A stretch of DNA of 64,000 bases from Adlercreutzia sp. ZJ304 (GTDB taxonomy: Bacteria; Actinomycetota; Coriobacteriia; Coriobacteriales; Eggerthellaceae), in NCBI RefSeq assembly GCF_011039075.1, contig NZ_JAAKEG010000003.1:62001-126000 (forward strand), read 5' to 3'. This document shows, piece by piece, positions 1 through 64,000 of the stretch (its first letter is position 1; each line of letters begins with the position of its first letter). The position numbers and the translations under genes were made by a program. The notes below the pieces were generated by a model, which was not told where the DNA came from, ran no database searches, and saw only the letters and a program-made list of their open reading frames with translations.

Positions 1-2
1 GC

Positions 3-719
3 AAAAAAATAATACGCCGCATCATGTGGGTCATAGTGTTTGCGCTAATAGCTGCTTTGGTGGCATCTGTGGCTCTGTTTAGCGTTTTTCGATGGTACAC
101 ATTTGATGATGTTGCTGATATGGTGGGCACATGGCAGCTTGAAGGCAGCGGAATGCAGGTGGAAATTAGCGACACAACAATACGCTTGAATGAAGATGTG
201 GCGTATAAGTATTCAATTAATCCTACAGACAAAACGATATCTTTCAAGTTTGGCAATATGGCAGGACAGGGGCGATATCGTTTTTCGCTAGACCGCCAAC
301 AGCTTTCTATAACCGATGGCGAATTCGATTTTTGGAGCACGCTTTTCGAGGACATTCCATGGACGGTAGCTGCGTTGTTTAGCGAATGGTTTGGAATGGG
401 ACAACTTACGCCCGGTATTGGCGATGGTGTTACAGCCCTTACGAAGCCGCTGGATGTGCCGGCGAATGATTCTGCAGCGAATGACACCGGTGCGTTAGAT
501 CCTACATTAGACGGTCAAAATTCGGGACAAGAAAATGGTGCCTCAGATGCGACGAATGCTAGCGATGCGGATGGGGCAGGTGATTCGTCAGATGCCGATA
601 GAGCGGCTAATCCCGATGAAAAAGGCGACGGATCGCATTCTGAATCTTCCGATGATTCGGCTAGTTCCAATGTGCGCGATGTTGACGCATTAGATGTTCC
701 CTCCGATGTGAGCGCATAG
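3..719 (+). CDS. Membrane-anchored protein with acidic tail (5' end probably outside window)
   Basis: The frame is open to the left edge, reading a Lys/Arg-rich stretch (AKKIIRRI) straight into the first ATG at 24, so the true start is probably upstream of the window. One membrane segment follows (about residues 2-22 counted from that ATG), then a small globular domain of about 85 residues containing VGTWQLEGSG and a lipocalin-like run of short strands. The C-terminal 90 residues are a disordered Asp/Ser/Ala-rich tail. Topology suggests an extracytoplasmic small domain. I recognise no named family. It ends 25 bases before the next gene, so the two may be co-transcribed. Confidence 0.7.
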   Translation, partial: KKIIRRIMWVIVFALIAALVASVALFSVFRWYTFDDVADMVGTWQLEGSGMQVEISDTTIRLNEDVAYKYSINPTDKTISFKFGNMAGQGRYRFSLDRQQLSITDGEFDFWSTLFEDIPWTVAALFSEWFGMGQLTPGIGDGVTALTKPLDVPANDSAANDTGALDPTLDGQNSGQENGASDATNASDADGAGDSSDADRAANPDEKGDGSHSESSDDSASSNVRDVDALDVPSDVSA

Positions 720-743
720 GCGCACAATGTTAGGCTGCTAGCG

Positions 744-1178
744 GTGGAAGATTTTGTCAACATTGAATCTGTGGTAGTTGGTGAAGGTCGGTTATCTTTA
801 GAAGTTGTGCTGGCACCGGGCATTCCTCATACTACTGATGCGCGCATGGCGAAGATGGCATGTTGCCGCTGTTCGGCGCTGCCGATTCACACATGCATAA
901 ACAAAGCGGGTCCAACATTTGGTAGCGTTATTGACCGCACGTCGCTTCCACATTTGTTGGAGCATTTAATCATAGATGCGCAAGTGCACAATTCTCGCAC
1001 TAAGCCTTCACAAAGATTTGTGGGAACTACAAATTGGGTTGATGAGGGGGCGGGGCGCGCTCATATTGAAGTAAACTTCTATGATGACCTAATAGCATTG
1101 CGTGCTGTGAAGGATGCGGTCGCGGTTTTGAACGATATACTTTCTGAATACGGAACAATAAGAGGCGGTAGACAATGA
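744..1178 (+). CDS. Small protein resembling the cyanophycin-synthetase N-terminal domain
   Basis: 144 residues from a GTG start with no clear ribosome site. The central segment LPHLLEHLIIDAQ, followed by a Thr-Lys-Pro region, GTTNWV and a strand-helix pair ending in NFYDDLIALRAVKDAVAVLN, resembles the region of cyanophycin synthetases that reads HVxEHVxLELQ ... GRTR ... EYxDE ... AxxAAVxL. No ATP-grasp or Mur-ligase part is present, so it cannot be a synthetase by itself. Its stop overlaps the start of the aminotransferase (ATGA), indicating translational coupling and a shared pathway. The function is unknown; the family resemblance is by eye only. Confidence 0.65.
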   Translation: MEDFVNIESVVVGEGRLSLEVVLAPGIPHTTDARMAKMACCRCSALPIHTCINKAGPTFGSVIDRTSLPHLLEHLIIDAQVHNSRTKPSQRFVGTTNWVDEGAGRAHIEVNFYDDLIALRAVKDAVAVLNDILSEYGTIRGGRQ

Positions 1179-2470
1179 CTGCGCATTTGGAATTTGACAG
1201 ATCAGACGACAAGGTTGCTAATCGCATACATAAGATGCGCTCGTCTCCGGTGCGCGACTTGTTTAGTGCCGCTACGCGCGACGACGTTATTTCGCTTTCG
1301 GGTGGCATGCCCGATGTGCGCTTGTTGCCGGTTGAAGAAGTTGACCGCGCCATTGAAGCGGCAATGCACAGCCCAAAAGACCGCGCAGAGGCGCTGCAGT
1401 ATGGCTCGACCGAGGGGCGCCCCGGCATGCGCAGCGTGGTATGCGACTTAGTTCGCGATGTAGGCATACGCTGTAAACCCGAGAATGTGCTGCTAACTTC
1501 TGGTGCGCAAGAAGCGCTAGATTTAATAGGTAAAACATTTATTGATGCAGGCGACATAATTATTACGGAAGGACCTACATATTTAACTGCTTTGCAGGCA
1601 TTTTCAGCATACGAGCCTGAAGTTCACTTTGTGGAGTGCGACGAAGGTGGCATGCGTATGGATTTGCTGGAAGCCGAACTTGAGCGCATAGGACACAATA
1701 ACCCTAGGCTGAAATTTGCGTATGTAATTCCCAATTTCCAGAACCCTAGTGGCGTTACTATGACACCCGAGCGCCGTCGGCGTTTGGTTGAACTTTCGCA
1801 CGAATACAACTTCATAATTGTGGAAGATGATCCATACGGGCGCATTCGTTTTGAAGGCGGTCATCAAATTCCATGCAAAGCTTTAGATGATGAAGTTGTG
1901 TATCTGGGCACCATTTCAAAGATATTTGCACCCGGATTGCGCGTGGGCTGGGTAGTTGCACCGCGGCATGTGTTGTCAAAGCTGTCGTTGGTAAAGCAGG
2001 GGACCGACTTGTGCGGTAGTTCAATTGACCAGTCAATTGTGCAGCATTATTTCACCGACACACCATGGCAGCGCGTGCTGCAGAAGTTTATTAGCGTGTA
2101 TACCGAGCGCCGCGATGCTATGCTGGCGGCGCTGGAAGAATATTTTCCGCCCGAAGCTACTTGGACGCATCCGGAGGGCGGTCTGTTTATTTGGGTAACG
2201 CTGCCAGAATACGTAGATACGGGTAGCATGCTTGCCGAGGCGCTGGACGCAGGCGTTACATATGTGCCGGGCGATTCGTTCTATCCGAAGGCTAGCGGCG
2301 GCAAGAATTGCATGCGTATTAATTTTAGTTACGAAAGTCCGGAGAATTTGACTGAGGCTATTCGTCGCTTGGCAGAGGTTATAGAACGCAGGCTAGAGTT
2401 ATACCGCGTGTTTATAGATGCCGGCGCTATAGATCCTAGTCGCGCGCCCATCAATGTTCATATGCGTTAA
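1175..2470 (+). CDS. PLP-dependent aminotransferase (LysN/2-aminoadipate or MocR-like fold)
   Basis: 431-residue fold-type I aminotransferase. It has the N-terminal LSGGMPD motif, YGSTEGRPGMR, the PLP-site Asn/Pro segment PNFQNPSGVTM, the EDDPYGRIRF motif with the cofactor Asp, and the Schiff-base lysine at about residue 249 in TISKIFAPGLRVGWV. No GntR-type DNA-binding domain is present, so it is a stand-alone enzyme related to LysN and multi-substrate aromatic/2-aminoadipate transaminases rather than a MocR regulator. The organism also encodes indolepyruvate oxidoreductase in this window, so transamination of aromatic amino acids is an attractive but unproven role. It is coupled to the upstream gene by an ATGA overlap. 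Confidence 0.9.
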   Translation: MTAHLEFDRSDDKVANRIHKMRSSPVRDLFSAATRDDVISLSGGMPDVRLLPVEEVDRAIEAAMHSPKDRAEALQYGSTEGRPGMRSVVCDLVRDVGIRCKPENVLLTSGAQEALDLIGKTFIDAGDIIITEGPTYLTALQAFSAYEPEVHFVECDEGGMRMDLLEAELERIGHNNPRLKFAYVIPNFQNPSGVTMTPERRRRLVELSHEYNFIIVEDDPYGRIRFEGGHQIPCKALDDEVVYLGTISKIFAPGLRVGWVVAPRHVLSKLSLVKQGTDLCGSSIDQSIVQHYFTDTPWQRVLQKFISVYTERRDAMLAALEEYFPPEATWTHPEGGLFIWVTLPEYVDTGSMLAEALDAGVTYVPGDSFYPKASGGKNCMRINFSYESPENLTEAIRRLAEVIERRLELYRVFIDAGAIDPSRAPINVHMR

Positions 2471-2513
2471 CAATAGCAATCAAGTTAACTGTTATTGCTT
2501 TGCTTTTGGCTAA
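2471..2513 (+). terminator. Possible intrinsic terminator after the aminotransferase gene
   Basis: The arms CAAtAGCAAT and ATTGCTTTG can form a nine-pair stem with one bulged base, followed by a T-rich stretch. The loop is about 13 bases. It lies directly after the stop codon. The stem is weak, so the call is tentative. Confidence 0.35.
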
Positions 2514-2631
2514 TACTTAATAGTTCGCTATTAATTTACGAAAAAGGTGCACGCGCAATTTGCCGAGTGATATTTGAGCTAGAATGAAGAAAGAAACACC
2601 GATAAACTCGATTTGAGAAAAGGGTGCTGGT

Positions 2632-3639
2632 ATGGGTTTGAAGGTTGCGGTTCTGATGGGCGGAAGCTCTTTCGAGCGGAAATTTTCGCTGGAAAGTGGC
2701 AAGCGCGTGTGTGATGCGCTTGAAGAAGCGGGTCATAAGGTTATTCCGCTAGATACGGTTCCCGATTTAGTTCCCACGCTTCGCAGCGAAAAACCCGATG
2801 TTGTGTATAACGCGCTTCACGGCAAGCACGGCGAAGATGGCACAGTACAAAGCTTGTTGGAATTTTTGGGTATTCCGTTTGTGGGTTCGCCTGCAAGTGT
2901 TTGTCATCGCGCCTACAATAAAGATGCGCTTCATTCCAGCGTGCAAAAATATCGCGACATAACAGGGGATACAGGTGTGGCAAGCTGGCCTCAGGGTATC
3001 TTTGTGGCGCGCGATGCTTTTAAGGATATGGGTGCGGCTACAGCGCTAGATTTGGTACCAGAGCGTGTTGCCGGTGGTTTTCCTGTGGTGGTGAAGCCGG
3101 CTCATGGTGGAAGTGCACTTGGCGTGCATAAAGTGCACGATCAAGAGCATTTAGGCGAAGCTGTTTTGGATGCGCTTTCCTACGATGATGCGGTCAATAT
3201 TGAGCAATGGGTCGATGGCGTAGAGGTGTCGGTATCTATTTTGGGAAGCGGCTGGGATGCTCACGCTTTGCCGCCTGTGGAAATAGTGGCTCATGGTGAA
3301 TTTTACGATGCCGAAGCGCGCCTGAACGATGAATTGGTCGATTTCCACTGTCCGGTGCGGCTGGAATCGCTTTCGCCTGATATTGAACAGGCGCAGGCTA
3401 TCCGTGCCGAAATTGAACGTGCGGCACTTGAGGTATATCGCGCTTACAGTGTGCGCGATTTAGGGCGTATCGACCTTATTTGGGATGGTGCGCAAGCGAA
3501 ATGCTTTGAAGTGGATGTGTCGCCCGGCATGACTTCTCATTCGCTGTTCCCAACATCTTGCGAAGCGGCAGGTTTGTCGCTTACAGCTGTTATGGATGAA
3601 TTGGTGAATGTGGCTGTAAGTAGAGCTCCTCTTTTCTAA
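2632..3639 (+). CDS. ddl: D-alanine--D-alanine ligase
   Basis: 335 residues, normal length for Ddl. It forms the D-Ala-D-Ala dipeptide for peptidoglycan in the cytoplasm using ATP. The signature LMGGSSFER is at residues 8-16 with the catalytic Glu15, HGKHGEDG is at 63-70 followed by LLEFLGIPFVGS, the ATP-grasp loop is FPVVVKPAHGGSALGV, and DVSPGMTSHS is near 297. The usual metal-binding Asn before the PGMT motif is Asp here (EVDVSPGMT), a conservative change worth noting. The start has an AAAGG-like site. It stands alone between spacers, with no murF or alr neighbours. Confidence 0.93.
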   Translation: MGLKVAVLMGGSSFERKFSLESGKRVCDALEEAGHKVIPLDTVPDLVPTLRSEKPDVVYNALHGKHGEDGTVQSLLEFLGIPFVGSPASVCHRAYNKDALHSSVQKYRDITGDTGVASWPQGIFVARDAFKDMGAATALDLVPERVAGGFPVVVKPAHGGSALGVHKVHDQEHLGEAVLDALSYDDAVNIEQWVDGVEVSVSILGSGWDAHALPPVEIVAHGEFYDAEARLNDELVDFHCPVRLESLSPDIEQAQAIRAEIERAALEVYRAYSVRDLGRIDLIWDGAQAKCFEVDVSPGMTSHSLFPTSCEAAGLSLTAVMDELVNVAVSRAPLF

Positions 3640-3711
3640 CTGGAACTTTACGAATAAGTTTCCAACAGATGTTTTAGGTACATTGAGGCGTTTTGATAGG
3701 GTTCTAGTACG

Positions 3712-3717
3712 TATAAT
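3712..3717 (+). promoter_or_regulatory. Consensus -10 box for the stress-protein pair
   Basis: A perfect TATAAT lies 33 bases before the AUG of the YtxH-like gene, giving an expected start near 3724 and a leader of about 27 bases with the AGGAGG ribosome site at 3740-3745. No good -35 box is visible at the expected distance. Confidence 0.55.
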
Positions 3718-3750
3718 GCGGGCACGGTTCGAAAATGCTAGGAGGCAGCA

Positions 3751-4296
3751 ATGAACAAGTTTATGTATTTCATAGTTGGTGGAGCTATCGGTGCTGTTGG
3801 CGCGCTACTATTTGCGCCGCGTACTGGCGAAGAAACGCGCAATATGGTAGCCGATTATGCTGGTAGTGTTGCAAATGACGCTCAGGCTCTCGGAGCTAAA
3901 GCAGCTGAAAGTATTCAAAGTGGCGTACAGCAGGTAACTGAAAAGGGTCAAGAAGCATTCGATAATGTACAGAATGCTGCTGGCAATGCTGCAAATGCTG
4001 CGGTTGATAAAAATGATGAACTTCGCGCCAAGATTGAGGCAGCACGCGATCGTATTGCTGCTCAGGTAAAACAGAATGCACAGGAAAGCGCTGCTGCTGT
4101 TGAAGGTGAAGCTCCCAAAATTGCCGACAAAGCTAAGCAGGCTGTAGACAATGCTAAGGCTGCTGCCGCTGGTGCTTTAGGTAATGCGGCTGATGCTGTA
4201 AAAGGCGCTGTGGACAAAGTTAGTGCTACAGCTCAAGATGGCGCTAAAAAAGTTGATGAGAAAATTGAAGAAGCCGAAGAGAAATCTAAGAAATAG
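3751..4296 (+). CDS. YtxH-domain stress-type protein
   Basis: 181 residues. The N-terminus has a membrane/amphipathic segment FIVGGAIGAVGALLFAPRTGEETR, the hallmark of YtxH proteins. The remainder is a long Ala/Lys/Asp-rich helical region resembling LEA/apolipoprotein repeats, with no catalytic motif. YtxH members are general-stress proteins of unknown biochemical role. It has a strong AGGAGG site and a TATAAT box upstream, and it is followed after nine bases by the PRC-barrel protein, so the two form an operon. Confidence 0.8.
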   Translation: MNKFMYFIVGGAIGAVGALLFAPRTGEETRNMVADYAGSVANDAQALGAKAAESIQSGVQQVTEKGQEAFDNVQNAAGNAANAAVDKNDELRAKIEAARDRIAAQVKQNAQESAAAVEGEAPKIADKAKQAVDNAKAAAAGALGNAADAVKGAVDKVSATAQDGAKKVDEKIEEAEEKSKK

Positions 4297-4305
4297 CCTA
4301 GTCTT

Positions 4306-5163
4306 ATGAACAAACAGCTTGAAAGCGGCTTGCAAAGCGTTAGTGCGCTTACAGGTAAGCATGTATGGATGGGTCGTCTGAAACAGGGCGACTCAGATGC
4401 CATAAAGAAGGTGGGCAGAGTACGCGCGTGCGTATTCCATCCAAAACAGAAGCGCTGCGTTGGGTTGCTCGTGAAGCGTCCCGATGTGGCGCTTATGTTT
4501 CATAGAGCTGATATGTTTGTGGCGTACAACGGTTTCGATGTGGTCGATGGAAACATAGTAGTACGCGAGGGGTCGCAGAATATCGACAAAGGTGCATGTA
4601 AAAGGCTAGGTGTGAACCTAGACGATTGTGTGCTGTGGCTTGGTCTTGCGGTCATGTGCGAGGACGGCACAGATTTTGGCATAGTAGGCGATGTGCTGTT
4701 TCACCCGGAAACCGGCGCTATAGAAACGCTGGTGGTTAGCAAGGGCGCAACGGCTAATACATTGCTAGGTCAACGAAACATACCCGCAAGCGCTATTCGT
4801 GGTTTTAAGCGCGGTATGGGTACTCAGCTATACGTCTCAGATGACGATGATTCTTCGGCGCTTGGGTGCATTTTGGTAGACGATTCCGTGAAAGAAATTG
4901 ATGTCAGCGGTGGCGTTGCGGAGAAAGCCGGAGCAGCAACTGCTGTAGCTGCCGACAAGGCACAGCGCGTAGTGAAAAAAGTTAAGCCAAAGGCACAAGA
5001 GGCAATTGACAAGGCAAAGCCTACCGTACAAAAGGCATCAAAAGCTGCCGGTGCTGCGGTCGATAAGGGTGCATATGTTACAGGCAGGCAGTTTGGTCGT
5101 GCCACTGGCATGTTTGGTGCCTTCAAAGACGAATTCGACAAGGCACTACATTCCGACGAATAG
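4306..5163 (+). CDS. Tandem PRC-barrel protein with helical Ala/Lys-rich tail
   Basis: 285 residues. Two PRC-barrel-like beta domains can be read: one at about 12-90 (LTGKHVWMGRL ... GRVRACVFHPKQKRCVGLLVKRPD) and one at about 100-175 (DFGIVGDVLFHPETGAIETLVVSKG). The C-terminal 100 residues are Ala/Lys-rich and predicted helical, similar in style to the preceding YtxH-like protein. PRC barrels are found in RNA-processing and photosystem-associated proteins and in stress proteins. The partnership with YtxH suggests an envelope-stress role (inference). The ribosome site before this ATG is poor, consistent with translational coupling. Confidence 0.75.
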   Translation: MNKQLESGLQSVSALTGKHVWMGRLKQGDSDAIKKVGRVRACVFHPKQKRCVGLLVKRPDVALMFHRADMFVAYNGFDVVDGNIVVREGSQNIDKGACKRLGVNLDDCVLWLGLAVMCEDGTDFGIVGDVLFHPETGAIETLVVSKGATANTLLGQRNIPASAIRGFKRGMGTQLYVSDDDDSSALGCILVDDSVKEIDVSGGVAEKAGAATAVAADKAQRVVKKVKPKAQEAIDKAKPTVQKASKAAGAAVDKGAYVTGRQFGRATGMFGAFKDEFDKALHSDE

Positions 5164-5203
5164 TACAATGTTGGCGTAGGAAATCACCTAAAGAGGAGGC
5201 ATA

Positions 5204-6151
5204 ATGCCTAAGATTACTGCTGCTGACGTTCGCGTCCCTATGGATGTTCCCGCGGAATCGCGCGATGTGTACATCTCGAACTTCCTAAAGGCTACCCGCA
5301 ATACCGGACGACTAATGTTGTTTGCGTGCGACCAAAAGGTCGAACACATGAACAAAGATTTTTATGGTGAAGGTATTGATGAAGCCGATGCCAAGCCTGA
5401 GCATCTATTCCAAATAGGGAATGAAGGTGTTATAGGTATTTTGGCAGGTCAGCGCGGTCTTGTTGCGCAATATGCGGCTGATTATCCAGATATCAATTAT
5501 CTAATAAAGATGAACAGCAAGACTAATTTGGTTAGCACCAAGCAGGAAGATCCCTATTCACCACAACTGACCGATTTAGAAGCAGTACTTCAGATGCGCG
5601 AAAACGGCGTAAACATTGTTGGCTTGGGATACACAATTTATTTGGGTAGCGAATACGAGGCAACTATGATGGCAGAGGCTGGGCAACTTATTGCTCAGGC
5701 GCACGAGCAAGGGCTTCTTGTAGTGCTTTGGATTTATCCGCGCGGCAAAGCAGTAACTGCTGAAAAAGATCCAGATCTTATTGCTGGTGCCGCTGGTGTG
5801 GCGCTATGCTTAGGTGCCGATTTTGTAAAGGTGAACCCGCCAAAGCCAGAAGACGGACGCACTCCGGCACAGGCTTTACATGTTGCCAGCATGGCAGCTG
5901 GGCGCACCGGCTTGGTTTGCGCAGGCGGCTCTACTGTAGATGCAGAAACATTCCTAACACAGCTGCATGACCAGATTCATGTAGGTGGCGCATGTGGTAA
6001 CGCAACAGGGCGCAACATTCACCAGCGCAGTTTAGATGAGGCTACTCGCTTAACCAAGGCTATCAGCGCAATTACGCTGGCTGATTACAGTGTTGAAGAT
6101 GCTCTGGAAGTTTTCGAAGGCAAAAAGCAATTCAGCTATAGCGATATTTAA
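5204..6151 (+). CDS. Class I (DhnA/archaeal-type) fructose-bisphosphate aldolase family protein
   Basis: 315-residue TIM-barrel aldolase of the DeoC/LacD-DhnA group. It has FACDQKVEHMN at the N-terminus, GLGYTIYLGSE, the WIYPRGKAV motif, and DFVKVNPPKPEDGR with the likely Schiff-base lysine near residue 209, then CAGGSTVDAE for phosphate binding. It would cleave or form fructose 1,6-bisphosphate in the cytoplasm; the 2-amino-3,7-dideoxy-heptulosonate activity of some relatives cannot be excluded. It has a strong AGAGGAGG site. It is followed by palindromic repeat A, which ends in nine T and should terminate its transcript. Confidence 0.88.
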   Translation: MPKITAADVRVPMDVPAESRDVYISNFLKATRNTGRLMLFACDQKVEHMNKDFYGEGIDEADAKPEHLFQIGNEGVIGILAGQRGLVAQYAADYPDINYLIKMNSKTNLVSTKQEDPYSPQLTDLEAVLQMRENGVNIVGLGYTIYLGSEYEATMMAEAGQLIAQAHEQGLLVVLWIYPRGKAVTAEKDPDLIAGAAGVALCLGADFVKVNPPKPEDGRTPAQALHVASMAAGRTGLVCAGGSTVDAETFLTQLHDQIHVGGACGNATGRNIHQRSLDEATRLTKAISAITLADYSVEDALEVFEGKKQFSYSDI

Positions 6152-6173
6152 GCTAAATAGCGCTAAATCATAC

Positions 6174-6242
6174 AAGAATCAGAAGGGGTTACGTTCAGAA
6201 GCTACGCAGCTTTCACGTCGCCCCTTCTGGTTCTTTTTTTTT
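6174..6242 (+). repeat. Palindromic repeat copy A / terminator
   Basis: The outer arms AGAATCAGAAGGGG and CCCCTTCTGGTTCT flank a conserved core (GTTCAGAAGCT, a short loop, AGCTTTCAC), and the right arm runs into nine T at 6234-6242. It directly follows the aldolase stop and should act as an intrinsic terminator. Near-identical copy B lies at 9262-9323 in the opposite orientation. Confidence 0.85.
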
Positions 6243-6272
6243 GACGCAATATGTATGCCCGACGTATGAAAT

Positions 6273-6340
6273 CGGAAGGACTATGTTCAGAAGCTTTCGC
6301 AGTTTTCATTTCGCTTCTCCGCATCGCCAGAATCTGCGTG
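6273..6340 (+). repeat. Palindromic repeat copy D (divergent)
   Basis: It carries the same core as copy A in diverged form (ATGTTCAGAAGCTTTCGCAG) and the 3' extension ATCGCCAGAATCTG, which matches the tail of copy C at 61440-61455. It lies in tandem with copy A. Confidence 0.65.
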
Positions 6341-6668
6341 AGAACTGTGTCTTTTCGATTAGAGTATTTACTCATTATTTACAAAATTTTCGGCAAACCA
6401 CTTTTCCCCATTGCATAGAAATTCGCTAATCAGACGTATGTTTTCGGTGCGATCCTTCATGCGCTCAAAATGATTTATAAGGTCTTATTAGTGATTTGGC
6501 TACTGGTTATACATCAGAAGACTTCACTAAAGCAAAATTGCAAGTTCTTGTTCACTCGTCGATTCTTTGGATGCGGATTGCGCAGAAGATAGGTTGCTTT
6601 CATCGTTAATACTTATATCCGTGTATGGCAATAATTTATAGTACAACGCATACAATATGCTAGGTCTG

Positions 6669-6674
6669 TATAAT
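6669..6674 (+). promoter_or_regulatory. -10 box placing the transcript start on the AUG (possible leaderless mRNA)
   Basis: TATAAT ends seven bases before the ATG at 6681, so the expected transcription start coincides with the start codon. There is no Shine-Dalgarno sequence before that ATG. No -35 box is evident. Confidence 0.4.
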
Positions 6675-6680
6675 ATAGAT

Positions 6681-7088
6681 ATGAGATACATAACAGACAT
6701 ACATGCATTAAATCTGCCTTGTTCTCTTGGAACTACTGGAGATTGGCATCGCTTTGGTATTCAATGGAAAGAACCCCGTATGCTTGCTACAGAAGATCTG
6801 CCTTGGGGTACATGGGGCATCGAGTGCGACAGCGATGCCAAAATACCTGAACACGAAAACGAAAGATTCAGTGTTGCCAATCATGTGCGCGCTATAGCAG
6901 ACATGATTGCGCTTGGAAGATTTTCTGTGGCGCAAGGTTCAAGCGAAGATTATCTGGATGGACACGATTACGACGAAGAAATAGTAACCCATATAGCTAT
7001 GCTGAAAGATACAGACAACTGGGATGATATTTCTCGATTCATGGAACAAGAATACGGCGAAACTTGGACGCGGGCAAAAAGCGTATAG
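6681..7088 (+). CDS. Conserved hypothetical protein (IHALNLPCxLGTTGDWH-type)
   Basis: 135 residues from the ATG at 6681; an upstream in-frame ATG at 6657 lies ahead of the -10 box and is unlikely to be used. The N-terminus MRYITDIHALNLPC and the following GDWH motif are the kind of conserved opening seen in small uncharacterised proteins of many Firmicutes and Actinobacteria. I cannot assign a function. The C-terminal half is acidic and helical (HIAMLKDTDNWDDISRFMEQ). It sits in an accessory patch next to repeats and a toxin-antitoxin locus, so a toxin-antitoxin or defence link is possible but unsupported. Confidence 0.65.
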   Translation: MRYITDIHALNLPCSLGTTGDWHRFGIQWKEPRMLATEDLPWGTWGIECDSDAKIPEHENERFSVANHVRAIADMIALGRFSVAQGSSEDYLDGHDYDEEIVTHIAMLKDTDNWDDISRFMEQEYGETWTRAKSV

Positions 7089-7136
7089 CTATTCAGGAAC
7101 ACATCAGTATGCAACATGAATCTGAATGCTGATTGA

Positions 7137-7170
7137 ATTCTTAATCTGAACACCCGTCCAGATTAAGAAT
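7137..7170. terminator. Perfect 12-bp hairpin
   Basis: The arms at 7137-7148 and 7159-7170 are perfectly complementary with a 10-base loop. It is placed 49 bases after the hypothetical gene and has no T-run. It probably ends that transcript. Confidence 0.5.
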
Positions 7171-7280
7171 ATGCATGTCTATATTGCGACTGCAATCAGC
7201 CCGAAAATCACGCCTATCTAAACAACCTCGATATCGAAAAGTGGCATGGCGGTTTTGTGCATAGGTATTTACAGCATAGA

Positions 7281-7319
7281 AACATCATTCACCTGATGCG
7301 CGGTCAGGTGAATGATGTT
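7281..7319 (-). terminator. Perfect 16-bp hairpin downstream of queT
   Basis: The arms at 7281-7296 and 7304-7319 pair perfectly around a seven-base loop, 16 bases past the queT stop codon read on the - strand. There is no clear U-run, but the stem is very strong. Confidence 0.6.
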
Positions 7320-7335
7320 GGCGATCATGCATTCT

Positions 7336-7929
7336 TTAATCGATGCGCTGAAAACGCTGCAGAGCCTTTAGAAGTGGCATTCCAAGCACGTATATAACCA
7401 GCGCTTCTCCTATACCGGTGGCTATAAGACCGAATAAATACATTGGTAAATATGCGCCGTCTAAAGCAATATTAGTAAATGGTATGGTGTAAAAACCTAA
7501 TCCCTGCAAAAGCAACGGCAAATACGCAGGCACTATAAGCGCGTTAGCAAGCACAAAGCACCCTATTGCCAAAGCCGGACGCTGACGTAATTTCCAACAC
7601 AATATAGAGCCAATAAGCGTAGCAGTACTACCAAAGACAACATCCAATAAACCCAACGCACCGGTTCCACTTACCACCATATTCACCAAATTGGCTATTA
7701 CGCATCCTACTGTAAGCCCGGGAATAGCGGCTGGGGTTAGCACCGCAACCACACAAACAGCCTCAGAAATACGAAATTGCACCGGACCCCAAGCTAGCCC
7801 CTGTAACAGCAATATGCAGATTAAAGTTGCAGCAGCATAAAGCGCTGCAATCATGCCGGCTTGCGCAATATAGCGCGACCTAGGCATATTTGCGATCTTG
7901 GTTTTGGACATAGTTACAGAATCGTTCAT
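7336..7929 (-). CDS. queT: QueT-family transporter (queuosine-precursor ECF S component)
   Basis: 197 residues using the ATG at 7929, which has a GGAAAGGAAG ribosome site; the longer frame to 7971 runs into the leader structure. Six or so membrane segments are visible (IAALYAAATLICILLL, VVAVLTPAAIPGLTVGCVIANL and others). The diagnostic segment VQFRISEAVCVVAVLTPAAIPGL matches the QueT motif FRxSEAL. QueT proteins are substrate-binding components of energy-coupling-factor transporters for preQ1/preQ0, supplying the queuosine tRNA modification. No ECF ATPase genes are nearby, so it would use a shared module. Regulation is probably by the leader RNA described separately. Confidence 0.88.
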   Translation of the reverse strand: MNDSVTMSKTKIANMPRSRYIAQAGMIAALYAAATLICILLLQGLAWGPVQFRISEAVCVVAVLTPAAIPGLTVGCVIANLVNMVVSGTGALGLLDVVFGSTATLIGSILCWKLRQRPALAIGCFVLANALIVPAYLPLLLQGLGFYTIPFTNIALDGAYLPMYLFGLIATGIGEALVIYVLGMPLLKALQRFQRID

Positions 7930-7963
7930 GATAACTTCCTTTCCACGCGGCAAAGCCGGGGCT

Positions 7964-8012
7964 ATGGGCAACTAATAAAATCGTGCAAGCAGGGCCCATC
8001 GGTGCAAGCACG
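7964..8012 (-). promoter_or_regulatory. queT leader pseudoknot, candidate preQ1-type riboswitch
   Basis: Read on the - strand, a CGTGC/GCACG stem (8012-8008 with 7986-7982) encloses a loop containing ATGGGC (7999-7994). That loop segment is exactly complementary to GCCCAT just downstream (7969-7964), giving an H-type pseudoknot. A small CGGC-TTT-GCCG hairpin follows immediately before the ribosome site. A TATAAT box (8024-8019) would start the RNA at the first stem. The sequence does not match the short preQ1-I consensus that I know. Confidence 0.45.
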
Positions 8013-8018
8013 TTTGGC

Positions 8019-8024
8019 ATTATA
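8019..8024 (-). promoter_or_regulatory. -10 box for queT
   Basis: TATAAT on the - strand. The expected start is near 8012, exactly at the first stem of the leader structure. There is no recognisable -35 box. Confidence 0.5.
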
Positions 8025-8150
8025 AAATAAAAAGACCTTAGGAATGAACTGAATCCCTGACTGTTGTCCAAGGCAGCAAGAATATCGGTGCAGTACCTGT
8101 AAATCAGATCAGCACCTCCTGCAAGCTCCACCTTAATCTATTGTCCATAG

Positions 8151-8189
8151 TCGCCTACAATTAACTGCAAAAGTAGGCGATTATATATT
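8151..8189 (+). promoter_or_regulatory. abiE promoter with operator-like inverted repeat
   Basis: TCGCCTAC (8151-8158) and GTAGGCGA (8173-8180) form a perfect inverted repeat separated by 14 bases. It overlaps a promoter TTAACT (8161-8166), 17 bases, TATATT (8184-8189). AbiEi antitoxins are known to repress their own promoters by binding inverted repeats, so this is the likely operator. Confidence 0.6.
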
Positions 8190-8200
8190 TAGGACGACTC

Positions 8201-8743
8201 ATGCTGCTCACGTACAAAGAAGCGAATGCCCAAAGCGGCGGTCAATATGGCTTAAGGCAAGCTGTTAAGTCAGGAGAGATTAGACACCTCGCAAGGAATC
8301 TCTATGCGACTGAGGCATCTGACAGCATCTTGGGCTCTCTTGCCAAGCTCTATCCTAATGCAATCGTGACGGGTCCTACGGCGCTGTACCTCCATGATCT
8401 TATAGATCTTCCACCTGAACGCATCGACGTGGTCACGAAGCGCGGCGGCACCGAGATCACAAATCCGGCGATCCGGCAAAGCTACATTCCCCAAGAATGG
8501 CTGCAGGTGGGGGCTACTACCATTACCTATGATGGGGTTGAGGTGAATGTGTTCGATCTTGAAAGAACGCTCCTTGAACTCATGAGGTCGCGCAATAAAC
8601 TACCCTACGAGATCTATAGAGAAGCGGTTAACTCGTATCGCAAACTTATAAATCGGTTAGATGTCTACAAACTGGAAGAATATGCTGACCTCATTCCGCG
8701 AGGGCAATCATATTTCAACCGGGTGTTAGAAGAGGTGTTTTAA
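8201..8743 (+). CDS. AbiEi-family antitoxin / transcriptional repressor
   Basis: 180 residues. An N-terminal winged-helix-like region (LLTYKEANAQSGGQYGLRQAV ... GEIRHLARNLYAT) is followed by the AbiEi central domain (VTGPTALYLHDLIDLPPERIDVVTK) and a C-terminal domain (VFDLERTLLELMRSRNKLP). In AbiE type IV systems this protein neutralises the nucleotidyltransferase toxin AbiEii and represses the operon. It overlaps the start of the toxin gene by one base (8743). Codon choice here (ATC, CTC, GAC) differs from the ATA- and CGC-rich neighbours, suggesting horizontal acquisition. The toxin gene is disrupted, so this antitoxin is probably an orphan. Confidence 0.85.
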   Translation: MLLTYKEANAQSGGQYGLRQAVKSGEIRHLARNLYATEASDSILGSLAKLYPNAIVTGPTALYLHDLIDLPPERIDVVTKRGGTEITNPAIRQSYIPQEWLQVGATTITYDGVEVNVFDLERTLLELMRSRNKLPYEIYREAVNSYRKLINRLDVYKLEEYADLIPRGQSYFNRVLEEVF

Positions 8744-9255
8744 TGAATCTGAGCGAGATAAGGCGCAAATACGAGAGTGCTGGTTATAGCGAATTCAACT
8801 CATCCGCATACTAGTTCAAAAAAGTTAGAAAAATGGTCAAAACTTCCGGCTTTCCATGGTCATAGCGCCACATGGCTAACTTGAATTATGGAGAACACTG
8901 GGCAAACAGGGTTCTTCAATTCTATTTTGATTCGTAATTGGCGTAATTTGGCATTATAGACTGTGGAAAGTCGGAAGTTTTGACCATTTTTCGCCTAAAA
9001 AGTGACGAAGGTAACACATGGTCTGGTTTGGTCAGAGTTCCACAACAGCGCGCCCTATCCATATGCAATCGACTAAAACAGGCACACTTTTCTGCCTATA
9101 TCCCCCAAGATGTCATTCTAGATAGGATATCAAGATCTCCGATAAGCAGAAGAGTTACGATAAAGGGCGGCGTTCTCATATGTGCTATCTCTGGCAATCA
9201 GAGACGTGCAACGCAGGATATCGATCTCGATTTCATACGTCAGGCATACATATTG
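8743..9255 (+). pseudogene. AbiEii nucleotidyltransferase toxin, interrupted and truncated
   Basis: A start at 8743 encodes MNLSEIRRKYESAGYSEF and ends in a stop at 8812, inside inserted DNA. The AbiEii frame resumes at about 9091 in the same reading frame with IPQDVILDRISRSP, then VTIKGGVLICAISG and RRATQDIDLDFIR, the conserved nucleotidyltransferase KGG ... DIDLDF region. Joining the two parts restores the expected AbiEii spacing. The insert of about 288 bases contains inverted-repeat element copy 1. The gene then stops at palindromic repeat B, missing most of the C-terminal part (full AbiEii proteins are about 300 residues). Toxin activity should be lost. Confidence 0.85.
8833..8987. mobile_element. 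Inverted-repeat element copy 1 (MITE-like, 155 bp)
   Basis: The terminal inverted repeats of 24 bases (8833-8856 and 8964-8987) match except for one base and share the core GGTCAAAACTTCC. The interior holds GAGAACACTGGGCAAACAG, the reverse complement of the block conserved in copies 2 and 3, so this copy is in the opposite orientation. It lies inside the abiEii toxin gene. Confidence 0.85.
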
Positions 9256-9261
9256 CGCCAA

Positions 9262-9323
9262 AAGAATCAGAAGGGGCGGAGTGAAAGCTGCGCAGCTTCT
9301 GAACGTAACCCCTTCTGATTCTT
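9262..9323 (-). repeat. Palindromic repeat copy B / terminator
   Basis: Perfect 15-base outer arms (9262-9276 and 9309-9323) surround the same core as copy A. On the - strand it directly follows the symporter stop codon and ends in TTCTTTT, so its orientation relative to the upstream gene is the same as for copy A. It also marks the point where abiEii is cut short. Confidence 0.85.
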
Positions 9324-9333
9324 GTATATCTCA

Positions 9334-10968
9334 TTAGCTCGAACGAACTATATTAATAGCTTCCTGCACTTCTGGTGCTATATCTTTGTCATCGACGGAA
9401 ACGGATTTGCCGGCAGCTATGGCTTCTGCCTCTTGTGCGGCAATTTCGGCTTCAAATTCCCTGTCTGATGCCGACAGGCGCGAAGGCGGATCAATTGGGA
9501 ATTCTTCAGCAGGAGTAATTAGGCTTACTAGTGGCACAACTATAAGAGACAGTATCATGCACAGTGCGCCGCAATTGATAGGGCTGGCAATAAGGGGTGT
9601 ACCCGCAAATCCCATTATCATGTTCACGGCTGTAAGACCTACGCCAATAATAAACGAGCACCATACTGCTGCCTTTGAAACCTTCTTCTTGTATAGTCCC
9701 CACAAAAATGGTCCCAAGAAGGCGCCAGCCAGCGCGCCCCATGAATATCCCATCAGCTGAGCAATAAATACAATAGAGGAATGGTATTGCAAAAGCGCAA
9801 TGCCCGCAGACACAGCAATAAATACAACCAGCAATGCGCGCATGCTAATCAGCTGCTTTTTTTCGTTCATATCTTTTACGAAGTTGTCTTTTATAAGGTC
9901 GATTGTAAGTGTGGATGACGAAGTTAATACAAGCGAACTAAGGGTAGACATACTAGCGGAAAGCACAAGCACAATAACCAAGCCAATAAGGATATCGGGC
10001 AGCGTGGACAACATAGTGGGAATAACCGAGTCATAAATTGGCGTTCCATTGGCTGCGTATTCAATTTGGTTTTCATATAAGCGCCCAAAGCCGCCTAGGA
10101 AGTAGCTTCCTCCTGCTACGACAAAAGCAAATAGCGTAGAAATAATAGCACCTTGTTTTACCGCTGGACCGCTTTTAATAGCATAGAATTTTTGCACCAT
10201 TTGCGGCAAACCCCATGTGCCAAGCGATGTAAGAATAACCACACCTAGCAGGTTAAACAAATCGGGACCGAAGAAACTAACGAATGGTCCTTGCATGGCG
10301 CTGCCATCTGCGGGTATTTGCGAAAGTTGCGTAATGGCTTCGCTGAATCCGCCGTTGCTCATTATGACTGCCACTATAACTGCTGTTATGCCAATTAACA
10401 TAACGATGCCCTGTATGAAGTCGTTCATAACCGTTGCCATATAGCCGCCAATAACAACGTAGATGCACGTAATTACCGCCATTCCTATAACGCACACATC
10501 GTAGGGCAGCGCAAATGCCATACCGAATAAGCGCGAAAGCCCATTGTAGACGCTAGCAGTATATGGAATTAAGAAGACGAATATGATAGCCGCTGCAGCA
10601 ATTCGTAATGCTTTGGAATTGTAGCGCTTTCCAAAAAATTCCGGCATAGTTTGCGCGCCAAGGCGATGCGTTATTTCGCGCGTGCGTGGACCTAATACCC
10701 ACCACGCCAAAAGGCTGCCAAGTATTGCATTGCCAATGCCAGCCCATGTGGCTGCTATACCGTATTTGAATCCGAATTGTCCAGCGTAGCCCACGAAAAC
10801 TACTGCGCTGAAATAACTGGTGCCGTAAGCGAATGCACTCATCCATGGACCCACTTTGCGCCCGCCAAGCACGAAGCCATCAACCGTTTTTGTGGTTCTA
10901 TTGCAGTAGATTCCTACTCCTACGGCAATAGCCACAAACACGAGCACCAATAATATCTTAGCGACCAT
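9334..10968 (-). CDS. Sodium:solute symporter family transporter
   Basis: 544 residues with about 13 membrane helices. Family signatures include FVLGGRKVGPWMSAFAYGTSYFSAVVFVGYAGQ at the N-terminus (written here as the region at residues 32-64), the helix-3 run AWWVLGPRTR, and the GIVMLIGITAV segment. This is the SSSF fold of PutP, PanF and MctP. Substrate cannot be told from sequence; proline, pantothenate or short carboxylates are all possible. The C-terminal 70 residues are an acidic cytoplasmic tail. The start has a strong AAGGAG site. It appears monocistronic, ending at repeat B. Confidence 0.88.
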   Translation of the reverse strand: MVAKILLVLVFVAIAVGVGIYCNRTTKTVDGFVLGGRKVGPWMSAFAYGTSYFSAVVFVGYAGQFGFKYGIAATWAGIGNAILGSLLAWWVLGPRTREITHRLGAQTMPEFFGKRYNSKALRIAAAAIIFVFLIPYTASVYNGLSRLFGMAFALPYDVCVIGMAVITCIYVVIGGYMATVMNDFIQGIVMLIGITAVIVAVIMSNGGFSEAITQLSQIPADGSAMQGPFVSFFGPDLFNLLGVVILTSLGTWGLPQMVQKFYAIKSGPAVKQGAIISTLFAFVVAGGSYFLGGFGRLYENQIEYAANGTPIYDSVIPTMLSTLPDILIGLVIVLVLSASMSTLSSLVLTSSSTLTIDLIKDNFVKDMNEKKQLISMRALLVVFIAVSAGIALLQYHSSIVFIAQLMGYSWGALAGAFLGPFLWGLYKKKVSKAAVWCSFIIGVGLTAVNMIMGFAGTPLIASPINCGALCMILSLIVVPLVSLITPAEEFPIDPPSRLSASDREFEAEIAAQEAEAIAAGKSVSVDDKDIAPEVQEAINIVRSS

Positions 10969-11054
10969 TTAATTCTCCTTGATTTTGAAACTTTGAAATG
11001 AACAGTGTAAGAATGAAGGCGCACGCGGCTTTTGCATGTATCCGAGCATAAAAA

Positions 11055-11083
11055 ATGGCCCGGGGCGAAAACCCGCGTGCCAT
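11055..11083 (-). terminator. GC-rich hairpin with U-run on the - strand
   Basis: ATGGC (11055-11059) pairs with GCCAT (11079-11083), with GGG/CCC inside. On the - strand the stem is followed by TTTTTT. It could end a short transcript from 11083-11290 or act as an attenuator before the symporter gene, whose start is 86 bases further on. Confidence 0.6.
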
Positions 11084-11250
11084 CAATATCGGTAAACCAA
11101 ATGAGGAGGAGTGCTAACACAGCATTCAGCCATGTGTTCACTCATAACAGCACAAGCTGTTTCGCAGATACATTTTTGGGCAAAATGCTGCGTCATAATA
11201 GCGCAGTTGCCCGCAAACATAAATTCTGTATTTCCTGCATTAATATTCAT
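11083..11250 (-). CDS. Possible small Cys-rich protein
   Basis: From the ATG at about 11250 the frame encodes about 55 residues beginning MNINAGNTEF, with five cysteines (patterns CIC, C, CC) and several methionines, ending 0-5 bases before a terminator hairpin on the same strand. No good ribosome site precedes it; a GTG at 11286 is an alternative start. The Cys pattern and the transcript-end placement argue for a real small gene, but composition alone could be chance. It resembles no peptide family that I can name. Confidence 0.3.
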   Translation of the reverse strand: MNINAGNTEFMFAGNCAIMTQHFAQKCICETACAVMSEHMAECCVSTPPHLVYRY

Positions 11251-11354
11251 GGGCGATACTTTAGCACAATAAAGTGATTGTGGCACTAATTTTTTTAACA
11301 GGTGGAATATCTAAGTGTTGCCTGCTTTTTGTCGTGTAAACGCAAATTGGTCTT

Positions 11355-11360
11355 TATAAT
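11355..11360 (+). promoter_or_regulatory. -10 box for the deacetylase gene
   Basis: A perfect TATAAT lies 30 bases before the ATG at 11390. A TTGTCG at 11330-11335 is a possible -35 box, with a long 19-base spacer. Confidence 0.45.
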
Positions 11361-11389
11361 GACTGGCAATGGATAAGTTGGGGGTATCT

Positions 11390-12667
11390 ATGAGCGAAAG
11401 ACCGTCGGCGCACACAGGGCGCAGCCAAGCTAGGCGCAGTCAGCCGTCGCGCAATCATGCCGCATATCGACAAGCTACGCACCAAGCTACGCACCAAGCT
11501 ACGCACCAAGCTGTGCGCAGCCATGCAGCATATAGCCAACCTGCACGCAAGTCGCGAAAAACTCCTGTATTGGCAATTATTATTGTGTTGGCAATAGTTA
11601 TAGCAATTGTTGCACTAGGCATATTTGCCCTGAAAAGCTGCACTAATTCGCCCGCGGATGATGCAGCTAGTACGCTTCCTATAACACAAAAAGACACTGT
11701 AATATCGGAAGAGGTTATGGCTGAAGATGTTGTAATGACACTAGGTGGTAGTCGCAATACTTATGTGCTTAAAGGCGAAGAATACTTAGAGGCGGGCTGC
11801 CATGCGGTAGACCCAGATGCACAAAATTCGCCAGACATAACATCTACCGTTCAAATATCTGGCAATGTAGATACATCGGTGCCGGGCACTTATACCGTAA
11901 CTTACACCGCTAAAACTGAAAATGGGCAAGTGGCTGTGGCTGAGCGCACCGTACATGTGGTGGAATCTTTTGAAAGTGGCAATGCCGCTAGCATTCCGGT
12001 ATTCATGTATCACTATCTCTACGATCCGGCAGCGCCGCCCGACGACATGAATAACAACCTTCTTTCCATAACCGATCTTGAGGCGCATCTGCAGTATCTT
12101 ACGGAAAACAATTACTACTATCCCTCTTATCAGGAGATACGCGCCTTTGCCGAAGGAAACCACACGCTTCCCGCCAATAGCGCCACGTTAACTTTTGACG
12201 ATGGCGAATGGAATGTGTACACGCTAGGTGGAGAGCTGTTCCGTAAATACGAAGTGCCGGCGACCATGTTCCTTATTTGCAAAGACGAGAACATTCCTGA
12301 ACGCATTGTAAGTCAGGCTAACCCTTATATTTCGTTCCAGTCGCATACATATGGCATGCATACAGGAGGGTCAGGCATAGGTCGCGGCGGTTTAATCCAC
12401 GCATCGTCGCAGCAAGAGATATATGACGACATAGTAAAAGCGCAAGAGATACTGGGCACGACAGAGGCTGTGGCATATCCGTTTGGCGACAATAATGAAA
12501 CAGCTTGGGCTGCGCTAGAGCAAGCCAACGTGCAATGCGCATTCACTATAGAAAATCGCCGCATAAAACCGGGAGACAACCCTATGGCGCTACCGCGTGT
12601 CCGTATTAGTAACGGCTACGGCAAAAACACTTTTTCAGCGCTTGCCGCAGCCGATCCTGTTGGTTAA
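11390..12667 (+). CDS. Membrane-anchored polysaccharide deacetylase (NodB fold) with Ig-like domain
   Basis: 425 residues using the ATG at 11390, which has a GGGGG-type site; an ATG at 11369 is in frame but lacks one. Order: basic N-terminus with a repeated THQA segment (12-base DNA repeat near 11468-11515), one membrane helix (about 55-77), an Ig-like Big_3/DUF5011-type domain (about 100-190, ending YTVTYTAKTENGQ), then a NodB deacetylase domain from VFMYHYLYDP. Metal/catalytic motifs are TFDDGEWN near residue 270 and HTYGMH near 319-324. It should remove acetyl groups from a cell-wall or capsule polymer outside the membrane. It converges on paaK, overlapping it by four bases. Confidence 0.85.
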   Translation: MSERPSAHTGRSQARRSQPSRNHAAYRQATHQATHQATHQAVRSHAAYSQPARKSRKTPVLAIIIVLAIVIAIVALGIFALKSCTNSPADDAASTLPITQKDTVISEEVMAEDVVMTLGGSRNTYVLKGEEYLEAGCHAVDPDAQNSPDITSTVQISGNVDTSVPGTYTVTYTAKTENGQVAVAERTVHVVESFESGNAASIPVFMYHYLYDPAAPPDDMNNNLLSITDLEAHLQYLTENNYYYPSYQEIRAFAEGNHTLPANSATLTFDDGEWNVYTLGGELFRKYEVPATMFLICKDENIPERIVSQANPYISFQSHTYGMHTGGSGIGRGGLIHASSQQEIYDDIVKAQEILGTTEAVAYPFGDNNETAWAALEQANVQCAFTIENRRIKPGDNPMALPRVRISNGYGKNTFSALAAADPVG

Positions 12668-13905
12668 TAGCGGCTGTCGAAAATACGCTTGGTTTTCTTC
12701 TCGCTTCGGGGAAGTTCGCCTAGCGGAACGCCTTTAGCTTCGGGTGCGCATCCAATTTTCGCTTTGAAAATGGCAGCAAGCTGTTCTTCGGCTGCTGTGC
12801 GCGCGTCGCCTTCCAGTGGTGTTTCGAACAGCACGGTAAGTACGTCGCGCCCACTGATGTTTTCAATCATTACTTGATATTCGCTAGATGTACCGTCGGT
12901 TATGGCAATTACTTCCTCAACTTGTGCAGGGAAGATATTGCAGCCCTTCACTTTGAACATATCGTCGGTGCGACCGGTTAGTATATCTATGCGTGGATGC
13001 TTTTCGCCACACGAACATTTGCAATCGCCGGGCAAGATGCGTGTAAGGTCGTGTGTGCGATAACGAATTAGCGGAGCGCCCTGTTTGCGAAGCGTGGTTA
13101 TAACAAGTTCACCTTCTTCGCCGTCAGGCAACACTTTGCCCGTAACGGGGTCAACAACTTCTATGTAACAATAATCCTCAAATATGTGCATTCCGCAATG
13201 TTCGTCGCACGAAATGCCAATACCCGGTCCGTATATCTCAGTCAAACCATAAATGTCGTAGATTTCTATACCCAATTCATTTTGAATGCGCTTGCGCATT
13301 TTTTCGCCCCAGCGTTCGCTGCCTATTACGCCTTTGCGCAGAGAAAGTCGGTCGCGGATGCCACGCTTTTGTATTTCTTCAGCCAAAAGAAGTGCATACG
13401 ACGACGTAGCGCATAGCACGCTAGATTGCAGATCTTCCATCATGCGAAGCTGCTTTTCAGTGTTGCCCGGTCCCATAGGAATAGCCATAGCGCCTAAGCG
13501 TTCGCAGCCTGCTTGAAAGCCTATGCCTGCTGTCCACAGACCGTAACCCGGTGTAATTTGCACGCGATCGAGCGGGGTGACACCAGCTATTTCAAAGCAG
13601 CGGGCAAACTGAATAGCCCAGTCGGTTACATCTTGGCGTGTGTAGGGGATTATTACCGGTGTACCCGTGGTTCCAGAAGACGAATGGATGCGCACAATTT
13701 CTTCGTCGGGCACCGCTTGTAGCCCTAGCGGATACGCTGCGCGCAAGTCGTCTTTTTCTGAAAACGGTAACTGTTCAAAGTCTGCCTGAGAGACTACATC
13801 TTCTACATCTATTCCATCGAATTTTTTGGCATAGAAAGCCGAGCGATCTTTTATCGTTTTCAGCTGTTCGCGTATTAATTCGAGTTGCTCAGGCTTCATT
13901 TGCAT
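12664..13905 (-). CDS. paaK: Phenylacetate-CoA ligase-like adenylate-forming enzyme
   Basis: 413 residues, the typical length of PaaK-type ligases. The AMP-binding P-loop HSSSGTTGTP is at 74-83, YGLTEIYGPGIG follows near 220, and the C-terminal lid motif GRTDDMFKVKGCNIFPAQVE is present. It would activate an aryl acetate to its CoA thioester. It starts 17 bases inside iorB, and the trio iorA-iorB-ligase matches archaeal and anaerobe clusters in which arylpyruvates are oxidised to aryl-acetyl-CoA and the ligase acts in the ATP-linked direction. It probably handles products of Trp, Phe or Tyr fermentation (inference). Confidence 0.9.
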   Translation of the reverse strand: MQMKPEQLELIREQLKTIKDRSAFYAKKFDGIDVEDVVSQADFEQLPFSEKDDLRAAYPLGLQAVPDEEIVRIHSSSGTTGTPVIIPYTRQDVTDWAIQFARCFEIAGVTPLDRVQITPGYGLWTAGIGFQAGCERLGAMAIPMGPGNTEKQLRMMEDLQSSVLCATSSYALLLAEEIQKRGIRDRLSLRKGVIGSERWGEKMRKRIQNELGIEIYDIYGLTEIYGPGIGISCDEHCGMHIFEDYCYIEVVDPVTGKVLPDGEEGELVITTLRKQGAPLIRYRTHDLTRILPGDCKCSCGEKHPRIDILTGRTDDMFKVKGCNIFPAQVEEVIAITDGTSSEYQVMIENISGRDVLTVLFETPLEGDARTAAEEQLAAIFKAKIGCAPEAKGVPLGELPRSEKKTKRIFDSRY

Positions 13906-14581
13906 AATAATCTATCCCCTCTGCTACTTTATTTATGGCATCTATATTCATTTGCGCGAATTGCGGCTTTACGCACGCAAGTACTGCGCCTTTTAAGTCG
14001 TCTAGTGAAATTGGCATGCAGTATTTTGCTACAGCAGCTCCAAGAAGAATGGAGTTTAACACTTTTCGATTATCTCCTAAGGCGCTGGTTACAGCCATAT
14101 CGTCTACAACTACAAGTCGATGATGCTGGCTTGCGCGCCGCTGCCCTTCGCGAGTTGCAGTAACTGAATTAGCTATACGGTTAGCTACATCGTTGTAAAA
14201 CGTAAGCTTTATGTTTTCAATTATGTCTTGTGAACGGTATGGCTTCGATGTAAGAGCCGCAGCCACAGGCTCTACTGTAGTGGTTGCAGTTACCACCGTG
14301 CCGCCCGGCGCTAAATAGCCTAAACAGCGTGCAGCTTCGCCGGGTTCGAAGGCTACGATAAGGTTTGCTGTACCGTGTGTGACTAAAGGTGCGTGTACGC
14401 TTTCGCCCAAATTCCCCATACGTACATGTGAAACTACGCTGCCGCCGCGCTGCGCCATGCCTATTGTTTCGGCGGTACGAACTTGCCAGCCTTTTGCGGC
14501 AGCCGCCATAGCTAACACCTTCGCAGCAAGCACGGTACCTTGACCGCCAACTCCGGTCAGAAGTATATTAACCACGCCCAT
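13889..14581 (-). CDS. iorB: Indolepyruvate:ferredoxin oxidoreductase beta subunit
   Basis: 230 residues. The N-terminal motif NILLTGVGGQGTVLAAKVLA and the following MAQRGGSVVSHVRMG are the standard gamma-type domain of 2-oxoacid:ferredoxin oxidoreductases. IorB partners IorA in oxidative decarboxylation of indolepyruvate and other arylpyruvates, transferring electrons to ferredoxin. It overlaps the end of iorA by 14 bases and the start of the ligase by 17, so translation is tightly coupled. Family length is about 200, so this one is normal. Confidence 0.92.
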   Translation of the reverse strand: MGVVNILLTGVGGQGTVLAAKVLAMAAAAKGWQVRTAETIGMAQRGGSVVSHVRMGNLGESVHAPLVTHGTANLIVAFEPGEAARCLGYLAPGGTVVTATTTVEPVAAALTSKPYRSQDIIENIKLTFYNDVANRIANSVTATREGQRRASQHHRLVVVDDMAVTSALGDNRKVLNSILLGAAVAKYCMPISLDDLKGAVLACVKPQFAQMNIDAINKVAEGIDYYANEA

Positions 14582-17534
14582 CCTCGCTTTCGTTTGCGTT
14601 ATCTGTGTCGGTGTCTGCCGGATCGTTGCCCTCTATTTTGATGGTCAATGTGCCGCCGAAAACCCGTGAAGCATTTATTTGAAGCGTATCGCTATTCTTT
14701 GCGCGGCTATTCGAATGAGACACTCTTCTCGGTCTTGCTTTAGGTCTTTTCACACGACTTGATATTGCAGCATGTTTTGGAGCGTTTTCCTCTTCTGTAA
14801 GCTCTTGATGCTCTTCGAGTTTAGGCTGCTCTGCCTGTTCCGGTTCTGTTTCGTTTGCAGCTGGCGTATCTTCCGATGCGGCTTCTGTGTCATTTGCTGC
14901 ATCTTCTAAGTGGTCATCTTTGCTTTCGGTTTCGTTTGTTTCCGGTTCATTTTCTGCGGGCAGGTTATCTGCGTCGGCATCTTCATTAGTTTCATTAGTA
15001 ATACTGCTAGCGTCTTCGCTAATGTTGGCTTGTGCGGCTGCAGAGCTTTCTGCGTAAGCAGCATTTGTCTCTGCGCTTTGCGTTTCTTGCGCCTTTAAGG
15101 TTGCGGTCACATTTATTTCAGAAGGTTTTGACTTAGACGCCTCTAGCGTTACGGCACCTGTGTCGCGCGCGGCATAATCTAATATAGATGGTATTTTTAT
15201 GGCACCGAACGGGCACACTTGCAGGCAAAGTCCGCATCCGTTGCATAAGCTGGTGTCTATAACTGCCTGACCTCGCATTCCGCTTTTGCGCCCGCGCGCG
15301 TCGGCGGAGAAAGCTATAGCAGGGCAACCGATGTCGGTTATGCAGCGTTTGCAACCGGTGCATTGCTCTGTGTCAACTTCAGCCGGAATGCCGAACGGTC
15401 TTAGCCATACGCAGGGGCTTTGGAAAATAATAGCTGAAGGTCCTTCATGCTTTAAGGCAAGCATAGATATTTCTTCTGCCTGCACCCTGTTCAAAGGATC
15501 GGCGCGAAGTATTACCTGAACACCTAATGCTTCTAGTACTGCTTCAATGCTAATGGGTTTGTTGTGTTCTCCCATAAGCGTGGTGCCAGTGCCGGGGTGT
15601 GGTTGTGACCCCGTCATAGCGGTAGTGGAATTATCAAGTATGACGAATGTTACATCGTGGTTGTTGTATACGGCATTTGCAATGCCTGTCATGGCGCTGG
15701 CGAAAAATGTAGAATCGCCCACAAAAGCTACCTGCTTTTTATTAGGCTCGGCAATGTGGAAGCCCTGCGCCATGGTTATACCTGCGCCCATGCAAAGACA
15801 TGTATCAACGGCGTTAAGCGGCAGAGCGTTTCCAAGTGTGTAGCAGCCTATATCGCCGCACAGCATAGCATTTTCACGCTTCACCCCAATTTTATCCAGT
15901 GCGCCTTTTATAGCGTAGAAGCTGCCACGATGTGGACAACCTGCGCATAAGACCGGGGGTCTGGGTGGAAGCTCGTATGAGTAATGCAGCAATGCCTTTT
16001 TGCCTATTACATCTTCCATAAGCCGAAGAATAGAAAGTCTGTTTCCGTCGCGATCAACTGCTTCGCCCGGTTTGCGCCGTTGCTGCGATGTTTGAGTTTG
16101 CACGACTTGAGTAACAGCGCTGGCACTTTCTGCTTTCAAAGCAGATGCAGGCGCTTTGTAACGAGCGGCATGCGTTTGTTTGCGCCGCGCAGCCAACTGA
16201 GCCCGCTTTTGAGACATGCTTTCAGGAGCAGCGGAGTTTTGGCTGGCGCTATAGTCGGCAGCAACGCCTATCAAGCCAATTTGAGGCTCTTCTGCCGGCT
16301 TATTGTCATTAACATGGTTTGGTAGTCTGTGCGCAGCACGCTTATCTTTGCCATTGTGTTTTTTGTCGCCACTGTCCGAATTAGAGGCTGTTGATACGAC
16401 GATTATTTCTTGCTTTGGCGCTTTCGTGTACATGTCAAAGAAGTGCGAAATTGCTACCACTGCGCTCTCGGTAGAATTTTCCCCGCGATCAGGTGCTTCA
16501 CCAGTAAGCTTGCCGTGCACATGCGCAGAAAGGAAGTTGTTAGACGCAGTTACCATAAGTCCTTCTTCAAGCACCGAGTCTAGCTCTTCAAGAACTAATA
16601 TGTGCGACAAGCCATCCATAAAGCGTCGCAAAGGACGTTTTGCCAGCGGATAAGGAATGCCCATCTGCATAAACCTGTACGGTGGCAGCGCAACGCCTGC
16701 GCGCTCGGCGCAGCGCTCTATCATTTCTAGAGCTTCAAGTGCGTATTGCGTGGAAACACCGCCGGTGAAAATGCCCAAATAAGGCTCTTCAGCTGGCTTG
16801 CCTTCTTCTGCAGTAGCCTTGCTAAACATGGGCAGGAACTGCGAAAAATGTGCATCTAGCGCGAATATGCGCGTCATATCGTTTAGTCGGTCAATTATTT
16901 CACCGTGAGCTTGATAAGACCTTTTTGGGAATATGACCCAATGATCGGGATTATGTTTGAAGCCGCCTGCGGGAAGAGGTCTGGCTTGTGTGGTGTCTTC
17001 TACATCGAAGAAAGTTGAAGCGTGGTTAACGCGCGTTGTAGGACGCACTATAACGGGCGTGCCGTATTCTTCAGACAGCTCGAATGCCGCCTTCATCATG
17101 GCAAAGCCCTGTTCGGGAGTGGCAGGGTCGAATACAGGCACTTTCGCAAATTCGGCAAAACGGCGCGTATCTTGTTCGGTTTGAGAAGATATAGGACCGG
17201 GATCGTCTGCAACAAACAGCACTAAACCGCCGCGCACCCCCACGTAGTTAAGTGACATTAGCGCATCGCTGGCTACGTTTAATCCAACTTGTTTACAGGT
17301 GAAAAGCGCTCGTGCGCCCGACATAGATGCCGCTGCGCAAATTTCTAGTGCTGCCTTTTCGTTAGTTGACCACTCTACGTGTACGCCCAGCGCTTTGCCC
17401 GCTGCGCGTAAACGTGCCACGGTTTCTACTAACTCTGACGAAGGTGTGCCCGGATAACCTGCTACAACATTAACGCCAGCTTCCAGTGCAGCATGAGCGA
17501 AGGCTTCATTGCCCATTAGGAGTTTCTTGGTCAT
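14568..17534 (-). CDS. iorA: Indolepyruvate:ferredoxin oxidoreductase alpha subunit, enlarged
   Basis: 988 residues from the ATG at 17534, giving MTKKLLMGNEAFAHAALEAG; a TTG ten codons upstream is a less likely start. Order: pyrimidine-binding POR_N domain (about 1-190, with GYPGTPSSELV), transketolase C-like domain, a low-complexity insert (about 370-495), then the TPP-binding domain from CAGCPHRGSF near 527 with GDIGCYTLG and GDSTFFASAM. Two 4Fe-4S clusters follow near 723 (CTGCKRCITDIGCP) and 770 (CNGCGLCLQVCP). A further 200 residues of acidic, Ala/Glu-rich tail end in a basic segment. Family members are about 580-640 residues, so the insert and tail are unusual. The catalytic parts look complete. 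Confidence 0.93.
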   Translation of the reverse strand: MTKKLLMGNEAFAHAALEAGVNVVAGYPGTPSSELVETVARLRAAGKALGVHVEWSTNEKAALEICAAASMSGARALFTCKQVGLNVASDALMSLNYVGVRGGLVLFVADDPGPISSQTEQDTRRFAEFAKVPVFDPATPEQGFAMMKAAFELSEEYGTPVIVRPTTRVNHASTFFDVEDTTQARPLPAGGFKHNPDHWVIFPKRSYQAHGEIIDRLNDMTRIFALDAHFSQFLPMFSKATAEEGKPAEEPYLGIFTGGVSTQYALEALEMIERCAERAGVALPPYRFMQMGIPYPLAKRPLRRFMDGLSHILVLEELDSVLEEGLMVTASNNFLSAHVHGKLTGEAPDRGENSTESAVVAISHFFDMYTKAPKQEIIVVSTASNSDSGDKKHNGKDKRAAHRLPNHVNDNKPAEEPQIGLIGVAADYSASQNSAAPESMSQKRAQLAARRKQTHAARYKAPASALKAESASAVTQVVQTQTSQQRRKPGEAVDRDGNRLSILRLMEDVIGKKALLHYSYELPPRPPVLCAGCPHRGSFYAIKGALDKIGVKRENAMLCGDIGCYTLGNALPLNAVDTCLCMGAGITMAQGFHIAEPNKKQVAFVGDSTFFASAMTGIANAVYNNHDVTFVILDNSTTAMTGSQPHPGTGTTLMGEHNKPISIEAVLEALGVQVILRADPLNRVQAEEISMLALKHEGPSAIIFQSPCVWLRPFGIPAEVDTEQCTGCKRCITDIGCPAIAFSADARGRKSGMRGQAVIDTSLCNGCGLCLQVCPFGAIKIPSILDYAARDTGAVTLEASKSKPSEINVTATLKAQETQSAETNAAYAESSAAAQANISEDASSITNETNEDADADNLPAENEPETNETESKDDHLEDAANDTEAASEDTPAANETEPEQAEQPKLEEHQELTEEENAPKHAAISSRVKRPKARPRRVSHSNSRAKNSDTLQINASRVFGGTLTIKIEGNDPADTDTDNANESEDGRG

Positions 17535-17601
17535 TTTAGCGTTCCGTCTGCTTCGGTGTGACAAACGAATTTCTCAGCGCTAATATGGTCCATCTGCATT
17601 C

Positions 17602-18075
17602 CTATTCTGCCATTTCGCGCTTGAATGCGACTATTTTCTCGCGCATCTGTGCATCGTTTTCGCCAGTTCCGGCACCCATAATTTGTGTGGCTAGTATGGC
17701 TGCATTCTTTGCGCCGTTTATGGCAACGCATGCCACGGGTACGCCGCTTGGCATTTGGACCATAGAAAGCAGCGAATCTAGCCCGCCTAAGTCGCTAGTT
17801 TTCATAGGTACCGCTATAACTGGCAGCGGTGTGAATGCAGCTACTACGCCGCCAAGGTGCGCTGCTTTTCCGGCGGCAGCTATTATAACGCGCATACCGC
17901 GAGAAGTTGCGGTTTCTGCCCATTCGTGCACCACATTGGGTTTGCGATGTGCGCTGGCTATTTTTACTTCATAGGGAATGCCAAAATCGTCCAACTGCTG
18001 CATGCATGGTTGCATAGCTTCCATGTCGGACTGCGATCCCATTATTATGCCTACTAACGGTGTGTCGGTGTTCAA
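17602..18075 (-). CDS. purE: N5-carboxyaminoimidazole ribonucleotide mutase
   Basis: 157 residues, normal for class I PurE. It has [13 protein letters not shown] at 9-21, the SAHR motif near 41-44, and [14 protein letters not shown] followed by [14 protein letters not shown]. It catalyses the N5-CAIR to CAIR rearrangement in purine synthesis. A TTG start is chosen because GAGGGG sits six bases before it and no ATG lies nearby. No purK is adjacent, so CAIR may depend on a distant purK. It is placed 67 bases upstream of iorA on the same strand. Confidence 0.92.
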
Positions 18076-18084
18076 TTTGCCCCC

Positions 18085-19896
18085 TCAAACACAATTAAAT
18101 GTATTGTAATGCGCCATAGGCTTAAAGTCAGTCTCAACCTCGTTAAAGTTGGCTATTTCTGGCTGTGTGTCAATGCAAATGGCGGCAAAAGCGCAAACTA
18201 GTAGTGGTGCCATGTCAAAAATGGGTACGCAATAGCGCGCATCGTATACGGGAGATATTACGCAAAATGCTAACAGAATAAGTGTGGGCACCAGCAAAAT
18301 GCCGCAGCGTAAGCGCCGTCGCACTAATACAAAAATTAAGCCGGCGGGCAGCCAGAATACATATGTAACTATTAGCAAAGGTAAATTAATACCGGGAGTT
18401 TCGGCTATGGCGGTATAGGCATCGTCCATGCCGTGGCGCAACCAATCTAGTTCATCTGGATTCCATAGCATATAGCGGTCATTGTCGCCCATGTGCGTAT
18501 CCACTGTCACCATGCGTATGTTGGCGAAAGCGGTGGGTGCCACGTAGTAGCCTGCCAGCGATGCGAATGCCGCTAAATAAGATTCAGGGTGGCGTATCCC
18601 CATGGATATATAGGCTTTCATATAATCAAGTAACTGCTCTGGGGTGGCATCTATGTTATAGCGGTATTTCACAGAATCGGCGAAGTCGAATTGGTATTCG
18701 TCGGCTAATTTATCGTAGTCCAGAACGTTTTGTATGGCGCGTTTTTCCGTTGCCGATATCTCATCGCCATGATCGACCAAATAGCGTGCGGTTTGCTGAA
18801 AAAGAGGTCCTAGAATTTCTTGTTTACCACCCGGACTAATATTGGTAAGCGGAAATATTAGCAGCGGAAGCAGTAGCGCCATTATTGCCACGCACGAGCC
18901 AGCCTGTATAAGACATGCGCGCACCGCGCCGCTTTCTGCGAGATGCGGACGCTTGCCGCGCCGTAGGACTATGGCGGCTATAAGCGCTGTGGGTACCACC
19001 ATGAAAATGCCCATTTTTCGCGTAAGACACAACAGTAAACCCAGTTCACAAAAAAGCACTATAGCGAAAGCGCCGCGCAAACTTGCGCCGCGTGTGCGTA
19101 CAGCTTCGAAGAGCATTATGAAGTAGGGGATGCATAATGCTCCGAACAGGCTATCTTTTACCATACACATCGCCCATGTGCTTATAAAAGGCATTATGCA
19201 GAAGAATAGGTATGCGCAAAAACATAGTACTAGTGGGCAATGGCGCTGGCGCATGTAAGCTATGGCGCACGTGAACGCTATGATATGCGCTACGCCTTGA
19301 ATGCACACGAACGTGAATACGCCTAACATCCAATTGCCGGTTAGCAAATCGGAGGCGTATCCGAAGGCACCATATAGCAGCGTGGTTAGCACTGGATGAT
19401 GGTCAACCAGCCAAGCATCGGTTATGGTCTGTTCGCGAATTTCTTCCCATGGAATTATCGATATAGGATGATTTTCTGGGTATATCTGATATATCTGGTA
19501 GTAGGTATCCCAGTATGTACCGCCCGGGTAATTCGCTATTAACCACGGTAGCCAAAACAGCGCCATTATGGCTGCAAATATAGCAATGCTTTTCAATTGC
19601 CAATGCGGTGTTAAGCGTGCTAGTAGCGGTTTGCGCTCGTTTGGTAAGCGGTCATCTTCGCGGGCACGTGTAAGGCATACCCAAAAAAACAAAACATCCA
19701 TTAGGAAGAACACAATGGCTGCCACAATTGTGAATATTACAATTAAAAGTATTGTTTGTACCGTATCGAAAATAGCCCAGCCGCTGCCTGCTACATAAGA
19801 CACTCCAATTACACCGCATGTAGACACAACAATAGACAATGCCAGCAATACTAGCCAATCGCGCAGGTGCATTTCGTCTAATGCGTCAAGAATCAA
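18085..19896 (-). CDS. DUF6020-like multi-pass membrane protein (GT-C-like)
   Basis: 603 residues, about 12 membrane segments. The external-loop motif LIANYPGGTYWDTYYQIYQ and the later DAWLVDHHPVLTTLLYGAF resemble the acceptor/catalytic loops of GT-C glycosyltransferases and match DUF6020 proteins as I know them. Such proteins are probably lipid-linked-sugar glycosyltransferases acting at the outer face of the membrane, though the activity is unproven. A TTG start at 19896 has AGGT upstream; an ATG at 19872 is an alternative. It lies ten bases before purE on the same strand. Confidence 0.75.
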   Translation of the reverse strand: MILDALDEMHLRDWLVLLALSIVVSTCGVIGVSYVAGSGWAIFDTVQTILLIVIFTIVAAIVFFLMDVLFFWVCLTRAREDDRLPNERKPLLARLTPHWQLKSIAIFAAIMALFWLPWLIANYPGGTYWDTYYQIYQIYPENHPISIIPWEEIREQTITDAWLVDHHPVLTTLLYGAFGYASDLLTGNWMLGVFTFVCIQGVAHIIAFTCAIAYMRQRHCPLVLCFCAYLFFCIMPFISTWAMCMVKDSLFGALCIPYFIMLFEAVRTRGASLRGAFAIVLFCELGLLLCLTRKMGIFMVVPTALIAAIVLRRGKRPHLAESGAVRACLIQAGSCVAIMALLLPLLIFPLTNISPGGKQEILGPLFQQTARYLVDHGDEISATEKRAIQNVLDYDKLADEYQFDFADSVKYRYNIDATPEQLLDYMKAYISMGIRHPESYLAAFASLAGYYVAPTAFANIRMVTVDTHMGDNDRYMLWNPDELDWLRHGMDDAYTAIAETPGINLPLLIVTYVFWLPAGLIFVLVRRRLRCGILLVPTLILLAFCVISPVYDARYCVPIFDMAPLLVCAFAAICIDTQPEIANFNEVETDFKPMAHYNTFNCV

Positions 19897-19922
19897 AGGA
19901 ACCTACTTAGTAACTATATAAC

Positions 19923-19972
19923 AAGGTGAACTGCGTCGCTGTGCATTATCTCGCAGCGACGCAGTTCACCTT
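19923..19972 (-). terminator. Perfect 19-bp hairpin between cysE and the DUF6020 gene
   Basis: The arms at 19923-19941 and 19954-19972 pair with no mismatch around a 12-base loop. It lies 21 bases past the cysE stop. There is no uridine run, so it may be a processing or stability element rather than a simple terminator. Confidence 0.6.
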
Positions 19973-19993
19973 AACAATAACTGCAAAACTATT

Positions 19994-20929
19994 CTAGTCT
20001 TTTTCGCCCGGTTGACGCACGGTTATCTCTTGTTCCTTTACCGACACACGGCTATGTGGCGGTACGCTAAACGTAACGAAGGTGCTGCCAGCAATAACTG
20101 AGCCTTCACCGATAACGGTTTCGCCACCAAGTACGCTAGCGTTTGAATAAATAGTCACATTGTCTTCTATGGTTGGATGGCGTTTTACACCGCTTAGTCG
20201 CTGACCGCCGCGTGTACTAAGCGCTCCCAGCGTAACACCTTGATACAGCTTTACATGGTCGCCTATTTCAGTTGTTTCTCCAATTACAACACCTGTGCCG
20301 TGATCAATGAAGAAATATTCGCCAATTTTTGCACCCGCTCCAATGTCGATGCCTGTGCCGGAATGAGCCAGCTCAGTCATAATGCGCGGAATAATTGGCA
20401 CGTCCATTTCGTAGAGAATGTGCGCTAGGCGATACACATAAATGGCGTATAGCCCCGGATAGCTAAAGATTACTTCCTCTTTACTGCCTGCTGCTGGGTC
20501 GCCTTCGTATAGCGCTTCCACATCGGTTAGCAAAACTTGCTGCACGCGCGGCAGTTCGTCAAAAAAAGTAGTACAGACTTCAGCAGCGCGGTCTATTATA
20601 TGACACGGTGCGCATTCGCCGCAATGTCCAATATCTATTGTGTTGCCGCACGAGTCATCGGTATAAGTTAGGGCAATTATTATCTGTTCGCGCAATTTGC
20701 GCTCAATTTGTATCAGTATTTCGCCGATGAAATAGGTGGGGCTAGTGTTAGGAGAGAGCATCTCTTCGCCGAAATAGCCGGGGAAAACTACACGTCTTAA
20801 CCCTTTCAGAATTTCCTTTACGGCAGTTCTGCTGGGGAAACGTAAGCCGGGTTTCGTGAAGAATATCTCGTCTGCCTCGTAGTTTTTTTCGATGGCAGTA
20901 ACTATTCTGTCTAAATTGTCGCCGAACAT
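19994..20929 (-). CDS. cysE: Serine O-acetyltransferase
   Basis: 311 residues. An N-terminal helical domain is followed by a left-handed parallel beta-helix at about 190-290: DIGAGAKIGEYFFIDHGTG, VVIGETTEIGDHVKLYQGVTLG, then HPTIEDNVTIYSNASVLGG. The catalytic His lies in the FIDHG motif. The enzyme makes O-acetylserine for cysteine synthesis. The length and start MFGDNLDRIVTAIEKNYEADE fit the EpsC/SAT type found in anaerobes. It has an AAAGGAAAA-type ribosome site. No cysK is adjacent. Confidence 0.92.
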   Translation of the reverse strand: MFGDNLDRIVTAIEKNYEADEIFFTKPGLRFPSRTAVKEILKGLRRVVFPGYFGEEMLSPNTSPTYFIGEILIQIERKLREQIIIALTYTDDSCGNTIDIGHCGECAPCHIIDRAAEVCTTFFDELPRVQQVLLTDVEALYEGDPAAGSKEEVIFSYPGLYAIYVYRLAHILYEMDVPIIPRIMTELAHSGTGIDIGAGAKIGEYFFIDHGTGVVIGETTEIGDHVKLYQGVTLGALSTRGGQRLSGVKRHPTIEDNVTIYSNASVLGGETVIGEGSVIAGSTFVTFSVPPHSRVSVKEQEITVRQPGEKD

Positions 20930-20976
20930 GTTTTCCTTTCACCGCCGCTAGAATGCGTGGGTTTTAAGTAAGTTGG

Positions 20977-21516
20977 CTACATTAATTTTGATGCGCTATG
21001 AGTAGTTAAACCAAGGATGCACATAGTAATTCCGCGCATTAGCAAGAGCACGCTTAAGAAGATAGCAAATGTGTCAGGCATAAAGACAAACATAAGTCCG
21101 CATAGTAGCGATATTATGCCGTTAACAAGCATGACACCCCAAGTTGAGCCCATCTTGCGCACAGAAATTGCTGTAACAATAGCTATTATGGCGTAAGCGA
21201 TAACAAACATGCCCACTATAAATGGCAAAACGCCAGCCGTTACTATGGGGTGCAGCAAAAACATCAAACCCAGTATTATGCTGCATATTGCACTTATAAT
21301 AGCCCAGCCAGACGTAAGACCGGTTTTGCGAAATTGGAAATAGTGAATTATGTCAACGATGCCGCCAACAAGCATTAATGCACCAGCCATTTGGGCTATA
21401 ACTACCAGCGAAAGCCCGGGCCAGAAAAACATAACCAGCCCTGCAATAAAGAACAGTATGCCGCCGATAACAAGACCCCAATCGCGTTTTGCTTTTGTTC
21501 CAGTTTGCTCCGCCAT
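20977..21516 (-). CDS. HdeD/DUF308-family membrane protein
   Basis: 179 residues from the ATG at 21516, which has AGGTGG five bases upstream; the frame extends three codons further. Six membrane helices come in three pairs with repeated G-rich motifs (FFIAGLVMFFWPGLSLVVIAQ; GLMFLLHPIVTAGVLPFIVG; GLMFVFMPDTFAIF), the pattern of HdeD-like proteins. E. coli HdeD is linked to acid resistance; in Gram-positives the role is unknown. It lies between the BY-kinase-like gene and cysE on one strand with 45-50-base gaps, so it may belong to the same transcript. Confidence 0.8.
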   Translation of the reverse strand: MAEQTGTKAKRDWGLVIGGILFFIAGLVMFFWPGLSLVVIAQMAGALMLVGGIVDIIHYFQFRKTGLTSGWAIISAICSIILGLMFLLHPIVTAGVLPFIVGMFVIAYAIIAIVTAISVRKMGSTWGVMLVNGIISLLCGLMFVFMPDTFAIFLSVLLLMRGITMCILGLTTHSASKLM

Positions 21517-21569
21517 AAGAACCACCTCGTAATCTGTTGTCGTAATTCGCTTTGAAATTACCTATTTAC

Positions 21570-22724
21570 TTATTCGGCAGCCACAAATCCGATGACATTC
21601 GCTTTTGCGATCGCAAGCTGAGTAGCTGCAGCTTCAATACCTTTACGCTTAGTTACAAATTCCTGTACGCACAATATAGTCGATCCGGCTACATTGGCAA
21701 CATAAGAAAAGTCGGCTTGTTTAGTTGTTGGTGCGGCATTCAAAATTACTATATCGTATTCAAGCTGCGCCTGTTCTAGCATTTGTGAAAGTTTGGGGCT
21801 ATCAAGCAATGCGATTGGGCTTTGTTTGGGGTTTCCGGCGGGTACGTAGCTGAAACCTTGCGTAATTCGCACGGCATCACTTAGCTGAATTTCGCCGGTA
21901 AGTACATCGGATAGACCGTTGCCATCGCTTACAAGGTTTTCTGCAAGTTGCGACTGTCCGTTCATGTCGGCATCTACAAGTAAGACGCGCTTATCTGCCT
22001 GTGTGGCTGCTTCTGCCAATTCTGTACATGTTTGCGCCGAAAGAGCTTCGTTGTCTATAGAAAGCACGCATACGCTTTTGTGTTCGCCGCTTGCAAACCG
22101 TACATTGGCAAACAATTGCTGGCGGTCGAGCGCTTTTTCTTGCTGATTTGGTTTTGGAATGCGTCCAAGTAGTTGTGCTTCGTAGTCTTCTTCCATATCG
22201 CGTGCGCTATGAATATTGCCGCGCACAAGATCCATGATTACAACTATGCATACTGCGGCAAACAGCCCGGCTAGAAGGGCAATGCCGGCGCTCTTCGTGG
22301 TGCTGGGGCTTTCATCTGTAGCGGCGGTGGCGCGTTTTAAGTCCATGCGGACAGTTATGTTTACAACTTCGCCAGATACGTTATAGCGGCTAAACGCCTT
22401 TATGAATGTGGTATTTAAAGCCCTGTTGGCTGCTTTTATGCATTGATTAGGATCGTTGCCTTCGGCGGTAATTGTTATAACGCGCGTACTTGTATTGGTG
22501 GAGGCTTTGACTTCAACACCATTTTTGGACTGCTGTTCAGCTGCCGCGGTGGCAAAACTGCCTACTCCGGCAGGTTCTGCAGATGCCGTTATAGTAGATG
22601 TTGCCGAATATTCGTTCGGCATAAAATACAGAACTGCAACGCACACTATAGCGCAGACAATAGGTAAGCCAATTACTAGCCATACGCTGCGCTTTATAAG
22701 TTTCCAAAGATCTAACAGAGTCAT
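21570..22724 (-). CDS. Wzz/CpsC-CpsD-like fusion with degenerate kinase domain
   Basis: 384 residues. An N-terminal chain-length-determinant domain has membrane helices near 13-33 and 150-170. A C-terminal domain resembles bacterial tyrosine kinases (BY-kinase). The second Walker motif is visible as VLLVDADMNGQSQ near 245-257, but the P-loop position (near 216-228) reads SIDNEALSAQT without any G-K-S/T, and the Walker B equivalent is VILNAAP rather than VIIDTPP. No Tyr cluster is present at the C-terminus. It is therefore probably a pseudokinase regulator of polysaccharide chain length. It stands next to a flippase and secreted protein genes. Confidence 0.8.
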   Translation of the reverse strand: MTLLDLWKLIKRSVWLVIGLPIVCAIVCVAVLYFMPNEYSATSTITASAEPAGVGSFATAAAEQQSKNGVEVKASTNTSTRVITITAEGNDPNQCIKAANRALNTTFIKAFSRYNVSGEVVNITVRMDLKRATAATDESPSTTKSAGIALLAGLFAAVCIVVIMDLVRGNIHSARDMEEDYEAQLLGRIPKPNQQEKALDRQQLFANVRFASGEHKSVCVLSIDNEALSAQTCTELAEAATQADKRVLLVDADMNGQSQLAENLVSDGNGLSDVLTGEIQLSDAVRITQGFSYVPAGNPKQSPIALLDSPKLSQMLEQAQLEYDIVILNAAPTTKQADFSYVANVAGSTILCVQEFVTKRKGIEAAATQLAIAKANVIGFVAAE

Positions 22725-22767
22725 TTCTAAGCCCTTTCAACCTCAACAAACACTAAGGTATATATTA

Positions 22768-22802
22768 AAGCCCGAGCGCGCATAAAGCTGCATCTCGGGC
22801 TT
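22768..22802 (-). terminator. Intrinsic terminator after the secreted hypothetical gene
   Basis: AAGCCCGAG (22768-22776) pairs with CTCGGGCTT (22794-22802) around a 17-base loop. On the - strand it is followed by TTTAATAT. It separates the upstream hypothetical gene (22827-24308) from the Wzz-like gene. Confidence 0.75.
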
Positions 22803-22826
22803 ATTGCATTACGTGTGAACAAGGGA

Positions 22827-24308
22827 TTAATCCTCGTAATCTAGGTTAATCATTAGTGGTGCTTGTGGCAATGTACCCGTAGCGCTTATTTCGCCTATAA
22901 CGGAAACATGCGCACCGTTTGTTACTACGAATGTGTTGGCGGTCAATTCAAAATAGCTAGTAACATACGTTTTTCCGTCTAGTATTACGCGAATAGTGTA
23001 GTCGGAGCGCAGCAACACGCGATCGTCGCGATATTCGATAACTCCGGGAACTTCTACCAGATCTCCTGTGGAGCATGTAAGTAGCATATCGCCACCGTTT
23101 GCGCCTCCGGTGTTCTCGGAAGTGCTTCCGTTGCTTCCGTTGTTGTTTTCGTTAGTGGGTTGATTCTGGTTTGTGTTGGGGTTTCCCCCTTGATTATTAG
23201 GTGCTGTGCCTATCCAATTTATGGTGGGAACCCACCCTTTAGTCTCGTCCCAAGCTACACCTACATTAGCATCGGTGCGCATGTGGGTTCCGTCAGCATT
23301 AGTCTTGTCTAATGTAAATGTTACGTCTCCACCGGTTGCGCTTAAATTCGAATTTGCAGTAATTGCCGCGCCTTCATACTGAGAGGCAATATTAGCGTCG
23401 TAGGCTTTTAGCAATTCCGGTAATGCTGCTTGTAGTGCGGCTACATCGGCAGGACCGGTGGGCTCAACTTTTTCGCCAGAGGACTGCACAGATGGCTTTC
23501 CAGCTTCCCACTGGGAAGATGATGCGTTGTAAGTAAACGGCAATTGTAGCGTCTGATCTACGCGAACTGACTCATTTTCGAACACAACTTGAGCGGTAGT
23601 AGAGCACGATGTTTTCTGAGCATCTCCTGAGCCGCTGCTCGTAACTTCACCTATTTGAATGTTGGAAATTTGCGGATCGTCTAACCCTTCGGTGTTTATA
23701 TAGCTATAGTCGGAAAGGGTAGGAACATTTATATCGGCTGATTCATATGCCTTTTCAACAACATCTGCTGAAGGAGCGTTTACGGTTACGCTATGCGGGC
23801 GGCTCATAATGTAGCAGAGCGCACAAATTAGCGCTATTGCCGCTAGAGCACATACAATTATGCCTGCAATCAAAAGCCCGTTATGCTTTTTGGGCTGCTT
23901 CGGACGCGGACCAGACGGGTTGATTGCCCCAGCTACGGGATGATATTCGGGCATAGGAACCGCAACTGGAAGGTTGGGTTGCTTTGGTGCTGCTTCAGCT
24001 GCGGCTGTTGGTTGTGCGGTAGTCGCGGCAACACCGGGTACTGCGACTGCGGGTGTTGGTGCAGGCTTAGCAGACGAGGGTGCTGCGGAAGATGCCGTTT
24101 GAGCATTAGGTGTTGTAGCTACAGGCGCTGATGCTGGTGCTGACTGCGCGTGCGGCTGATTTGCGGCTTGCCCATTAGCTGAAGCTGCAACTGGCATACG
24201 TACTGGGTTGCCGTTAGTATTTGTTATGGACGACAACGGAACCGATTTTACGTTTGACGAAACTGGTGTAGAAGCCGACGAAGTAATATGCGAATCAGTT
24301 TCGCTCAT
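22827..24308 (-). CDS. Membrane-anchored secreted hypothetical protein, Pro/Ala-rich cytoplasmic arm
   Basis: 493 residues from the ATG at 24308, which has AGGAAGG upstream; an ORF to 24362 exists but lacks a site. The first 140 residues are a disordered Ala/Pro/Thr-rich region. One membrane helix lies at about 143-168 (GIIVCALAAIALICALCYIM), and the rest is extracytoplasmic. Outside the membrane there are two repeated Lys/Thr-type small domains, an Asn/Gly-rich linker near 365-400, and a final OB-like domain starting LTCSTGDLVEVPGVIEY. I recognise no named family. Its place beside Wzz-like and flippase genes suggests an envelope role. Confidence 0.75.
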   Translation of the reverse strand: MSETDSHITSSASTPVSSNVKSVPLSSITNTNGNPVRMPVAASANGQAANQPHAQSAPASAPVATTPNAQTASSAAPSSAKPAPTPAVAVPGVAATTAQPTAAAEAAPKQPNLPVAVPMPEYHPVAGAINPSGPRPKQPKKHNGLLIAGIIVCALAAIALICALCYIMSRPHSVTVNAPSADVVEKAYESADINVPTLSDYSYINTEGLDDPQISNIQIGEVTSSGSGDAQKTSCSTTAQVVFENESVRVDQTLQLPFTYNASSSQWEAGKPSVQSSGEKVEPTGPADVAALQAALPELLKAYDANIASQYEGAAITANSNLSATGGDVTFTLDKTNADGTHMRTDANVGVAWDETKGWVPTINWIGTAPNNQGGNPNTNQNQPTNENNNGSNGSTSENTGGANGGDMLLTCSTGDLVEVPGVIEYRDDRVLLRSDYTIRVILDGKTYVTSYFELTANTFVVTNGAHVSVIGEISATGTLPQAPLMINLDYED

Positions 24309-24445
24309 ACGGTTTGCTGCCTTCCTATCTGTTAACGCAATGCGAATGTGTAAATAGCACATTACTCATGCTAATTAATTCACTATTGAAGACTATACTA
24401 TAAATACGCATTAAACGCACGATAAAAGGAGTCGCGAACCGCCGA

Positions 24446-26029
24446 ATGCCAGCCCATAGTAACAAGCAACCGCGCCAACATAAGCAAAATTTTATAGCGA
24501 AGCTTGCAAATCAATGGTTCGATCGTGTAGTGGGCGCAATGAAAGGCGATGGGCTTTCAGCTGCTGAAGCGGCGTATGCTCCACACCGCACCACTCGCGA
24601 TTTTATTTGGAACACAGCTGGTTCGGCTGCATGGGCATTAGTATTTCCGGTAATGACTATGGTGTCTACTCAGGTTGTCGGAGTTGAGCAAGCTGGCATG
24701 ATTTCGATGGCGTTTATAGTGGCGCTATTGCTTATGTTTATTGGAAATTTTGGTACCCGCGCCTATCAGGTATCCGATCTAAGCGAAGAACACTCTTTTG
24801 CCGATTATCAAGTTAGCCGTTGGATAACTTGCATCGCTATGTTGGTTGTTGGTTGGTTGTATTGCAGCATTCGCGGCTACGATTCCGAAATGTTCAATAT
24901 TTCCATGGGTGTAATTTTATTCAAGTTTGTTGATGCTTTGGCAGACGTTTATGAAGGCAGGCTACAGCAGGTAGACAAACTTTATTTAGGCGGACTTTCT
25001 CAAACTATTCGCTCTGTTATAGCTGTACTTGCGTTTTGTATTGTAATGCTAATAACGCATAACTCGGTGGTGTCGTGCTATGCAATGGCTATTGCAGCTG
25101 TAGTTACTTTTGTGGTTATAACATGGCCACTAACGCTTATGGAAACGCCAAAGTCTAAAGGTTTTAGCCTACCCAGTTTTATGCAGCTGTTTAAGGCTAC
25201 GGCACCTCTTTTTGTGGCAATTTTCCTGTTTAACGTTATAGAAAATACCCCGAAATTTGTTATGGAAGGGTCGCTGGCATACGATAACCAGCTGTATTAC
25301 AACGCGCTATATTTCCCGGCACAGATGATATTGATAGGCGCTCAGCTTGTGTATAAGCCGCTTTTGCTGCGCATGACTGGGGTGTGGCAAGATGCGGCTA
25401 AACGTCGAAAATTCGACTTGCTTATAGTGGGGCTAATGGGCGTTATAGTGGGAATAACGGCGGCGGTATGGGCTGTTATGGCATGGGTTGGTCTGCCGGT
25501 AATGAGCTTCTTATATGGTGTAGATTTTGAGCCGTATCGCGGATTGCTGTACGTAATGCTTGCGTGCGGCGGCGTTACGGCAGCTATTGATTTTTTGTAT
25601 CAAGTAATAACTATTATGCGCAGGCAGCGTGATGTAACTACTCTTTATTTGGTAACGTTCGGATTTTCGCTGTTCGTGCCACTTTTGCTGGTTTCGTTTG
25701 CGGGTCTAAGCGGCGCAGTTCTTAGCTACCTTATTGTTGAGTCTATTTTGCTGGTGTTGCTTACTTGGGAATACTTCCGCATTCGCCGTGATTTATCGCG
25801 GGAAGGGCAAGTGCGTGCTTACTCGTCTGCTGCAGATGCTTCTCGGCATGGTTCGCATGCCGAACATACCGAGCGCACAATGTTTTTGGCGAGAGATGAT
25901 GCGGATGAGCTCGAGCAGGAAGATGAGCCTACGGAGCTTCAGCCTAAGCGCAGGAAGCGTCCTAGCGAATTGCGTGCAGAACGCGAACATCGCAAAGAGG
26001 TACTTGATCGCCGATTGCATCGACACTAA
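24446..26029 (+). CDS. Polysaccharide flippase-like membrane protein (Wzx/MATE fold)
   Basis: 527 residues with 12-14 membrane helices. The N-terminal half reads NTAGSAAWALVFPVMTMV, then VVGVEQAGMISMAFIVALL, and the pattern of paired helices fits oligosaccharide-lipid flippases of the MOP superfamily. The C-terminal 70 residues are a charged cytoplasmic tail rich in Arg/Glu. It would move undecaprenyl-linked sugar units across the membrane. It has an AAAGGAG site. It diverges from the secreted hypothetical gene with an 82-base gap. The exact substrate is unknown. Confidence 0.8.
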   Translation: MPAHSNKQPRQHKQNFIAKLANQWFDRVVGAMKGDGLSAAEAAYAPHRTTRDFIWNTAGSAAWALVFPVMTMVSTQVVGVEQAGMISMAFIVALLLMFIGNFGTRAYQVSDLSEEHSFADYQVSRWITCIAMLVVGWLYCSIRGYDSEMFNISMGVILFKFVDALADVYEGRLQQVDKLYLGGLSQTIRSVIAVLAFCIVMLITHNSVVSCYAMAIAAVVTFVVITWPLTLMETPKSKGFSLPSFMQLFKATAPLFVAIFLFNVIENTPKFVMEGSLAYDNQLYYNALYFPAQMILIGAQLVYKPLLLRMTGVWQDAAKRRKFDLLIVGLMGVIVGITAAVWAVMAWVGLPVMSFLYGVDFEPYRGLLYVMLACGGVTAAIDFLYQVITIMRRQRDVTTLYLVTFGFSLFVPLLLVSFAGLSGAVLSYLIVESILLVLLTWEYFRIRRDLSREGQVRAYSSAADASRHGSHAEHTERTMFLARDDADELEQEDEPTELQPKRRKRPSELRAEREHRKEVLDRRLHRH

Positions 26030-26069
26030 TCTGCGTAATGTTTAGCATTCATTTCGAAAGGCGAATTGC

Positions 26070-26765
26070 ATGTCTAATTCTGAGAAAAAAATCAGCACAA
26101 GAATTTCCACTTTTCCGTTTTTGCAAAAGGTGAACACGGGGATTGATGCGGGTGCGCCTGCAAGTGTGTCAGCTGATGTGCGCGGCGCGGCGAGCTCTAG
26201 CAGTACTGCGCGGAATGTGGTGTTTGCGCTGGCATTTTGCGCTGTGGCTGTAGCGGGGCGTGTGGCTTTTGCAAGCATAGCTAGCGTGCAGCCTGTTACT
26301 GCCGTGTGCATAATGGCTGGAATTTTGTTGGGTAGACGCTACGGGTTTGCTGTAGGCGCTATGGCTGCTTTTGCATCTAATATGTTTCTTGGGCAGGGTG
26401 CTTGGACTATTTGGCAGATGGCGGCTTGGGGGCTTTCTGGTTGGTTGGCAGGCGTGTTAGGTGCGCGCGGGCTGTTCGGCTGTAAAGACGCGCCTAAAGT
26501 TCGTGCTGGCGCTGGAGGTGTTCGCACACTACTTGTATATGCGTATGGGTTTTTTGTATCGCTTTTGTTCGGGTTCATAATGAACACATGGATAGTTGCC
26601 ATGTTTGGTGGTGCTATGCAATGGCAGGCGGTAGTGGGGGTTTACGCCGCTGGGTTGCCGTTCGACATTGCGCACGCTGTATCTACAGTAGTATTCCTTG
26701 TGCCGATGTGCGCAATTTGGCGCTACGTAACGTATCCATTTGAAAATAGTGCAGAAGTGAAATAG
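26070..26765 (+). CDS. ECF transporter S component (vitamin uptake)
   Basis: 231 residues. An N-terminal cytoplasmic region of about 45 residues is followed by six membrane helices: VVFALAFCAVAVAGRVAFASI, then VQPVTAVCIMAGILLGRRYGF, then NMFLGQGAWTIWQMAAWGLSGW and others. The SNxFLGQGxWTxWQMxAWG pattern matches S components of the cobalamin/hydroxymethyl-pyrimidine type. Substrate cannot be fixed; cobalamin is a plausible guess. The ECF ATPases are not in the window. The gap to the flippase is 40 bases, so they may be one transcript. Confidence 0.8.
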   Translation: MSNSEKKISTRISTFPFLQKVNTGIDAGAPASVSADVRGAASSSSTARNVVFALAFCAVAVAGRVAFASIASVQPVTAVCIMAGILLGRRYGFAVGAMAAFASNMFLGQGAWTIWQMAAWGLSGWLAGVLGARGLFGCKDAPKVRAGAGGVRTLLVYAYGFFVSLLFGFIMNTWIVAMFGGAMQWQAVVGVYAAGLPFDIAHAVSTVVFLVPMCAIWRYVTYPFENSAEVK

Positions 26766-26773
26766 TTCACTAA

Positions 26774-26802
26774 TTGTCATTTCACCGAAAATTGGTTATT
26801 CT
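26774..26802 (+). promoter_or_regulatory. Promoter for the zinc-ribbon gene
   Basis: TTGTCA (26774-26779), a 17-base spacer, then TATTCT (26797-26802). The resulting leader contains a GCTCTA/TAGAGC hairpin near 26824-26841 and an AGGAGA ribosome site. Confidence 0.65.
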
Positions 26803-26869
26803 TGGCATGTAGTTTATTAACGATGCTCTATTGTTGTAGAGCTGTTAATTTGAGGAACAGGAGAGCAAT

Positions 26870-27103
26870 ATGTGTTTCAGACCAGCAGATGCATCCGCCG
26901 GCCCAATGAAGTGCCCCGAATGCGGTAAGCCCATTCAAATGCTTGGTGGCATGAAGATTGAGAAGTGCCCTTTCTGCAAGGCAGACTTCTCTGAATATAT
27001 TAATGGCACCAAGCCTATGCCCGGCGCACCCGGTGCTCCAGCTGCTCCCGGCGCCCCGGCTGCACCCGGCGCTCCAGCTGCCCCGAAGGCTCCTGGTCAA
27101 TAA
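26870..27103 (+). CDS. Small CPxC zinc-ribbon protein with collagen-like tail
   Basis: 77 residues. Two CPxC pairs at C15/C18 and C33/C36 (KCPECGK and KCPFCK) form a zinc ribbon. The last 30 residues are a repeat of GAPAAP units. The opening MCFRPADAS recurs in coriobacterial genomes as I remember them. It is strongly expressed to judge by its own consensus promoter, good ribosome site and classic terminator. Function is unknown; a nucleic-acid or metal-related role is the usual guess for such ribbons. Confidence 0.85.
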   Translation: MCFRPADASAGPMKCPECGKPIQMLGGMKIEKCPFCKADFSEYINGTKPMPGAPGAPAAPGAPAAPGAPAAPKAPGQ

Positions 27104-27124
27104 GAGTTAGATCTTATAGGCAAA

Positions 27125-27156
27125 GAAAAGCCCCGCAATCGGGGCTTTTCTTTTTT
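27125..27156 (+). terminator. Intrinsic terminator of the zinc-ribbon gene
   Basis: GAAAAGCCCCG and CGGGGCTTTTC pair around a four-base loop, and TTTTTT follows. It is also T-rich on the other strand, so it can serve the convergent dnaK gene. Confidence 0.92.
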
Positions 27157-27229
27157 GGTGTTGTTATATTGGTTGTGCGTCGCTTGTGCGTTGTAGCGCA
27201 ATTTGTGTCAGGTAATTGCGCAGCGCAGG

Positions 27230-28981
27230 CTAAAGCAAACGCTCCAACTCGGCGATAGCGGCACTGAAAGCGCCCTTATCTTCCGGTTTCATCTTTTCAG
27301 GTTTCTTCATCAAGTATTTTTGTACGCTAGCTACAGCACTTTTCAGCTGACGTTTTGTATCCTTTTCCATCTGTTTGCCTTCGGCTTTTATACGCTCTTC
27401 AGCTTCATTAACTAGTTTCTGCGCCTTTTCGCGCTCTTGGAAAGCGTCGCGCCGCGCTTGGTCTTCGGCAGCGTATTTTTCGGCATCTGCCATTGCGGCT
27501 GCTATTTCAGCATCGGTCATGCGCTCGCTATCGGTTATGGTTATTGACTGTTCGTTGCCCGTGCCTAAATCTTTCGCCGTAACGGTAAGTATGCCGTTTG
27601 CATCTATGTCGAAACTAACGTTAATTTGAGGCACGCCGGCAGGGGCGCGCTTTATGCCTTTCAGCGTGAATTTACCTATAGATTTATTGTCGGCTGCCAT
27701 GGGGCGCTCACCCTGCATAATGTTGATTTCCACTTTGGTTTGGAAGGGTGCGGCTGTTGTAAATACTTGCTCGTAGTGAATGGGTAATGTGGTGTTACGC
27801 TCTATTACTCGTGTGGCTATGCCGCCTACAGTTTCTATAGCAAAACTCATGGGCACAACATCAAGCAACAGCAATTCTCCACCACGCGGTACCATGGCAC
27901 CGCCTTTTGCAGCCATCGCGCTTGACAGCGTGTTTGCCTGAATTGCGGCACCTTGCGCTACGCACTCATCTGGATTAATGCTGCTAGCAGGGCGTTTCCC
28001 TGTCAATTTCTGCACATGTGTCTGAACTGCCGGTATGCGCGTGCTGCCGCCAACAAGCAGCACCTCGCCTAGTTCACTTGCGGCTATGCCTGCATCGTTT
28101 AGTGCTTGCATAACGGGTTCCGTGGTTGCTTCAACCAAGTGGTTGGTTAGCCTGTCAAATTCGGTGCGTGTTATGGTTTGTTCCATATGAAGCGGACCGC
28201 TGGCGTTTTGCGCCAAAAACGGCAGGTTAACAGTGGTCGACTCCATGCTGCTAAGTTCGCGCTTGGCTTGTTCGGCGGCTTCAAGTACGCGCTGGTGCGC
28301 CATTTGGTCGCGTGTTAGGTCAACGCCGGTCTGGGCGCGGAAGTTGTCTAGCAGATGCTTCGTTAGCACTTCGTCAAAATCGTCGCCACCAAGATGGTTA
28401 TTGCCCGATGTGGCTAGCACTTCTATAACGCCGTCACCAATTTCTATAACAGACACGTCGAAAGTGCCGCCGCCTAAGTCGTACACCATTACCTTTTGTG
28501 CAGTTCCGTGGTCTAATCCATACGCCAGCGCAGCGGCTGTGGGTTCGTTAATTATGCGCAATACGTTAAGCCCAGCTATTGTGCCGGCGTCTTTTGTGGC
28601 GTTGCGTTGCATGTCGTTGAAGTAGGCGGGAACAGTTATAACCGCATCAGTTATGCTAGTGGCAAGGTAGTTTTCTGCGTCGGTGCGCAGCTTGCGCAAT
28701 ATCATTGCTGACAATTCTTGCGGCGAGAAATCTTTGCCATCTATGTTTTTGCGCCAATTTGTACCCATGTGGCGCTTTACGCTGCCTATTGTGCGGTCTG
28801 GGTTCATGGCTGCTTGGCGCTGTGCAACTGCGCCCACTAGCCGCTCGCCTTCTTTTGTAAAGGCCAGCACCGATGGCGTTGTGCGCCCGCCTTCCGCATT
28901 GGTGATAACTTCTGGCGAGTCGCCCTCTACTGCGGCTACGCAGCTATTTGTTGTGCCAAGGTCTATTCCGATAGCTGTCAT
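27230..28981 (-). CDS. dnaK: DnaK-type Hsp70 chaperone, short-tailed paralogue
   Basis: 583 residues. The ATPase domain is intact ([10 protein letters not shown] at 4-13, [32 protein letters not shown]), as are the linker and substrate domain ([39 protein letters not shown]). The C-terminal lid is short, ends in AELERLL and lacks the disordered tail ending in D-x-V-D-A-E-F-like residues seen in canonical DnaK of about 620 residues. It also lacks grpE, dnaJ and hrcA neighbours, so this may be a second, specialised Hsp70. A J-domain gene lies 2.7 kb away on the other strand. It has a consensus promoter and a long leader. Confidence 0.88.
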
Positions 28982-29458
28982 TTATATGCCTTTCTTTTGG
29001 TTTGCCTATAGTCTGACATTACAGGTGGGGTTTGCGTTTGGAAAATACAAGAAAGTCATACGAAGTGAATATGAAACTGTGCGCCAAAACACTTCCGATT
29101 CTGAAATGGTAGTGAGAGGGAGAGGCTGCGCGAAATTCGCGGAATGTACATACAGAAACGCCCGACATGGGTTGGAGTGTCGAGCGTATACTGTGCATTT
29201 CAGACCTCCGCTACTATAAGACATAGTCAATTAATTGTCAATATCTTCTAATTTGGAATCCGGATAAGCACTGTTTTGAATAAAAATTGTTGCGATTGTG
29301 CTATTTTGCCATGCTAGCTCATTCGTATTGCGGGAATAAGTTGGAGTCGTGGATTTAAATAGTCATTCTTTAAAAACATTGTTTTTAGCGGCATATTTAA
29401 CCTGTATTTTGCTAAGATTCAGCCAACTAGAAACATAATTTACTACGAAGGAAATCGC
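28982..29458. other. Divergent spacer: dnaK leader and deacetylase upstream region
   Basis: The dnaK promoter (29213-29241) implies a leader of about 225 bases. It contains a GACA/TGTC hairpin near 29163-29183 and a short GCGAATTTCGC palindrome near 29128-29138. I find no CIRCE (TTAGCACTC-type) or HAIR element. The remaining 200 bases upstream of the deacetylase are AT-rich and hold no convincing gene. Confidence 0.5.
29213..29241 (-). promoter_or_regulatory. Consensus promoter for dnaK
   Basis: On the - strand there is a perfect TTGACA (29241-29236), a 17-base spacer and TATAGT (29218-29213). The expected start near 29206 leaves a leader of about 225 bases before the dnaK AUG. Confidence 0.75.
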
Positions 29459-30715
29459 TTGACGCAGCACGCAGCACATAACGCATCACGACCATCAGCA
29501 TCAACTAGTCGTACTCCAATTTGGGCAATAGTGTGCATACCTGTTGTCGTTGTTGCGGCGCTTTTATTTGTGGTGCTGTTTCCTTGGCCTTGCACTGCTG
29601 CGGTGAATGGCACGGATGTTAAATCTACAGTTCATACCACTGTGCAAGATCTTATAGAAAGCCAAAACCTAAACATAGTTCCCGGCGATTTGGTAGCGGT
29701 TGATGGAAGCGTTATTAAGCAAGGCGGCGGTGAGCCTATGCATATAACCGTGAACGGCGAAGACTTGCAAGATACTGGTCGTTTGGTTTGCGAAGGCGAC
29801 GTTATATTGGTTGAAAACGGAAGCAACACCACCGAGCCATTTGTTGAAGAAGTGCAAGAAATAGCGCCTAGCGTGCGTTTTGAGGGCACCGGCGCTATGC
29901 ATCGCTATGCCGGTGTGGGCTCACCCGGCGAGCAAGTTATAAGAACAGGCAACATGTCTGGGATTAGAGTTGAGGAAACTACGAAAGAGCCAGTTCAAGA
30001 GGTTGTTCGGAATTTCAACATAGATACCGGTGGACAAAAAGTGGTGGCGCTAACGTTCGACGATGGTCCGTGGAATGCGTGGTCTTCCGAAGTGCTAGAC
30101 ATTCTGGCGGCCAATGGTGCGAAAGCCACGTTCTTCACCGTGGGCGATAGAATTGCGTCGCAGGAAGATGTGGTGCGGGCTGCGGCTGCGGCAGGGCATC
30201 AGATATGTACGCATTCTTGGGATCATGCTGCCGGAGACGGACACGGAGTTGATCTAGGGCGCATGAAGCCTGAAGATCGAGTTTCCGAAATAACAAAGGG
30301 TTTTGACGAAATAGCGCGTGTTACTGGTTCGCAGGCTAGTTCAATTATTCGCGTGCCCGGTGGTAACTTCAACGAAGAAACCGCGTCTGTTTTGCAACCT
30401 TACATAACTGCTGAAGTTGGCTGGAATATAGATACGCGCGATTGGCAAAAGCCGGGAGCAGCGTCTATTGCGCAGCGTATTCTTAGTGTGCAGCCCGGTT
30501 ATATTGTGCTTATGCACGATGGTGGGGGCGACAGAAGTCAGACGGTTGCGGCTTTGCGTGACGCGCTTCCGCAACTGGCAGCGCAGGGGTATCGTTTTGT
30601 TACGATAGATGAACTGCTTGCTTGCGCAACTAACGATGTTGTACAAGCAAGTGGAGAAGATACTCAGGTAAATAATGAAGCTAATATTGAAGGTGCCGCG
30701 GATGGTTCTGCGTAA
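29459..30715 (+). CDS. Membrane-anchored polysaccharide deacetylase (NodB fold)
   Basis: 418 residues from a TTG start with GAAGG upstream. A single membrane helix is at about 21-44. It is followed by an extracytoplasmic domain with PGDLVAVDGSV, a pattern of G5/ubiquitin-like folds, then a complete NodB domain: LTFDDGPWN near 198-206, CTHSWDH with the metal His pair, RVPGGNF, DTRDWQKPG, and LMHDGGG. All five deacetylase motifs are intact, so it should act as a peptidoglycan or glycan N-deacetylase. The C-terminus is a short acidic tail. It runs close to the DUF5685 gene (42-base gap). Confidence 0.9.
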   Translation: MTQHAAHNASRPSASTSRTPIWAIVCIPVVVVAALLFVVLFPWPCTAAVNGTDVKSTVHTTVQDLIESQNLNIVPGDLVAVDGSVIKQGGGEPMHITVNGEDLQDTGRLVCEGDVILVENGSNTTEPFVEEVQEIAPSVRFEGTGAMHRYAGVGSPGEQVIRTGNMSGIRVEETTKEPVQEVVRNFNIDTGGQKVVALTFDDGPWNAWSSEVLDILAANGAKATFFTVGDRIASQEDVVRAAAAAGHQICTHSWDHAAGDGHGVDLGRMKPEDRVSEITKGFDEIARVTGSQASSIIRVPGGNFNEETASVLQPYITAEVGWNIDTRDWQKPGAASIAQRILSVQPGYIVLMHDGGGDRSQTVAALRDALPQLAAQGYRFVTIDELLACATNDVVQASGEDTQVNNEANIEGAADGSA

Positions 30716-30757
30716 AATGCGGCTGCCGATTAGATGCCATCGAAGTGGTTTTAGCGT

Positions 30758-31645
30758 ATGTTCGGGATAGCGGTTGCGCGGCTAGATCAGGTTTCAGATG
30801 AAGAGAAAGAGCGCTATCAGGCGTTTTACTGTGGGTTATGCAGAACGCTAAAGCGGCGCTACGGTCAAGTTAGCCGTGCAGCGCTAAGTTACGATCTTGC
30901 GTTTTTGGTAATGTTTTTGGATTCACTGACTGAGCCTGCCCAAAACTGTGGAGCGGCGCATTGTATTTCACACCCGAAAAAACGCATGCCGTATTGTGAA
31001 TCAATTTATAGCGATTACGCTGCCGATCTTAGTGTGGCGCTGGCGTACCATAAATGCTTGGATGATGTGTCTGACGACGGAACTGCGCGGGCGCGCACTA
31101 TTGAGCATATGATGCGGGGGCACTACGCTAAAGCTGTAAAGCGCATTCCGGAAGAGTGTAGCGCCATAGAGGGCGCTATGCGCAAGATTAACCAGCTAGA
31201 AGCTGATGCGGATGCCTCGCCCGATGCTTGTGCGCGCGAGTTCGGTCAGCTTATGGGTCAATTGTTTGCCGCTGGGTGTGTGTGGGGTCGTTCGCTTTCG
31301 CCTGATTCTGCTTGGGAAGGCACCATGTGGGCGCGCGCGGCGGGTGAATTTGGCGCGCTTTTGGGGCGATTTATTTATCTGATGGATGCCGCTGTTGATT
31401 ACGCGGAAGACAAAAAGACAGGCAGCTACAATCCGTTTGTGCGCCTAGACGCTAATCCCGGGCAAATGCGCGAAATATTAACCGTTTTGGCGGGGGATGC
31501 GACTAGTGCATTTGAGCGTTTACCGCTTGTGCAAGACGTACACTTAATGCGCAGCGTACTTTATGCTGGAGTTTGGCAAAAATTCAATCATACTTATAAG
31601 GAAATGTCTGAAGCGAAAACTATGGAAGGCGTGCCGTCAGAGTAG
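30758..31645 (+). CDS. DUF5685-family protein
   Basis: 295 residues. The start MFGIAVARLDQVSDEEKERYQAFYC, the C25xxC28 pair and the following SRAALSYDLAFLVMFLD agree with DUF5685 as I know it, with later conserved HP, C and DD positions (CISHPKKR; YHKCLDDVSDD). The mostly helical fold is reminiscent of prenyl-transferase-like helix bundles. Biochemical role is unknown. The stop is immediately followed by the J-domain gene start (TAGATG), so the two are coupled; J-domain proteins adjacent to DUF5685 are a recurring pairing in Gram-positives. Confidence 0.85.
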   Translation: MFGIAVARLDQVSDEEKERYQAFYCGLCRTLKRRYGQVSRAALSYDLAFLVMFLDSLTEPAQNCGAAHCISHPKKRMPYCESIYSDYAADLSVALAYHKCLDDVSDDGTARARTIEHMMRGHYAKAVKRIPEECSAIEGAMRKINQLEADADASPDACAREFGQLMGQLFAAGCVWGRSLSPDSAWEGTMWARAAGEFGALLGRFIYLMDAAVDYAEDKKTGSYNPFVRLDANPGQMREILTVLAGDATSAFERLPLVQDVHLMRSVLYAGVWQKFNHTYKEMSEAKTMEGVPSE

Positions 31646-32512
31646 ATGGATAATCCTTACGACATATTGGGTGTATCGCGCGACGCGTCGATGGACGAAG
31701 TAAAGAAGGCGTACCGAAAGAAGGCGCGTGAGAATCATCCCGATTTGAACCCCGGGGATGCGCAAGCAGAAGAGCGCATGAATAAGATTAACGAGGCATA
31801 CGACCGCATAACCAACCCGGAAAAGTATGCTGCAAGCGATGCCCGCAGGCGTGGTTACGCAGGTCCTAGTGGTCCTAGAGGCTATGGTGGTACAACCTAT
31901 GGACCGGGTGGCGCGGGTGGCGCGGGTGCTGGCAGTGCTGGCGGCGCGGGAGGTTCTAGTGGTTCAGGCGGCGGTTATTACGACCCGTTTGGCTATGGCG
32001 GAGAACAAGGCGGTTCGAGCGGTCAAGACCCTTATGGGTGGACCACTATCAATTTTGACGACCTTTTTGGTGGTGCCTACGCTACGCAAAGTGCGCCCAT
32101 ACATCCAGAGGAAGCAGCGGGCGATTCACCCGAAGTAAGACAGGCGATATATGCCATCAATTCGCAAAACTACCGCAACGCTATAAATATATTGCAACAA
32201 ATTCCGTCTGGCGGGCGTAATGCGAGATGGTATTATTTATTCGCACTTGCGAATAATGGGGCAGGAAACACTGTTGCAGCGCACGACAATATACGTCGTG
32301 CTAGGCAGATGGATCCAAACAATAACGACTACGCGCGCGCCGAAAGCCAGTTCACACGCCGCGCCCAAACATACACTCAACAGGGCGAAGGTCGCGGTTT
32401 CACTAGTTTTGGAATAGACCCAAATTGGCTTTGCTGTTGCATATGCTTAGGACCTACATGTTGCTCGTACTTCAGCCGCATGTGTGCCTATGGAGGCTTT
32501 GGCTTTTTCTAG
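31646..32512 (+). CDS. J-domain protein with TPR-like region and Cys-rich end
   Basis: 288 residues. The N-terminal J domain (3-62) has the catalytic HPD at 31-33. A Gly-rich linker (about 70-130) follows, then a helical repeat region (about 160-245, with [20 protein letters not shown]), and a hydrophobic C-terminus rich in Cys ([12 protein letters not shown]). It has no zinc-finger or client domain of classical DnaJ, so it is a specialised Hsp40 that would recruit an Hsp70, perhaps the orphan DnaK 2.7 kb upstream. The Cys cluster may bind metal, be acylated or contact the membrane. It is translationally coupled to DUF5685. Confidence 0.88.
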
Positions 32513-32639
32513 CATGCCAGTATGCCAGCAAGGCATCCTCCGACTTCCGTTTTGTGGAGGGCTTGTGGTTTGTGGAAACAAATTTCGCGATATGACTTGC
32601 CAATTCTTTGCAAAGGGTGATTAAATGCAATCGCCTTTA

Positions 32640-32773
32640 TAGGTGTAGCAACGGAAAGAAAACCGAAGTTCTCGCCACGGGACACACGGTGAAATCGAGC
32701 GAAGCACCCGGGATATAAGTGCGACGCTTCCGATGATCAGTGTGGGCGGAACTGAGGAAAAAGGGACGATATC
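32640..32773 (+). promoter_or_regulatory. Structured leader of the split surface-protein gene
   Basis: AGTTC-CGCC-AC (about 32667-32679) can pair with GTG-GGCG-GAACT (about 32741-32755), closing an internal GGTG/CACC stem and a GAAGC/GCTTC stem. I compared it by eye with cobalamin, c-di-GMP, c-di-AMP and TPP consensus cores and found no match. It is a leader of unknown class, directly upstream of the ATG at 32774. Confidence 0.35.
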
Positions 32774-34992
32774 ATGAAGAATAGTTCGCGTGTTTTTACA
32801 CGGAAGTCTATATCGCTATTGAGCGCACTTGCGCTGATTTCAACGTTAACGCCAGCAGCTGCGTTTGCTGTAGCGAGTGACGAATATTCTGCTGCGCAGG
32901 ATGCCTCTCAGGATACTCAATCTATTTCCACTTCCGAGACGGCACAAGATGGACAAAAAGATACTGCTGACGCAATGCAAAACGCCAAGCAGCCTGAAGT
33001 AGCGCTTCCAGAAGAGAAAGCATCTAGCCTGCCGGGTTTGAAGGAAGATGCAATAGTTGATGTGCCAGAAATAGTGTCGGCTAGCGTTAATCTGGATTCG
33101 CAGGAATTGCAGCCGGTTATCGTATCAAGCAATGGTCTTACCTTTCAGGTAAATTCTCAAGATGCTACGAAAGCAAGTTGTATCGGTTGGAATGGTAATG
33201 CCTTACAAGGAAATCTTGTTATCCCAGAGCAAATTGATGTTGCGGGTACTCAGGTAACTGTTACGAAAATTTGCTTGGGGGGGGGTATTTAAATGCTACT
33301 TCTGACAAGGTAGAGTCTCAAAATTCCAAAAATTTTTCGACCGCTAACGCGGCAACTACCAATGAAGATGCGGGTGAAAATGCGCTCGCCGCGAATGCGA
33401 CTGCAGCAAATGCAACCGCCGCGAATGCGACTGCAGCAAACGCGCCCACCGCAAATGGTGAAAGTTTCGCAGAACTAAATCCTTACACAACCGAATATTT
33501 TACCGATGCGGAAAAAGCACCTGAAGTAACCTCAATTACAATTCCGGCTACAGTCGAGGAAATCGACCTAGCTTTCTTCCAATTATTCCCCAACGCTCAG
33601 GCAATAACTGTTGCCGAGGGCAATCAAAACTACAAAAGCAATAACGGCATGCTGCTAGACGCAGCGCAAACTTGCCTCCTTCTCGTTCCAGAGGGAATGG
33701 AGGGCGCTGCCGTGCTTCCTGAACATACGGCCTCTGTCCCTGCTTGCGTATTTTCCCGATGCACCAAGCTTTCGGCCATAGAAACGGGAAGCGCGGTCCC
33801 TGCGCACTTCATCACTCGGAACGGTTTGTTATATATGCAAGACTTAACAACTTTGGTAGCTGCGCCCCCAGCGCTTGGTACCAGTGTGGTAATAGCGCCT
33901 GAGTGTATGCAGATTGCATCGGGCGCGTTCTGGGGCAATACAGCTTTGCAAACAATTGTTGCGAACGGAAATGTTGAAAGCATCGCTATGAGGCTAGATA
34001 ATGCTGAATTGGGCGTAACGGGTGTTGCAGGGCTAAGTGCTACACATGCAAATGCTGTCGAAAGCGAAGCATCTATTCCCTCTTTCAATCCTATAACAAC
34101 ACAGAATGCAAAAGTGGCTACTCCTTATACCGCTGCTTGGAAGGCGGCAGGTTTTACCAATTTCATTGAACCTGCCAAACCCGGCAATACGGTTAGTGAA
34201 AATGGTTTCACCTACACCCTGCTAGACGATTTTACGCTTGCGGTTGGTTGGACTGGAGAAGGTAAGCCAGAAGCAGAATTGACAATTCCTGAAATGGGTG
34301 CTGTAAACGGAGCTGAATACAGCGTGTCCACCATTACGCCGGAAGGTTTTGCTGGAATTGATTCCATTGTTGTGGCAAACATTCCAGCAAGCGTAATCGA
34401 AATAGGTAATTCTGCTTTCGCTAATTGCGTAAATTTAAAAACTGTACACTTGCCAGATACTGTACAAATAATAGGTGCTGGCGCGTTCGAAAACACAGCG
34501 CTTACCACTTTTGTTGTGCCTGCGCAGCTGCAAACAATAGGTGAAGCGGCGCTGTCTGGTCTAAATGAAACAACCATAGTAGACCTTCATGGCACAGCAG
34601 ATATATCTCCAGCCGCGCTTGGTTCTACCACAAAAGCTAGCATATATGTTCCATATAACGAAAGGGGTGTTTACGCTTGGCAGCCCGGATTGCCCACATC
34701 GGGTAATGCGATTTTGCCATTCGGCATAAAGCTGGGCACTTCTTATTTTGATATGGAAGTGGGACAAAGTGCAAGCCTGTTCGGTGGTACAGGATATATA
34801 TACGCGCCCGGTGATGCCTATGCAACTTGTAGGTATCCAGCCAGCGCATTCAGCATAAATGCGGAAGCGGGCACTATAACTGCGCGTCGTGAAGGCAATA
34901 TGCGCTTCAACATTTGGTTGCAGCTATGTCTGCCAGAAGCGCAAGTTGATGGCAGAGTGCAGGTGCGCCAGATAGATCTTACAACCCCCTAA
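32774..34992 (+). pseudogene. BspA-like leucine-rich-repeat surface protein, split by a G9 tract (probable phase variant, OFF)
   Basis: The first frame (32774-33292) begins with a signal peptide (about 1-32, ending AAAFA) and then an acidic region. It stops just past a run of nine G at 33277-33285. The second frame continues to 34992 with a five-residue ANATA-type repeat, LRR_5/BspA-type units (SAFANCVNLKTVHLPD; GAFENTALTTFVVP) and a beta-rich end. With 10 or 7 G the two frames join as CLGGGYLNATSD, giving about 739 residues; with 9 they do not. No sorting signal is visible. BspA-like proteins bind host matrix or other bacteria. The tract may equally be a permanent mutation or a sequencing error. 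Confidence 0.8.
33277..33285 (+). repeat. Homopolymeric G9 tract, candidate phase-variation switch
   Basis: Nine consecutive G lie inside the coding region of a surface protein. Adding one G or removing two restores one continuous frame. Slipped-strand changes in such tracts are the standard basis of phase variation. Confidence 0.75.
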
Positions 34993-35089
34993 TACGTTTC
35001 GGCTAATTCGGCTGAACTTCACACGAATAAGCAGACCTTAGAACAGAGGCTTTGGCAGTTGCATGCCACGATCAGTAAAGGAAAAGGAA

Positions 35090-36751
35090 ATGAGGAAACT
35101 AAGCTTGCCAAAAAGGATTACATCCTTAGCATTTGCTGCAGCTTTAGCGTGCACGATGGTTCCCGTCGCTGCGCAAACGGCAGCACCCGAAACGGCGTAT
35201 GCTGCAGGTGCAGAAGCGAAAGCTGCTGGCGCACAGATTAACGTGTCAACACCGTTTTATGTAGATTTCGGCAGTCAAAGCAACCCTTACGATGTGGCGC
35301 AGCCCAATTCTGCCAATAGTCAGGCTGCGTTAACTTCAACAAGTTTTTTCGAAAATCATAGCGAATCGCGTCTTGCGTTGGACCAAGTGGAATGCACAAA
35401 GCCAAGTGATTGGACTGGTGTTGATAACAGCTGGATAATCAGCGCGGATGGCAACAATACTATGGATTCCTCTAAGGAATTATTTAGCTTATGGATAAAG
35501 AATGAAAACACGATAGACACTAGCACAACGCCAAATTTGAAATTTGGGTACGCTACTCACGATGCTGATAAATTGCAGCGCTATAACGAGACAATAAACG
35601 AACGCTTTGAATTCAACAAAAATGAAACTCTATACTGCGCTTTCCGATTGAATCTAGATTCTGCTAGTGCAAAGGTGAACCCTAAGGCCGCTAATGGTGC
35701 TGCAGCGCGACAAGGTATAGGCACTGTGAAATTTACGTTTGACACAAATGTGTTTACGGGCGAAAAGGATGCGTTCACTACAAGTGCTACCCTTCTTGAG
35801 GACTCACTTGTTATACAAGATAAAAGCAATGGACTTATAAGTTCGGGGCAAATTTATTCTGCAAGCCAAATAAAAGCTCAAGCAAAGGATTTATCACTCC
35901 ATCAAAAAGAAGATGGAACAAACGATTCGGTTTATTATCCAATGTATAAAAGATTTGTCGAAGACGTTCAGTTGGGTGAAAGTGGTTATCCGATAAATAC
36001 AGAATATACTGCAAAAGTCCGCTGGATAACGGAAGAATACCCAATAAGAGTGATTGGTGTATGCCAAGACCATCTTAGTTCGCAAAACTATTATGGATCA
36101 GCAAGCAATTATGCAGGTCTTAGTTTTTTGATAGCTGGTGATTATAATCACGCATGTTCATTCCGGAACATGAATGGTGAAATAACTTACACGAACACCA
36201 AAGGCGAAGTAGTTACGGGCTTTTTTGCTTATGGCGGATGGGAAAAATGCGATTTTAGAAGCGAATACATGATTCCTGAATCGGAAAATTATGCAGCATT
36301 TAGGAATTATATAGCTCCAGTTGTAAAAAGAAGTACGACAACTTGGACTTTGTCGGAAAACGATTCAGGACAGATGAATCCGGTGAAGGACGATAATGGG
36401 TATTGCGAGACCGAAGATAAGCTATTTCTTCTAAGTGCTTATGAAGTTTTTGGCGAATTGGTTAGTGTTGCTGGGCATAGGCAGGGCAGGGATGGCTTTT
36501 TCCAATACCAGTGGTTTAATAGCGCAACTTATGGTAAAGGCAATACGAACTGGGGGACATCAAATATGTTGCTAGTACCATATGAGCCTACGGAAATGGA
36601 TGAGGCAAACAACACCTATAAGTATGGTTTTAGATTGCGTAGTACCGGAGAATCTGACTCTAAAGTATTCAAAGTCTTAGGATATGACGGAACTTATTCG
36701 ACGGGTTCAGCTGGATATCAAAGAAATCCGCTTACTGGTTTTTGTGTCTAA
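35090..36751 (+). CDS. Secreted protein with DUF6273-like C-terminal domain
   Basis: 553 residues from the ATG at 35090, which has AAAGGAAA upstream; the longer frame has no site. It has a signal peptide (about 1-38, ending ETAYA). A long middle section is Asn/Thr-rich with a repeated DFGSQ opening. The C-terminal 150 residues fit DUF6273: EDKLFLLSAYEVFGELV, then FQYQWFNSATYG, then YGFRLRSTGESDSKVFKVLGYDG and a terminal GFCV. DUF6273 domains are found in secreted proteins of Coriobacteriia and Firmicutes and are of unknown function. There is no membrane anchor or sorting motif, so it may be released or non-covalently bound. Confidence 0.8.
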   Translation: MRKLSLPKRITSLAFAAALACTMVPVAAQTAAPETAYAAGAEAKAAGAQINVSTPFYVDFGSQSNPYDVAQPNSANSQAALTSTSFFENHSESRLALDQVECTKPSDWTGVDNSWIISADGNNTMDSSKELFSLWIKNENTIDTSTTPNLKFGYATHDADKLQRYNETINERFEFNKNETLYCAFRLNLDSASAKVNPKAANGAAARQGIGTVKFTFDTNVFTGEKDAFTTSATLLEDSLVIQDKSNGLISSGQIYSASQIKAQAKDLSLHQKEDGTNDSVYYPMYKRFVEDVQLGESGYPINTEYTAKVRWITEEYPIRVIGVCQDHLSSQNYYGSASNYAGLSFLIAGDYNHACSFRNMNGEITYTNTKGEVVTGFFAYGGWEKCDFRSEYMIPESENYAAFRNYIAPVVKRSTTTWTLSENDSGQMNPVKDDNGYCETEDKLFLLSAYEVFGELVSVAGHRQGRDGFFQYQWFNSATYGKGNTNWGTSNMLLVPYEPTEMDEANNTYKYGFRLRSTGESDSKVFKVLGYDGTYSTGSAGYQRNPLTGFCV

Positions 36752-36773
36752 TCGTTAAGAGTAATTTAGGAAT

Positions 36774-36789
36774 GTTCCACGTGGAACAT
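36774..36789. promoter_or_regulatory. parS-like ParB-binding site inside a 30-bp perfect palindrome
   Basis: TGTTCCACGTGGAACA is identical to parS variants known from Pseudomonas (the general consensus is TGTTTCACGTGAAACA). It is the centre of a perfect 30-base palindrome (36767-36796) between two divergently unrelated genes. If a genuine centromere site, this window is near the replication origin. Confidence 0.6.
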
Positions 36790-36951
36790 TCCTAAGCCTA
36801 TCAGTCTTACTGAGGGTATAGCGGAGCACATTCTGAAACCGATTTACAAAGCGTCTTATAAACAGTAAACACCCAGTTCCGGTGACTTTATGCCGCCGGA
36901 ACTAGGGGAACCTTGACAATCGAATAGAAGACAAAACACAAACATTTGTTC

Positions 36952-36980
36952 TTGATTTCATCTCGATTTGATGCTAATAT
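36952..36980 (+). promoter_or_regulatory. Extended -10 promoter for the toxin-antitoxin operon
   Basis: TTGATT (36952-36957), a 17-base spacer and TAATAT (36975-36980) preceded by TGC. The expected start is near 36987, which favours either the ATG at 37001 or a 200-base leader before 37196. Confidence 0.55.
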
Positions 36981-37195
36981 CAACGTATTGAACGGAGCCA
37001 ATGTACGCGATAGAGGTGGCTAATCCATCCTATTCCGAAGAGGCGAAGCGCTTTCCCTTTTGCCTGATGCAACGCTTACAAGATCCTCCTAAGCAGGAAA
37101 GGCATGTGGGTAACATGTGGGCGGAAAGGAATAGTATGGCTGCAACTGGTACTATTAGAATACATATTGCTATATTGGAAGGAGGTGAAACAGGA

Positions 37196-37381
37196 ATGTC
37201 ACGCACAGAAGAAGAGCGCTACCGCAATATTGTTGAGGCGTGCAGGAAATCTGCCGAACACGATCGCGAGATTGGTTTTACGCGTCTTACTCCACAAGAA
37301 AGTGACGCGCTAATAGATATCAGGCTCGAAGCTGCTGCAAAAGAATGGGATCGTGCAGGTGATGCTTTATGCTGCATATAA
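37196..37381 (+). CDS. Antitoxin of a RelE/ParE-type toxin-antitoxin pair
   Basis: 61 residues from the ATG at 37196, which has a very strong AAGGAGGTG site. The sequence MSRTEEERYRNIVEACRKSAEH onwards is helical and acidic, with no recognisable DNA-binding motif. Its stop overlaps the toxin start by 13 bases, the usual arrangement. The frame is open upstream to an ATG at 37001 (126 residues) with its own GGAG, so a longer form cannot be excluded. It would bind and neutralise the toxin and probably repress the operon. Confidence 0.7.
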   Translation: MSRTEEERYRNIVEACRKSAEHDREIGFTRLTPQESDALIDIRLEAAAKEWDRAGDALCCI

Positions 37382-37695
37382 CATTCAGCTCTGATTTTCA
37401 CGAGTCTAGCTTTGAGATATTAGAAAATATAGCTTTTTGGTACAGGAAAACGTGTCCACCTATTGAAATACGTAAAGGGTTTACCGCAGCAAGAGATAAA
37501 GCAGCGCGTTTTGTCCAAGAATATCCTGATTTTGGTCGAGGTGTTCCAGATGGACGAGTTTTCTCTTTTGAATATAAATCTAGAACTTACGTTGTCTTAT
37601 ATAACGTTGAAGACGACGAGATAATTCTGCGAGATATAGCGGATGGCAGAAGTCGTAAGGCTTCAAAGTGGTTAGAGGGTCTTGAAGATCTTTAG
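37369..37695 (+). CDS. RelE/ParE-superfamily toxin
   Basis: 108 residues. The C-terminal part reads DGRVFSFEYKSRTYVVLYNVEDDEIILRDIADGRSR, the strand-turn-strand pattern of the RelE/ParE fold. The N-terminal helices (FEILENIAFWYRKTCP; FTAARDKAARFVQEYPD) also fit. Such toxins cut mRNA on the ribosome (RelE) or poison gyrase (ParE); the sequence does not decide between them. It overlaps the antitoxin by 13 bases with AGGTG upstream of its ATG. It lies in the surface-protein island, next to a terminator. Confidence 0.8.
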   Translation: MLHITFSSDFHESSFEILENIAFWYRKTCPPIEIRKGFTAARDKAARFVQEYPDFGRGVPDGRVFSFEYKSRTYVVLYNVEDDEIILRDIADGRSRKASKWLEGLEDL

Positions 37696-37736
37696 TTTTA
37701 GCGCGGGTTTATACAAGTAAATATTTGTCTTCTATT

Positions 37737-37767
37737 CGGCTGTCAAATTTGGCAGCCGTTTTTGTTT
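37737..37767 (+). terminator. Intrinsic terminator with a competing downstream arm
   Basis: CGGCTG (37737-37742) pairs with CAGCCG (37753-37758), followed by TTTTTGTTT. A third arm CGGCTG at 37775-37780 can pair with the same CAGCCG, extended by AAAA/TTTT. The two hairpins are mutually exclusive, as in attenuators. Confidence 0.7.
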
Positions 37768-37836
37768 GCAAAAGCGGCTGCATGAATTGAAGAAAGCTCC
37801 TGTAAGGGACTATGTAACGGATAAAAGGCGGATAGC

Positions 37837-39894
37837 ATGTTAGAAAAAGCGATGCTGCAAAAAACAAAGACTAATTCAGCTTTAAAGACAATGCTCTTTT
37901 TGGCAGTCTTGTGCGCATTCGTATTAGCAATAGCCAATACAGGGCGTGCATTCGCTGCCGGCATAGATTATTCCGGCGATATGGGCATGCACATTACTGA
38001 TTCCACCGAAAATACATTCACTGGAGAAGTAAGCGTAGCAGCATCCGTCGGCATGAATATGTATATTACCGACTCTACTGAAAATACATTCACTGGAAGC
38101 GCAAGTGCAAAAACATCTACTAGCATGAATTTGTACGTTGTAGATTCCAGCACAGTCAGTCCAGTAATAAGCAATTATGAAGCCATAGAAACATCTACCA
38201 GTATGGGTATGTATGTTACCGACTCTACCAAAGAAGGCGGCATGGCAGATGGCAATACAGGTGGCAAATACAACGAAGCTACGGGCGCATTTGAAAGCAA
38301 CATGCAATTAGGTCTGTGGGTTACTAATAGTTTACTTAAGGATGACGGAACACCTAACACATCTACTACAGGGGAGTTGAATACAAACTTAGGTATTTGG
38401 GTAACGGATGGCACGCAGGTGCAGTCTTCTGATGCGGTTCATGTTAGCTGGGATTTGGGCATTCCGAATGCGCAATGGGTTGATGGTACTAACAATATCA
38501 AGGTGCAAAATATAGAACTGGAAAATGGGCAGGGTACGCTTAGTGCTCCACCAATGGATATTAAAAATATATGTGGCTACTACTTGGCAGGTTGGAAAGT
38601 TAACGGCAGCAATTATGCGCAAAGTTTAAACAACATCACTCTTCAGCCGTTTGCTGACTATACGCTCGTAGCCGATTGGCAACCCCGTATTTACGAAATA
38701 ACTATAGATGCGACAGGTAGTAGTGTCGACGATGATGCTTGGACGCAAACAAGCGGCACAAGCACATATACGGCAACTTTCACAGGACCGAATGAAAGCG
38801 TTACGCTGCCGCCTGTTGCGCAGCGAACAGGTTATACATTTAATGGTTGGGGAAATGCCCCTGCCAACAATGTAGTGAATGCTGCTGTAGTTGAAACTGA
38901 TAGCACAGAAGTATCTGCAAATAGATTAAGTGCATCATATTGTGTCAAGTGGGACGCAAACACCTATACAGTAAAGCTATACAACGATGACACATGCGAC
39001 GAAAGTACGCTGCTAGCTACTAGCGATGCGCTTAGCTATGGCGATGGAGAAGACAGCAAAGTTACGCTGCTTTCAAACGACAACCTTGCCAACGACAAGA
39101 AGCCTTACGGATTTGCTTTAGTTGGCTGGCGCACGCTGCCACAAAATAGCAATCTTGTGGCAACCACTTACAACCCGAACGGGGATGCTGCCGATAAGCC
39201 TACAGTAAAAGCGCTGGTAGACAACGTAGCTGGTCCGGCTGAATCGGGCGGCGTAGTTACTGGCAACGATGCGTTTGATGAAGATGGAAAGCAACTAAAA
39301 ACCGCACGATACATAAAGCTATATGCGGTATGGCAGCCCGTGTATAACATTGCTCTTCCGCTAACTAATGGCACAAATAGTCGTGTTGATATGACGCTAG
39401 ATGTAACACTTCATCAAATTACGGCTACTTCGGCTAATGGGCAAAATAAGAAGCTGGTAGTGGAATCTCGCTCTCCGTTCGATGTGAATGTTCTGGCAAA
39501 GTCTATACCCGTGCGCGACAGCAGTAACAAATGCGTTATAGAGCAACTATTGTGGCCCAAGGACGACTCTACAGTTACGGTTGAAGATGCGCTGAAATTC
39601 CAGTATGCGGGTTCATATGTGGGAACTACTAACGCATTTAATCAGCAATTCAACTTTGATGGCAGCACCAATACTCAGGTAGGAACCCTGACGGCCGCTT
39701 CTCAAAATGGCGAGAAACAAATGAGTGGCGACTTAACACTTGTATTCCCGGCGAATGAATTCAACTACAAGACTGATGCCTTGGTAAGCGACTTACAGGT
39801 GGCAGATATTACTTGGACTGTGCAATACGCAGGTACTGGGGCTATTAATCCCGGTAATACCTATGTATATAAATTGCCCGCAAGCGTGGGGTAA
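37837..39894 (+). CDS. Secreted repeat-strand adhesin-like protein with Flg_new/InlB-type unit
   Basis: 685 residues. A signal peptide (about 1-41, ending GRAFA) is followed by six imperfect strand repeats of the form MGMxxTDSTxN between about 48 and 205 (MGMHITDS, MNMYITDS, MNLYVVDS, MGMYVTDS, LGLWVTNS, LGIWVTDG). Then come an InlB/Flg_new-like region (SLPPVAQRTGYTFNGWG-type near 320; a second copy near 390) and a beta-rich C-terminal domain. There is no sorting signal. The alternating hydrophobic and polar repeats suggest a beta-solenoid or amyloid-like stack (inference). A GGCGG-type site precedes the ATG. Confidence 0.8.
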   Translation: MLEKAMLQKTKTNSALKTMLFLAVLCAFVLAIANTGRAFAAGIDYSGDMGMHITDSTENTFTGEVSVAASVGMNMYITDSTENTFTGSASAKTSTSMNLYVVDSSTVSPVISNYEAIETSTSMGMYVTDSTKEGGMADGNTGGKYNEATGAFESNMQLGLWVTNSLLKDDGTPNTSTTGELNTNLGIWVTDGTQVQSSDAVHVSWDLGIPNAQWVDGTNNIKVQNIELENGQGTLSAPPMDIKNICGYYLAGWKVNGSNYAQSLNNITLQPFADYTLVADWQPRIYEITIDATGSSVDDDAWTQTSGTSTYTATFTGPNESVTLPPVAQRTGYTFNGWGNAPANNVVNAAVVETDSTEVSANRLSASYCVKWDANTYTVKLYNDDTCDESTLLATSDALSYGDGEDSKVTLLSNDNLANDKKPYGFALVGWRTLPQNSNLVATTYNPNGDAADKPTVKALVDNVAGPAESGGVVTGNDAFDEDGKQLKTARYIKLYAVWQPVYNIALPLTNGTNSRVDMTLDVTLHQITATSANGQNKKLVVESRSPFDVNVLAKSIPVRDSSNKCVIEQLLWPKDDSTVTVEDALKFQYAGSYVGTTNAFNQQFNFDGSTNTQVGTLTAASQNGEKQMSGDLTLVFPANEFNYKTDALVSDLQVADITWTVQYAGTGAINPGNTYVYKLPASVG

Positions 39895-39952
39895 ATCCGC
39901 TTTGTATTTCACAACATAAATCATTGACAGCAATCGATTTGAAAGAGAAAAA

Positions 39953-40603
39953 ATGACGAACTATCAAAACAGCCAACAAGATAAAAACACGCGACCGACT
40001 GGCTATAGCATGCGTACAGCGCAAAAGTCAGAGAGCGCTGCTGAAAACGACAAAAACAACAAGCGTTCTAGTGCGGAAAACAAGGCGCGACCGACTGCGC
40101 AAGGAGGCGGCAACAAGCGTACCATTTTCATAGTTATAGCCTGCGTAATTATTGCGCTTGTTGTGTGGTTGTGCGTGTGGCTGTTTGCTTGCAACGGGAA
40201 TAGTCTGTTCGATCCCAACGCACAAACCGGGCAAGCACCCTATAAAAGTGAAGAAGAAATGCAGGCTGAACTTGACCGCGTGGTCGAAGAGGGCATGTTC
40301 AATATTTCCATTGCTAGCGTAATTGAATTTGCTGATGGTACTTCATCGGGCACAGCGTACATAGAGAACGTGCCGGGCAATCGTTACAACATGCAGGTAA
40401 CTATAACCGACGACAACTCTGGGGATGTGTTGTACGAGAGCGGCGTGCTACAGCCCAATCAGTTTATAGAAAGCATTGTTTTGGTAAAAGATTTAGAGGC
40501 GGGAACATATCCAGCAACTGCCACATTCACGGCGCTTGACCCCACAACATATGACCAAGTGGGTCAGGCTGCCGCAAAGATAACGCTGAACGTGGCGGGT
40601 TAA
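39953..40603 (+). CDS. Membrane-anchored surface protein, paralogue 1
   Basis: 216 residues. A basic, disordered cytoplasmic arm (1-55) is followed by one membrane helix (about 56-77, IFIVIACVIIALVVWLCVWL) and a beta-sandwich-like ectodomain beginning LDRVVEEGMFNISIASVIEF and ending AAAKITLNVAG. The ectodomain is about 60 percent identical by eye to that of the protein at 41571-42341. Function is unknown. The gene order anchored protein / secreted subunit / anchored protein suggests a complex. Confidence 0.75.
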   Translation: MTNYQNSQQDKNTRPTGYSMRTAQKSESAAENDKNNKRSSAENKARPTAQGGGNKRTIFIVIACVIIALVVWLCVWLFACNGNSLFDPNAQTGQAPYKSEEEMQAELDRVVEEGMFNISIASVIEFADGTSSGTAYIENVPGNRYNMQVTITDDNSGDVLYESGVLQPNQFIESIVLVKDLEAGTYPATATFTALDPTTYDQVGQAAAKITLNVAG

Positions 40604-40615
40604 TCAAGAAAGTCA

Positions 40616-40775
40616 AAGTAGTTAAGGCGGTGGCGGTGTGTTCACAAAGTGAGAACTGTAGAGCGACCGAGCATTTCACCACTGCCTTAACGGATAAGAC
40701 AAGAGGTATCAAGCGGATAAATAGGGAAATCCGCTCGTACATAAGCAGGACGAAATGGCTGATAACTAAAGGAGG
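40616..40775 (+). promoter_or_regulatory. Structured leader of the secreted subunit gene
   Basis: GTTAAGGCGGTGG (about 40620-40632) pairs with CCACTGCCTTAAC (about 40679-40691) with one mismatch, enclosing 46 bases. A second hairpin AGCGGAT/ATCCGCT lies at about 40711-40735. A strong AAAGGAGG site follows. I do not recognise the RNA class. Confidence 0.4.
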
Positions 40776-40782
40776 AAAAGCC

Positions 40783-41553
40783 ATGAAAAAGACTAGTAAG
40801 TTATTGGGTGCTATAGGGCTTAGCGCTGCGCTTGCTATCGGGACAGCGGTGCCAGCATTTGCTGCTACCACACAATGGACAGATGCCGGCAACAATGATG
40901 AAACTAAAGCATTGGGATCACTTGTTGAGGATGGAACTAAAGGGGAAATTGCTGATGGTTCTAACAGTTCTACTAAAGTTCATATCGGCACAAATATTTC
41001 GCAACTTAGTGTGCAAGTGCCCATTAAGCTATATTTGGCAACCGAATCGGCTGGCGGTGCTCTTATAGCGCCTTCCGCTGGAACGTATACGATTAAGAAC
41101 TATACGACGACTGCTAATATTTTCGTAACCAAGGTGCAATGCGACTATAGCACGGGTAATGAAGCTGGTAAAGATTGGCTACTAGTTGAGGATGGCGCTC
41201 TTGTAGGTGCTGGTGTTGCAGCTGCAGACGCAACGCATGCGAACCTAAAGGTAGACATGGCTGCGAAACAACCATATAACGCTTCCGGCGATAAGTTGGC
41301 ATCATCTAGCGCTCTTGGAAATTGGACTCTTTCTGCTGACACTACAGATAACAAGAATGTTAAAGATCTTTCTGCTGGTAATGGATGGGTTATTTACAAA
41401 GCCAAGGATGCCAGTACTCCCTGTGATATAGAAATTGACTTTTCAGGTCAAAGTTCAGTCGTGAAGGCTCCTGAGGGCTTCAACAGCACGGCTGGTGCAG
41501 ATGGTAACAACGCATTCAACCTGACCTATACCATTAGCGCATCTAACGCGTAA
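40783..41553 (+). CDS. Secreted surface subunit
   Basis: 256 residues from the ATG at 40783, which has an AAAGGAGGAAAAGCC-type site. A clear signal peptide (about 1-27, ending AVPAFA). The mature protein is beta-rich with the segment LSVQVPIKLYLATESAGG and IAPSAGTYTIKNYTTTANIFVTKVQ, similar to secreted Gram-positive proteins with a VPTKI-like motif. There is no sorting signal or membrane anchor and only one Cys pair candidate. It lies between two paralogous anchored proteins, which could hold or assemble it. The structured leader suggests high or regulated expression. Confidence 0.75.
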   Translation: MKKTSKLLGAIGLSAALAIGTAVPAFAATTQWTDAGNNDETKALGSLVEDGTKGEIADGSNSSTKVHIGTNISQLSVQVPIKLYLATESAGGALIAPSAGTYTIKNYTTTANIFVTKVQCDYSTGNEAGKDWLLVEDGALVGAGVAAADATHANLKVDMAAKQPYNASGDKLASSSALGNWTLSADTTDNKNVKDLSAGNGWVIYKAKDASTPCDIEIDFSGQSSVVKAPEGFNSTAGADGNNAFNLTYTISASNA

Positions 41554-41570
41554 GAAAGACAGGCATCCGT

Positions 41571-42341
41571 ATGACGAATCGCGATCAGCATAACCCGATC
41601 TTCCGGGACGATACTTATCAGCAACAGGCAAATGCCAATCGCGTTCGTACGTACGGAATGAATGAAAGGGCTGTGCCGCCGAATGCGCCCAACGCGTCAA
41701 CTGCGCCGTACGCGCCAAATGCGGCGCAAATGCAAACGCAAGCGCAAGCGCAATACGCACAATACGCGGCGGCGCAGCCCGGATATTCAAGCAATGCGTA
41801 TCGTCCGCCTGTTACAAGTCAGCCGTCGCAAGCGTCCAAGCGCAAACGTGGCGCAGGGTTTTGGGTGGGCATTGTCGTAGCAATTTTGGCGCTAATTGCA
41901 GCTGCCATTCTTGCTTACTTCATGCTGTTTGGCGGCGATGGTCGTGGGGCCCGTAGTGGCACTGCTGGTCAACTAGAAGGCAAAACGCCCGAAGAAGTGC
42001 AGGCTGAAATAGACCGCGTAGTAGAAGAAGGTATGTTCAATATAAGCATTGCTAGTGTGGTGGAATTTCAAGACGGTACAAGCGAAGGCGAATTCAAAAT
42101 AGAAAATGTGCCCAACAATCCGTACCTAATGCGGGTAGTAATTACGCGAGAAGATACGGGCGAGCAAGTGTATGAGACGGGCATTATCGAGCAAAACTTT
42201 CATATTCAAAGCGATAAGCTGGATGTGGATTTGGCGAAAGGGCAATACCCCTGTGTAGCCACTTTCTATGCACTAGACCCCGAAACTGAGGAAGAAGTAG
42301 GGTCGGCTGCTGCTCAGATAACAATAAATGTGCTTGGGTAA
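41571..42341 (+). CDS. Membrane-anchored surface protein, paralogue 2
   Basis: 256 residues. An Asn/Gln/Ala-rich cytoplasmic arm (about 1-95) is followed by a membrane helix (about 98-121, VGIVVAILALIAAAILAYFM) and an ectodomain (about 140-255) with the same EEGMFNISIASVVEFQDGTS opening and AAAQITINVLG end as paralogue 1. The duplication predates noticeable divergence of the arms, which are unrelated in sequence. It follows the secreted subunit gene by 17 bases and precedes the giant surface protein by 32 bases. Confidence 0.75.
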   Translation: MTNRDQHNPIFRDDTYQQQANANRVRTYGMNERAVPPNAPNASTAPYAPNAAQMQTQAQAQYAQYAAAQPGYSSNAYRPPVTSQPSQASKRKRGAGFWVGIVVAILALIAAAILAYFMLFGGDGRGARSGTAGQLEGKTPEEVQAEIDRVVEEGMFNISIASVVEFQDGTSEGEFKIENVPNNPYLMRVVITREDTGEQVYETGIIEQNFHIQSDKLDVDLAKGQYPCVATFYALDPETEEEVGSAAAQITINVLG

Positions 42342-42373
42342 AAGTAAGGGAACTGGGAAATAAGGGACTTGCC

Positions 42374-45300
42374 ATGAAATCATTGAAACACAAAATTTTG
42401 GCATGCATATTGGCAACAGTTTTAGCATTTGGGATGTGTCCTACTGCGGCATTTGCGGCTAATACAAACGGGCAATCTGAGCGTTCGGGTGCCGTTGAGC
42501 CAAATGTGCCTACAGTTGTAGATCCGGATGCACCAAACGTTACTACTGAGGGTGGTACGGGCACAACTGACGTATATATACTTACCGACCAAACGGTTGA
42601 CCCTAGCACTTTTGCCATAGCGGAGCATACTGCGAATCCCGTACAAAAGTCAGAGGTAAAAAGCGGTGCTGTTAATAGCCTGTGGGTGAATACTCAAAAT
42701 GGCAAAAGTCCTTACACAGCAAAATGGGAGCGTATATATAGCGCCGACGAAAACTTCAGTATTAACGATTCGTCTTGGCAGGCGGGTACGTCCGGTTATG
42801 CGTTGCTTTCGGAAAGTGAAGTGCAGCCGCAAAATGTTCCTGCAGGTCAGCAGGGCGATGCGAAGTTTGGTTGGGCTATCGCTATGGACGATTTTCCCAA
42901 TGATGGCGTTTACTACTATCGCGTTACTGTAACCGACAGTACTGGCAGCGCCAATGCGCAGTCTTACACGTTCAAGGTGAATTTTGTAGATCAGTATCAT
43001 GGGGGCACTATCGAAGATGGTGACGAAAACCCTTCTATTTGGCAAGTTAGCGGCTATGAATTCAACGATGCTAGTATGGTTGCACAGCTGCCCAGTGGCA
43101 GCATTCACAAAAGGACATGGCTTGAATATGCGCAGCTAACCAATTCTGCTGATTCCGATTTTTCAGCCATTTATTCAGCTGCTGCCGCGCAGGATGAGAC
43201 AACACTTGGTGTTTGGCAATTGATGATAGATGGTGATGAAAACATCCCAAGCGACGAAGCGCTTTACATAGATGATGTTTTGGTCACTATGCACGTTCCG
43301 GAAGAGATGATAAATGACGGCAATTATTCTGTATGGTGGAAATACGGCGACACGTTAACTCAAATAAACAGTGCACCCTTGTCTAATTCCAAACAACCGC
43401 AGGTTGGTAGTCTGAAAATTAATCATGGCGAAAATGGCGACACGATAACTTTTCTGATAAGTGGTACTGGCGCCAAGCTTGGCACATTTGGCATTTCGAA
43501 AGATGTGCCGCAAGAGGTAAAGCAGTTCACCATAACACCCAAGGTTAGCGATTCTACGGGTGGTCAGGTAATTCCAGCACAGGCGCAAACCTTTACTGAA
43601 GGCGACGGCGTGGCACGCACGTTCGTCTTCCAATCGTACGAGGACTGGGAGGTGGATAATGTTGTGCTACAGCGTAAATCTGGCGCACCTATTGTTGTTC
43701 CAAAAGCTGGTAGCGATGCTGTTGTGAATCCTGAGGTGGGTGAGTGGAGTGGCAATACTTATACAATTCCCGATTCTTGGACCGACGACGCAACGCTTAC
43801 AGTAACGTTTGCGCAGACATCAAACGTTAATCCGCCTACAGACGAAGATGGTAACGAAGAAACGCTAAGCGCAGATGTTTCTGCAGGTGCTAATGGCGCT
43901 GTGTTCGTGGGTGAGAAAAAGGCTGCCAATAAGGTTAGCGAAAATACTTCAGCGCAGTTTGCTACTTCTTACAGTAATACCAGCGACAAATTTCAGCTGA
44001 AAGTAAACGAGGCAATCCAGTTGTTCTTCGAGCCCGCTACAGTAGGAACTGCGTATCGTGCAAAAACCGTAAAGATAAAACCGCATGCCAGTGCCGATTC
44101 GGAATACGTTTCCTATGCTGTTAGCGGCGATTCTTTCACTACTCCTAAGCTGCAATCCAGCATAGATATATATGTAGAATTCGAAGAGTACCTTGGTGGC
44201 GGCGAAGTTCGACACAATGTTGCAGCGGTGGTTGATGCTGCTAGTCCTGCCAATAGCGGTAGCGTTGTTATTGAGGGCACCACTAGTTCTACGGGTACTG
44301 TGTTAGATGCGCAAGGCGTTACATTTGTGGCTACGGCACTTCCCGGTTTTCAGCTTGCTAGTGCTGCTATTGTAGATAATGCGGACAACCAGTTAACGGA
44401 TATGACTGATGCTGTGCGGTCTGCGCAGACGACGGCAGCAGGAACGCAATATACGCTTCGCGTAGCACCAGTTTTAAGCGATTTGCGTGTTAGCTTTACG
44501 TTTGAGCCGGCACCTATTTCGGTATTTTTCGACGTGCCAGATGGGGCGGGTATAGATGTATTGGGGCAGCCTGAATTCGACAAAGACGGAAATCCTGTCG
44601 TAAGGCAAGATGGCAGTCCTATCGAATTTGCGGTTACGCCGGATGCAAGCCATGATGTGTTATCTGTTTCTATGGGCGGCAACACGCTTTCTCCTACGAG
44701 CATGCAACATAATGACAACGGCATTCCCGTGTATATCTATCGCATTATTTTTGAAGATGCTCAGCGTGGCAATACTGTTAATGTGGTGCTTTCTCAGGTC
44801 GTAGTGGAAGACCCTACAAGTCCAGATGTTCCTGTTGGTGAAGACACATCAGATAAAACTATAACTGCCCGTACTGAAGGCGGCGGTAAAGCGTTGCCTG
44901 CAAGTGCAACTGTGGAATATAACGGATCGGCTACTATAGATTTCATGCCTGATGAAGGCAATAAACTAGTTGCTATTCGTGTCGTAAAGTACGACAGTCA
45001 TGGCAACGAAATATCAAATAAACGTTTCGAGTGGCAAACACCCAGTTACACTGTTTCCGAAATAAGGGGCAACATTGATGTGGTTGCTTACTTCGAACCG
45101 AAGGATGCGGAAGATGGCTCTTCCGATTGGGCTGACCAGATAGGTAGCTATACGGTTAGCGTGCAGGCAAGCGCTGGTGGTGTGGTGAAGCCCGAAAGCG
45201 ATGTTGCGGGCACTCATCAAGTTAGAATTAATGAAGGCAGTTGGCGCACGTTTACGTTCACTCCGGATGCCGGCATGGAAGTGGGCGATGTTTTCTTAAT

Positions 45301-47803
45301 AGATTCTTCCGGTAATAGTAAGTTGGTGGCTAGCGGTCAGACTAGCTATCAACTGAAGCCTGCGGGTGATTGCACGCTTCAGGTGAATTTTGTTGCTGCG
45401 GCTGCTGGCGAAAGTGGTGCTAGTGGTAATGCGCGCGCTGAGGTAGAGTCGGCTGTTCAGGTGTTTATCCAAACCGACAACACTTTCCTAGAAACAACTT
45501 TAGAAAACTGGGAAGACATTTTATCGGTTGACCCTATGTCAAAGTCTGTAAAAATGGGTGACTCTGCTAGCTTTATAGTTAGGATTAATCGCACAAAAGG
45601 GTACGTTTTTAAGGGCATAACTGCTGAAAGTGACGGACTTGCTGTAGATGTAAGTTTTCGACCTATCGTCGATGGCGAAGTTTTAGATACCGAGTACGTT
45701 TATAGCGCTGCGTCTCAGATGCGGTTGGTAAGAAATATGGCTAGGCAGGCTACAGCGCAGGCAATAGAAGATTACGAGGCGTATCTAGTAACTATTAAAA
45801 CCGTAAATGCAAAAACTACTATGTCGCTAAAGCTGCAAAGCGAAGAAGATTACACCAATCAAACTGGTGTCTCAGCGGAAACAATCTCTTCGGGATTAAC
45901 CAATAATATTTATATACAGTCCACAGGAGACGGTATTGTGGGCGTGTTTGATGCTAGTGGTGCACAACTAACAAATATTCCAATGGTGTCAGGCTATGTT
46001 GAGCGAATAAGCGTTACTCCTAATCGTGGTGCTTATGTTAAGAAAGCGCTGCTATTTACTGGTAATGGTGTATCCACGGCAACAACTATTGAACAGCTAA
46101 GTAGCTTGCCAGATGTAAGCATGGACGATGTTACTAATATGGCGCGTGGTGGTACGGTTAGCATACTTGGCGGCAATCAAGATACGCGGTTGGTTGTGGA
46201 ATTTGCTCATACCGATGTTGTTGATGGTGTTGCGGTGAATGTACTGAATTCTGCTGCGTCTGATGTATCGGTAGATGGCGCGAAGTATAAAACTTATACG
46301 TCCACATTCACGAAAGCTGATGGCTCTGTGCAGAATGTACGTTTCTACATGACACCAAATGCTTCCGAAGGTTTTCCGCGCAATGTTGCGCAAAATTTCA
46401 CCTTCCGTATTATCGACAAACAAGTGGGCACGTACGCCATAGATACACTAATTTTGAATGGCGAGACTGCTAGCGTTACCCATGGAGCCGATTATGTTCA
46501 GCTTCCGATGGACGGCGATAGTAATCTTTTGCTGACTTTCCGTGAACTTGGCGAAGACGAGACACCAATAACTACAGATGTGCGCTACAAAATGAATGTG
46601 GAGCAGCCGACGGGTGCAGTTATTGCTCCTAGTACGCATGAGGTAGCGCTGGGTGCGTCGCCGGTGTTTCAGATAACGCCTGTAGATACAGGGAATAACC
46701 CCATTCAGAATGTAATCGAAGCAGTGTTGCTGGATGGGCATTATGTTTACCCGCAATACGATTCTTCCTATTTCGATTACGATTCAATTACGGGCGTATA
46801 TGCGGTAAAAGAAACTGGCGAAAAGTTTATTTACGATGCCGGTGCTAGCAAGTTGTCGCTTCTTGAGGTTAGTGGCTCGCATAGCGTGGCGGCTGAAGTA
46901 TTTCGCGCTGTTGGTGTGTTGGTGGACTACGAAGCTGAAGCCGAAAACGGTTTGGTAGTGCCAAATGGCGAGGTATGGTGGCCTGTAGACGATGAAGATG
47001 TACCACAAAGTTTGCGTTTATATGTAGCTCCAAGAAATGGATACGCGCTGAAATCTTTTACTGTAAACAATATTGAGCGCACTCCATTTGAAGCAGAAGA
47101 GGCAAACGATGCTATAGCGAATTGGCAGCCTAAAGAATTACGTCCTATGGCGGCATATGGGGTGGCTAAACAAGTTAGTAATACAGCACATGTAGGTTAT
47201 GTAGCTTCTGAGAGCGCTTCGCTTATAAATACTGTACGCGAACTGGTATCTGTTGATACGGCATATGCCGATGAGGTGGTTTACGGGGCTGGTCTTGCAT
47301 ATGATTTAACGCGCGACGATTTTCCAACGGAAAAATATGTGAAAGTTGCTGCGAAATTTGAGCTACCTCAGCATCAGAGTACGTTTGACGTCAATGTGGA
47401 AGTGGTAGGCGGAGATAGTGGTCACGGTAGCATTCAGTTAAGTTCAAGCAGACTAGTTAGCCAAGCTACTTTTAATGTTAAGGCGGGCGATTCTCAATCT
47501 ATAAAATTTGCTCCAAATGTAGGTTATATAATTGCCGAGCTTACAGATAATGGAATAGACGTTACTGCCAATGTGCGCGATTTTGTATATACGCTTGCTC
47601 ATGTTTCTGAGCGGCACGATATTAAGGTTACATTCAAGCGCGTATTAGGACCGGCTATGGGTACAGATCGCGCGGTAAAGCAGCTAGCGTCGCTAGCAAA
47701 GACAGGCGACTTAAATGCGCCAGCATTAACGCTTTTGCTAGGTATTGCTTGTGCGGCTGTGGGCGTAGCTATTTTCTCTTCGAGCCGTCGAAAACGTTGC
47801 TAG
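42374..47803 (+). CDS. Giant cell-wall-anchored surface protein with LAKTG sorting signal
   Basis: 1809 residues. A signal peptide (about 1-28, ending AAFA) is followed by many beta-sandwich-like units, among them at least five with the pattern of Gly/Ala-rich start, TFTPDxGxEV or FMPDEGNKLVAIRVV, and a final V-x-F strand, resembling Ig-like or InlB-type repeats. The C-terminus reads SLAKTGDLNAP, a hydrophobic helix and SSRRKRC. LAxTG is the motif of class E sortases, frequent in Actinobacteria. No sortase gene is in the window. It is probably a surface adhesin. It is the last gene of the surface unit and has an AAGGGA site. Confidence 0.88.
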   Translation: MKSLKHKILACILATVLAFGMCPTAAFAANTNGQSERSGAVEPNVPTVVDPDAPNVTTEGGTGTTDVYILTDQTVDPSTFAIAEHTANPVQKSEVKSGAVNSLWVNTQNGKSPYTAKWERIYSADENFSINDSSWQAGTSGYALLSESEVQPQNVPAGQQGDAKFGWAIAMDDFPNDGVYYYRVTVTDSTGSANAQSYTFKVNFVDQYHGGTIEDGDENPSIWQVSGYEFNDASMVAQLPSGSIHKRTWLEYAQLTNSADSDFSAIYSAAAAQDETTLGVWQLMIDGDENIPSDEALYIDDVLVTMHVPEEMINDGNYSVWWKYGDTLTQINSAPLSNSKQPQVGSLKINHGENGDTITFLISGTGAKLGTFGISKDVPQEVKQFTITPKVSDSTGGQVIPAQAQTFTEGDGVARTFVFQSYEDWEVDNVVLQRKSGAPIVVPKAGSDAVVNPEVGEWSGNTYTIPDSWTDDATLTVTFAQTSNVNPPTDEDGNEETLSADVSAGANGAVFVGEKKAANKVSENTSAQFATSYSNTSDKFQLKVNEAIQLFFEPATVGTAYRAKTVKIKPHASADSEYVSYAVSGDSFTTPKLQSSIDIYVEFEEYLGGGEVRHNVAAVVDAASPANSGSVVIEGTTSSTGTVLDAQGVTFVATALPGFQLASAAIVDNADNQLTDMTDAVRSAQTTAAGTQYTLRVAPVLSDLRVSFTFEPAPISVFFDVPDGAGIDVLGQPEFDKDGNPVVRQDGSPIEFAVTPDASHDVLSVSMGGNTLSPTSMQHNDNGIPVYIYRIIFEDAQRGNTVNVVLSQVVVEDPTSPDVPVGEDTSDKTITARTEGGGKALPASATVEYNGSATIDFMPDEGNKLVAIRVVKYDSHGNEISNKRFEWQTPSYTVSEIRGNIDVVAYFEPKDAEDGSSDWADQIGSYTVSVQASAGGVVKPESDVAGTHQVRINEGSWRTFTFTPDAGMEVGDVFLIDSSGNSKLVASGQTSYQLKPAGDCTLQVNFVAAAAGESGASGNARAEVESAVQVFIQTDNTFLETTLENWEDILSVDPMSKSVKMGDSASFIVRINRTKGYVFKGITAESDGLAVDVSFRPIVDGEVLDTEYVYSAASQMRLVRNMARQATAQAIEDYEAYLVTIKTVNAKTTMSLKLQSEEDYTNQTGVSAETISSGLTNNIYIQSTGDGIVGVFDASGAQLTNIPMVSGYVERISVTPNRGAYVKKALLFTGNGVSTATTIEQLSSLPDVSMDDVTNMARGGTVSILGGNQDTRLVVEFAHTDVVDGVAVNVLNSAASDVSVDGAKYKTYTSTFTKADGSVQNVRFYMTPNASEGFPRNVAQNFTFRIIDKQVGTYAIDTLILNGETASVTHGADYVQLPMDGDSNLLLTFRELGEDETPITTDVRYKMNVEQPTGAVIAPSTHEVALGASPVFQITPVDTGNNPIQNVIEAVLLDGHYVYPQYDSSYFDYDSITGVYAVKETGEKFIYDAGASKLSLLEVSGSHSVAAEVFRAVGVLVDYEAEAENGLVVPNGEVWWPVDDEDVPQSLRLYVAPRNGYALKSFTVNNIERTPFEAEEANDAIANWQPKELRPMAAYGVAKQVSNTAHVGYVASESASLINTVRELVSVDTAYADEVVYGAGLAYDLTRDDFPTEKYVKVAAKFELPQHQSTFDVNVEVVGGDSGHGSIQLSSSRLVSQATFNVKAGDSQSIKFAPNVGYIIAELTDNGIDVTANVRDFVYTLAHVSERHDIKVTFKRVLGPAMGTDRAVKQLASLAKTGDLNAPALTLLLGIACAAVGVAIFSSSRRKRC

Positions 47804-47939
47804 AATATGCCAAAGCATCCTATTCATAGCATGCAATTACATATTAACTTCGTATAGATTTCCGCTTTTTTCGTAGTGTTAGTTTTGTTCGTTTACAATT
47901 AGCTGAACTGCGTGAAGATTTATCCGTTTAGGGATGCTA

Positions 47940-49505
47940 ATGGCAAAGAAGAATAAGAAAAAATATGATATTGAGCCTGATTCTCAACAAGTACAGGTTC
48001 AACGAGTTACTCAGGCTGCTGAAGATGGTATGGCAGCAAAGGCAACACTAGATGCGGGCGGTAATCCTGCTGTTTCGAATGAGGACTCTGAGCGCGCGCT
48101 TAAAGAAGCTGTAGAAGCGGCACGCGAAAGTGCGGCTGTTCTTCGCGAGGCAGCTAATGCGTTGTCGCAGTCGGCGGCGCAATCTGTGGCGGTTTCAAGG
48201 TGGGGTCAGTTTCCGGGTCAGAACATGGGTATGCCGAACACTGGCGCAATGCCTATGCTGCCACCGCAGCTTCCACCGCAATATGCTGACAATATGCGTG
48301 CGCCTATGATGGATATGTCTGGCAGTTATCCTAGTGGTTACTATAACGATGCTGCTGTAAGGCGCAATTACGATTTACGTGAATCTGTAGGATACAGTCC
48401 GAAAGAACCCGGCGTTGCGAAGGTTGTCGATGAAGATCGCGGTGGCAAGCGTTGGAGTTCGCCAATAAAAAGCCTGAAGTCGCGCGTTGCTTCTGTTGCG
48501 GGCGGTTCTGCGGTTGCTGCGTCTGGCGTTGGGCAGCAGCCAGTGGTTGATGCATCGGTGTTGTCGGGGCTTCCTAAATTCGGCGAAGCACCCGATCCTC
48601 TTCCCACTCCGCAAGAGATACTTGCCAGTTTGCCTTCATTTGAAGCGGTTGACCAATCGGCATCAACGCCAACGTCAGTGTCAGCACCGGCGCCGGCACC
48701 AACATCGGCAGTGGCACCTTCTGCTGCTGTGTCGGTAGAGCCTGTTTACCAACAGCCTCAGCAGTCTGTTCAAGTGCCCGTAGCCGATCAATCTGAAGCT
48801 ATGGCTTCCGCTGCTTATGCCGACTCTACAGCATTCTCAACAGACGTTTCAACTTCTGCAACTCAGGTTATACCTAGCCCTGAGCATGTTATAGAAGTTC
48901 CAGCGCAAGAGGTGGTTTACAGCGATATGCAACCAGCCGATCCTTATACTCAAACTTACAACAACGTGCCTGAGTTTGATCCCGCTACTATGTACGATCC
49001 AACTCAAGTATTCGAACCAGTGCAGCAGCCCTACGAGCCTATGCAGCCAATGTACGATCAAACACAGCAGCTCTACGACTCTATGCAGCAACCTTACGAT
49101 CCTACGCAACAGCTTTACGATCCGCTTGCTTACAGCAATGGTGCGGGTGCCTATAATTCCTACCCCGATGCGGTAATGTATACAGAGCCAGTCAAAGGCG
49201 GCAAAGCTACCATGTCGCTTATCTTGGGCATTCTGTCAATTTTGCTAGCTTTCATTCCGCCGCTTGGGTTGGTGTTGGCAATAATTGCCGTGCTTCTTGC
49301 GAAGTCTTACACTAAGAAAGGCGGTACTGCGCCACGTGCAAGTACCGGTCGTGTATGCGGCATTGTTGGTATTGTGCTAAGCCTGTTGCTTGCTGTGGCT
49401 ATTGGTGTCTTTGTTGCTTATTTCATAGGTGGCTTGTATGGCGAATCGAATGCCGGCGCAATAATGGGATACCTGCAAACAACACCGTTGGCACAGTTTC
49501 TGTAA
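47940..49505 (+). CDS. DUF4190-like membrane protein with Gln/Pro-rich repeat arm
   Basis: 521 residues from the ATG at 47940, placed six bases after AGGGA; the ATG two codons earlier is less likely. A long disordered cytoplasmic part (about 1-415) includes an imperfect heptad-like repeat of YDPTQQL / YEPMQPM type at about 345-400. It is followed by two membrane helices in a DUF4190-like unit (LILGILSILLAFIPPLGLVL and VCGIVGIVLSLLLAVAIGVF). Role unknown. DUF4190 proteins usually accompany envelope functions. It is followed after 14 bases by the CorC-like gene, so they may be co-transcribed. Confidence 0.75.
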   Translation: MAKKNKKKYDIEPDSQQVQVQRVTQAAEDGMAAKATLDAGGNPAVSNEDSERALKEAVEAARESAAVLREAANALSQSAAQSVAVSRWGQFPGQNMGMPNTGAMPMLPPQLPPQYADNMRAPMMDMSGSYPSGYYNDAAVRRNYDLRESVGYSPKEPGVAKVVDEDRGGKRWSSPIKSLKSRVASVAGGSAVAASGVGQQPVVDASVLSGLPKFGEAPDPLPTPQEILASLPSFEAVDQSASTPTSVSAPAPAPTSAVAPSAAVSVEPVYQQPQQSVQVPVADQSEAMASAAYADSTAFSTDVSTSATQVIPSPEHVIEVPAQEVVYSDMQPADPYTQTYNNVPEFDPATMYDPTQVFEPVQQPYEPMQPMYDQTQQLYDSMQQPYDPTQQLYDPLAYSNGAGAYNSYPDAVMYTEPVKGGKATMSLILGILSILLAFIPPLGLVLAIIAVLLAKSYTKKGGTAPRASTGRVCGIVGIVLSLLLAVAIGVFVAYFIGGLYGESNAGAIMGYLQTTPLAQFL

Positions 49506-49519
49506 GGATTGATTGAATT

Positions 49520-50365
49520 ATGGAAAAAGATTCCCATAAAGATAGTTCGTCAAAACAGAAACCTAGCTTTTTCGAGCGTTTTACAAACAAACGTGCCGAA
49601 GTGTCAGAAGATGAAATTCTAGAGCTATTAGATGAGGCCCCAGAACTTGCCGACGACGAAAAGCGCATGATTCAAGACATAATCGACTTGGGCGATACCG
49701 TTGTGAATGAAATATGCACTCCGCGTGTAGATGTAATGTTGGTCGAAGACAACGAAACTGGTCGGGCAGCACTAGAGCGCATGCGTGGTACTGGTTATTC
49801 GCGCCTTCCTGTGTGTCACGATAATATTGATGACATAATAGGAATAGTTCACTACAAAGATTTAATCGGTCCGCTTATGGATGGTTCTATTGACGAGCCA
49901 GTTACGCGCTTCATGTATAAGCCTATGTTTGTGCCTGAAACAAAAGATGTTATTCCTTTGTTGGGTGAAATGCAGGCTAAGCATCAGCAGATGGCAATAG
50001 TGGTTGACGAGTACGGCGGAACCGAAGGCTTAATAACAATAGAAGATATAGTCGAAGAAATTGTGGGCGAAATAGCCGACGAATCTGACATAGGCGGCGA
50101 ATTGCTAACTTTTATAGAGCCCGGTGTCTGGCGTGCTGATGGGCGCTTTCCCGTAGAGGACGCGATAGAGCTTGGCTGGCCTGTGCAGATATCTGACGAT
50201 TACGAAACTATTGCCGGTTGGTTAATGCTAACGCTCGATTCCGTCCCTAAGACTGGCGAAATGGTGGTTGTGGATGGCTACGAATTCAAGATACTCAAAA
50301 TGCGCCGCAGCCGTATATCGTTAATAAATGTTAAACGCTTAGAGCACGAGGTTCTAAAAAACTAG
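49520..50365 (+). CDS. CorC/HlyC-type CBS-pair protein
   Basis: 281 residues. Order: acidic helical lead with ISDEDEILELLDEAP-type motif (about 30-45), two CBS domains (about 65-190: VNEICTPRVDVMLVEDN; GIVHYKDLIGPL; MAIVVDEYGGTEGLITIEDIVEEIVGEI), then a CorC_HlyC transporter-associated domain. No DUF21 membrane part is present, so it is the soluble CorC-like form. It is associated with magnesium/cobalt resistance and ion export in relatives. The following spacer has no terminator that I can see. Confidence 0.85.
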   Translation: MEKDSHKDSSSKQKPSFFERFTNKRAEVSEDEILELLDEAPELADDEKRMIQDIIDLGDTVVNEICTPRVDVMLVEDNETGRAALERMRGTGYSRLPVCHDNIDDIIGIVHYKDLIGPLMDGSIDEPVTRFMYKPMFVPETKDVIPLLGEMQAKHQQMAIVVDEYGGTEGLITIEDIVEEIVGEIADESDIGGELLTFIEPGVWRADGRFPVEDAIELGWPVQISDDYETIAGWLMLTLDSVPKTGEMVVVDGYEFKILKMRRSRISLINVKRLEHEVLKN

Positions 50366-50750
50366 GCAAGCAGTTATTACTCGCTCCTAATTCGTTGAAG
50401 TCGTATATTGCAATGCGCTTTCATCTTTCGACAGTATCGATGAGCTTCTAATAAAAGAAATCCTTTTGTTTCGAGTTGATAAGTAGTGCGTAAATCTGCA
50501 TTACGATGGGCGTTTGGTCCAAAAAAATTAGAAACTTGGTCAAAACTTCCGGCTTTCCACACTCAAACACACCTAATAGCACCCGCCGAGGCATCACTGA
50601 ACACTGTTTGCCCAGTGTTCTCCACATTTCAAGCTACCTATTGGGCACTCTGACCGTGGAAAGTCGGAAGTTTTGACCATTTTTTCGTAAAAATTGACCT
50701 GATACTCATTTTTTGCTTTGTTTATACAAAACCTATACACCAATGATTCA
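50366..50750. other. Spacer between the CorC-like gene and the DUF559-like gene
   Basis: The spacer holds element copy 2 (50537-50679) and AT-rich flanks. I see no other gene or signal. Confidence 0.5.
50537..50679. mobile_element. Inverted-repeat element copy 2 (143 bp)
   Basis: Terminal inverted repeats lie at 50537-50559 and 50657-50679 (GGTCAAAACTTCC core). The interior contains the conserved block GTTTGCCCAGTGTTCTCCA. It is in the same orientation as copy 3. Confidence 0.88.
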
Positions 50751-51704
50751 TCAGTGATGACTAGAAAGCACTTTGTTGCGCAGGGCGTATCTAGCCTGTA
50801 CAAATCCGTCAGATCTAATTCTTAGTCGTTTGCCAAGTCCGTGTGCTATTAATTTGGCTATGCGTTCTGTATCGTCAATAGAATTTAATTCGTCTCTGGT
50901 TAGCGTTAATACATTTATATTATGTAGTTCTAGCATGTTCCGTCTGCGAGAATCGCGCGATATATCTTTAGAGTCGCAATGAAAGGCGTCGCTATCATAT
51001 TCCAGCGCTATGTGTGCCTTTTCCCACAGCATGTCTACTCGAAGAAATTGCTTGCCTAAAGCATGTTGCTGACTTTTAGAAAGCTCAATTTTCTCATTTA
51101 GTTTTGGTTTTTCTAACCCATAACCGCCATAACGAGAAGGAAGCGTAAGAAGTAATGCTGCAGCTGTTTCTCTAGGAGATGCCGAACCGTCTATTGCGTT
51201 ATGCGCGGCTTTACAAAGCGCTTTTATTCCGTAGATGCTTTTTGCATGTTTAGTAAAAGCATGCAGTTTTTTAATGGAAGTAAGTGGAGGGCGTTGGCGA
51301 AAACCGCGCGTATCGGAATTGTCTAAAGTATAGTGACCGCATGCTTCAAACATTATTAGTAGTGTGTCAATGAAAGATTCGGCATTTGCTACTTGAGCTA
51401 GCGCTAATTCCGGAGACGCAACATAAACTTTGCTGTTTATTTTGAACAGTGAATTTGGCGGCAATTCTTGTGTGATTAAATGGAAGTGAATATTTGGATA
51501 ATTACGTTTATTTGCGCAAGCAAGGTGTATTGGTCTTGAATCTTGATGAAACGAATTGCAGAATTCTTTTATTTCGTTCGGTGTTTCGCTGCATCGTCCA
51601 AGTCGTGTTGCCTTTGTTTTTGCAGACCTGTCTAAACAAGTGCCTGTCAGCATTTGCCAGCGCCAATATTCGAGTGCTGTGTAGCCTGTAATATAAATCG
51701 TCAT
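50751..51704 (-). CDS. DUF559-like endonuclease-fold protein
   Basis: 317 residues from the ATG at 51704. The C-terminal half contains VDMLWEKAHIALEYDSDAFH, then RDSRRRNMLELHNINVLTLT, consistent with the Vsr/DUF559 nuclease fold (the D-x-D, E and R-R-R positions). The N-terminal half resembles AbiEi-like winged-helix arms (ITGYTALEYWRW) found in similar accessory proteins. Function unknown; defence or mobile-element-linked. Codon use is more AT-rich than the neighbours. It is flanked by element copies 2 and 3. A TTGAAC, 16-base spacer and TAATGT promoter would make the mRNA nearly leaderless. Confidence 0.65.
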   Translation of the reverse strand: MTIYITGYTALEYWRWQMLTGTCLDRSAKTKATRLGRCSETPNEIKEFCNSFHQDSRPIHLACANKRNYPNIHFHLITQELPPNSLFKINSKVYVASPELALAQVANAESFIDTLLIMFEACGHYTLDNSDTRGFRQRPPLTSIKKLHAFTKHAKSIYGIKALCKAAHNAIDGSASPRETAAALLLTLPSRYGGYGLEKPKLNEKIELSKSQQHALGKQFLRVDMLWEKAHIALEYDSDAFHCDSKDISRDSRRRNMLELHNINVLTLTRDELNSIDDTERIAKLIAHGLGKRLRIRSDGFVQARYALRNKVLSSHH

Positions 51705-51958
51705 GGTTATTACATTAGCATAAAGAATCCCCAGTTCAAGCCCGTTTTTTCTGTTAGCTTTTTGCAAGGTTTACGATAGATTTTATGTGAATCTATGCAA
51801 TGTTTTTGTAAGAATTAAGTGCGATTTATGCAAGGTTTTTGCAAGAAACGCAGTCTATAAATAGTTTCGTAGTGTTCTCGAAAATATTAACAGCGCATTT
51901 GTTGCTAAATTATTTGATGTGCCTATATCCCTATATGCAGCTTAATCAAAGATATAGC

Positions 51959-52153
51959 ATGAGCTACTTTGAGTCAGAAAACAGGAAAACCAACTTGCAA
52001 AACTACAGCAAAGAGGCAACCTTAGCGGTGTTGCGTAAATATTTCGGCTATAACGTTTCGTCCAAAGCAGAGCGAGGTGGTGTTTGCCGTGTTGTCGAGG
52101 CAGGATGTGCTTATAGTTATGTTAGCTGGGCAGGTAAATCTATGGGGCTGTAA
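51959..52153 (+). CDS. Small hypothetical protein followed by a terminator
   Basis: 64 residues from ATG 51959, MSYFESENRKTNLQNYSKEAT, then LAVLRKYFGYNVSS; an in-frame start further upstream at 51839 gives 104 residues but is not credible in the low-complexity region. It ends 16 bases before a 14-pair hairpin with a T-rich tail, which supports transcription. No motif is recognised. It might be a remnant of a larger DNA-binding or mobile-element gene. Confidence 0.4.
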   Translation: MSYFESENRKTNLQNYSKEATLAVLRKYFGYNVSSKAERGGVCRVVEAGCAYSYVSWAGKSMGL

Positions 52154-52169
52154 CAGAAGTCTCATCAAT

Positions 52170-52209
52170 AAGAAACCTGCCACAATATGTGGTGGGTTTC
52201 TTGCATTTT
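52170..52209 (+). terminator. Intrinsic terminator after the small hypothetical gene
   Basis: AAGAAACCTGCCAC (52170-52183) pairs along all 14 positions (with two G-U pairs) with GTGGTGGGTTTCTT (52189-52202). A TTTTATTT run follows. Confidence 0.75.
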
Positions 52210-52578
52210 ATTTCAATATATAGCGGTTCAAGATAACCATTCAAGACTTTTGTTACATCCCCATAACGTCAAACGCAAAATTATTAAGAATGAACATTGA
52301 AGTACTACCCTAAACAATGAATTGTTTGAGCGGATTTGCGCAGCGCGCAAGCAAACAGGAAATAAGAAAAATACCTTTGTATATAGTTTTTTCGAATGCA
52401 GCATTGCGCGATATGTGTGTACGTATACTGCGAACGCTCGAAGATTTTCTAGAAGTAACAGCATAGGAGCTCTAAAGCAAAAATATATGTTGATATCTTT
52501 TTAGCTGAAATAGCAAATTATTACTGATTTAGGTATTTATGAGTGTATTTTTGCTTTGGTATAAAAATTTGGAAAAAC
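52210..52578. other. AT-rich spacer with no convincing gene
   Basis: One frame from 52322 to 52504 starts LFERICAARKQTGNKKNTFV and might be the tail of a decayed gene. It has no start codon or ribosome site. I see nothing else before element copy 3. Confidence 0.35.
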
Positions 52579-52723
52579 TGGTCAAAACTTCCAGTTTTCC
52601 ATGGTAAAAAACGCCAAATTGCCTATGTTGGTGGGTTGGTATTTCATGTTTGCCCAGTGTTCTCCACATTTCAAGCGACCTATTGGGCATTCTGACCGTG
52701 GAAAGTCGGAAGTTTTGACCAGT
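52577..52723. mobile_element. Inverted-repeat element copy 3 (about 147 bp)
   Basis: Inverted ends lie at 52577-52601 and 52699-52723, with the GGTCAAAACTTCC core, one arm carrying CAGTTTTCC in place of CGGCTTTCC. The interior block GTTTGCCCAGTGTTCTCCA and the ACCTATTGGGCA segment match copy 2. It lies directly upstream of the hydrolase-like gene. Confidence 0.88.
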
Positions 52724-52865
52724 TTTAGAAAATTTTCCTCTTAGCTTAAAGGTTAATGTTGCCAATGACGAATTGTTGATTGCACGTCTTGTTTTATGCT
52801 GTAGAATATCCCAAAACATATTTATTCCATTGGCAGCAAATCCACCAACAATCCAGTCAGCTGTC

Positions 52866-52886
52866 ACCGCTTCGGCGGTCGTTTTT
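52866..52886 (+). terminator. Short terminator-like hairpin before the hydrolase gene (possible attenuator)
   Basis: ACCGC-TTCG-GCGGT (52866-52879) is followed by CGTTTTT. It ends 24 bases before the proposed start of the hydrolase gene, so it may attenuate its transcription. I do not recognise a riboswitch upstream. Confidence 0.5.
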
Positions 52887-52910
52887 GTGTTGGAAGGCAA
52901 AACGGAGAAG

Positions 52911-53783
52911 TTGACAAAGGGTAAACACATAGCAGCCAGCTCGAAAAAGGTTCAGCGCGTGCGCACAAACAAGCACAGCTCTGCTTCTTATGCTGCTTCT
53001 GGCGCAAATGCGCATTCTTGCGCTGCTGTACGTCCTAATGTTGCTACTCGCAGATCGGCTGCCATTAAAGTTTCTGTAGCTATATGCGTTGCAATCGTTA
53101 TAGCTTGGGGAGCAGGTTTAGGACTGGCTTCTGCTGGCGGTTCGGCGCTTATGTCATTTTCTAACGATAATCAGAAATCCGATCAACCCACCACCGAGAC
53201 TTCAATAGATTTGACGAAGACCGCGGCGTTGGGTGAAGTTTCTCAGCGCGATGTGTCGGCGGGTGTCGCTGAAATTGCAGCCGAGGAGGAGGCTGCACGC
53301 ATCGCCGCTGAAGAAGCAGCTCGCAGGCACGAAGCGCAATGCATCGAAAAAGCTAAGGCTGCACAGGTTAAGTCGGCTGCAAATGGTGGCATTGGCGTTT
53401 ATGCGGTCGATTTTTCTATTGGACGCGACGCGTTTATTGCAGAGTGGACTTCTCGTATAAATAAATATCTCGACGGTTCTCCCTTGGCTGGCTATGGTGC
53501 TACATTTGCGGAAGCTGCTTGGGAAAACGGTGTTGATCCGCGGTGGTCGCCGGCTATTTCGAATACTGAAAGCACAAAAGGTCGCAACTGTTTTTCGTGG
53601 CACAATGCTTGGGGTTGGACTGGTGGTTCGTGGCCAAGCTGGGATTCGGCTATACGCGCGCACGTAAAAGGCTTGGCAGAAGTTTATGGATTCACCATCA
53701 GTTTTTCTAATGCGCAGCGCTATTGTCCGCCGAATTATGCGAATTGGTATCGCGATACACTAAACGAGATGGCAAAAATCTAG
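52911..53783 (+). CDS. Secreted peptidoglycan-hydrolase-like protein
   Basis: 290 residues from a TTG at 52911 (the start is uncertain; no strong site precedes it). Order: basic N-terminus with KKVQRVRTNKH, a membrane helix (about 55-75, AICVAIVIAWGAGLGLASAGG), an Ala/Glu-rich coiled segment (about 120-160), then a conserved domain of about 110 residues with FAEAAWENGVDPRWSPAI, the catalytic-type E in NTESTKG, FSWHNAWGWTGG and PPNYANWYRDTLNEM. This resembles the lysozyme-like glucosaminidase folds found in Bifidobacterium and Coriobacteriia. It would act on the cell wall from outside. Confidence 0.75.
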   Translation: MTKGKHIAASSKKVQRVRTNKHSSASYAASGANAHSCAAVRPNVATRRSAAIKVSVAICVAIVIAWGAGLGLASAGGSALMSFSNDNQKSDQPTTETSIDLTKTAALGEVSQRDVSAGVAEIAAEEEAARIAAEEAARRHEAQCIEKAKAAQVKSAANGGIGVYAVDFSIGRDAFIAEWTSRINKYLDGSPLAGYGATFAEAAWENGVDPRWSPAISNTESTKGRNCFSWHNAWGWTGGSWPSWDSAIRAHVKGLAEVYGFTISFSNAQRYCPPNYANWYRDTLNEMAKI

Positions 53784-53785
53784 CC

Positions 53786-54457
53786 ATGAGCAACGTTATC
53801 ATAGTCGGGTGCGGGCGTGTGGGTTCGCAATTGGCGAATATGTTGTCTGATGCGGGCAATAATGTTTGCTGTATCGATCGGTCGGTTGACGCTTTTGCAA
53901 ATTTGGGGCGCAACTTTAATGGTTCTACAATTCAGGGAATTGGATTTGATGAAGAGGCGTTGCTGCGGGCTGGCATTGAGGAATGCGATGTTTTAGCGGC
54001 AGTTACTCAGCTAGACAATACGAATTTGATGTGTGCCGAAGTGGCAAACAGATTGTTCGATGTTCCGCATGTTATTGCAAGGCTTTATAATCCCGGTCGC
54101 GAACGCGCTTATATGCAGCTTGGAATTGATTACGTTTGCGGCACAGCGCTTGTGGCTGAAGAGATGTTTAGCAAGGTTATGAGCGGGCATGGCAGCCATA
54201 TAGCTACATTTGGCGAATGTGAAGTGCTTGAATTTTCGCTAAAACTTGACAATAGCGACGATGCTTTTGCGGCGAGCAGCGTGCGTGTTGGTGAACTAGA
54301 GCGCGACCATAACGTGCGCATAATCGCGTTCGAGCGCAAGGACGGGTCGTCTAGCAGCATTCCTACAACCGATTCAGTGTTGCATAACGGTGATACAGTG
54401 TTAGCAGCTGTTCGCCACGACTATATCCAGCAGTTTACAAAGTATATGCAAGGGTAG
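53786..54457 (+). CDS. TrkA-type NAD-binding potassium channel regulator (first of tandem pair)
   Basis: 223 residues from the ATG at 53786. The Rossmann motif NVIIVGCGRVGSQLANML is at 3-20, the ribose Asp at the end of strand 2 is in CCIDRS, and a TrkA_C half follows near 135-223. Trk/Ktr RCK proteins gate potassium-uptake channels in response to NAD(H) or ATP/ADP. It lies directly next to a second TrkA-like gene, and the two overlap in function. No TrkH/KtrB channel is in the window. A frame to 53723 exists but is not the start. Confidence 0.88.
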   Translation: MSNVIIVGCGRVGSQLANMLSDAGNNVCCIDRSVDAFANLGRNFNGSTIQGIGFDEEALLRAGIEECDVLAAVTQLDNTNLMCAEVANRLFDVPHVIARLYNPGRERAYMQLGIDYVCGTALVAEEMFSKVMSGHGSHIATFGECEVLEFSLKLDNSDDAFAASSVRVGELERDHNVRIIAFERKDGSSSSIPTTDSVLHNGDTVLAAVRHDYIQQFTKYMQG

Positions 54458-54467
54458 GCGGCGCGAT

Positions 54468-55139
54468 ATGTATATCGTTATAGCCGGTGGCGGCAAAGTG
54501 GGCTCTTATCTGGCAAATGTGTTGCTGGAAAGCGGCAATCAGGTTGCCATAATAGAAGAGAACAAACAAGTAGCCGACTTGCTTTCGGTGTCGCTAGAGG
54601 GCGAGTGCCTAGTTATAAATGGCGACGGCTGCGATTCGCGATTCCAAGAAGATGCTGGAATGCGCCGTGCTGATATATTTGTTGGCGCAACAGGTCAAGA
54701 CGACACGAATCTGGTCGCGTGCGAAATAGCCGGGTGCGTTTTTAATGTCAATCGCGTTATTGCGCGCGTGAATAGCCCGAAGAATTTGCGAATTTTTCGC
54801 AAAGTGGGAATCGAATGCGTTTCGTCAACCACGCTTATTGCGAATCTTATTGAGGAAGAAGCGCTGCTGGGAAATGTATCGGTGGTGTCTTCGCTGACGC
54901 ATGGCAATGTTTCGCTTTCTGAATTTACCGTGGGGCACATGCGTCATCACTCCGACGAAGAGGGTGTTGCGCTGGGCGATGTAGAGTTGCCCGAAGGTGC
55001 ACTTGCGGTGGCTGTGGCATACGAAGATGATGCCGAAGTTGCTAACGATGACATAATATTATTCCCGGGCGATCAGGTTATAGTAGTTGCCGACAGTGAT
55101 GTATTAGATGAAGTGCGAGCAGTATTTCGTTCCTTATAG
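54468..55139 (+). CDS. TrkA-type NAD-binding potassium channel regulator (second of tandem pair)
   Basis: 223 residues. YIVIAGGGKVGSYLANVL opens the Rossmann domain at 2-19, with a TrkA_C-like half near 140-223 (DVELPEGALAVAV; FPGDQVIVVAD). It is a diverged paralogue of the preceding protein (the same length). Ten bases separate them. The pair likely forms a heteromeric ring on a TrkH-type channel that lies elsewhere. It precedes purB by 41 bases on the same strand. Confidence 0.88.
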   Translation: MYIVIAGGGKVGSYLANVLLESGNQVAIIEENKQVADLLSVSLEGECLVINGDGCDSRFQEDAGMRRADIFVGATGQDDTNLVACEIAGCVFNVNRVIARVNSPKNLRIFRKVGIECVSSTTLIANLIEEEALLGNVSVVSSLTHGNVSLSEFTVGHMRHHSDEEGVALGDVELPEGALAVAVAYEDDAEVANDDIILFPGDQVIVVADSDVLDEVRAVFRSL

Positions 55140-55180
55140 TTTTGCTTGGTGGACGGCTGCGTAAGAGGAAAGGGCTTAAT

Positions 55181-56527
55181 ATGATTGACCGCTACACACG
55201 TCCAGCTATGGGCAAAATATGGGACTTCCAGAATAAATTTGATATTTGGCGCGAAATAGAAGTGTTGGCGTGTGAAGCGCAGGCAGAGCTCGGTCAGTGC
55301 GGCATAACGGCAGAGGAAGCGAAGTGGATTCGCAATCATGCAGCAGCCGATGCAGGTCGCATAGCTGAGATCGAGCAGGTTACGAACCATGATGTAATTG
55401 CTTTCACAACGAATATGGCTGAAAACATTGATGCCGAAATACCTGAGGGTCAAGAAAAGCCTAGTCGTTGGGTGCATTACGGCATGACTTCTAGCGATTT
55501 GGGAGACACCGCCTTAAGCTATCAGATTGTGCAAGCGGCTGACATTATAATTGCGGACGTTTGTCAGCTTGGCGAAACTTGCAAACGCCGCGCGTTGGAA
55601 ATGCGCGATGTTTTATGCGTAGGACGCACGCATGGTATACACGCCGAACCTATGACTTTCGGAATGAAATTTGGTAGCTGGGCTTGGGCGCTGCATCGGT
55701 GCAAAGTTCGCATGCAGCAGGCGCGCGAAGTGTGTGCCGTGGGGGCCATAAGCGGCGCGGTTGGCACGTATTCTAGTATCGATCCGTTTGTAGAGCGCTA
55801 TGTGTGCGAAAAGCTAGGGCTTACGCCCGACCCGCTTTCCACGCAGGTATTAGCGCGCGACAGGCATGCGCAAATGGCTACAGCGCTGGCAACAACGGCA
55901 AGCACGCTTGAGAGCATCGCTATGCAGGTGCGCTTGCTTCAGCAAAGCGATGTTATAGAAGCTGAAGAACCGTTTACGCGCGGGCAAAAAGGCAGTTCAG
56001 CTATGCCTCACAAGCGCAATCCTATAACCGCCGAGCGCGTATGTGGTCTTTCGCGTGTGGTGAAAGCCAACGCGCAAGTGGCGCTTGATGATGTGGCGCT
56101 GTGGTACGAGCGCGACATAAGCCACTCAAGTGCCGAGCGTGTGGCGCTAGCCGACAGCTTCATAGCGCTAGATTATATGTTTGGAAAAATGCAGTGGATG
56201 CTGGATGGTTTGCAAACTTATCCGGCAAAAATGGAGCACAATTTATGGCGTACACGCGGGCTAATATTTAGCAGCAAGGTTTTGCTTGCGCTGGTGAATG
56301 CGGGTCTTACGCGCGAGGACGCATATGTAATAGTGCAGCGCAATGCTATGCGCGTTTGGGACGATATTCAAAATGCGGTTGCTGGTCCTAGTTTCCGCGA
56401 GAATATAGAGGCCGACCCGGATGCATCTGTTTTGACACCCGAACAACTAGATGCCATTTTTGATCCGAAGGCATTCTTGACGCGAATTGATCCGATTTTT
56501 GAACGCTTAGAAACTTTGGAATTCTAA
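55181..56527 (+). CDS. purB: Adenylosuccinate lyase
   Basis: 448 residues from the ATG at 55181, which has GAGGAAAGGG upstream; the longer frame to 55142 has no site. Superfamily signatures are intact: YGMTSSDLGDTALS near 97-110, GRTHGIHAEPMTFG near 149-162 with the catalytic His, and the flexible-loop motif GSSAMPHKRNPI near 271-282. It cleaves SAICAR and adenylosuccinate in purine synthesis. It overlaps by four bases with the convergent Tat-exported gene. Confidence 0.94.
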   Translation: MIDRYTRPAMGKIWDFQNKFDIWREIEVLACEAQAELGQCGITAEEAKWIRNHAAADAGRIAEIEQVTNHDVIAFTTNMAENIDAEIPEGQEKPSRWVHYGMTSSDLGDTALSYQIVQAADIIIADVCQLGETCKRRALEMRDVLCVGRTHGIHAEPMTFGMKFGSWAWALHRCKVRMQQAREVCAVGAISGAVGTYSSIDPFVERYVCEKLGLTPDPLSTQVLARDRHAQMATALATTASTLESIAMQVRLLQQSDVIEAEEPFTRGQKGSSAMPHKRNPITAERVCGLSRVVKANAQVALDDVALWYERDISHSSAERVALADSFIALDYMFGKMQWMLDGLQTYPAKMEHNLWRTRGLIFSSKVLLALVNAGLTREDAYVIVQRNAMRVWDDIQNAVAGPSFRENIEADPDASVLTPEQLDAIFDPKAFLTRIDPIFERLETLEF

Positions 56528-58041
56528 ACAGTTTTCCAAACTTTCATACGGCATTCTTTAATGGGGTCGCCATTTATGGGTGTGTAGTCAATATTGGTGT
56601 ATGTAACCAAATTTTGGCACGTGCCATACGATGCTAAGAATTCGCCATAATCTGGTGCGCCGTTTTCCACATCTAAGGCGAAGTAGCGCTTTGCGCCTAA
56701 ATCTACGCCCGATACGGCGCGTGTAGATTTAACAACGAACCAATTGTTGTACCAAGCAGGCGGTGTAACCGGTGTGCGCGGAAATCGGAACCATGTCGAG
56801 CTGCTGTACAAATCGGTAACTGCTTGGGCAGCTCTGGCGTTGGCTTCTTCTGCGTTGCGCTCTGAAAGTTGTCCGTTTTTGTCGCGTAGCGAATTTTGGG
56901 CATCAGCTGTGGCGGTTTTTAAGTCGTATGTGGGTGCGGATGCAGGCGTGTATGTGCCAAGATTCGCTATGCCATCACCGTAGTTGTATATGCCGTCGAA
57001 GCTGAATGCAAAACCACTTTCGCCATATGCCACATATATCGGGCGCATCGAGGCGGGCAACGCCAGCGCGTCGGTAACTTCGCCTGTTGCTGCGTCTATA
57101 TGAGTTAGTTGGTAGCGCGTATCGCTAGTGTCGGCGCGTGGGGCACAGGCAATTCCCGAAGCTGAGGGACTAGGAGAGCAAGCCATGCGCCCATGCGATG
57201 TGTACAATGTTCGCGCAGCCTCTGGGCTGCCTCCAAATTCTACGCACATCATAAGGCTGTCTTCTTTAGTGGCATTGCCGTTTAGTTGTGGCAACACTTG
57301 CCAGAATGCGTAATTGCCGCTGGCAGCCAATGTTGGCATCTCCCAATTGGTATCGCCTTCGTGCATTAATACTGGCTCTCCTAGCTGGGCGCCGGAAAGT
57401 GTTGCCTGATAAACGCGCCAGTTTCCATCTAAAATGTCGGCTTCTGTCCATATTAGCCCGCTAGACGTAGCTCGTGCATCGTATATTTCAAAGCCGTCAG
57501 ATTGTCCGTGCGCTTTGTCTAATATTGTGCGGCATGTGCCTGCGCTAAGGGAAATAAGACCTACATTTGTTAGCGGTTTGCCCGTTTCGGTAGGCAATAA
57601 GCAGGCGGCTACGTTAGGGTCGGATGCCCATACCATAGTTCCATAAGGCAGCGAAACGGATGTAACCACGCGAAGCGCTTGATTGTTTTCAATATATTCG
57701 CAGTTATCGGTTGTGAAAACGCTGCTGGTTGGAACGGATAGTGCCGGAGTATCGTGCTTTGGCGAAAAGCCACCCGTAGCTGCGAATGCGGCAGTTCCTA
57801 CGGCGGCGACAGCGGCTACGCCTGCAACACCGTAAAGAAATCCGCGTCTGGTAAGCAGTATGTTTGCTATGTTGGTGGAGTCATTTTCAACGCCGGTGTT
57901 TCGTGTGCTAGCCCGATCGGCTGCGTGTTTGTGTCGTGTTGTACGCGACGAATTAGCCACGCTCGGTCGCACTCGCGTGTTGGCGTGTGCGTATTGTGAG
58001 CGCCTTTTGTTCTGCGGGCGTTTTCTGCCGTTTATTTTCAT
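56524..58041 (-). CDS. Tat-exported protein, beta-propeller-like
   Basis: 505 residues. A 60-residue basic cytoplasmic arm leads into a twin-arginine signal (LLTRRGFLYGVAGV, R65 and R66) and hydrophobic core ending AAFA near 86. The exported part is rich in Trp/Gly strands at regular intervals (GLISLSAGTC; SSGLIWTEAD; SGNYAFWQVLP; SPSPSASGIACAP), consistent with a beta-propeller. I do not recognise a named family. The Tat route suggests export in folded form. The 3' end overlaps purB by four bases; the 5' end diverges from the two-component system with a 115-base gap. Confidence 0.75.
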   Translation of the reverse strand: MKINGRKRPQNKRRSQYAHANTRVRPSVANSSRTTRHKHAADRASTRNTGVENDSTNIANILLTRRGFLYGVAGVAAVAAVGTAAFAATGGFSPKHDTPALSVPTSSVFTTDNCEYIENNQALRVVTSVSLPYGTMVWASDPNVAACLLPTETGKPLTNVGLISLSAGTCRTILDKAHGQSDGFEIYDARATSSGLIWTEADILDGNWRVYQATLSGAQLGEPVLMHEGDTNWEMPTLAASGNYAFWQVLPQLNGNATKEDSLMMCVEFGGSPEAARTLYTSHGRMACSPSPSASGIACAPRADTSDTRYQLTHIDAATGEVTDALALPASMRPIYVAYGESGFAFSFDGIYNYGDGIANLGTYTPASAPTYDLKTATADAQNSLRDKNGQLSERNAEEANARAAQAVTDLYSSSTWFRFPRTPVTPPAWYNNWFVVKSTRAVSGVDLGAKRYFALDVENGAPDYGEFLASYGTCQNLVTYTNIDYTPINGDPIKECRMKVWKTV

Positions 58042-58156
58042 GCCTCTATTGTGTCATTTAGGCAACGCGATTTCATCCCTTAGGTTGCAAAAGGTACAAT
58101 ATTCCCAAGATTATTTTGTGTTGGTATGTGCTGCTGACTTTTCGGAGGCGTTAGTT

Positions 58157-58864
58157 ATGAATAATGATACGCGACGCATTTTGCTTGTTGAGGACGAGAA
58201 GAATATTCGTGATGCTGTAACAGCGTATTTAGAGCGCGACAACTACTGGGTAACTGCTGTCGGCGATGGGCAGGATGCGCTAGATGAATTCGCGAAGCAC
58301 CACTACGACTTAATCATTTTGGATCTTATGCTTCCGCGCGTTTCAGGCGAACGTGTATGCCGCACTGTTCGCGACAGTTCGGATGTTCCCATTATTATGC
58401 TTACCGCAAAAGGTGAAGTGGAAGATCGCGTAATAGGTTTAGAGCTTGGTGCGGACGATTATCTGGTAAAGCCCTTCAGCCCGCGTGAATTGGTTGCGCG
58501 TGTAAGGTCGCTTCTGCGCCGTGCCCATTCAAACGATGCGCCGCAGCGCGAGGTGCTAGAGTTTGGCGAGTTGATTATAGATATCTCAGGTCATAAGGTT
58601 TTGGTCGATGGCAAAGAGATAGACCTAACGGCTAGCGAATTTAAGTTGCTTACTACGCTTTCGCGCTATCCCGGTCGTGTGTATTCGCGTATGGAATTGG
58701 TTGAGAAAGTGCTTGGCTACGACTTTGAGGGCTACGAGCGCACGATAGACAGTCATGTGAAGAACCTGCGTGCCAAGATTGGCGATAATCCGAAGAATCC
58801 TAAGTGGCTTCATACCGTACACGGTGTGGGTTATCGTTTTGAAGATCCTACCCAGTCTATTTAG
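58157..58864 (+). CDS. OmpR/PhoB-type response regulator
   Basis: 235 residues from the ATG at 58157, which has GGAGG upstream; the frame is open upstream but unsupported. The receiver domain has EDEKN at 12-16, the phospho-acceptor Asp56 in LIILDLMLPR and the conserved Lys in LTAKGE. A winged-helix DNA-binding domain follows (ASEFKLLTTLSRYPGRVYSR; HVKNLRAKIGDNPKNP; TVHGVGYRFED). It forms a two-component system with the kinase starting 32 bases downstream. Target unknown; sensor neighbours suggest envelope or phosphate response. Confidence 0.93.
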   Translation: MNNDTRRILLVEDEKNIRDAVTAYLERDNYWVTAVGDGQDALDEFAKHHYDLIILDLMLPRVSGERVCRTVRDSSDVPIIMLTAKGEVEDRVIGLELGADDYLVKPFSPRELVARVRSLLRRAHSNDAPQREVLEFGELIIDISGHKVLVDGKEIDLTASEFKLLTTLSRYPGRVYSRMELVEKVLGYDFEGYERTIDSHVKNLRAKIGDNPKNPKWLHTVHGVGYRFEDPTQSI

Positions 58865-58896
58865 TGTGAACTGTAGAGCCCTGTAAATCTAAAGTA

Positions 58897-60480
58897 ATGG
58901 ATAGCGAAACTACTACGGATCAGAATACGCCCGAAGCTGCGCCTGCGGCAGATGAAAAGCGCCCTAGTAATTCTGAAGAAAATTTTGCTTCAGAAGACGC
59001 GGAAGAAACAAAGCGCAAGCGCAGCTTTTTTTCGCGCTTGCGCTGGGCAAATTTAACCTACGTAACACGTATTGCGCTATCGTTTGCAATGATAGCGGCG
59101 CTTACAGCCATAATTTCTGTATGCGTAGTTAGCGCTGTTTGGGGTCAATATTTTCAAGCTTATACCGCAGAAAATATAGAGTCGCTAGCCTCGACTGCCG
59201 CTACTCGTATAGCTTTGGTTTACGAGAATTCGGGCGAATTGGACTCTGAAGCGGTAGAAACTATTGCTATGGCAGCGGAAGTGTCGCCCGAAGTTAGCAT
59301 AAAAGTGTTAGATGCTGCGGGCAATACGATTTATGAAACTTCTAATGAAAGCGCCCCTAGGGGGGATGGCACATCATTTGAACCTAGCGATCCTGCGCAA
59401 ATTGCCGGCGCAAAAATTAAGGTGGGCGACAAAGTTGTAGGTTCGGTTCGCATGTGGGTTTACGGGTCTGACACGCTTATGAACAAGCTGGACAGGCAGT
59501 TCAGAGACAATTCATATGCGGCGCTGATTTTTGCGGGTTTGGCTGCTGTGGCGATTGCATCGCTGTTTGGCATGGTGTTTGCGCGGCGTTTGGTGGCACC
59601 GATTAATCGTCTTACACGCACGGCTGCTGCGGTAAAGGCTGGCAAATTGAATGCGCGCTCTAATTTAACAGGTGAAGACGAGATAGCGCATTTAGGCGAA
59701 ACTTTCGATGCCATGATTGCTTCGGTTGAAAACGATCGCAAGTTAGAGCAGCGCTTAACATCCGATGTGGCGCATGAACTTCGAACGCCACTAATGTCTA
59801 TACAGGCAAACATGGAAGCCATGATAGATGGCGTATACGATACCGACGAAGAGCATCTGGAAAGAGTAAATAGTGAAGTTCAGCGCCTGAGCCGTCTGGT
59901 TGATGCATTGCTGAAGTTATCGCGTTTGGAAAATAGAAGCAATCCTATGAAGCAAAACGTGGTAAACCTTGGCGAACTTATTGGCGAAGTTGTGCAAACT
60001 CACGAGCAATTTGTAACAGAATCGGGGTTGACGCTTACTTTCTATACCGACGACCGCGTGCTTGTACTTGGCGACTCCGATATGATTCGTCAAGCTGTTG
60101 TGAATCTAATTTCGAATGCGGTTCGCTATACGCCCGAAGGTGGACGCATAGATGTAAGTGTACGTCGCAGTACTGCTATGGCTAATATTGCTGTTAGCGA
60201 CACGGGCATTGGATTGTCTCCCGAAGAAGCCAAAATGGTATTTGGACGCTTCTGGCGTGCCGATGCAGGGCGTGCTAGGGCAAGCGGAGGCTTAGGAATC
60301 GGTCTTGCGGTGGTAAAAGAAATTGTAGATCGCCATAAGGGCTGGATAGGCGTAGAGGGCGAAACAGGCAAAGGCGCCACGTTTACAATACATATTCCGC
60401 TTTATGAAGATACAATATCGCGTGTTCGTGCACGTAGTAATTTGCAGCGCAACCGCATAAGCGACAGGAGGCAATCGTGA
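58897..60480 (+). CDS. Sensor histidine kinase
   Basis: 527 residues. Acidic cytoplasmic arm (1-45), membrane helix (about 55-85), an extracytoplasmic sensor of about 115 residues (no recognisable ligand motif), second helix (about 206-230), HAMP domain (RLTRTAAAVKAGKLNARS), HisKA box with His293 (SDVAHELRTPLMSIQ), and a HATPase domain (NLISNAVRYTPEGG; DTGIGLSPEEA; GLGIGLAVVKEIVD). It is the partner of the preceding response regulator. Its stop codon overlaps purC by four bases. Confidence 0.93.
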   Translation: MDSETTTDQNTPEAAPAADEKRPSNSEENFASEDAEETKRKRSFFSRLRWANLTYVTRIALSFAMIAALTAIISVCVVSAVWGQYFQAYTAENIESLASTAATRIALVYENSGELDSEAVETIAMAAEVSPEVSIKVLDAAGNTIYETSNESAPRGDGTSFEPSDPAQIAGAKIKVGDKVVGSVRMWVYGSDTLMNKLDRQFRDNSYAALIFAGLAAVAIASLFGMVFARRLVAPINRLTRTAAAVKAGKLNARSNLTGEDEIAHLGETFDAMIASVENDRKLEQRLTSDVAHELRTPLMSIQANMEAMIDGVYDTDEEHLERVNSEVQRLSRLVDALLKLSRLENRSNPMKQNVVNLGELIGEVVQTHEQFVTESGLTLTFYTDDRVLVLGDSDMIRQAVVNLISNAVRYTPEGGRIDVSVRRSTAMANIAVSDTGIGLSPEEAKMVFGRFWRADAGRARASGGLGIGLAVVKEIVDRHKGWIGVEGETGKGATFTIHIPLYEDTISRVRARSNLQRNRISDRRQS

Positions 60481-61346
60481 ATCCGATAACAATCAAGCCG
60501 ATATCTCAGGGTAAGGTGCGCGATATATACGATTTGGGCGACAAGTTGATGTTGGTGGCAACCGATCGTATATCGGCATTCGACTATGTCTTGGAAGACG
60601 AGATTCCCTATAAGGGCAAAGTTCTAACGCAGATTTCTAAATTCTGGTTTGAATTGCTTGACGATGTGGTGGATAACCATATGATTACCACCGATGTGGC
60701 AGATTTGCCGGATGAATTTGCGCCGTGGTCAGAGTGGCTTGACGGGCGCTTTATGATAGTACGCAAAATGGAGATGTTCCCGGTAGAGTGTATAGTGCGC
60801 GGATATTTGGCTGGTAGCGGTTTGAAAGAATATAAGCGCGAAGGAACAGTGTGCGGCATTCACTTGCCCGATGGGCTACAAAATTCTTCGAAGCTTCCCG
60901 AAGTGCTGTTTACGCCTTCCACGAAAGCTGAAATTGGCGATCATGATGAAAACATCAGCTTCGAGCGATGCGCGCAGATACTAGGCGAAGATGACGCGCA
61001 GGAATTAAGGCGGCTGTCTACGCTGGTTTACAATGCGGCTGCTGAATACGCTAGTCAGCGCGGCATAATAATTGCGGATACGAAATTTGAATTTGGGCGC
61101 GGTGCAGATGGTTGTATAGCGCTTGGTGATGAAGTGTTAACACCTGATTCGTCGCGTTTTTGGCCGGCTGATGAATATGCGCCCGGAAAAGATCAGCCGT
61201 CGTTCGATAAGCAATTTGTGCGCGATTGGCTTACGGCAAATTGGGATAAGCAAGGTACACCTCCGCGTTTGCCTCAGGAAATAATAGAGCGTACATCGCA
61301 GAAATACTTACAAGCTTACGAACTTTTGGTTGGTAAGCCGCTGTAA
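60477..61346 (+). CDS. purC: SAICAR synthetase
   Basis: 289 residues from a GTG start (60477) with GGAGG upstream; it overlaps the kinase stop (GTGA). Motifs: GKVRDIYDLGDKLMLVATDRISAFD near 12-36, the SKFWFELL segment, VRGYLAGSGLKEYK near 107, and the catalytic segment IADTKFEFGRG near 198. It converts CAIR plus aspartate to SAICAR with ATP. The coupling to a two-component system is probably incidental, as no purine-specific regulatory element is visible. Confidence 0.94.
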   Translation: MNPITIKPISQGKVRDIYDLGDKLMLVATDRISAFDYVLEDEIPYKGKVLTQISKFWFELLDDVVDNHMITTDVADLPDEFAPWSEWLDGRFMIVRKMEMFPVECIVRGYLAGSGLKEYKREGTVCGIHLPDGLQNSSKLPEVLFTPSTKAEIGDHDENISFERCAQILGEDDAQELRRLSTLVYNAAAEYASQRGIIIADTKFEFGRGADGCIALGDEVLTPDSSRFWPADEYAPGKDQPSFDKQFVRDWLTANWDKQGTPPRLPQEIIERTSQKYLQAYELLVGKPL

Positions 61347-61385
61347 CTTTTGCGCGTCGGATATACGTCGGATATATCAGGGCGT

Positions 61386-61470
61386 AAAGTCGGAAAGGTT
61401 ACGTTCAGAGGCTACGCAACCTTCACTCCGTTCTTCCGTATTGCCAGAATTTCTTGTCCTTTCCAACTTT
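61386..61470 (+). repeat. Palindromic repeat copy C / terminator
   Basis: The core TTACGTTCAGAGGCTACGCA matches copies A and B, but the outer arms are AAAGT-GGAAAGG (61386-61398) and CCTTTCC-ACTTT (61458-61470), a different sequence that still pairs, with one mismatch. It lies 40 bases after the purC stop in the same relative orientation as A and B. Confidence 0.75.
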
Positions 61471-61564
61471 ACTTATGGTGCAATGTGTCGTTAATAGTGC
61501 GCGATAGTGCTTGATAATTTACTATAATTGGTAAGTTATTTAAGAACCCGGACAGGAGTTTTGC

Positions 61565-62296
61565 ATGTCGCAGCGCAATCCTATGAATGAGCGGTATAAC
61601 AGCGAGAATAAACATGGAGTTACACGTAAAAGCGCGGCTTCGGCTAAGCCGAAATCGAAAGCTGCAGCAACAGTTACGGTAGGGACGGCTAAAAAAACGC
61701 CAGCTGAGCGAAAGGCTGCACAAAAGGCGGCACGCAAAAAAGAGCAAGAGCGCCAGCGTGAACTGGACAGAAAATATTACAAGCCAGATACCGCCCGCTA
61801 TAAGAAATTGCGTATTACATGGATGTTGTCGCTAGGCGGCGCTATTGTGTGCGTTTGCGCGTCGTGGGCATTGCGTGGCGTGCAGCCCGATTGGCTGGCA
61901 ATTGTGGCATTGTTCTTGGCGTATGCGCTAATAATCTTTGCATTCTATGTAGACTTTTCAAAAATTCGCAAAGAGCGCAAGGCTTATCAGGCGCGCATGG
62001 TAGCGCTTGAGGAAGAGGACGCAAGAGCTGCGCGCAAAGCCGGCAATAAAGCTGCCGCTGCAAAGAAAGAGGCTGAGGAAGAAAAAGCGAAGCCCGTGGT
62101 GCAGAGCCGACGCGGCTTAGGTGCGCGTCGAAAAAAGGCACAGCAGGCTGAGGCTGCTAAGTTAGCCGAGGAAGCTCGTAAGAAATCGCAAGCGGATGAG
62201 GCGAATGCCGAAGCGGATGCGTCAAAACCGGAAGCTACCGGCAAGGCTGGCGAAAAGGCTAAAACTAAGCCTGCGAAGGTGGACGACAATGGTTAA
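61565..62296 (+). CDS. Membrane protein with long charged arms
   Basis: 243 residues. A basic Lys/Ala-rich arm (1-83) is followed by two membrane helices (about 84-103 and 107-127, ITWMLSLGGAIVCVCASWAL and WLAIVALFLAYALIIFAFYV), and a Glu/Lys/Ala-rich C-terminal coiled arm (about 133-243). Both ends are cytoplasmic. No family name is certain; similar proteins precede purL in Coriobacteriia as I recall. A TATAAT box at 61523-61528 lies upstream with an AGGAG site. It overlaps purL by eight bases. Confidence 0.75.
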   Translation: MSQRNPMNERYNSENKHGVTRKSAASAKPKSKAAATVTVGTAKKTPAERKAAQKAARKKEQERQRELDRKYYKPDTARYKKLRITWMLSLGGAIVCVCASWALRGVQPDWLAIVALFLAYALIIFAFYVDFSKIRKERKAYQARMVALEEEDARAARKAGNKAAAAKKEAEEEKAKPVVQSRRGLGARRKKAQQAEAAKLAEEARKKSQADEANAEADASKPEATGKAGEKAKTKPAKVDDNG

Positions 62297-64000
62297 CAGA
62301 ATATACGTAGAAAAGAAGCCGGGGTTTGATCCGCATGTTAGTCGCTTAACAAGCGAATTGCGTGATGTGCTGGGCGTGCAGGGGCTGCATGGTCTGCGTG
62401 TGCTGAATCGCTACGATGTGGAAGGTGCTGGTGATGAATTATTTGCCAGCAGCGTTGCAGGAGTATTCAGCGAACCTCAGGTAGATTTCACGTATCGCAC
62501 TTTAGATGAAGCGAACATTTCTGCGAAAGCGGAAGTATTCGCCGTTGAGTCGCTGCCGGGGCAATTCGACCAGCGTGCCGATAGCGCAGCGGAATGTATG
62601 CTTCTAATAGGACAGCAGGTGCGCCCCGATGTGCGCACGGCTACTGTTTATGTTTTGGAAGGCGATCTTTCCGCAGACGATATTGAGGCTGTTAAACATT
62701 ACGTTATTAATCCGGTTGAGGCACGCGAAGCGCAGCTAGAGCCAGTGAAAACACTAGAGCAAGATTTTCCAGAGCCTGCCGATGTAGAAGTGTTAGATGG
62801 TTTTCTTCAGTTAGACGAAGATGGTCTTGCGGGCTTTATTGCCGAGCGTGGGCTTGCTATGGATTTGGCTGATATAACGTTCTTGCAGCAATATTTTCGT
62901 GAAGAGGGGCGCTCTCCTACTATTACGGAAGTAAAAATGGTAGACACATATTGGTCTGACCATTGCCGCCATACCACTTTCGGCACGCAGCTAACCGATT
63001 TTGAAATTGCCGATGCGAATGTGCAACGCGCGTTTGATAAGTATTTAGAATTGCGCCGCAATCTTGGTCGCGAAGATAAGCCCGTATGCTTGATGGATAT
63101 GGGCACTATAGGTGCGCGATGGCTAAAGGCGCAGGGTATTATGCGCGGCGTGGATGAGTCTGAAGAAATAAATGCTTGTACTGTGCGCGTGAAAGTAGAT
63201 GTTGACGGGCAACTGCAGGATTGGTTGTATTTGTTCAAGAATGAGACGCACAATCATCCTACCGAGATTGAGCCTTTTGGTGGTGCGGCTACGTGTGTTG
63301 GTGGTGCCATTCGCGATCCGCTTTCAGGGCGCAGCTATGTGTATCAGGCGATGCGCGTAACGGGCGCATCTGATCCTACCGCGCCCATGTCTGACACGTT
63401 GCCCGGTAAGTTGCCCCAGCGTAAGTTATGTATAACGGCAGCTGAGGGCTATTCGTCGTATGGCAATCAGATTGGGTTGGCTACCGGGCAGGTAAACGAA
63501 CTTTACCATCCGGGGTATGCGGCAAAGCGTATGGAAATTGGTGCGGTTGTAGGCGCTACGCCGGCTGATCATGTTCGCAGGGAAACGCCAGCGCCGGGCG
63601 ATGTTGTGGTTTTGCTGGGCGGTCGTACCGGGCGTGATGGTATAGGTGGTGCCACGGGGTCGTCGAAGGCGCATGGGCTGAACAGCTTGGAAAACTGTGG
63701 TGCCGAGGTGCAGAAGGGCAACGCCCCGGTCGAGCGCAAAATACAGCGTTTGTTTAGGCGGGGCGAGGCTTGCCGCATGATAAAACGCTGCAACGATTTT
63801 GGTGCGGGCGGCGTTTCTGTAGCAATAGGAGAACTTGCCGATGGCTTACAGATTGACTTAGACGCAGTACCTCTGAAGTATGCCGGATTAGATGGTACCG
63901 AAATAGCTATTTCTGAAAGTCAAGAGCGCATGGCGGTCGCATTGGCTTCCGAAGATGTTGAGGCATTCATTGGCTTGGCGCACGAGGAAAATTTGGAAGC
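62289..64000 (+). CDS. purL: Phosphoribosylformylglycinamidine synthase, large single-chain type (3' end outside window)
   Basis: The frame starts at ATG 62289, overlapping the upstream gene by eight bases, and is open to the right edge (about 570 residues, no stop). After an N-terminal PurS-like part come TDIT-type helices and the signature VKMVDTYWSDHCRHTTFGTQ with SDHCRHTTF, the LFKNETHNHPTEIEPFGGAATC motif (metal/ATP), GGAIRDPLSGRS, and GGRTGRDGIGGATGSS. Full-length enzymes of this type are about 1240 residues and include a glutaminase domain at the far end. It makes FGAM from FGAR, glutamine and ATP. Confidence 0.93.
   Translation, partial: MVNRIYVEKKPGFDPHVSRLTSELRDVLGVQGLHGLRVLNRYDVEGAGDELFASSVAGVFSEPQVDFTYRTLDEANISAKAEVFAVESLPGQFDQRADSAAECMLLIGQQVRPDVRTATVYVLEGDLSADDIEAVKHYVINPVEAREAQLEPVKTLEQDFPEPADVEVLDGFLQLDEDGLAGFIAERGLAMDLADITFLQQYFREEGRSPTITEVKMVDTYWSDHCRHTTFGTQLTDFEIADANVQRAFDKYLELRRNLGREDKPVCLMDMGTIGARWLKAQGIMRGVDESEEINACTVRVKVDVDGQLQDWLYLFKNETHNHPTEIEPFGGAATCVGGAIRDPLSGRSYVYQAMRVTGASDPTAPMSDTLPGKLPQRKLCITAAEGYSSYGNQIGLATGQVNELYHPGYAAKRMEIGAVVGATPADHVRRETPAPGDVVVLLGGRTGRDGIGGATGSSKAHGLNSLENCGAEVQKGNAPVERKIQRLFRRGEACRMIKRCNDFGAGGVSVAIGELADGLQIDLDAVPLKYAGLDGTEIAISESQERMAVALASEDVEAFIGLAHEENLE

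Follow-up and report, generated by a model that had tools for sequence, protein, structure and literature searches.

A BspA-like gene split at a run of nine G

We analysed a stretch of 64,000 nucleotides from Adlercreutzia sp. ZJ304 (the window), in which a gene for a BspA-like leucine-rich repeat (LRR) protein is divided between two reading frames at a run of exactly nine G, verified by re-reading the sequence. The features of the locus are as follows:

32774..33292, + strand: upstream reading frame (172 aa), signal peptide and first LRR-like domain
32774..32875 (end approximate), + strand: predicted signal peptide MKNSSRVFTRKSISLLSALALISTLTPAAAFAVA, from reading of the translation
33271..34992, + strand: downstream reading frame (573 aa), linker and BspA-type LRR protein, own secretion signal absent
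33277..33285, + strand: poly-G tract (G9), proposed slipped-strand switch (from sequence, homologous tracts and a structure model)
33378..33457, + strand: Ala/Asn/Thr-rich 15/30-bp tandem repeat in the linker (from sequence comparison)
34330..34653, + strand: match to LRR_5 (BspA-type leucine-rich repeat), residues 354-461 of the downstream frame
35063..36751, + strand: companion secreted protein gene, with ATG at 35063, or at 35090 behind an AG-rich stretch

The upstream frame crosses the tract and stops two codons beyond it (...ICLGGGI, then stop), and beyond the tract the downstream frame runs for more than 560 codons without a stop. The signal-peptide half and the LRR half of the gene lie in different frames across the G9, so that a change in tract length would toggle the gene. 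A split at this point between a signal-peptide ORF and an LRR/BspA ORF had been proposed from the letters and translations (the sequence-only reading), and it is confirmed by the coordinates, the translations and the LRR_5 match. Recomputation also returned the same frame arithmetic (G10 or G7 joins the frames, G8 or G9 leads to an early stop) and the same size for the joined frame, about 739 residues. A TTG at 33271 was considered as an internal start for the downstream frame and rejected: it lacks anything like a Shine-Dalgarno sequence, and with no secretion signal behind it, it would not yield a secreted protein.

The assignment to the BspA-type LRR family is supported by LRR_5 (PF13306), which matches the downstream frame with an E-value of 1.1e-23 and 83.9 bits against a curated cut-off of 27.7; the in-frame paralogues described below score 98.5 and 94.6 bits. 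Fold and sequence searches returned BspA-type LRR proteins of gut bacteria and the pneumococcal PcpA, with likeness to the solved LRR proteins 4gt6, 4fs7 and PcpA 4cp6. The signal peptide and the type of LRR suggest a surface location; no LPXTG or other anchor was identified in the BspA-like proteins.

The companion gene starts 71-98 bp downstream of the BspA gene, and from 34992 to 35090 the + strand shows no terminator-like site. A secreted protein of the companion type is also the next gene in the C12, C2, C25b and C33 paralogues, whose 3' sides were read. The companion gene is probably co-transcribed with the BspA gene, and for this reason an out-of-frame BspA gene may affect it by polarity. 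A search of the region with Rfam gave no match, and a sigma-70 scan of it found promoter-like sites no more often than in shuffled sequences. Close to this cassette, at 37837-39894 of the window, there is also a gene for a large secreted protein, which has repeats of the GMNMYITDSTENTFTG type at its N-terminus and a List_Bact_rpt-like repeat.

One tract in a family of BspA-like paralogues

Runs of G in the window have lengths of one to six, and then there is the single run of nine; the earlier statement that long G runs are very rare here is borne out, the G9 being the only run longer than six. Since each further G in a run reduces the count to only about 0.15-0.18 of that of the preceding length, we estimate that about one run of at least nine G, or fewer, is expected genome-wide on both strands. 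The genome (2.0 Mb, 98% complete) contains four such runs, six of at least eight G and eight of at least seven. Three of the four runs of at least nine G, and four of the six of at least eight, fall at the homologous codon of paralogous BspA-like genes, four genes in all. The lengths listed here for the host and for two congeneric species (G001 and G002) were taken from assemblies, one per species, and some of those from short-read assemblies could be wrong:

Host, C2 paralogue: G8, in frame, 939 aa
Host, C12 paralogue: G10, in frame, 858 aa
Host, C25, the gene of the window: G9, out of frame
Host, C25:130481 paralogue: G11, out of frame
G001, C1: G10, in frame
G001, C9 and C33: G9 each, out of frame
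G001, C14 and C16: G12 and G14, at contig ends
G002, C121: G11, in frame

The homologous site has therefore been retained in relatives with differing tract lengths, the complete copies in the two congeneric species having G9 to G11. Interrupted tracts were found as well: GGGGGTGGGGG in G001 C34, which is in frame, and GGGGGAGG in one G002 copy, which is out of frame. The two congeneric species have a G+C content of about 60%, versus 48% here. Three contigs of G001 (C14, C16 and C31; L105, L106 and L111) end at or beside G tracts, one of them in 60 artefactual Gs, and G tracts probably break short-read assemblies here.

This BspA-like subfamily is essentially confined to the genus of the host. 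Protein searches of named genomes returned only distant LRR proteins of other phyla as relatives, and protein searches of viral contigs returned none. Within the family there are also paralogues without a tract (C33, C32, C8 and C28 in the host; C4 and C36 in G001), so the protein does not need the tract. In tract-less sister proteins of the same genomes, such as C33, the hinge described next is absent.

Where a copy is in frame, Gly-Gly(-Gly) follows a few residues behind VTNIS or a slightly different form of it. In an AlphaFold model of the C12 protein, made with 12 family members (mean pLDDT 66), a first LRR-like domain (residues ~73-122) and the LRR body (from ~172) are confident, and a low-confidence loop (129-153) begins with the tract glycines 129-131. 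The tract is thus predicted by the model to encode the start of a disordered hinge, Gly-Gly-Gly in this in-frame paralogue. As in-frame copies have two to three glycines at the hinge, which tolerates both, it would be a safe site for a slippery tract. GGG is a minority codon in the window, used for 11.6% of the glycines, and the 40 long ORFs of the window contain seven Gly-Gly-Gly triplets, not one of which is written GGG-GGG-GGG; since the tract glycines are GGG throughout, codon usage points to selection on the DNA as well as on the protein.

Over about 430 bp, starting close to the tract, the window gene is nearly identical to the C2 paralogue; the flanking sequence is unrelated or much more diverged. 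The corresponding sharp-edged block aligns window 33264-33780 with L039 1284-1814, within otherwise diverged BspA paralogues. This pattern suggests gene conversion between the two genes. Despite the shared block, the tracts differ (nine G in the window gene, eight in C2), and the linker repeats are one 15-bp unit apart, a difference that keeps the frame. Upstream of the C12 and C25b BspA genes, and of these only, we observed a 102-bp block with 98% identity (L001 ~945-1045, L004 ~900-1000), which is probably a promoter or leader common to both; a different block, of 61 bp, is found in C2 and C33.

Proposed slipped-strand switching and its alternatives

Mismatch repair removes most single-base loops in homopolymers. 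MutS (MutS_I), MutL (MutL_C) and NucS (NucS_C) were not found in the host genome, with control genomes giving the expected results. Given that none of the three is detectable, tracts of 8-11 G should be unstable and slippage should be frequent here. All examined Coriobacteriia are reported to lack both mismatch-repair systems (PMC5290159), with which the result for the host agrees.

We consider it very likely that the G9 is a contingency locus, subjecting the surface-protein repertoire to slipped-strand phase variation. During replication, single Gs would be gained or lost by slipped-strand mispairing, in a cell without recognisable mismatch repair, and a clonal population would come to contain cells of differing tract length. 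At frame-joining lengths the cell would secrete the complete BspA-like LRR surface protein (ON). At all others, including the length in the assembly, it would secrete a fragment of about 170 residues and make no LRR protein (OFF). Because at least four paralogues have independent tracts at one hinge, cells should sample combinations of surface proteins, and the downstream companion gene may follow the ON/OFF state of the BspA gene by polarity. We infer slippage in the living population, together with surface exposure, polarity and a biological benefit. Phase variation had been suggested from the window sequence, and the tract lengths of 8-11 at one site in paralogues and in two congeneric species, the mixed frames and the absence of recognisable mismatch repair all support it.

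Homopolymer lengths are hard to read, annotated G-tract lengths can differ from those in the true population (PMC9187656), and in G001 some contigs end at tracts, one of them within an artefactual stretch of 60 G; the tract could therefore be real, its length miscounted, and the gene always in frame. However, a sequencing or assembly error cannot make one tract recur across three species and in each of four paralogues, of the four assembly tracts two are in frame and two out, and a miscount at one locus would leave the hypermutable design standing. We regard such an error as highly unlikely. A fixed frameshift in a decaying surface-protein gene is less probable still. The window gene is out of frame in the sole available assembly, and decay does occur, as the out-of-frame G002 copy with the interrupted GGGGGAGG indicates. 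Yet the sole disruption of the window gene lies exactly within the conserved hypermutable tract, and more than 560 codons downstream show no other lesion. An open frame of 564 codons after the tract has a chance probability of about 4e-14, and the out-of-frame copies keep more than 500 open codons. Downstream of the tract, dN/dS between the two out-of-frame copies of the host is about 0.22 (inside the range of 0.19-0.33 for the other paralogue pairs), a low value of about 0.2 that speaks against decay, although paralogue dN/dS averages the whole history and is compatible with a recent permanent OFF state. Both the error and the lone pseudogene fail because the position of the tract is conserved across the family.

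Some full-length protein could also be made from unchanged DNA, through programmed frameshifting or through slippage of transcription at the G run. Both RNA polymerase and the ribosome can slip on poly-G, and by frame arithmetic a -1 shift on G9 enters the downstream frame. This is a poorer fit: the paralogues would need different shifts (-1 for G9, +1 for G11, none for G8 and G10), and the conserved direction of shift expected of a programmed site is not seen among the G8, G9, G10 and G11 paralogues. The closest studied case, the Bifidobacterium breve pilus, is one of DNA replication slippage. We take this to be the least probable of the explanations considered, and frameshifting or transcriptional slippage may coexist at a low level with slipped-strand phase variation.

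Related systems and other candidate switches in Coriobacteriia

By mechanism and phylum, the closest known system is the G tract of the sortase-dependent pilus genes bbr_0113 and bbr_1889 of B. breve UCC2003 (PMC9187656), also a gut commensal of the Actinomycetota. As here, an intragenic G tract lies between an ORF for a secretion signal and the main surface-protein ORF, and the reference genome carries the out-of-frame form (PMC9187656). The B. breve pilus G tracts undergo replication slippage, and downstream genes are affected by polarity (PMC9187656). The B. breve protein differs in being a pilin with an LPXTG motif and a dedicated sortase, whereas here the tract lies in a BspA LRR protein; slippage was measured there by maximum depth sequencing (PMC9187656), and here it is predicted from tract lengths in assemblies. 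Unlike B. breve, the present case involves a paralogous family with the tract at one homologous hinge. By protein family, the closest are the BspA-like genes of Candidatus Mycoplasma girerdii, where a simple repeat likewise sets the frame in multiple BspA-like LRR surface proteins and several copies are OFF in the dominant type, like the OFF copies here (PMC5476646). Those genes differ in that they belong to a mollicute, have CA dinucleotide repeats, show length variants in reads and have no tract sequence in common with the genes studied here (PMC5476646). Poly-G/C loci of Campylobacter jejuni and Neisseria (PMC4965091, PMC5084427) have coding-region tracts of at least 7 and ON/OFF surface variation, in other phyla and genes.

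In the same class, surface phase variation has been described for the capsule of Eggerthella lenta (preprint PMC13174815), where it proceeds by large reversible DNA inversions and not by slippage; phase variation as such is therefore not new to Coriobacteriia. The sequence-only reading knew of no case in this class, which holds for slippage: we found no earlier one in the open-access literature. The present case is apparently the first reported for slippage in Coriobacteriia, within a known kind of system, and the family-wide tract layout is unusual in the class.

Other G tracts with a similar placement were observed. In the host genome, a G9 on the minus strand (L007, G000:C28:52804-52812) lies ahead of an ORF for a SipW/archaeal-type signal peptidase I (TIGR02228), between a leader frame of 47 codons and that of the peptidase, next to a gene for a likely SipW-dependent secreted protein. 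The only relative found, in G001, has no tract, and the C28 tract therefore remains a candidate switch. Three loci of G002 and G001 (L098, L102 and L107; near position 1501, or 29 in L102) have a G10 between TTGACA and TATCGT, in a 19-nt spacer, upstream of a gene for a secreted protein; the next gene in L107 matches class B sortase (TIGR03064). Judged by this arrangement, they are candidates for promoter-spacer phase variation in two species. Also in G001, a G10 in C22 (L108, ~1501) lies about 14 codons past the possible start of a membrane protein, where the leader frame terminates immediately behind the tract and more than 440 codons are open in the next frame.

Runs of at least 11 G were also surveyed in 11 other genomes; owing to high G+C, promoter and low-complexity sites, and contig-end artefacts, the outcome was too noisy for general statistics. 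In another genus of the family (L083, G023:C25), a G9 separates, in frame, the two target-recognition domains in the specificity subunit HsdS (PF01420) of a type I restriction system, which is a candidate for phase variation. In G029 (L082), a G11 lies in frame within the signal peptide of a collagen-binding/Cna_B-type adhesin, and in G035 (L091) the gene of another secreted protein has an out-of-frame G10 just past the signal-peptide region.

We tentatively raise the possibility, on balance somewhat doubtful, that slippage at poly-G tracts serves as a general system in Coriobacteriia, a class without known mismatch repair. It would comprise a genus-specific BspA-like family with independent switches at one hinge, together with additional poly-G switches acting on the promoter of a sortase operon, on a signal peptidase, and on adhesins and an HsdS subunit in related genera, and would generate a large set of combined surface and restriction states in each clone. 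If true, such switching exists, within an adhesin-like multigene family, in a class of common gut and oral bacteria for which no slippage-based phase variation is known. The genes of this family would then be wrongly scored as broken in single assemblies and in strain typing, and a single strain would be variable in the surface traits that host immunity or phages encounter. Since the whole class is without both known mismatch-repair systems (PMC5290159), Coriobacteriia are a natural setting in which to ask how slippage switches behave without repair.
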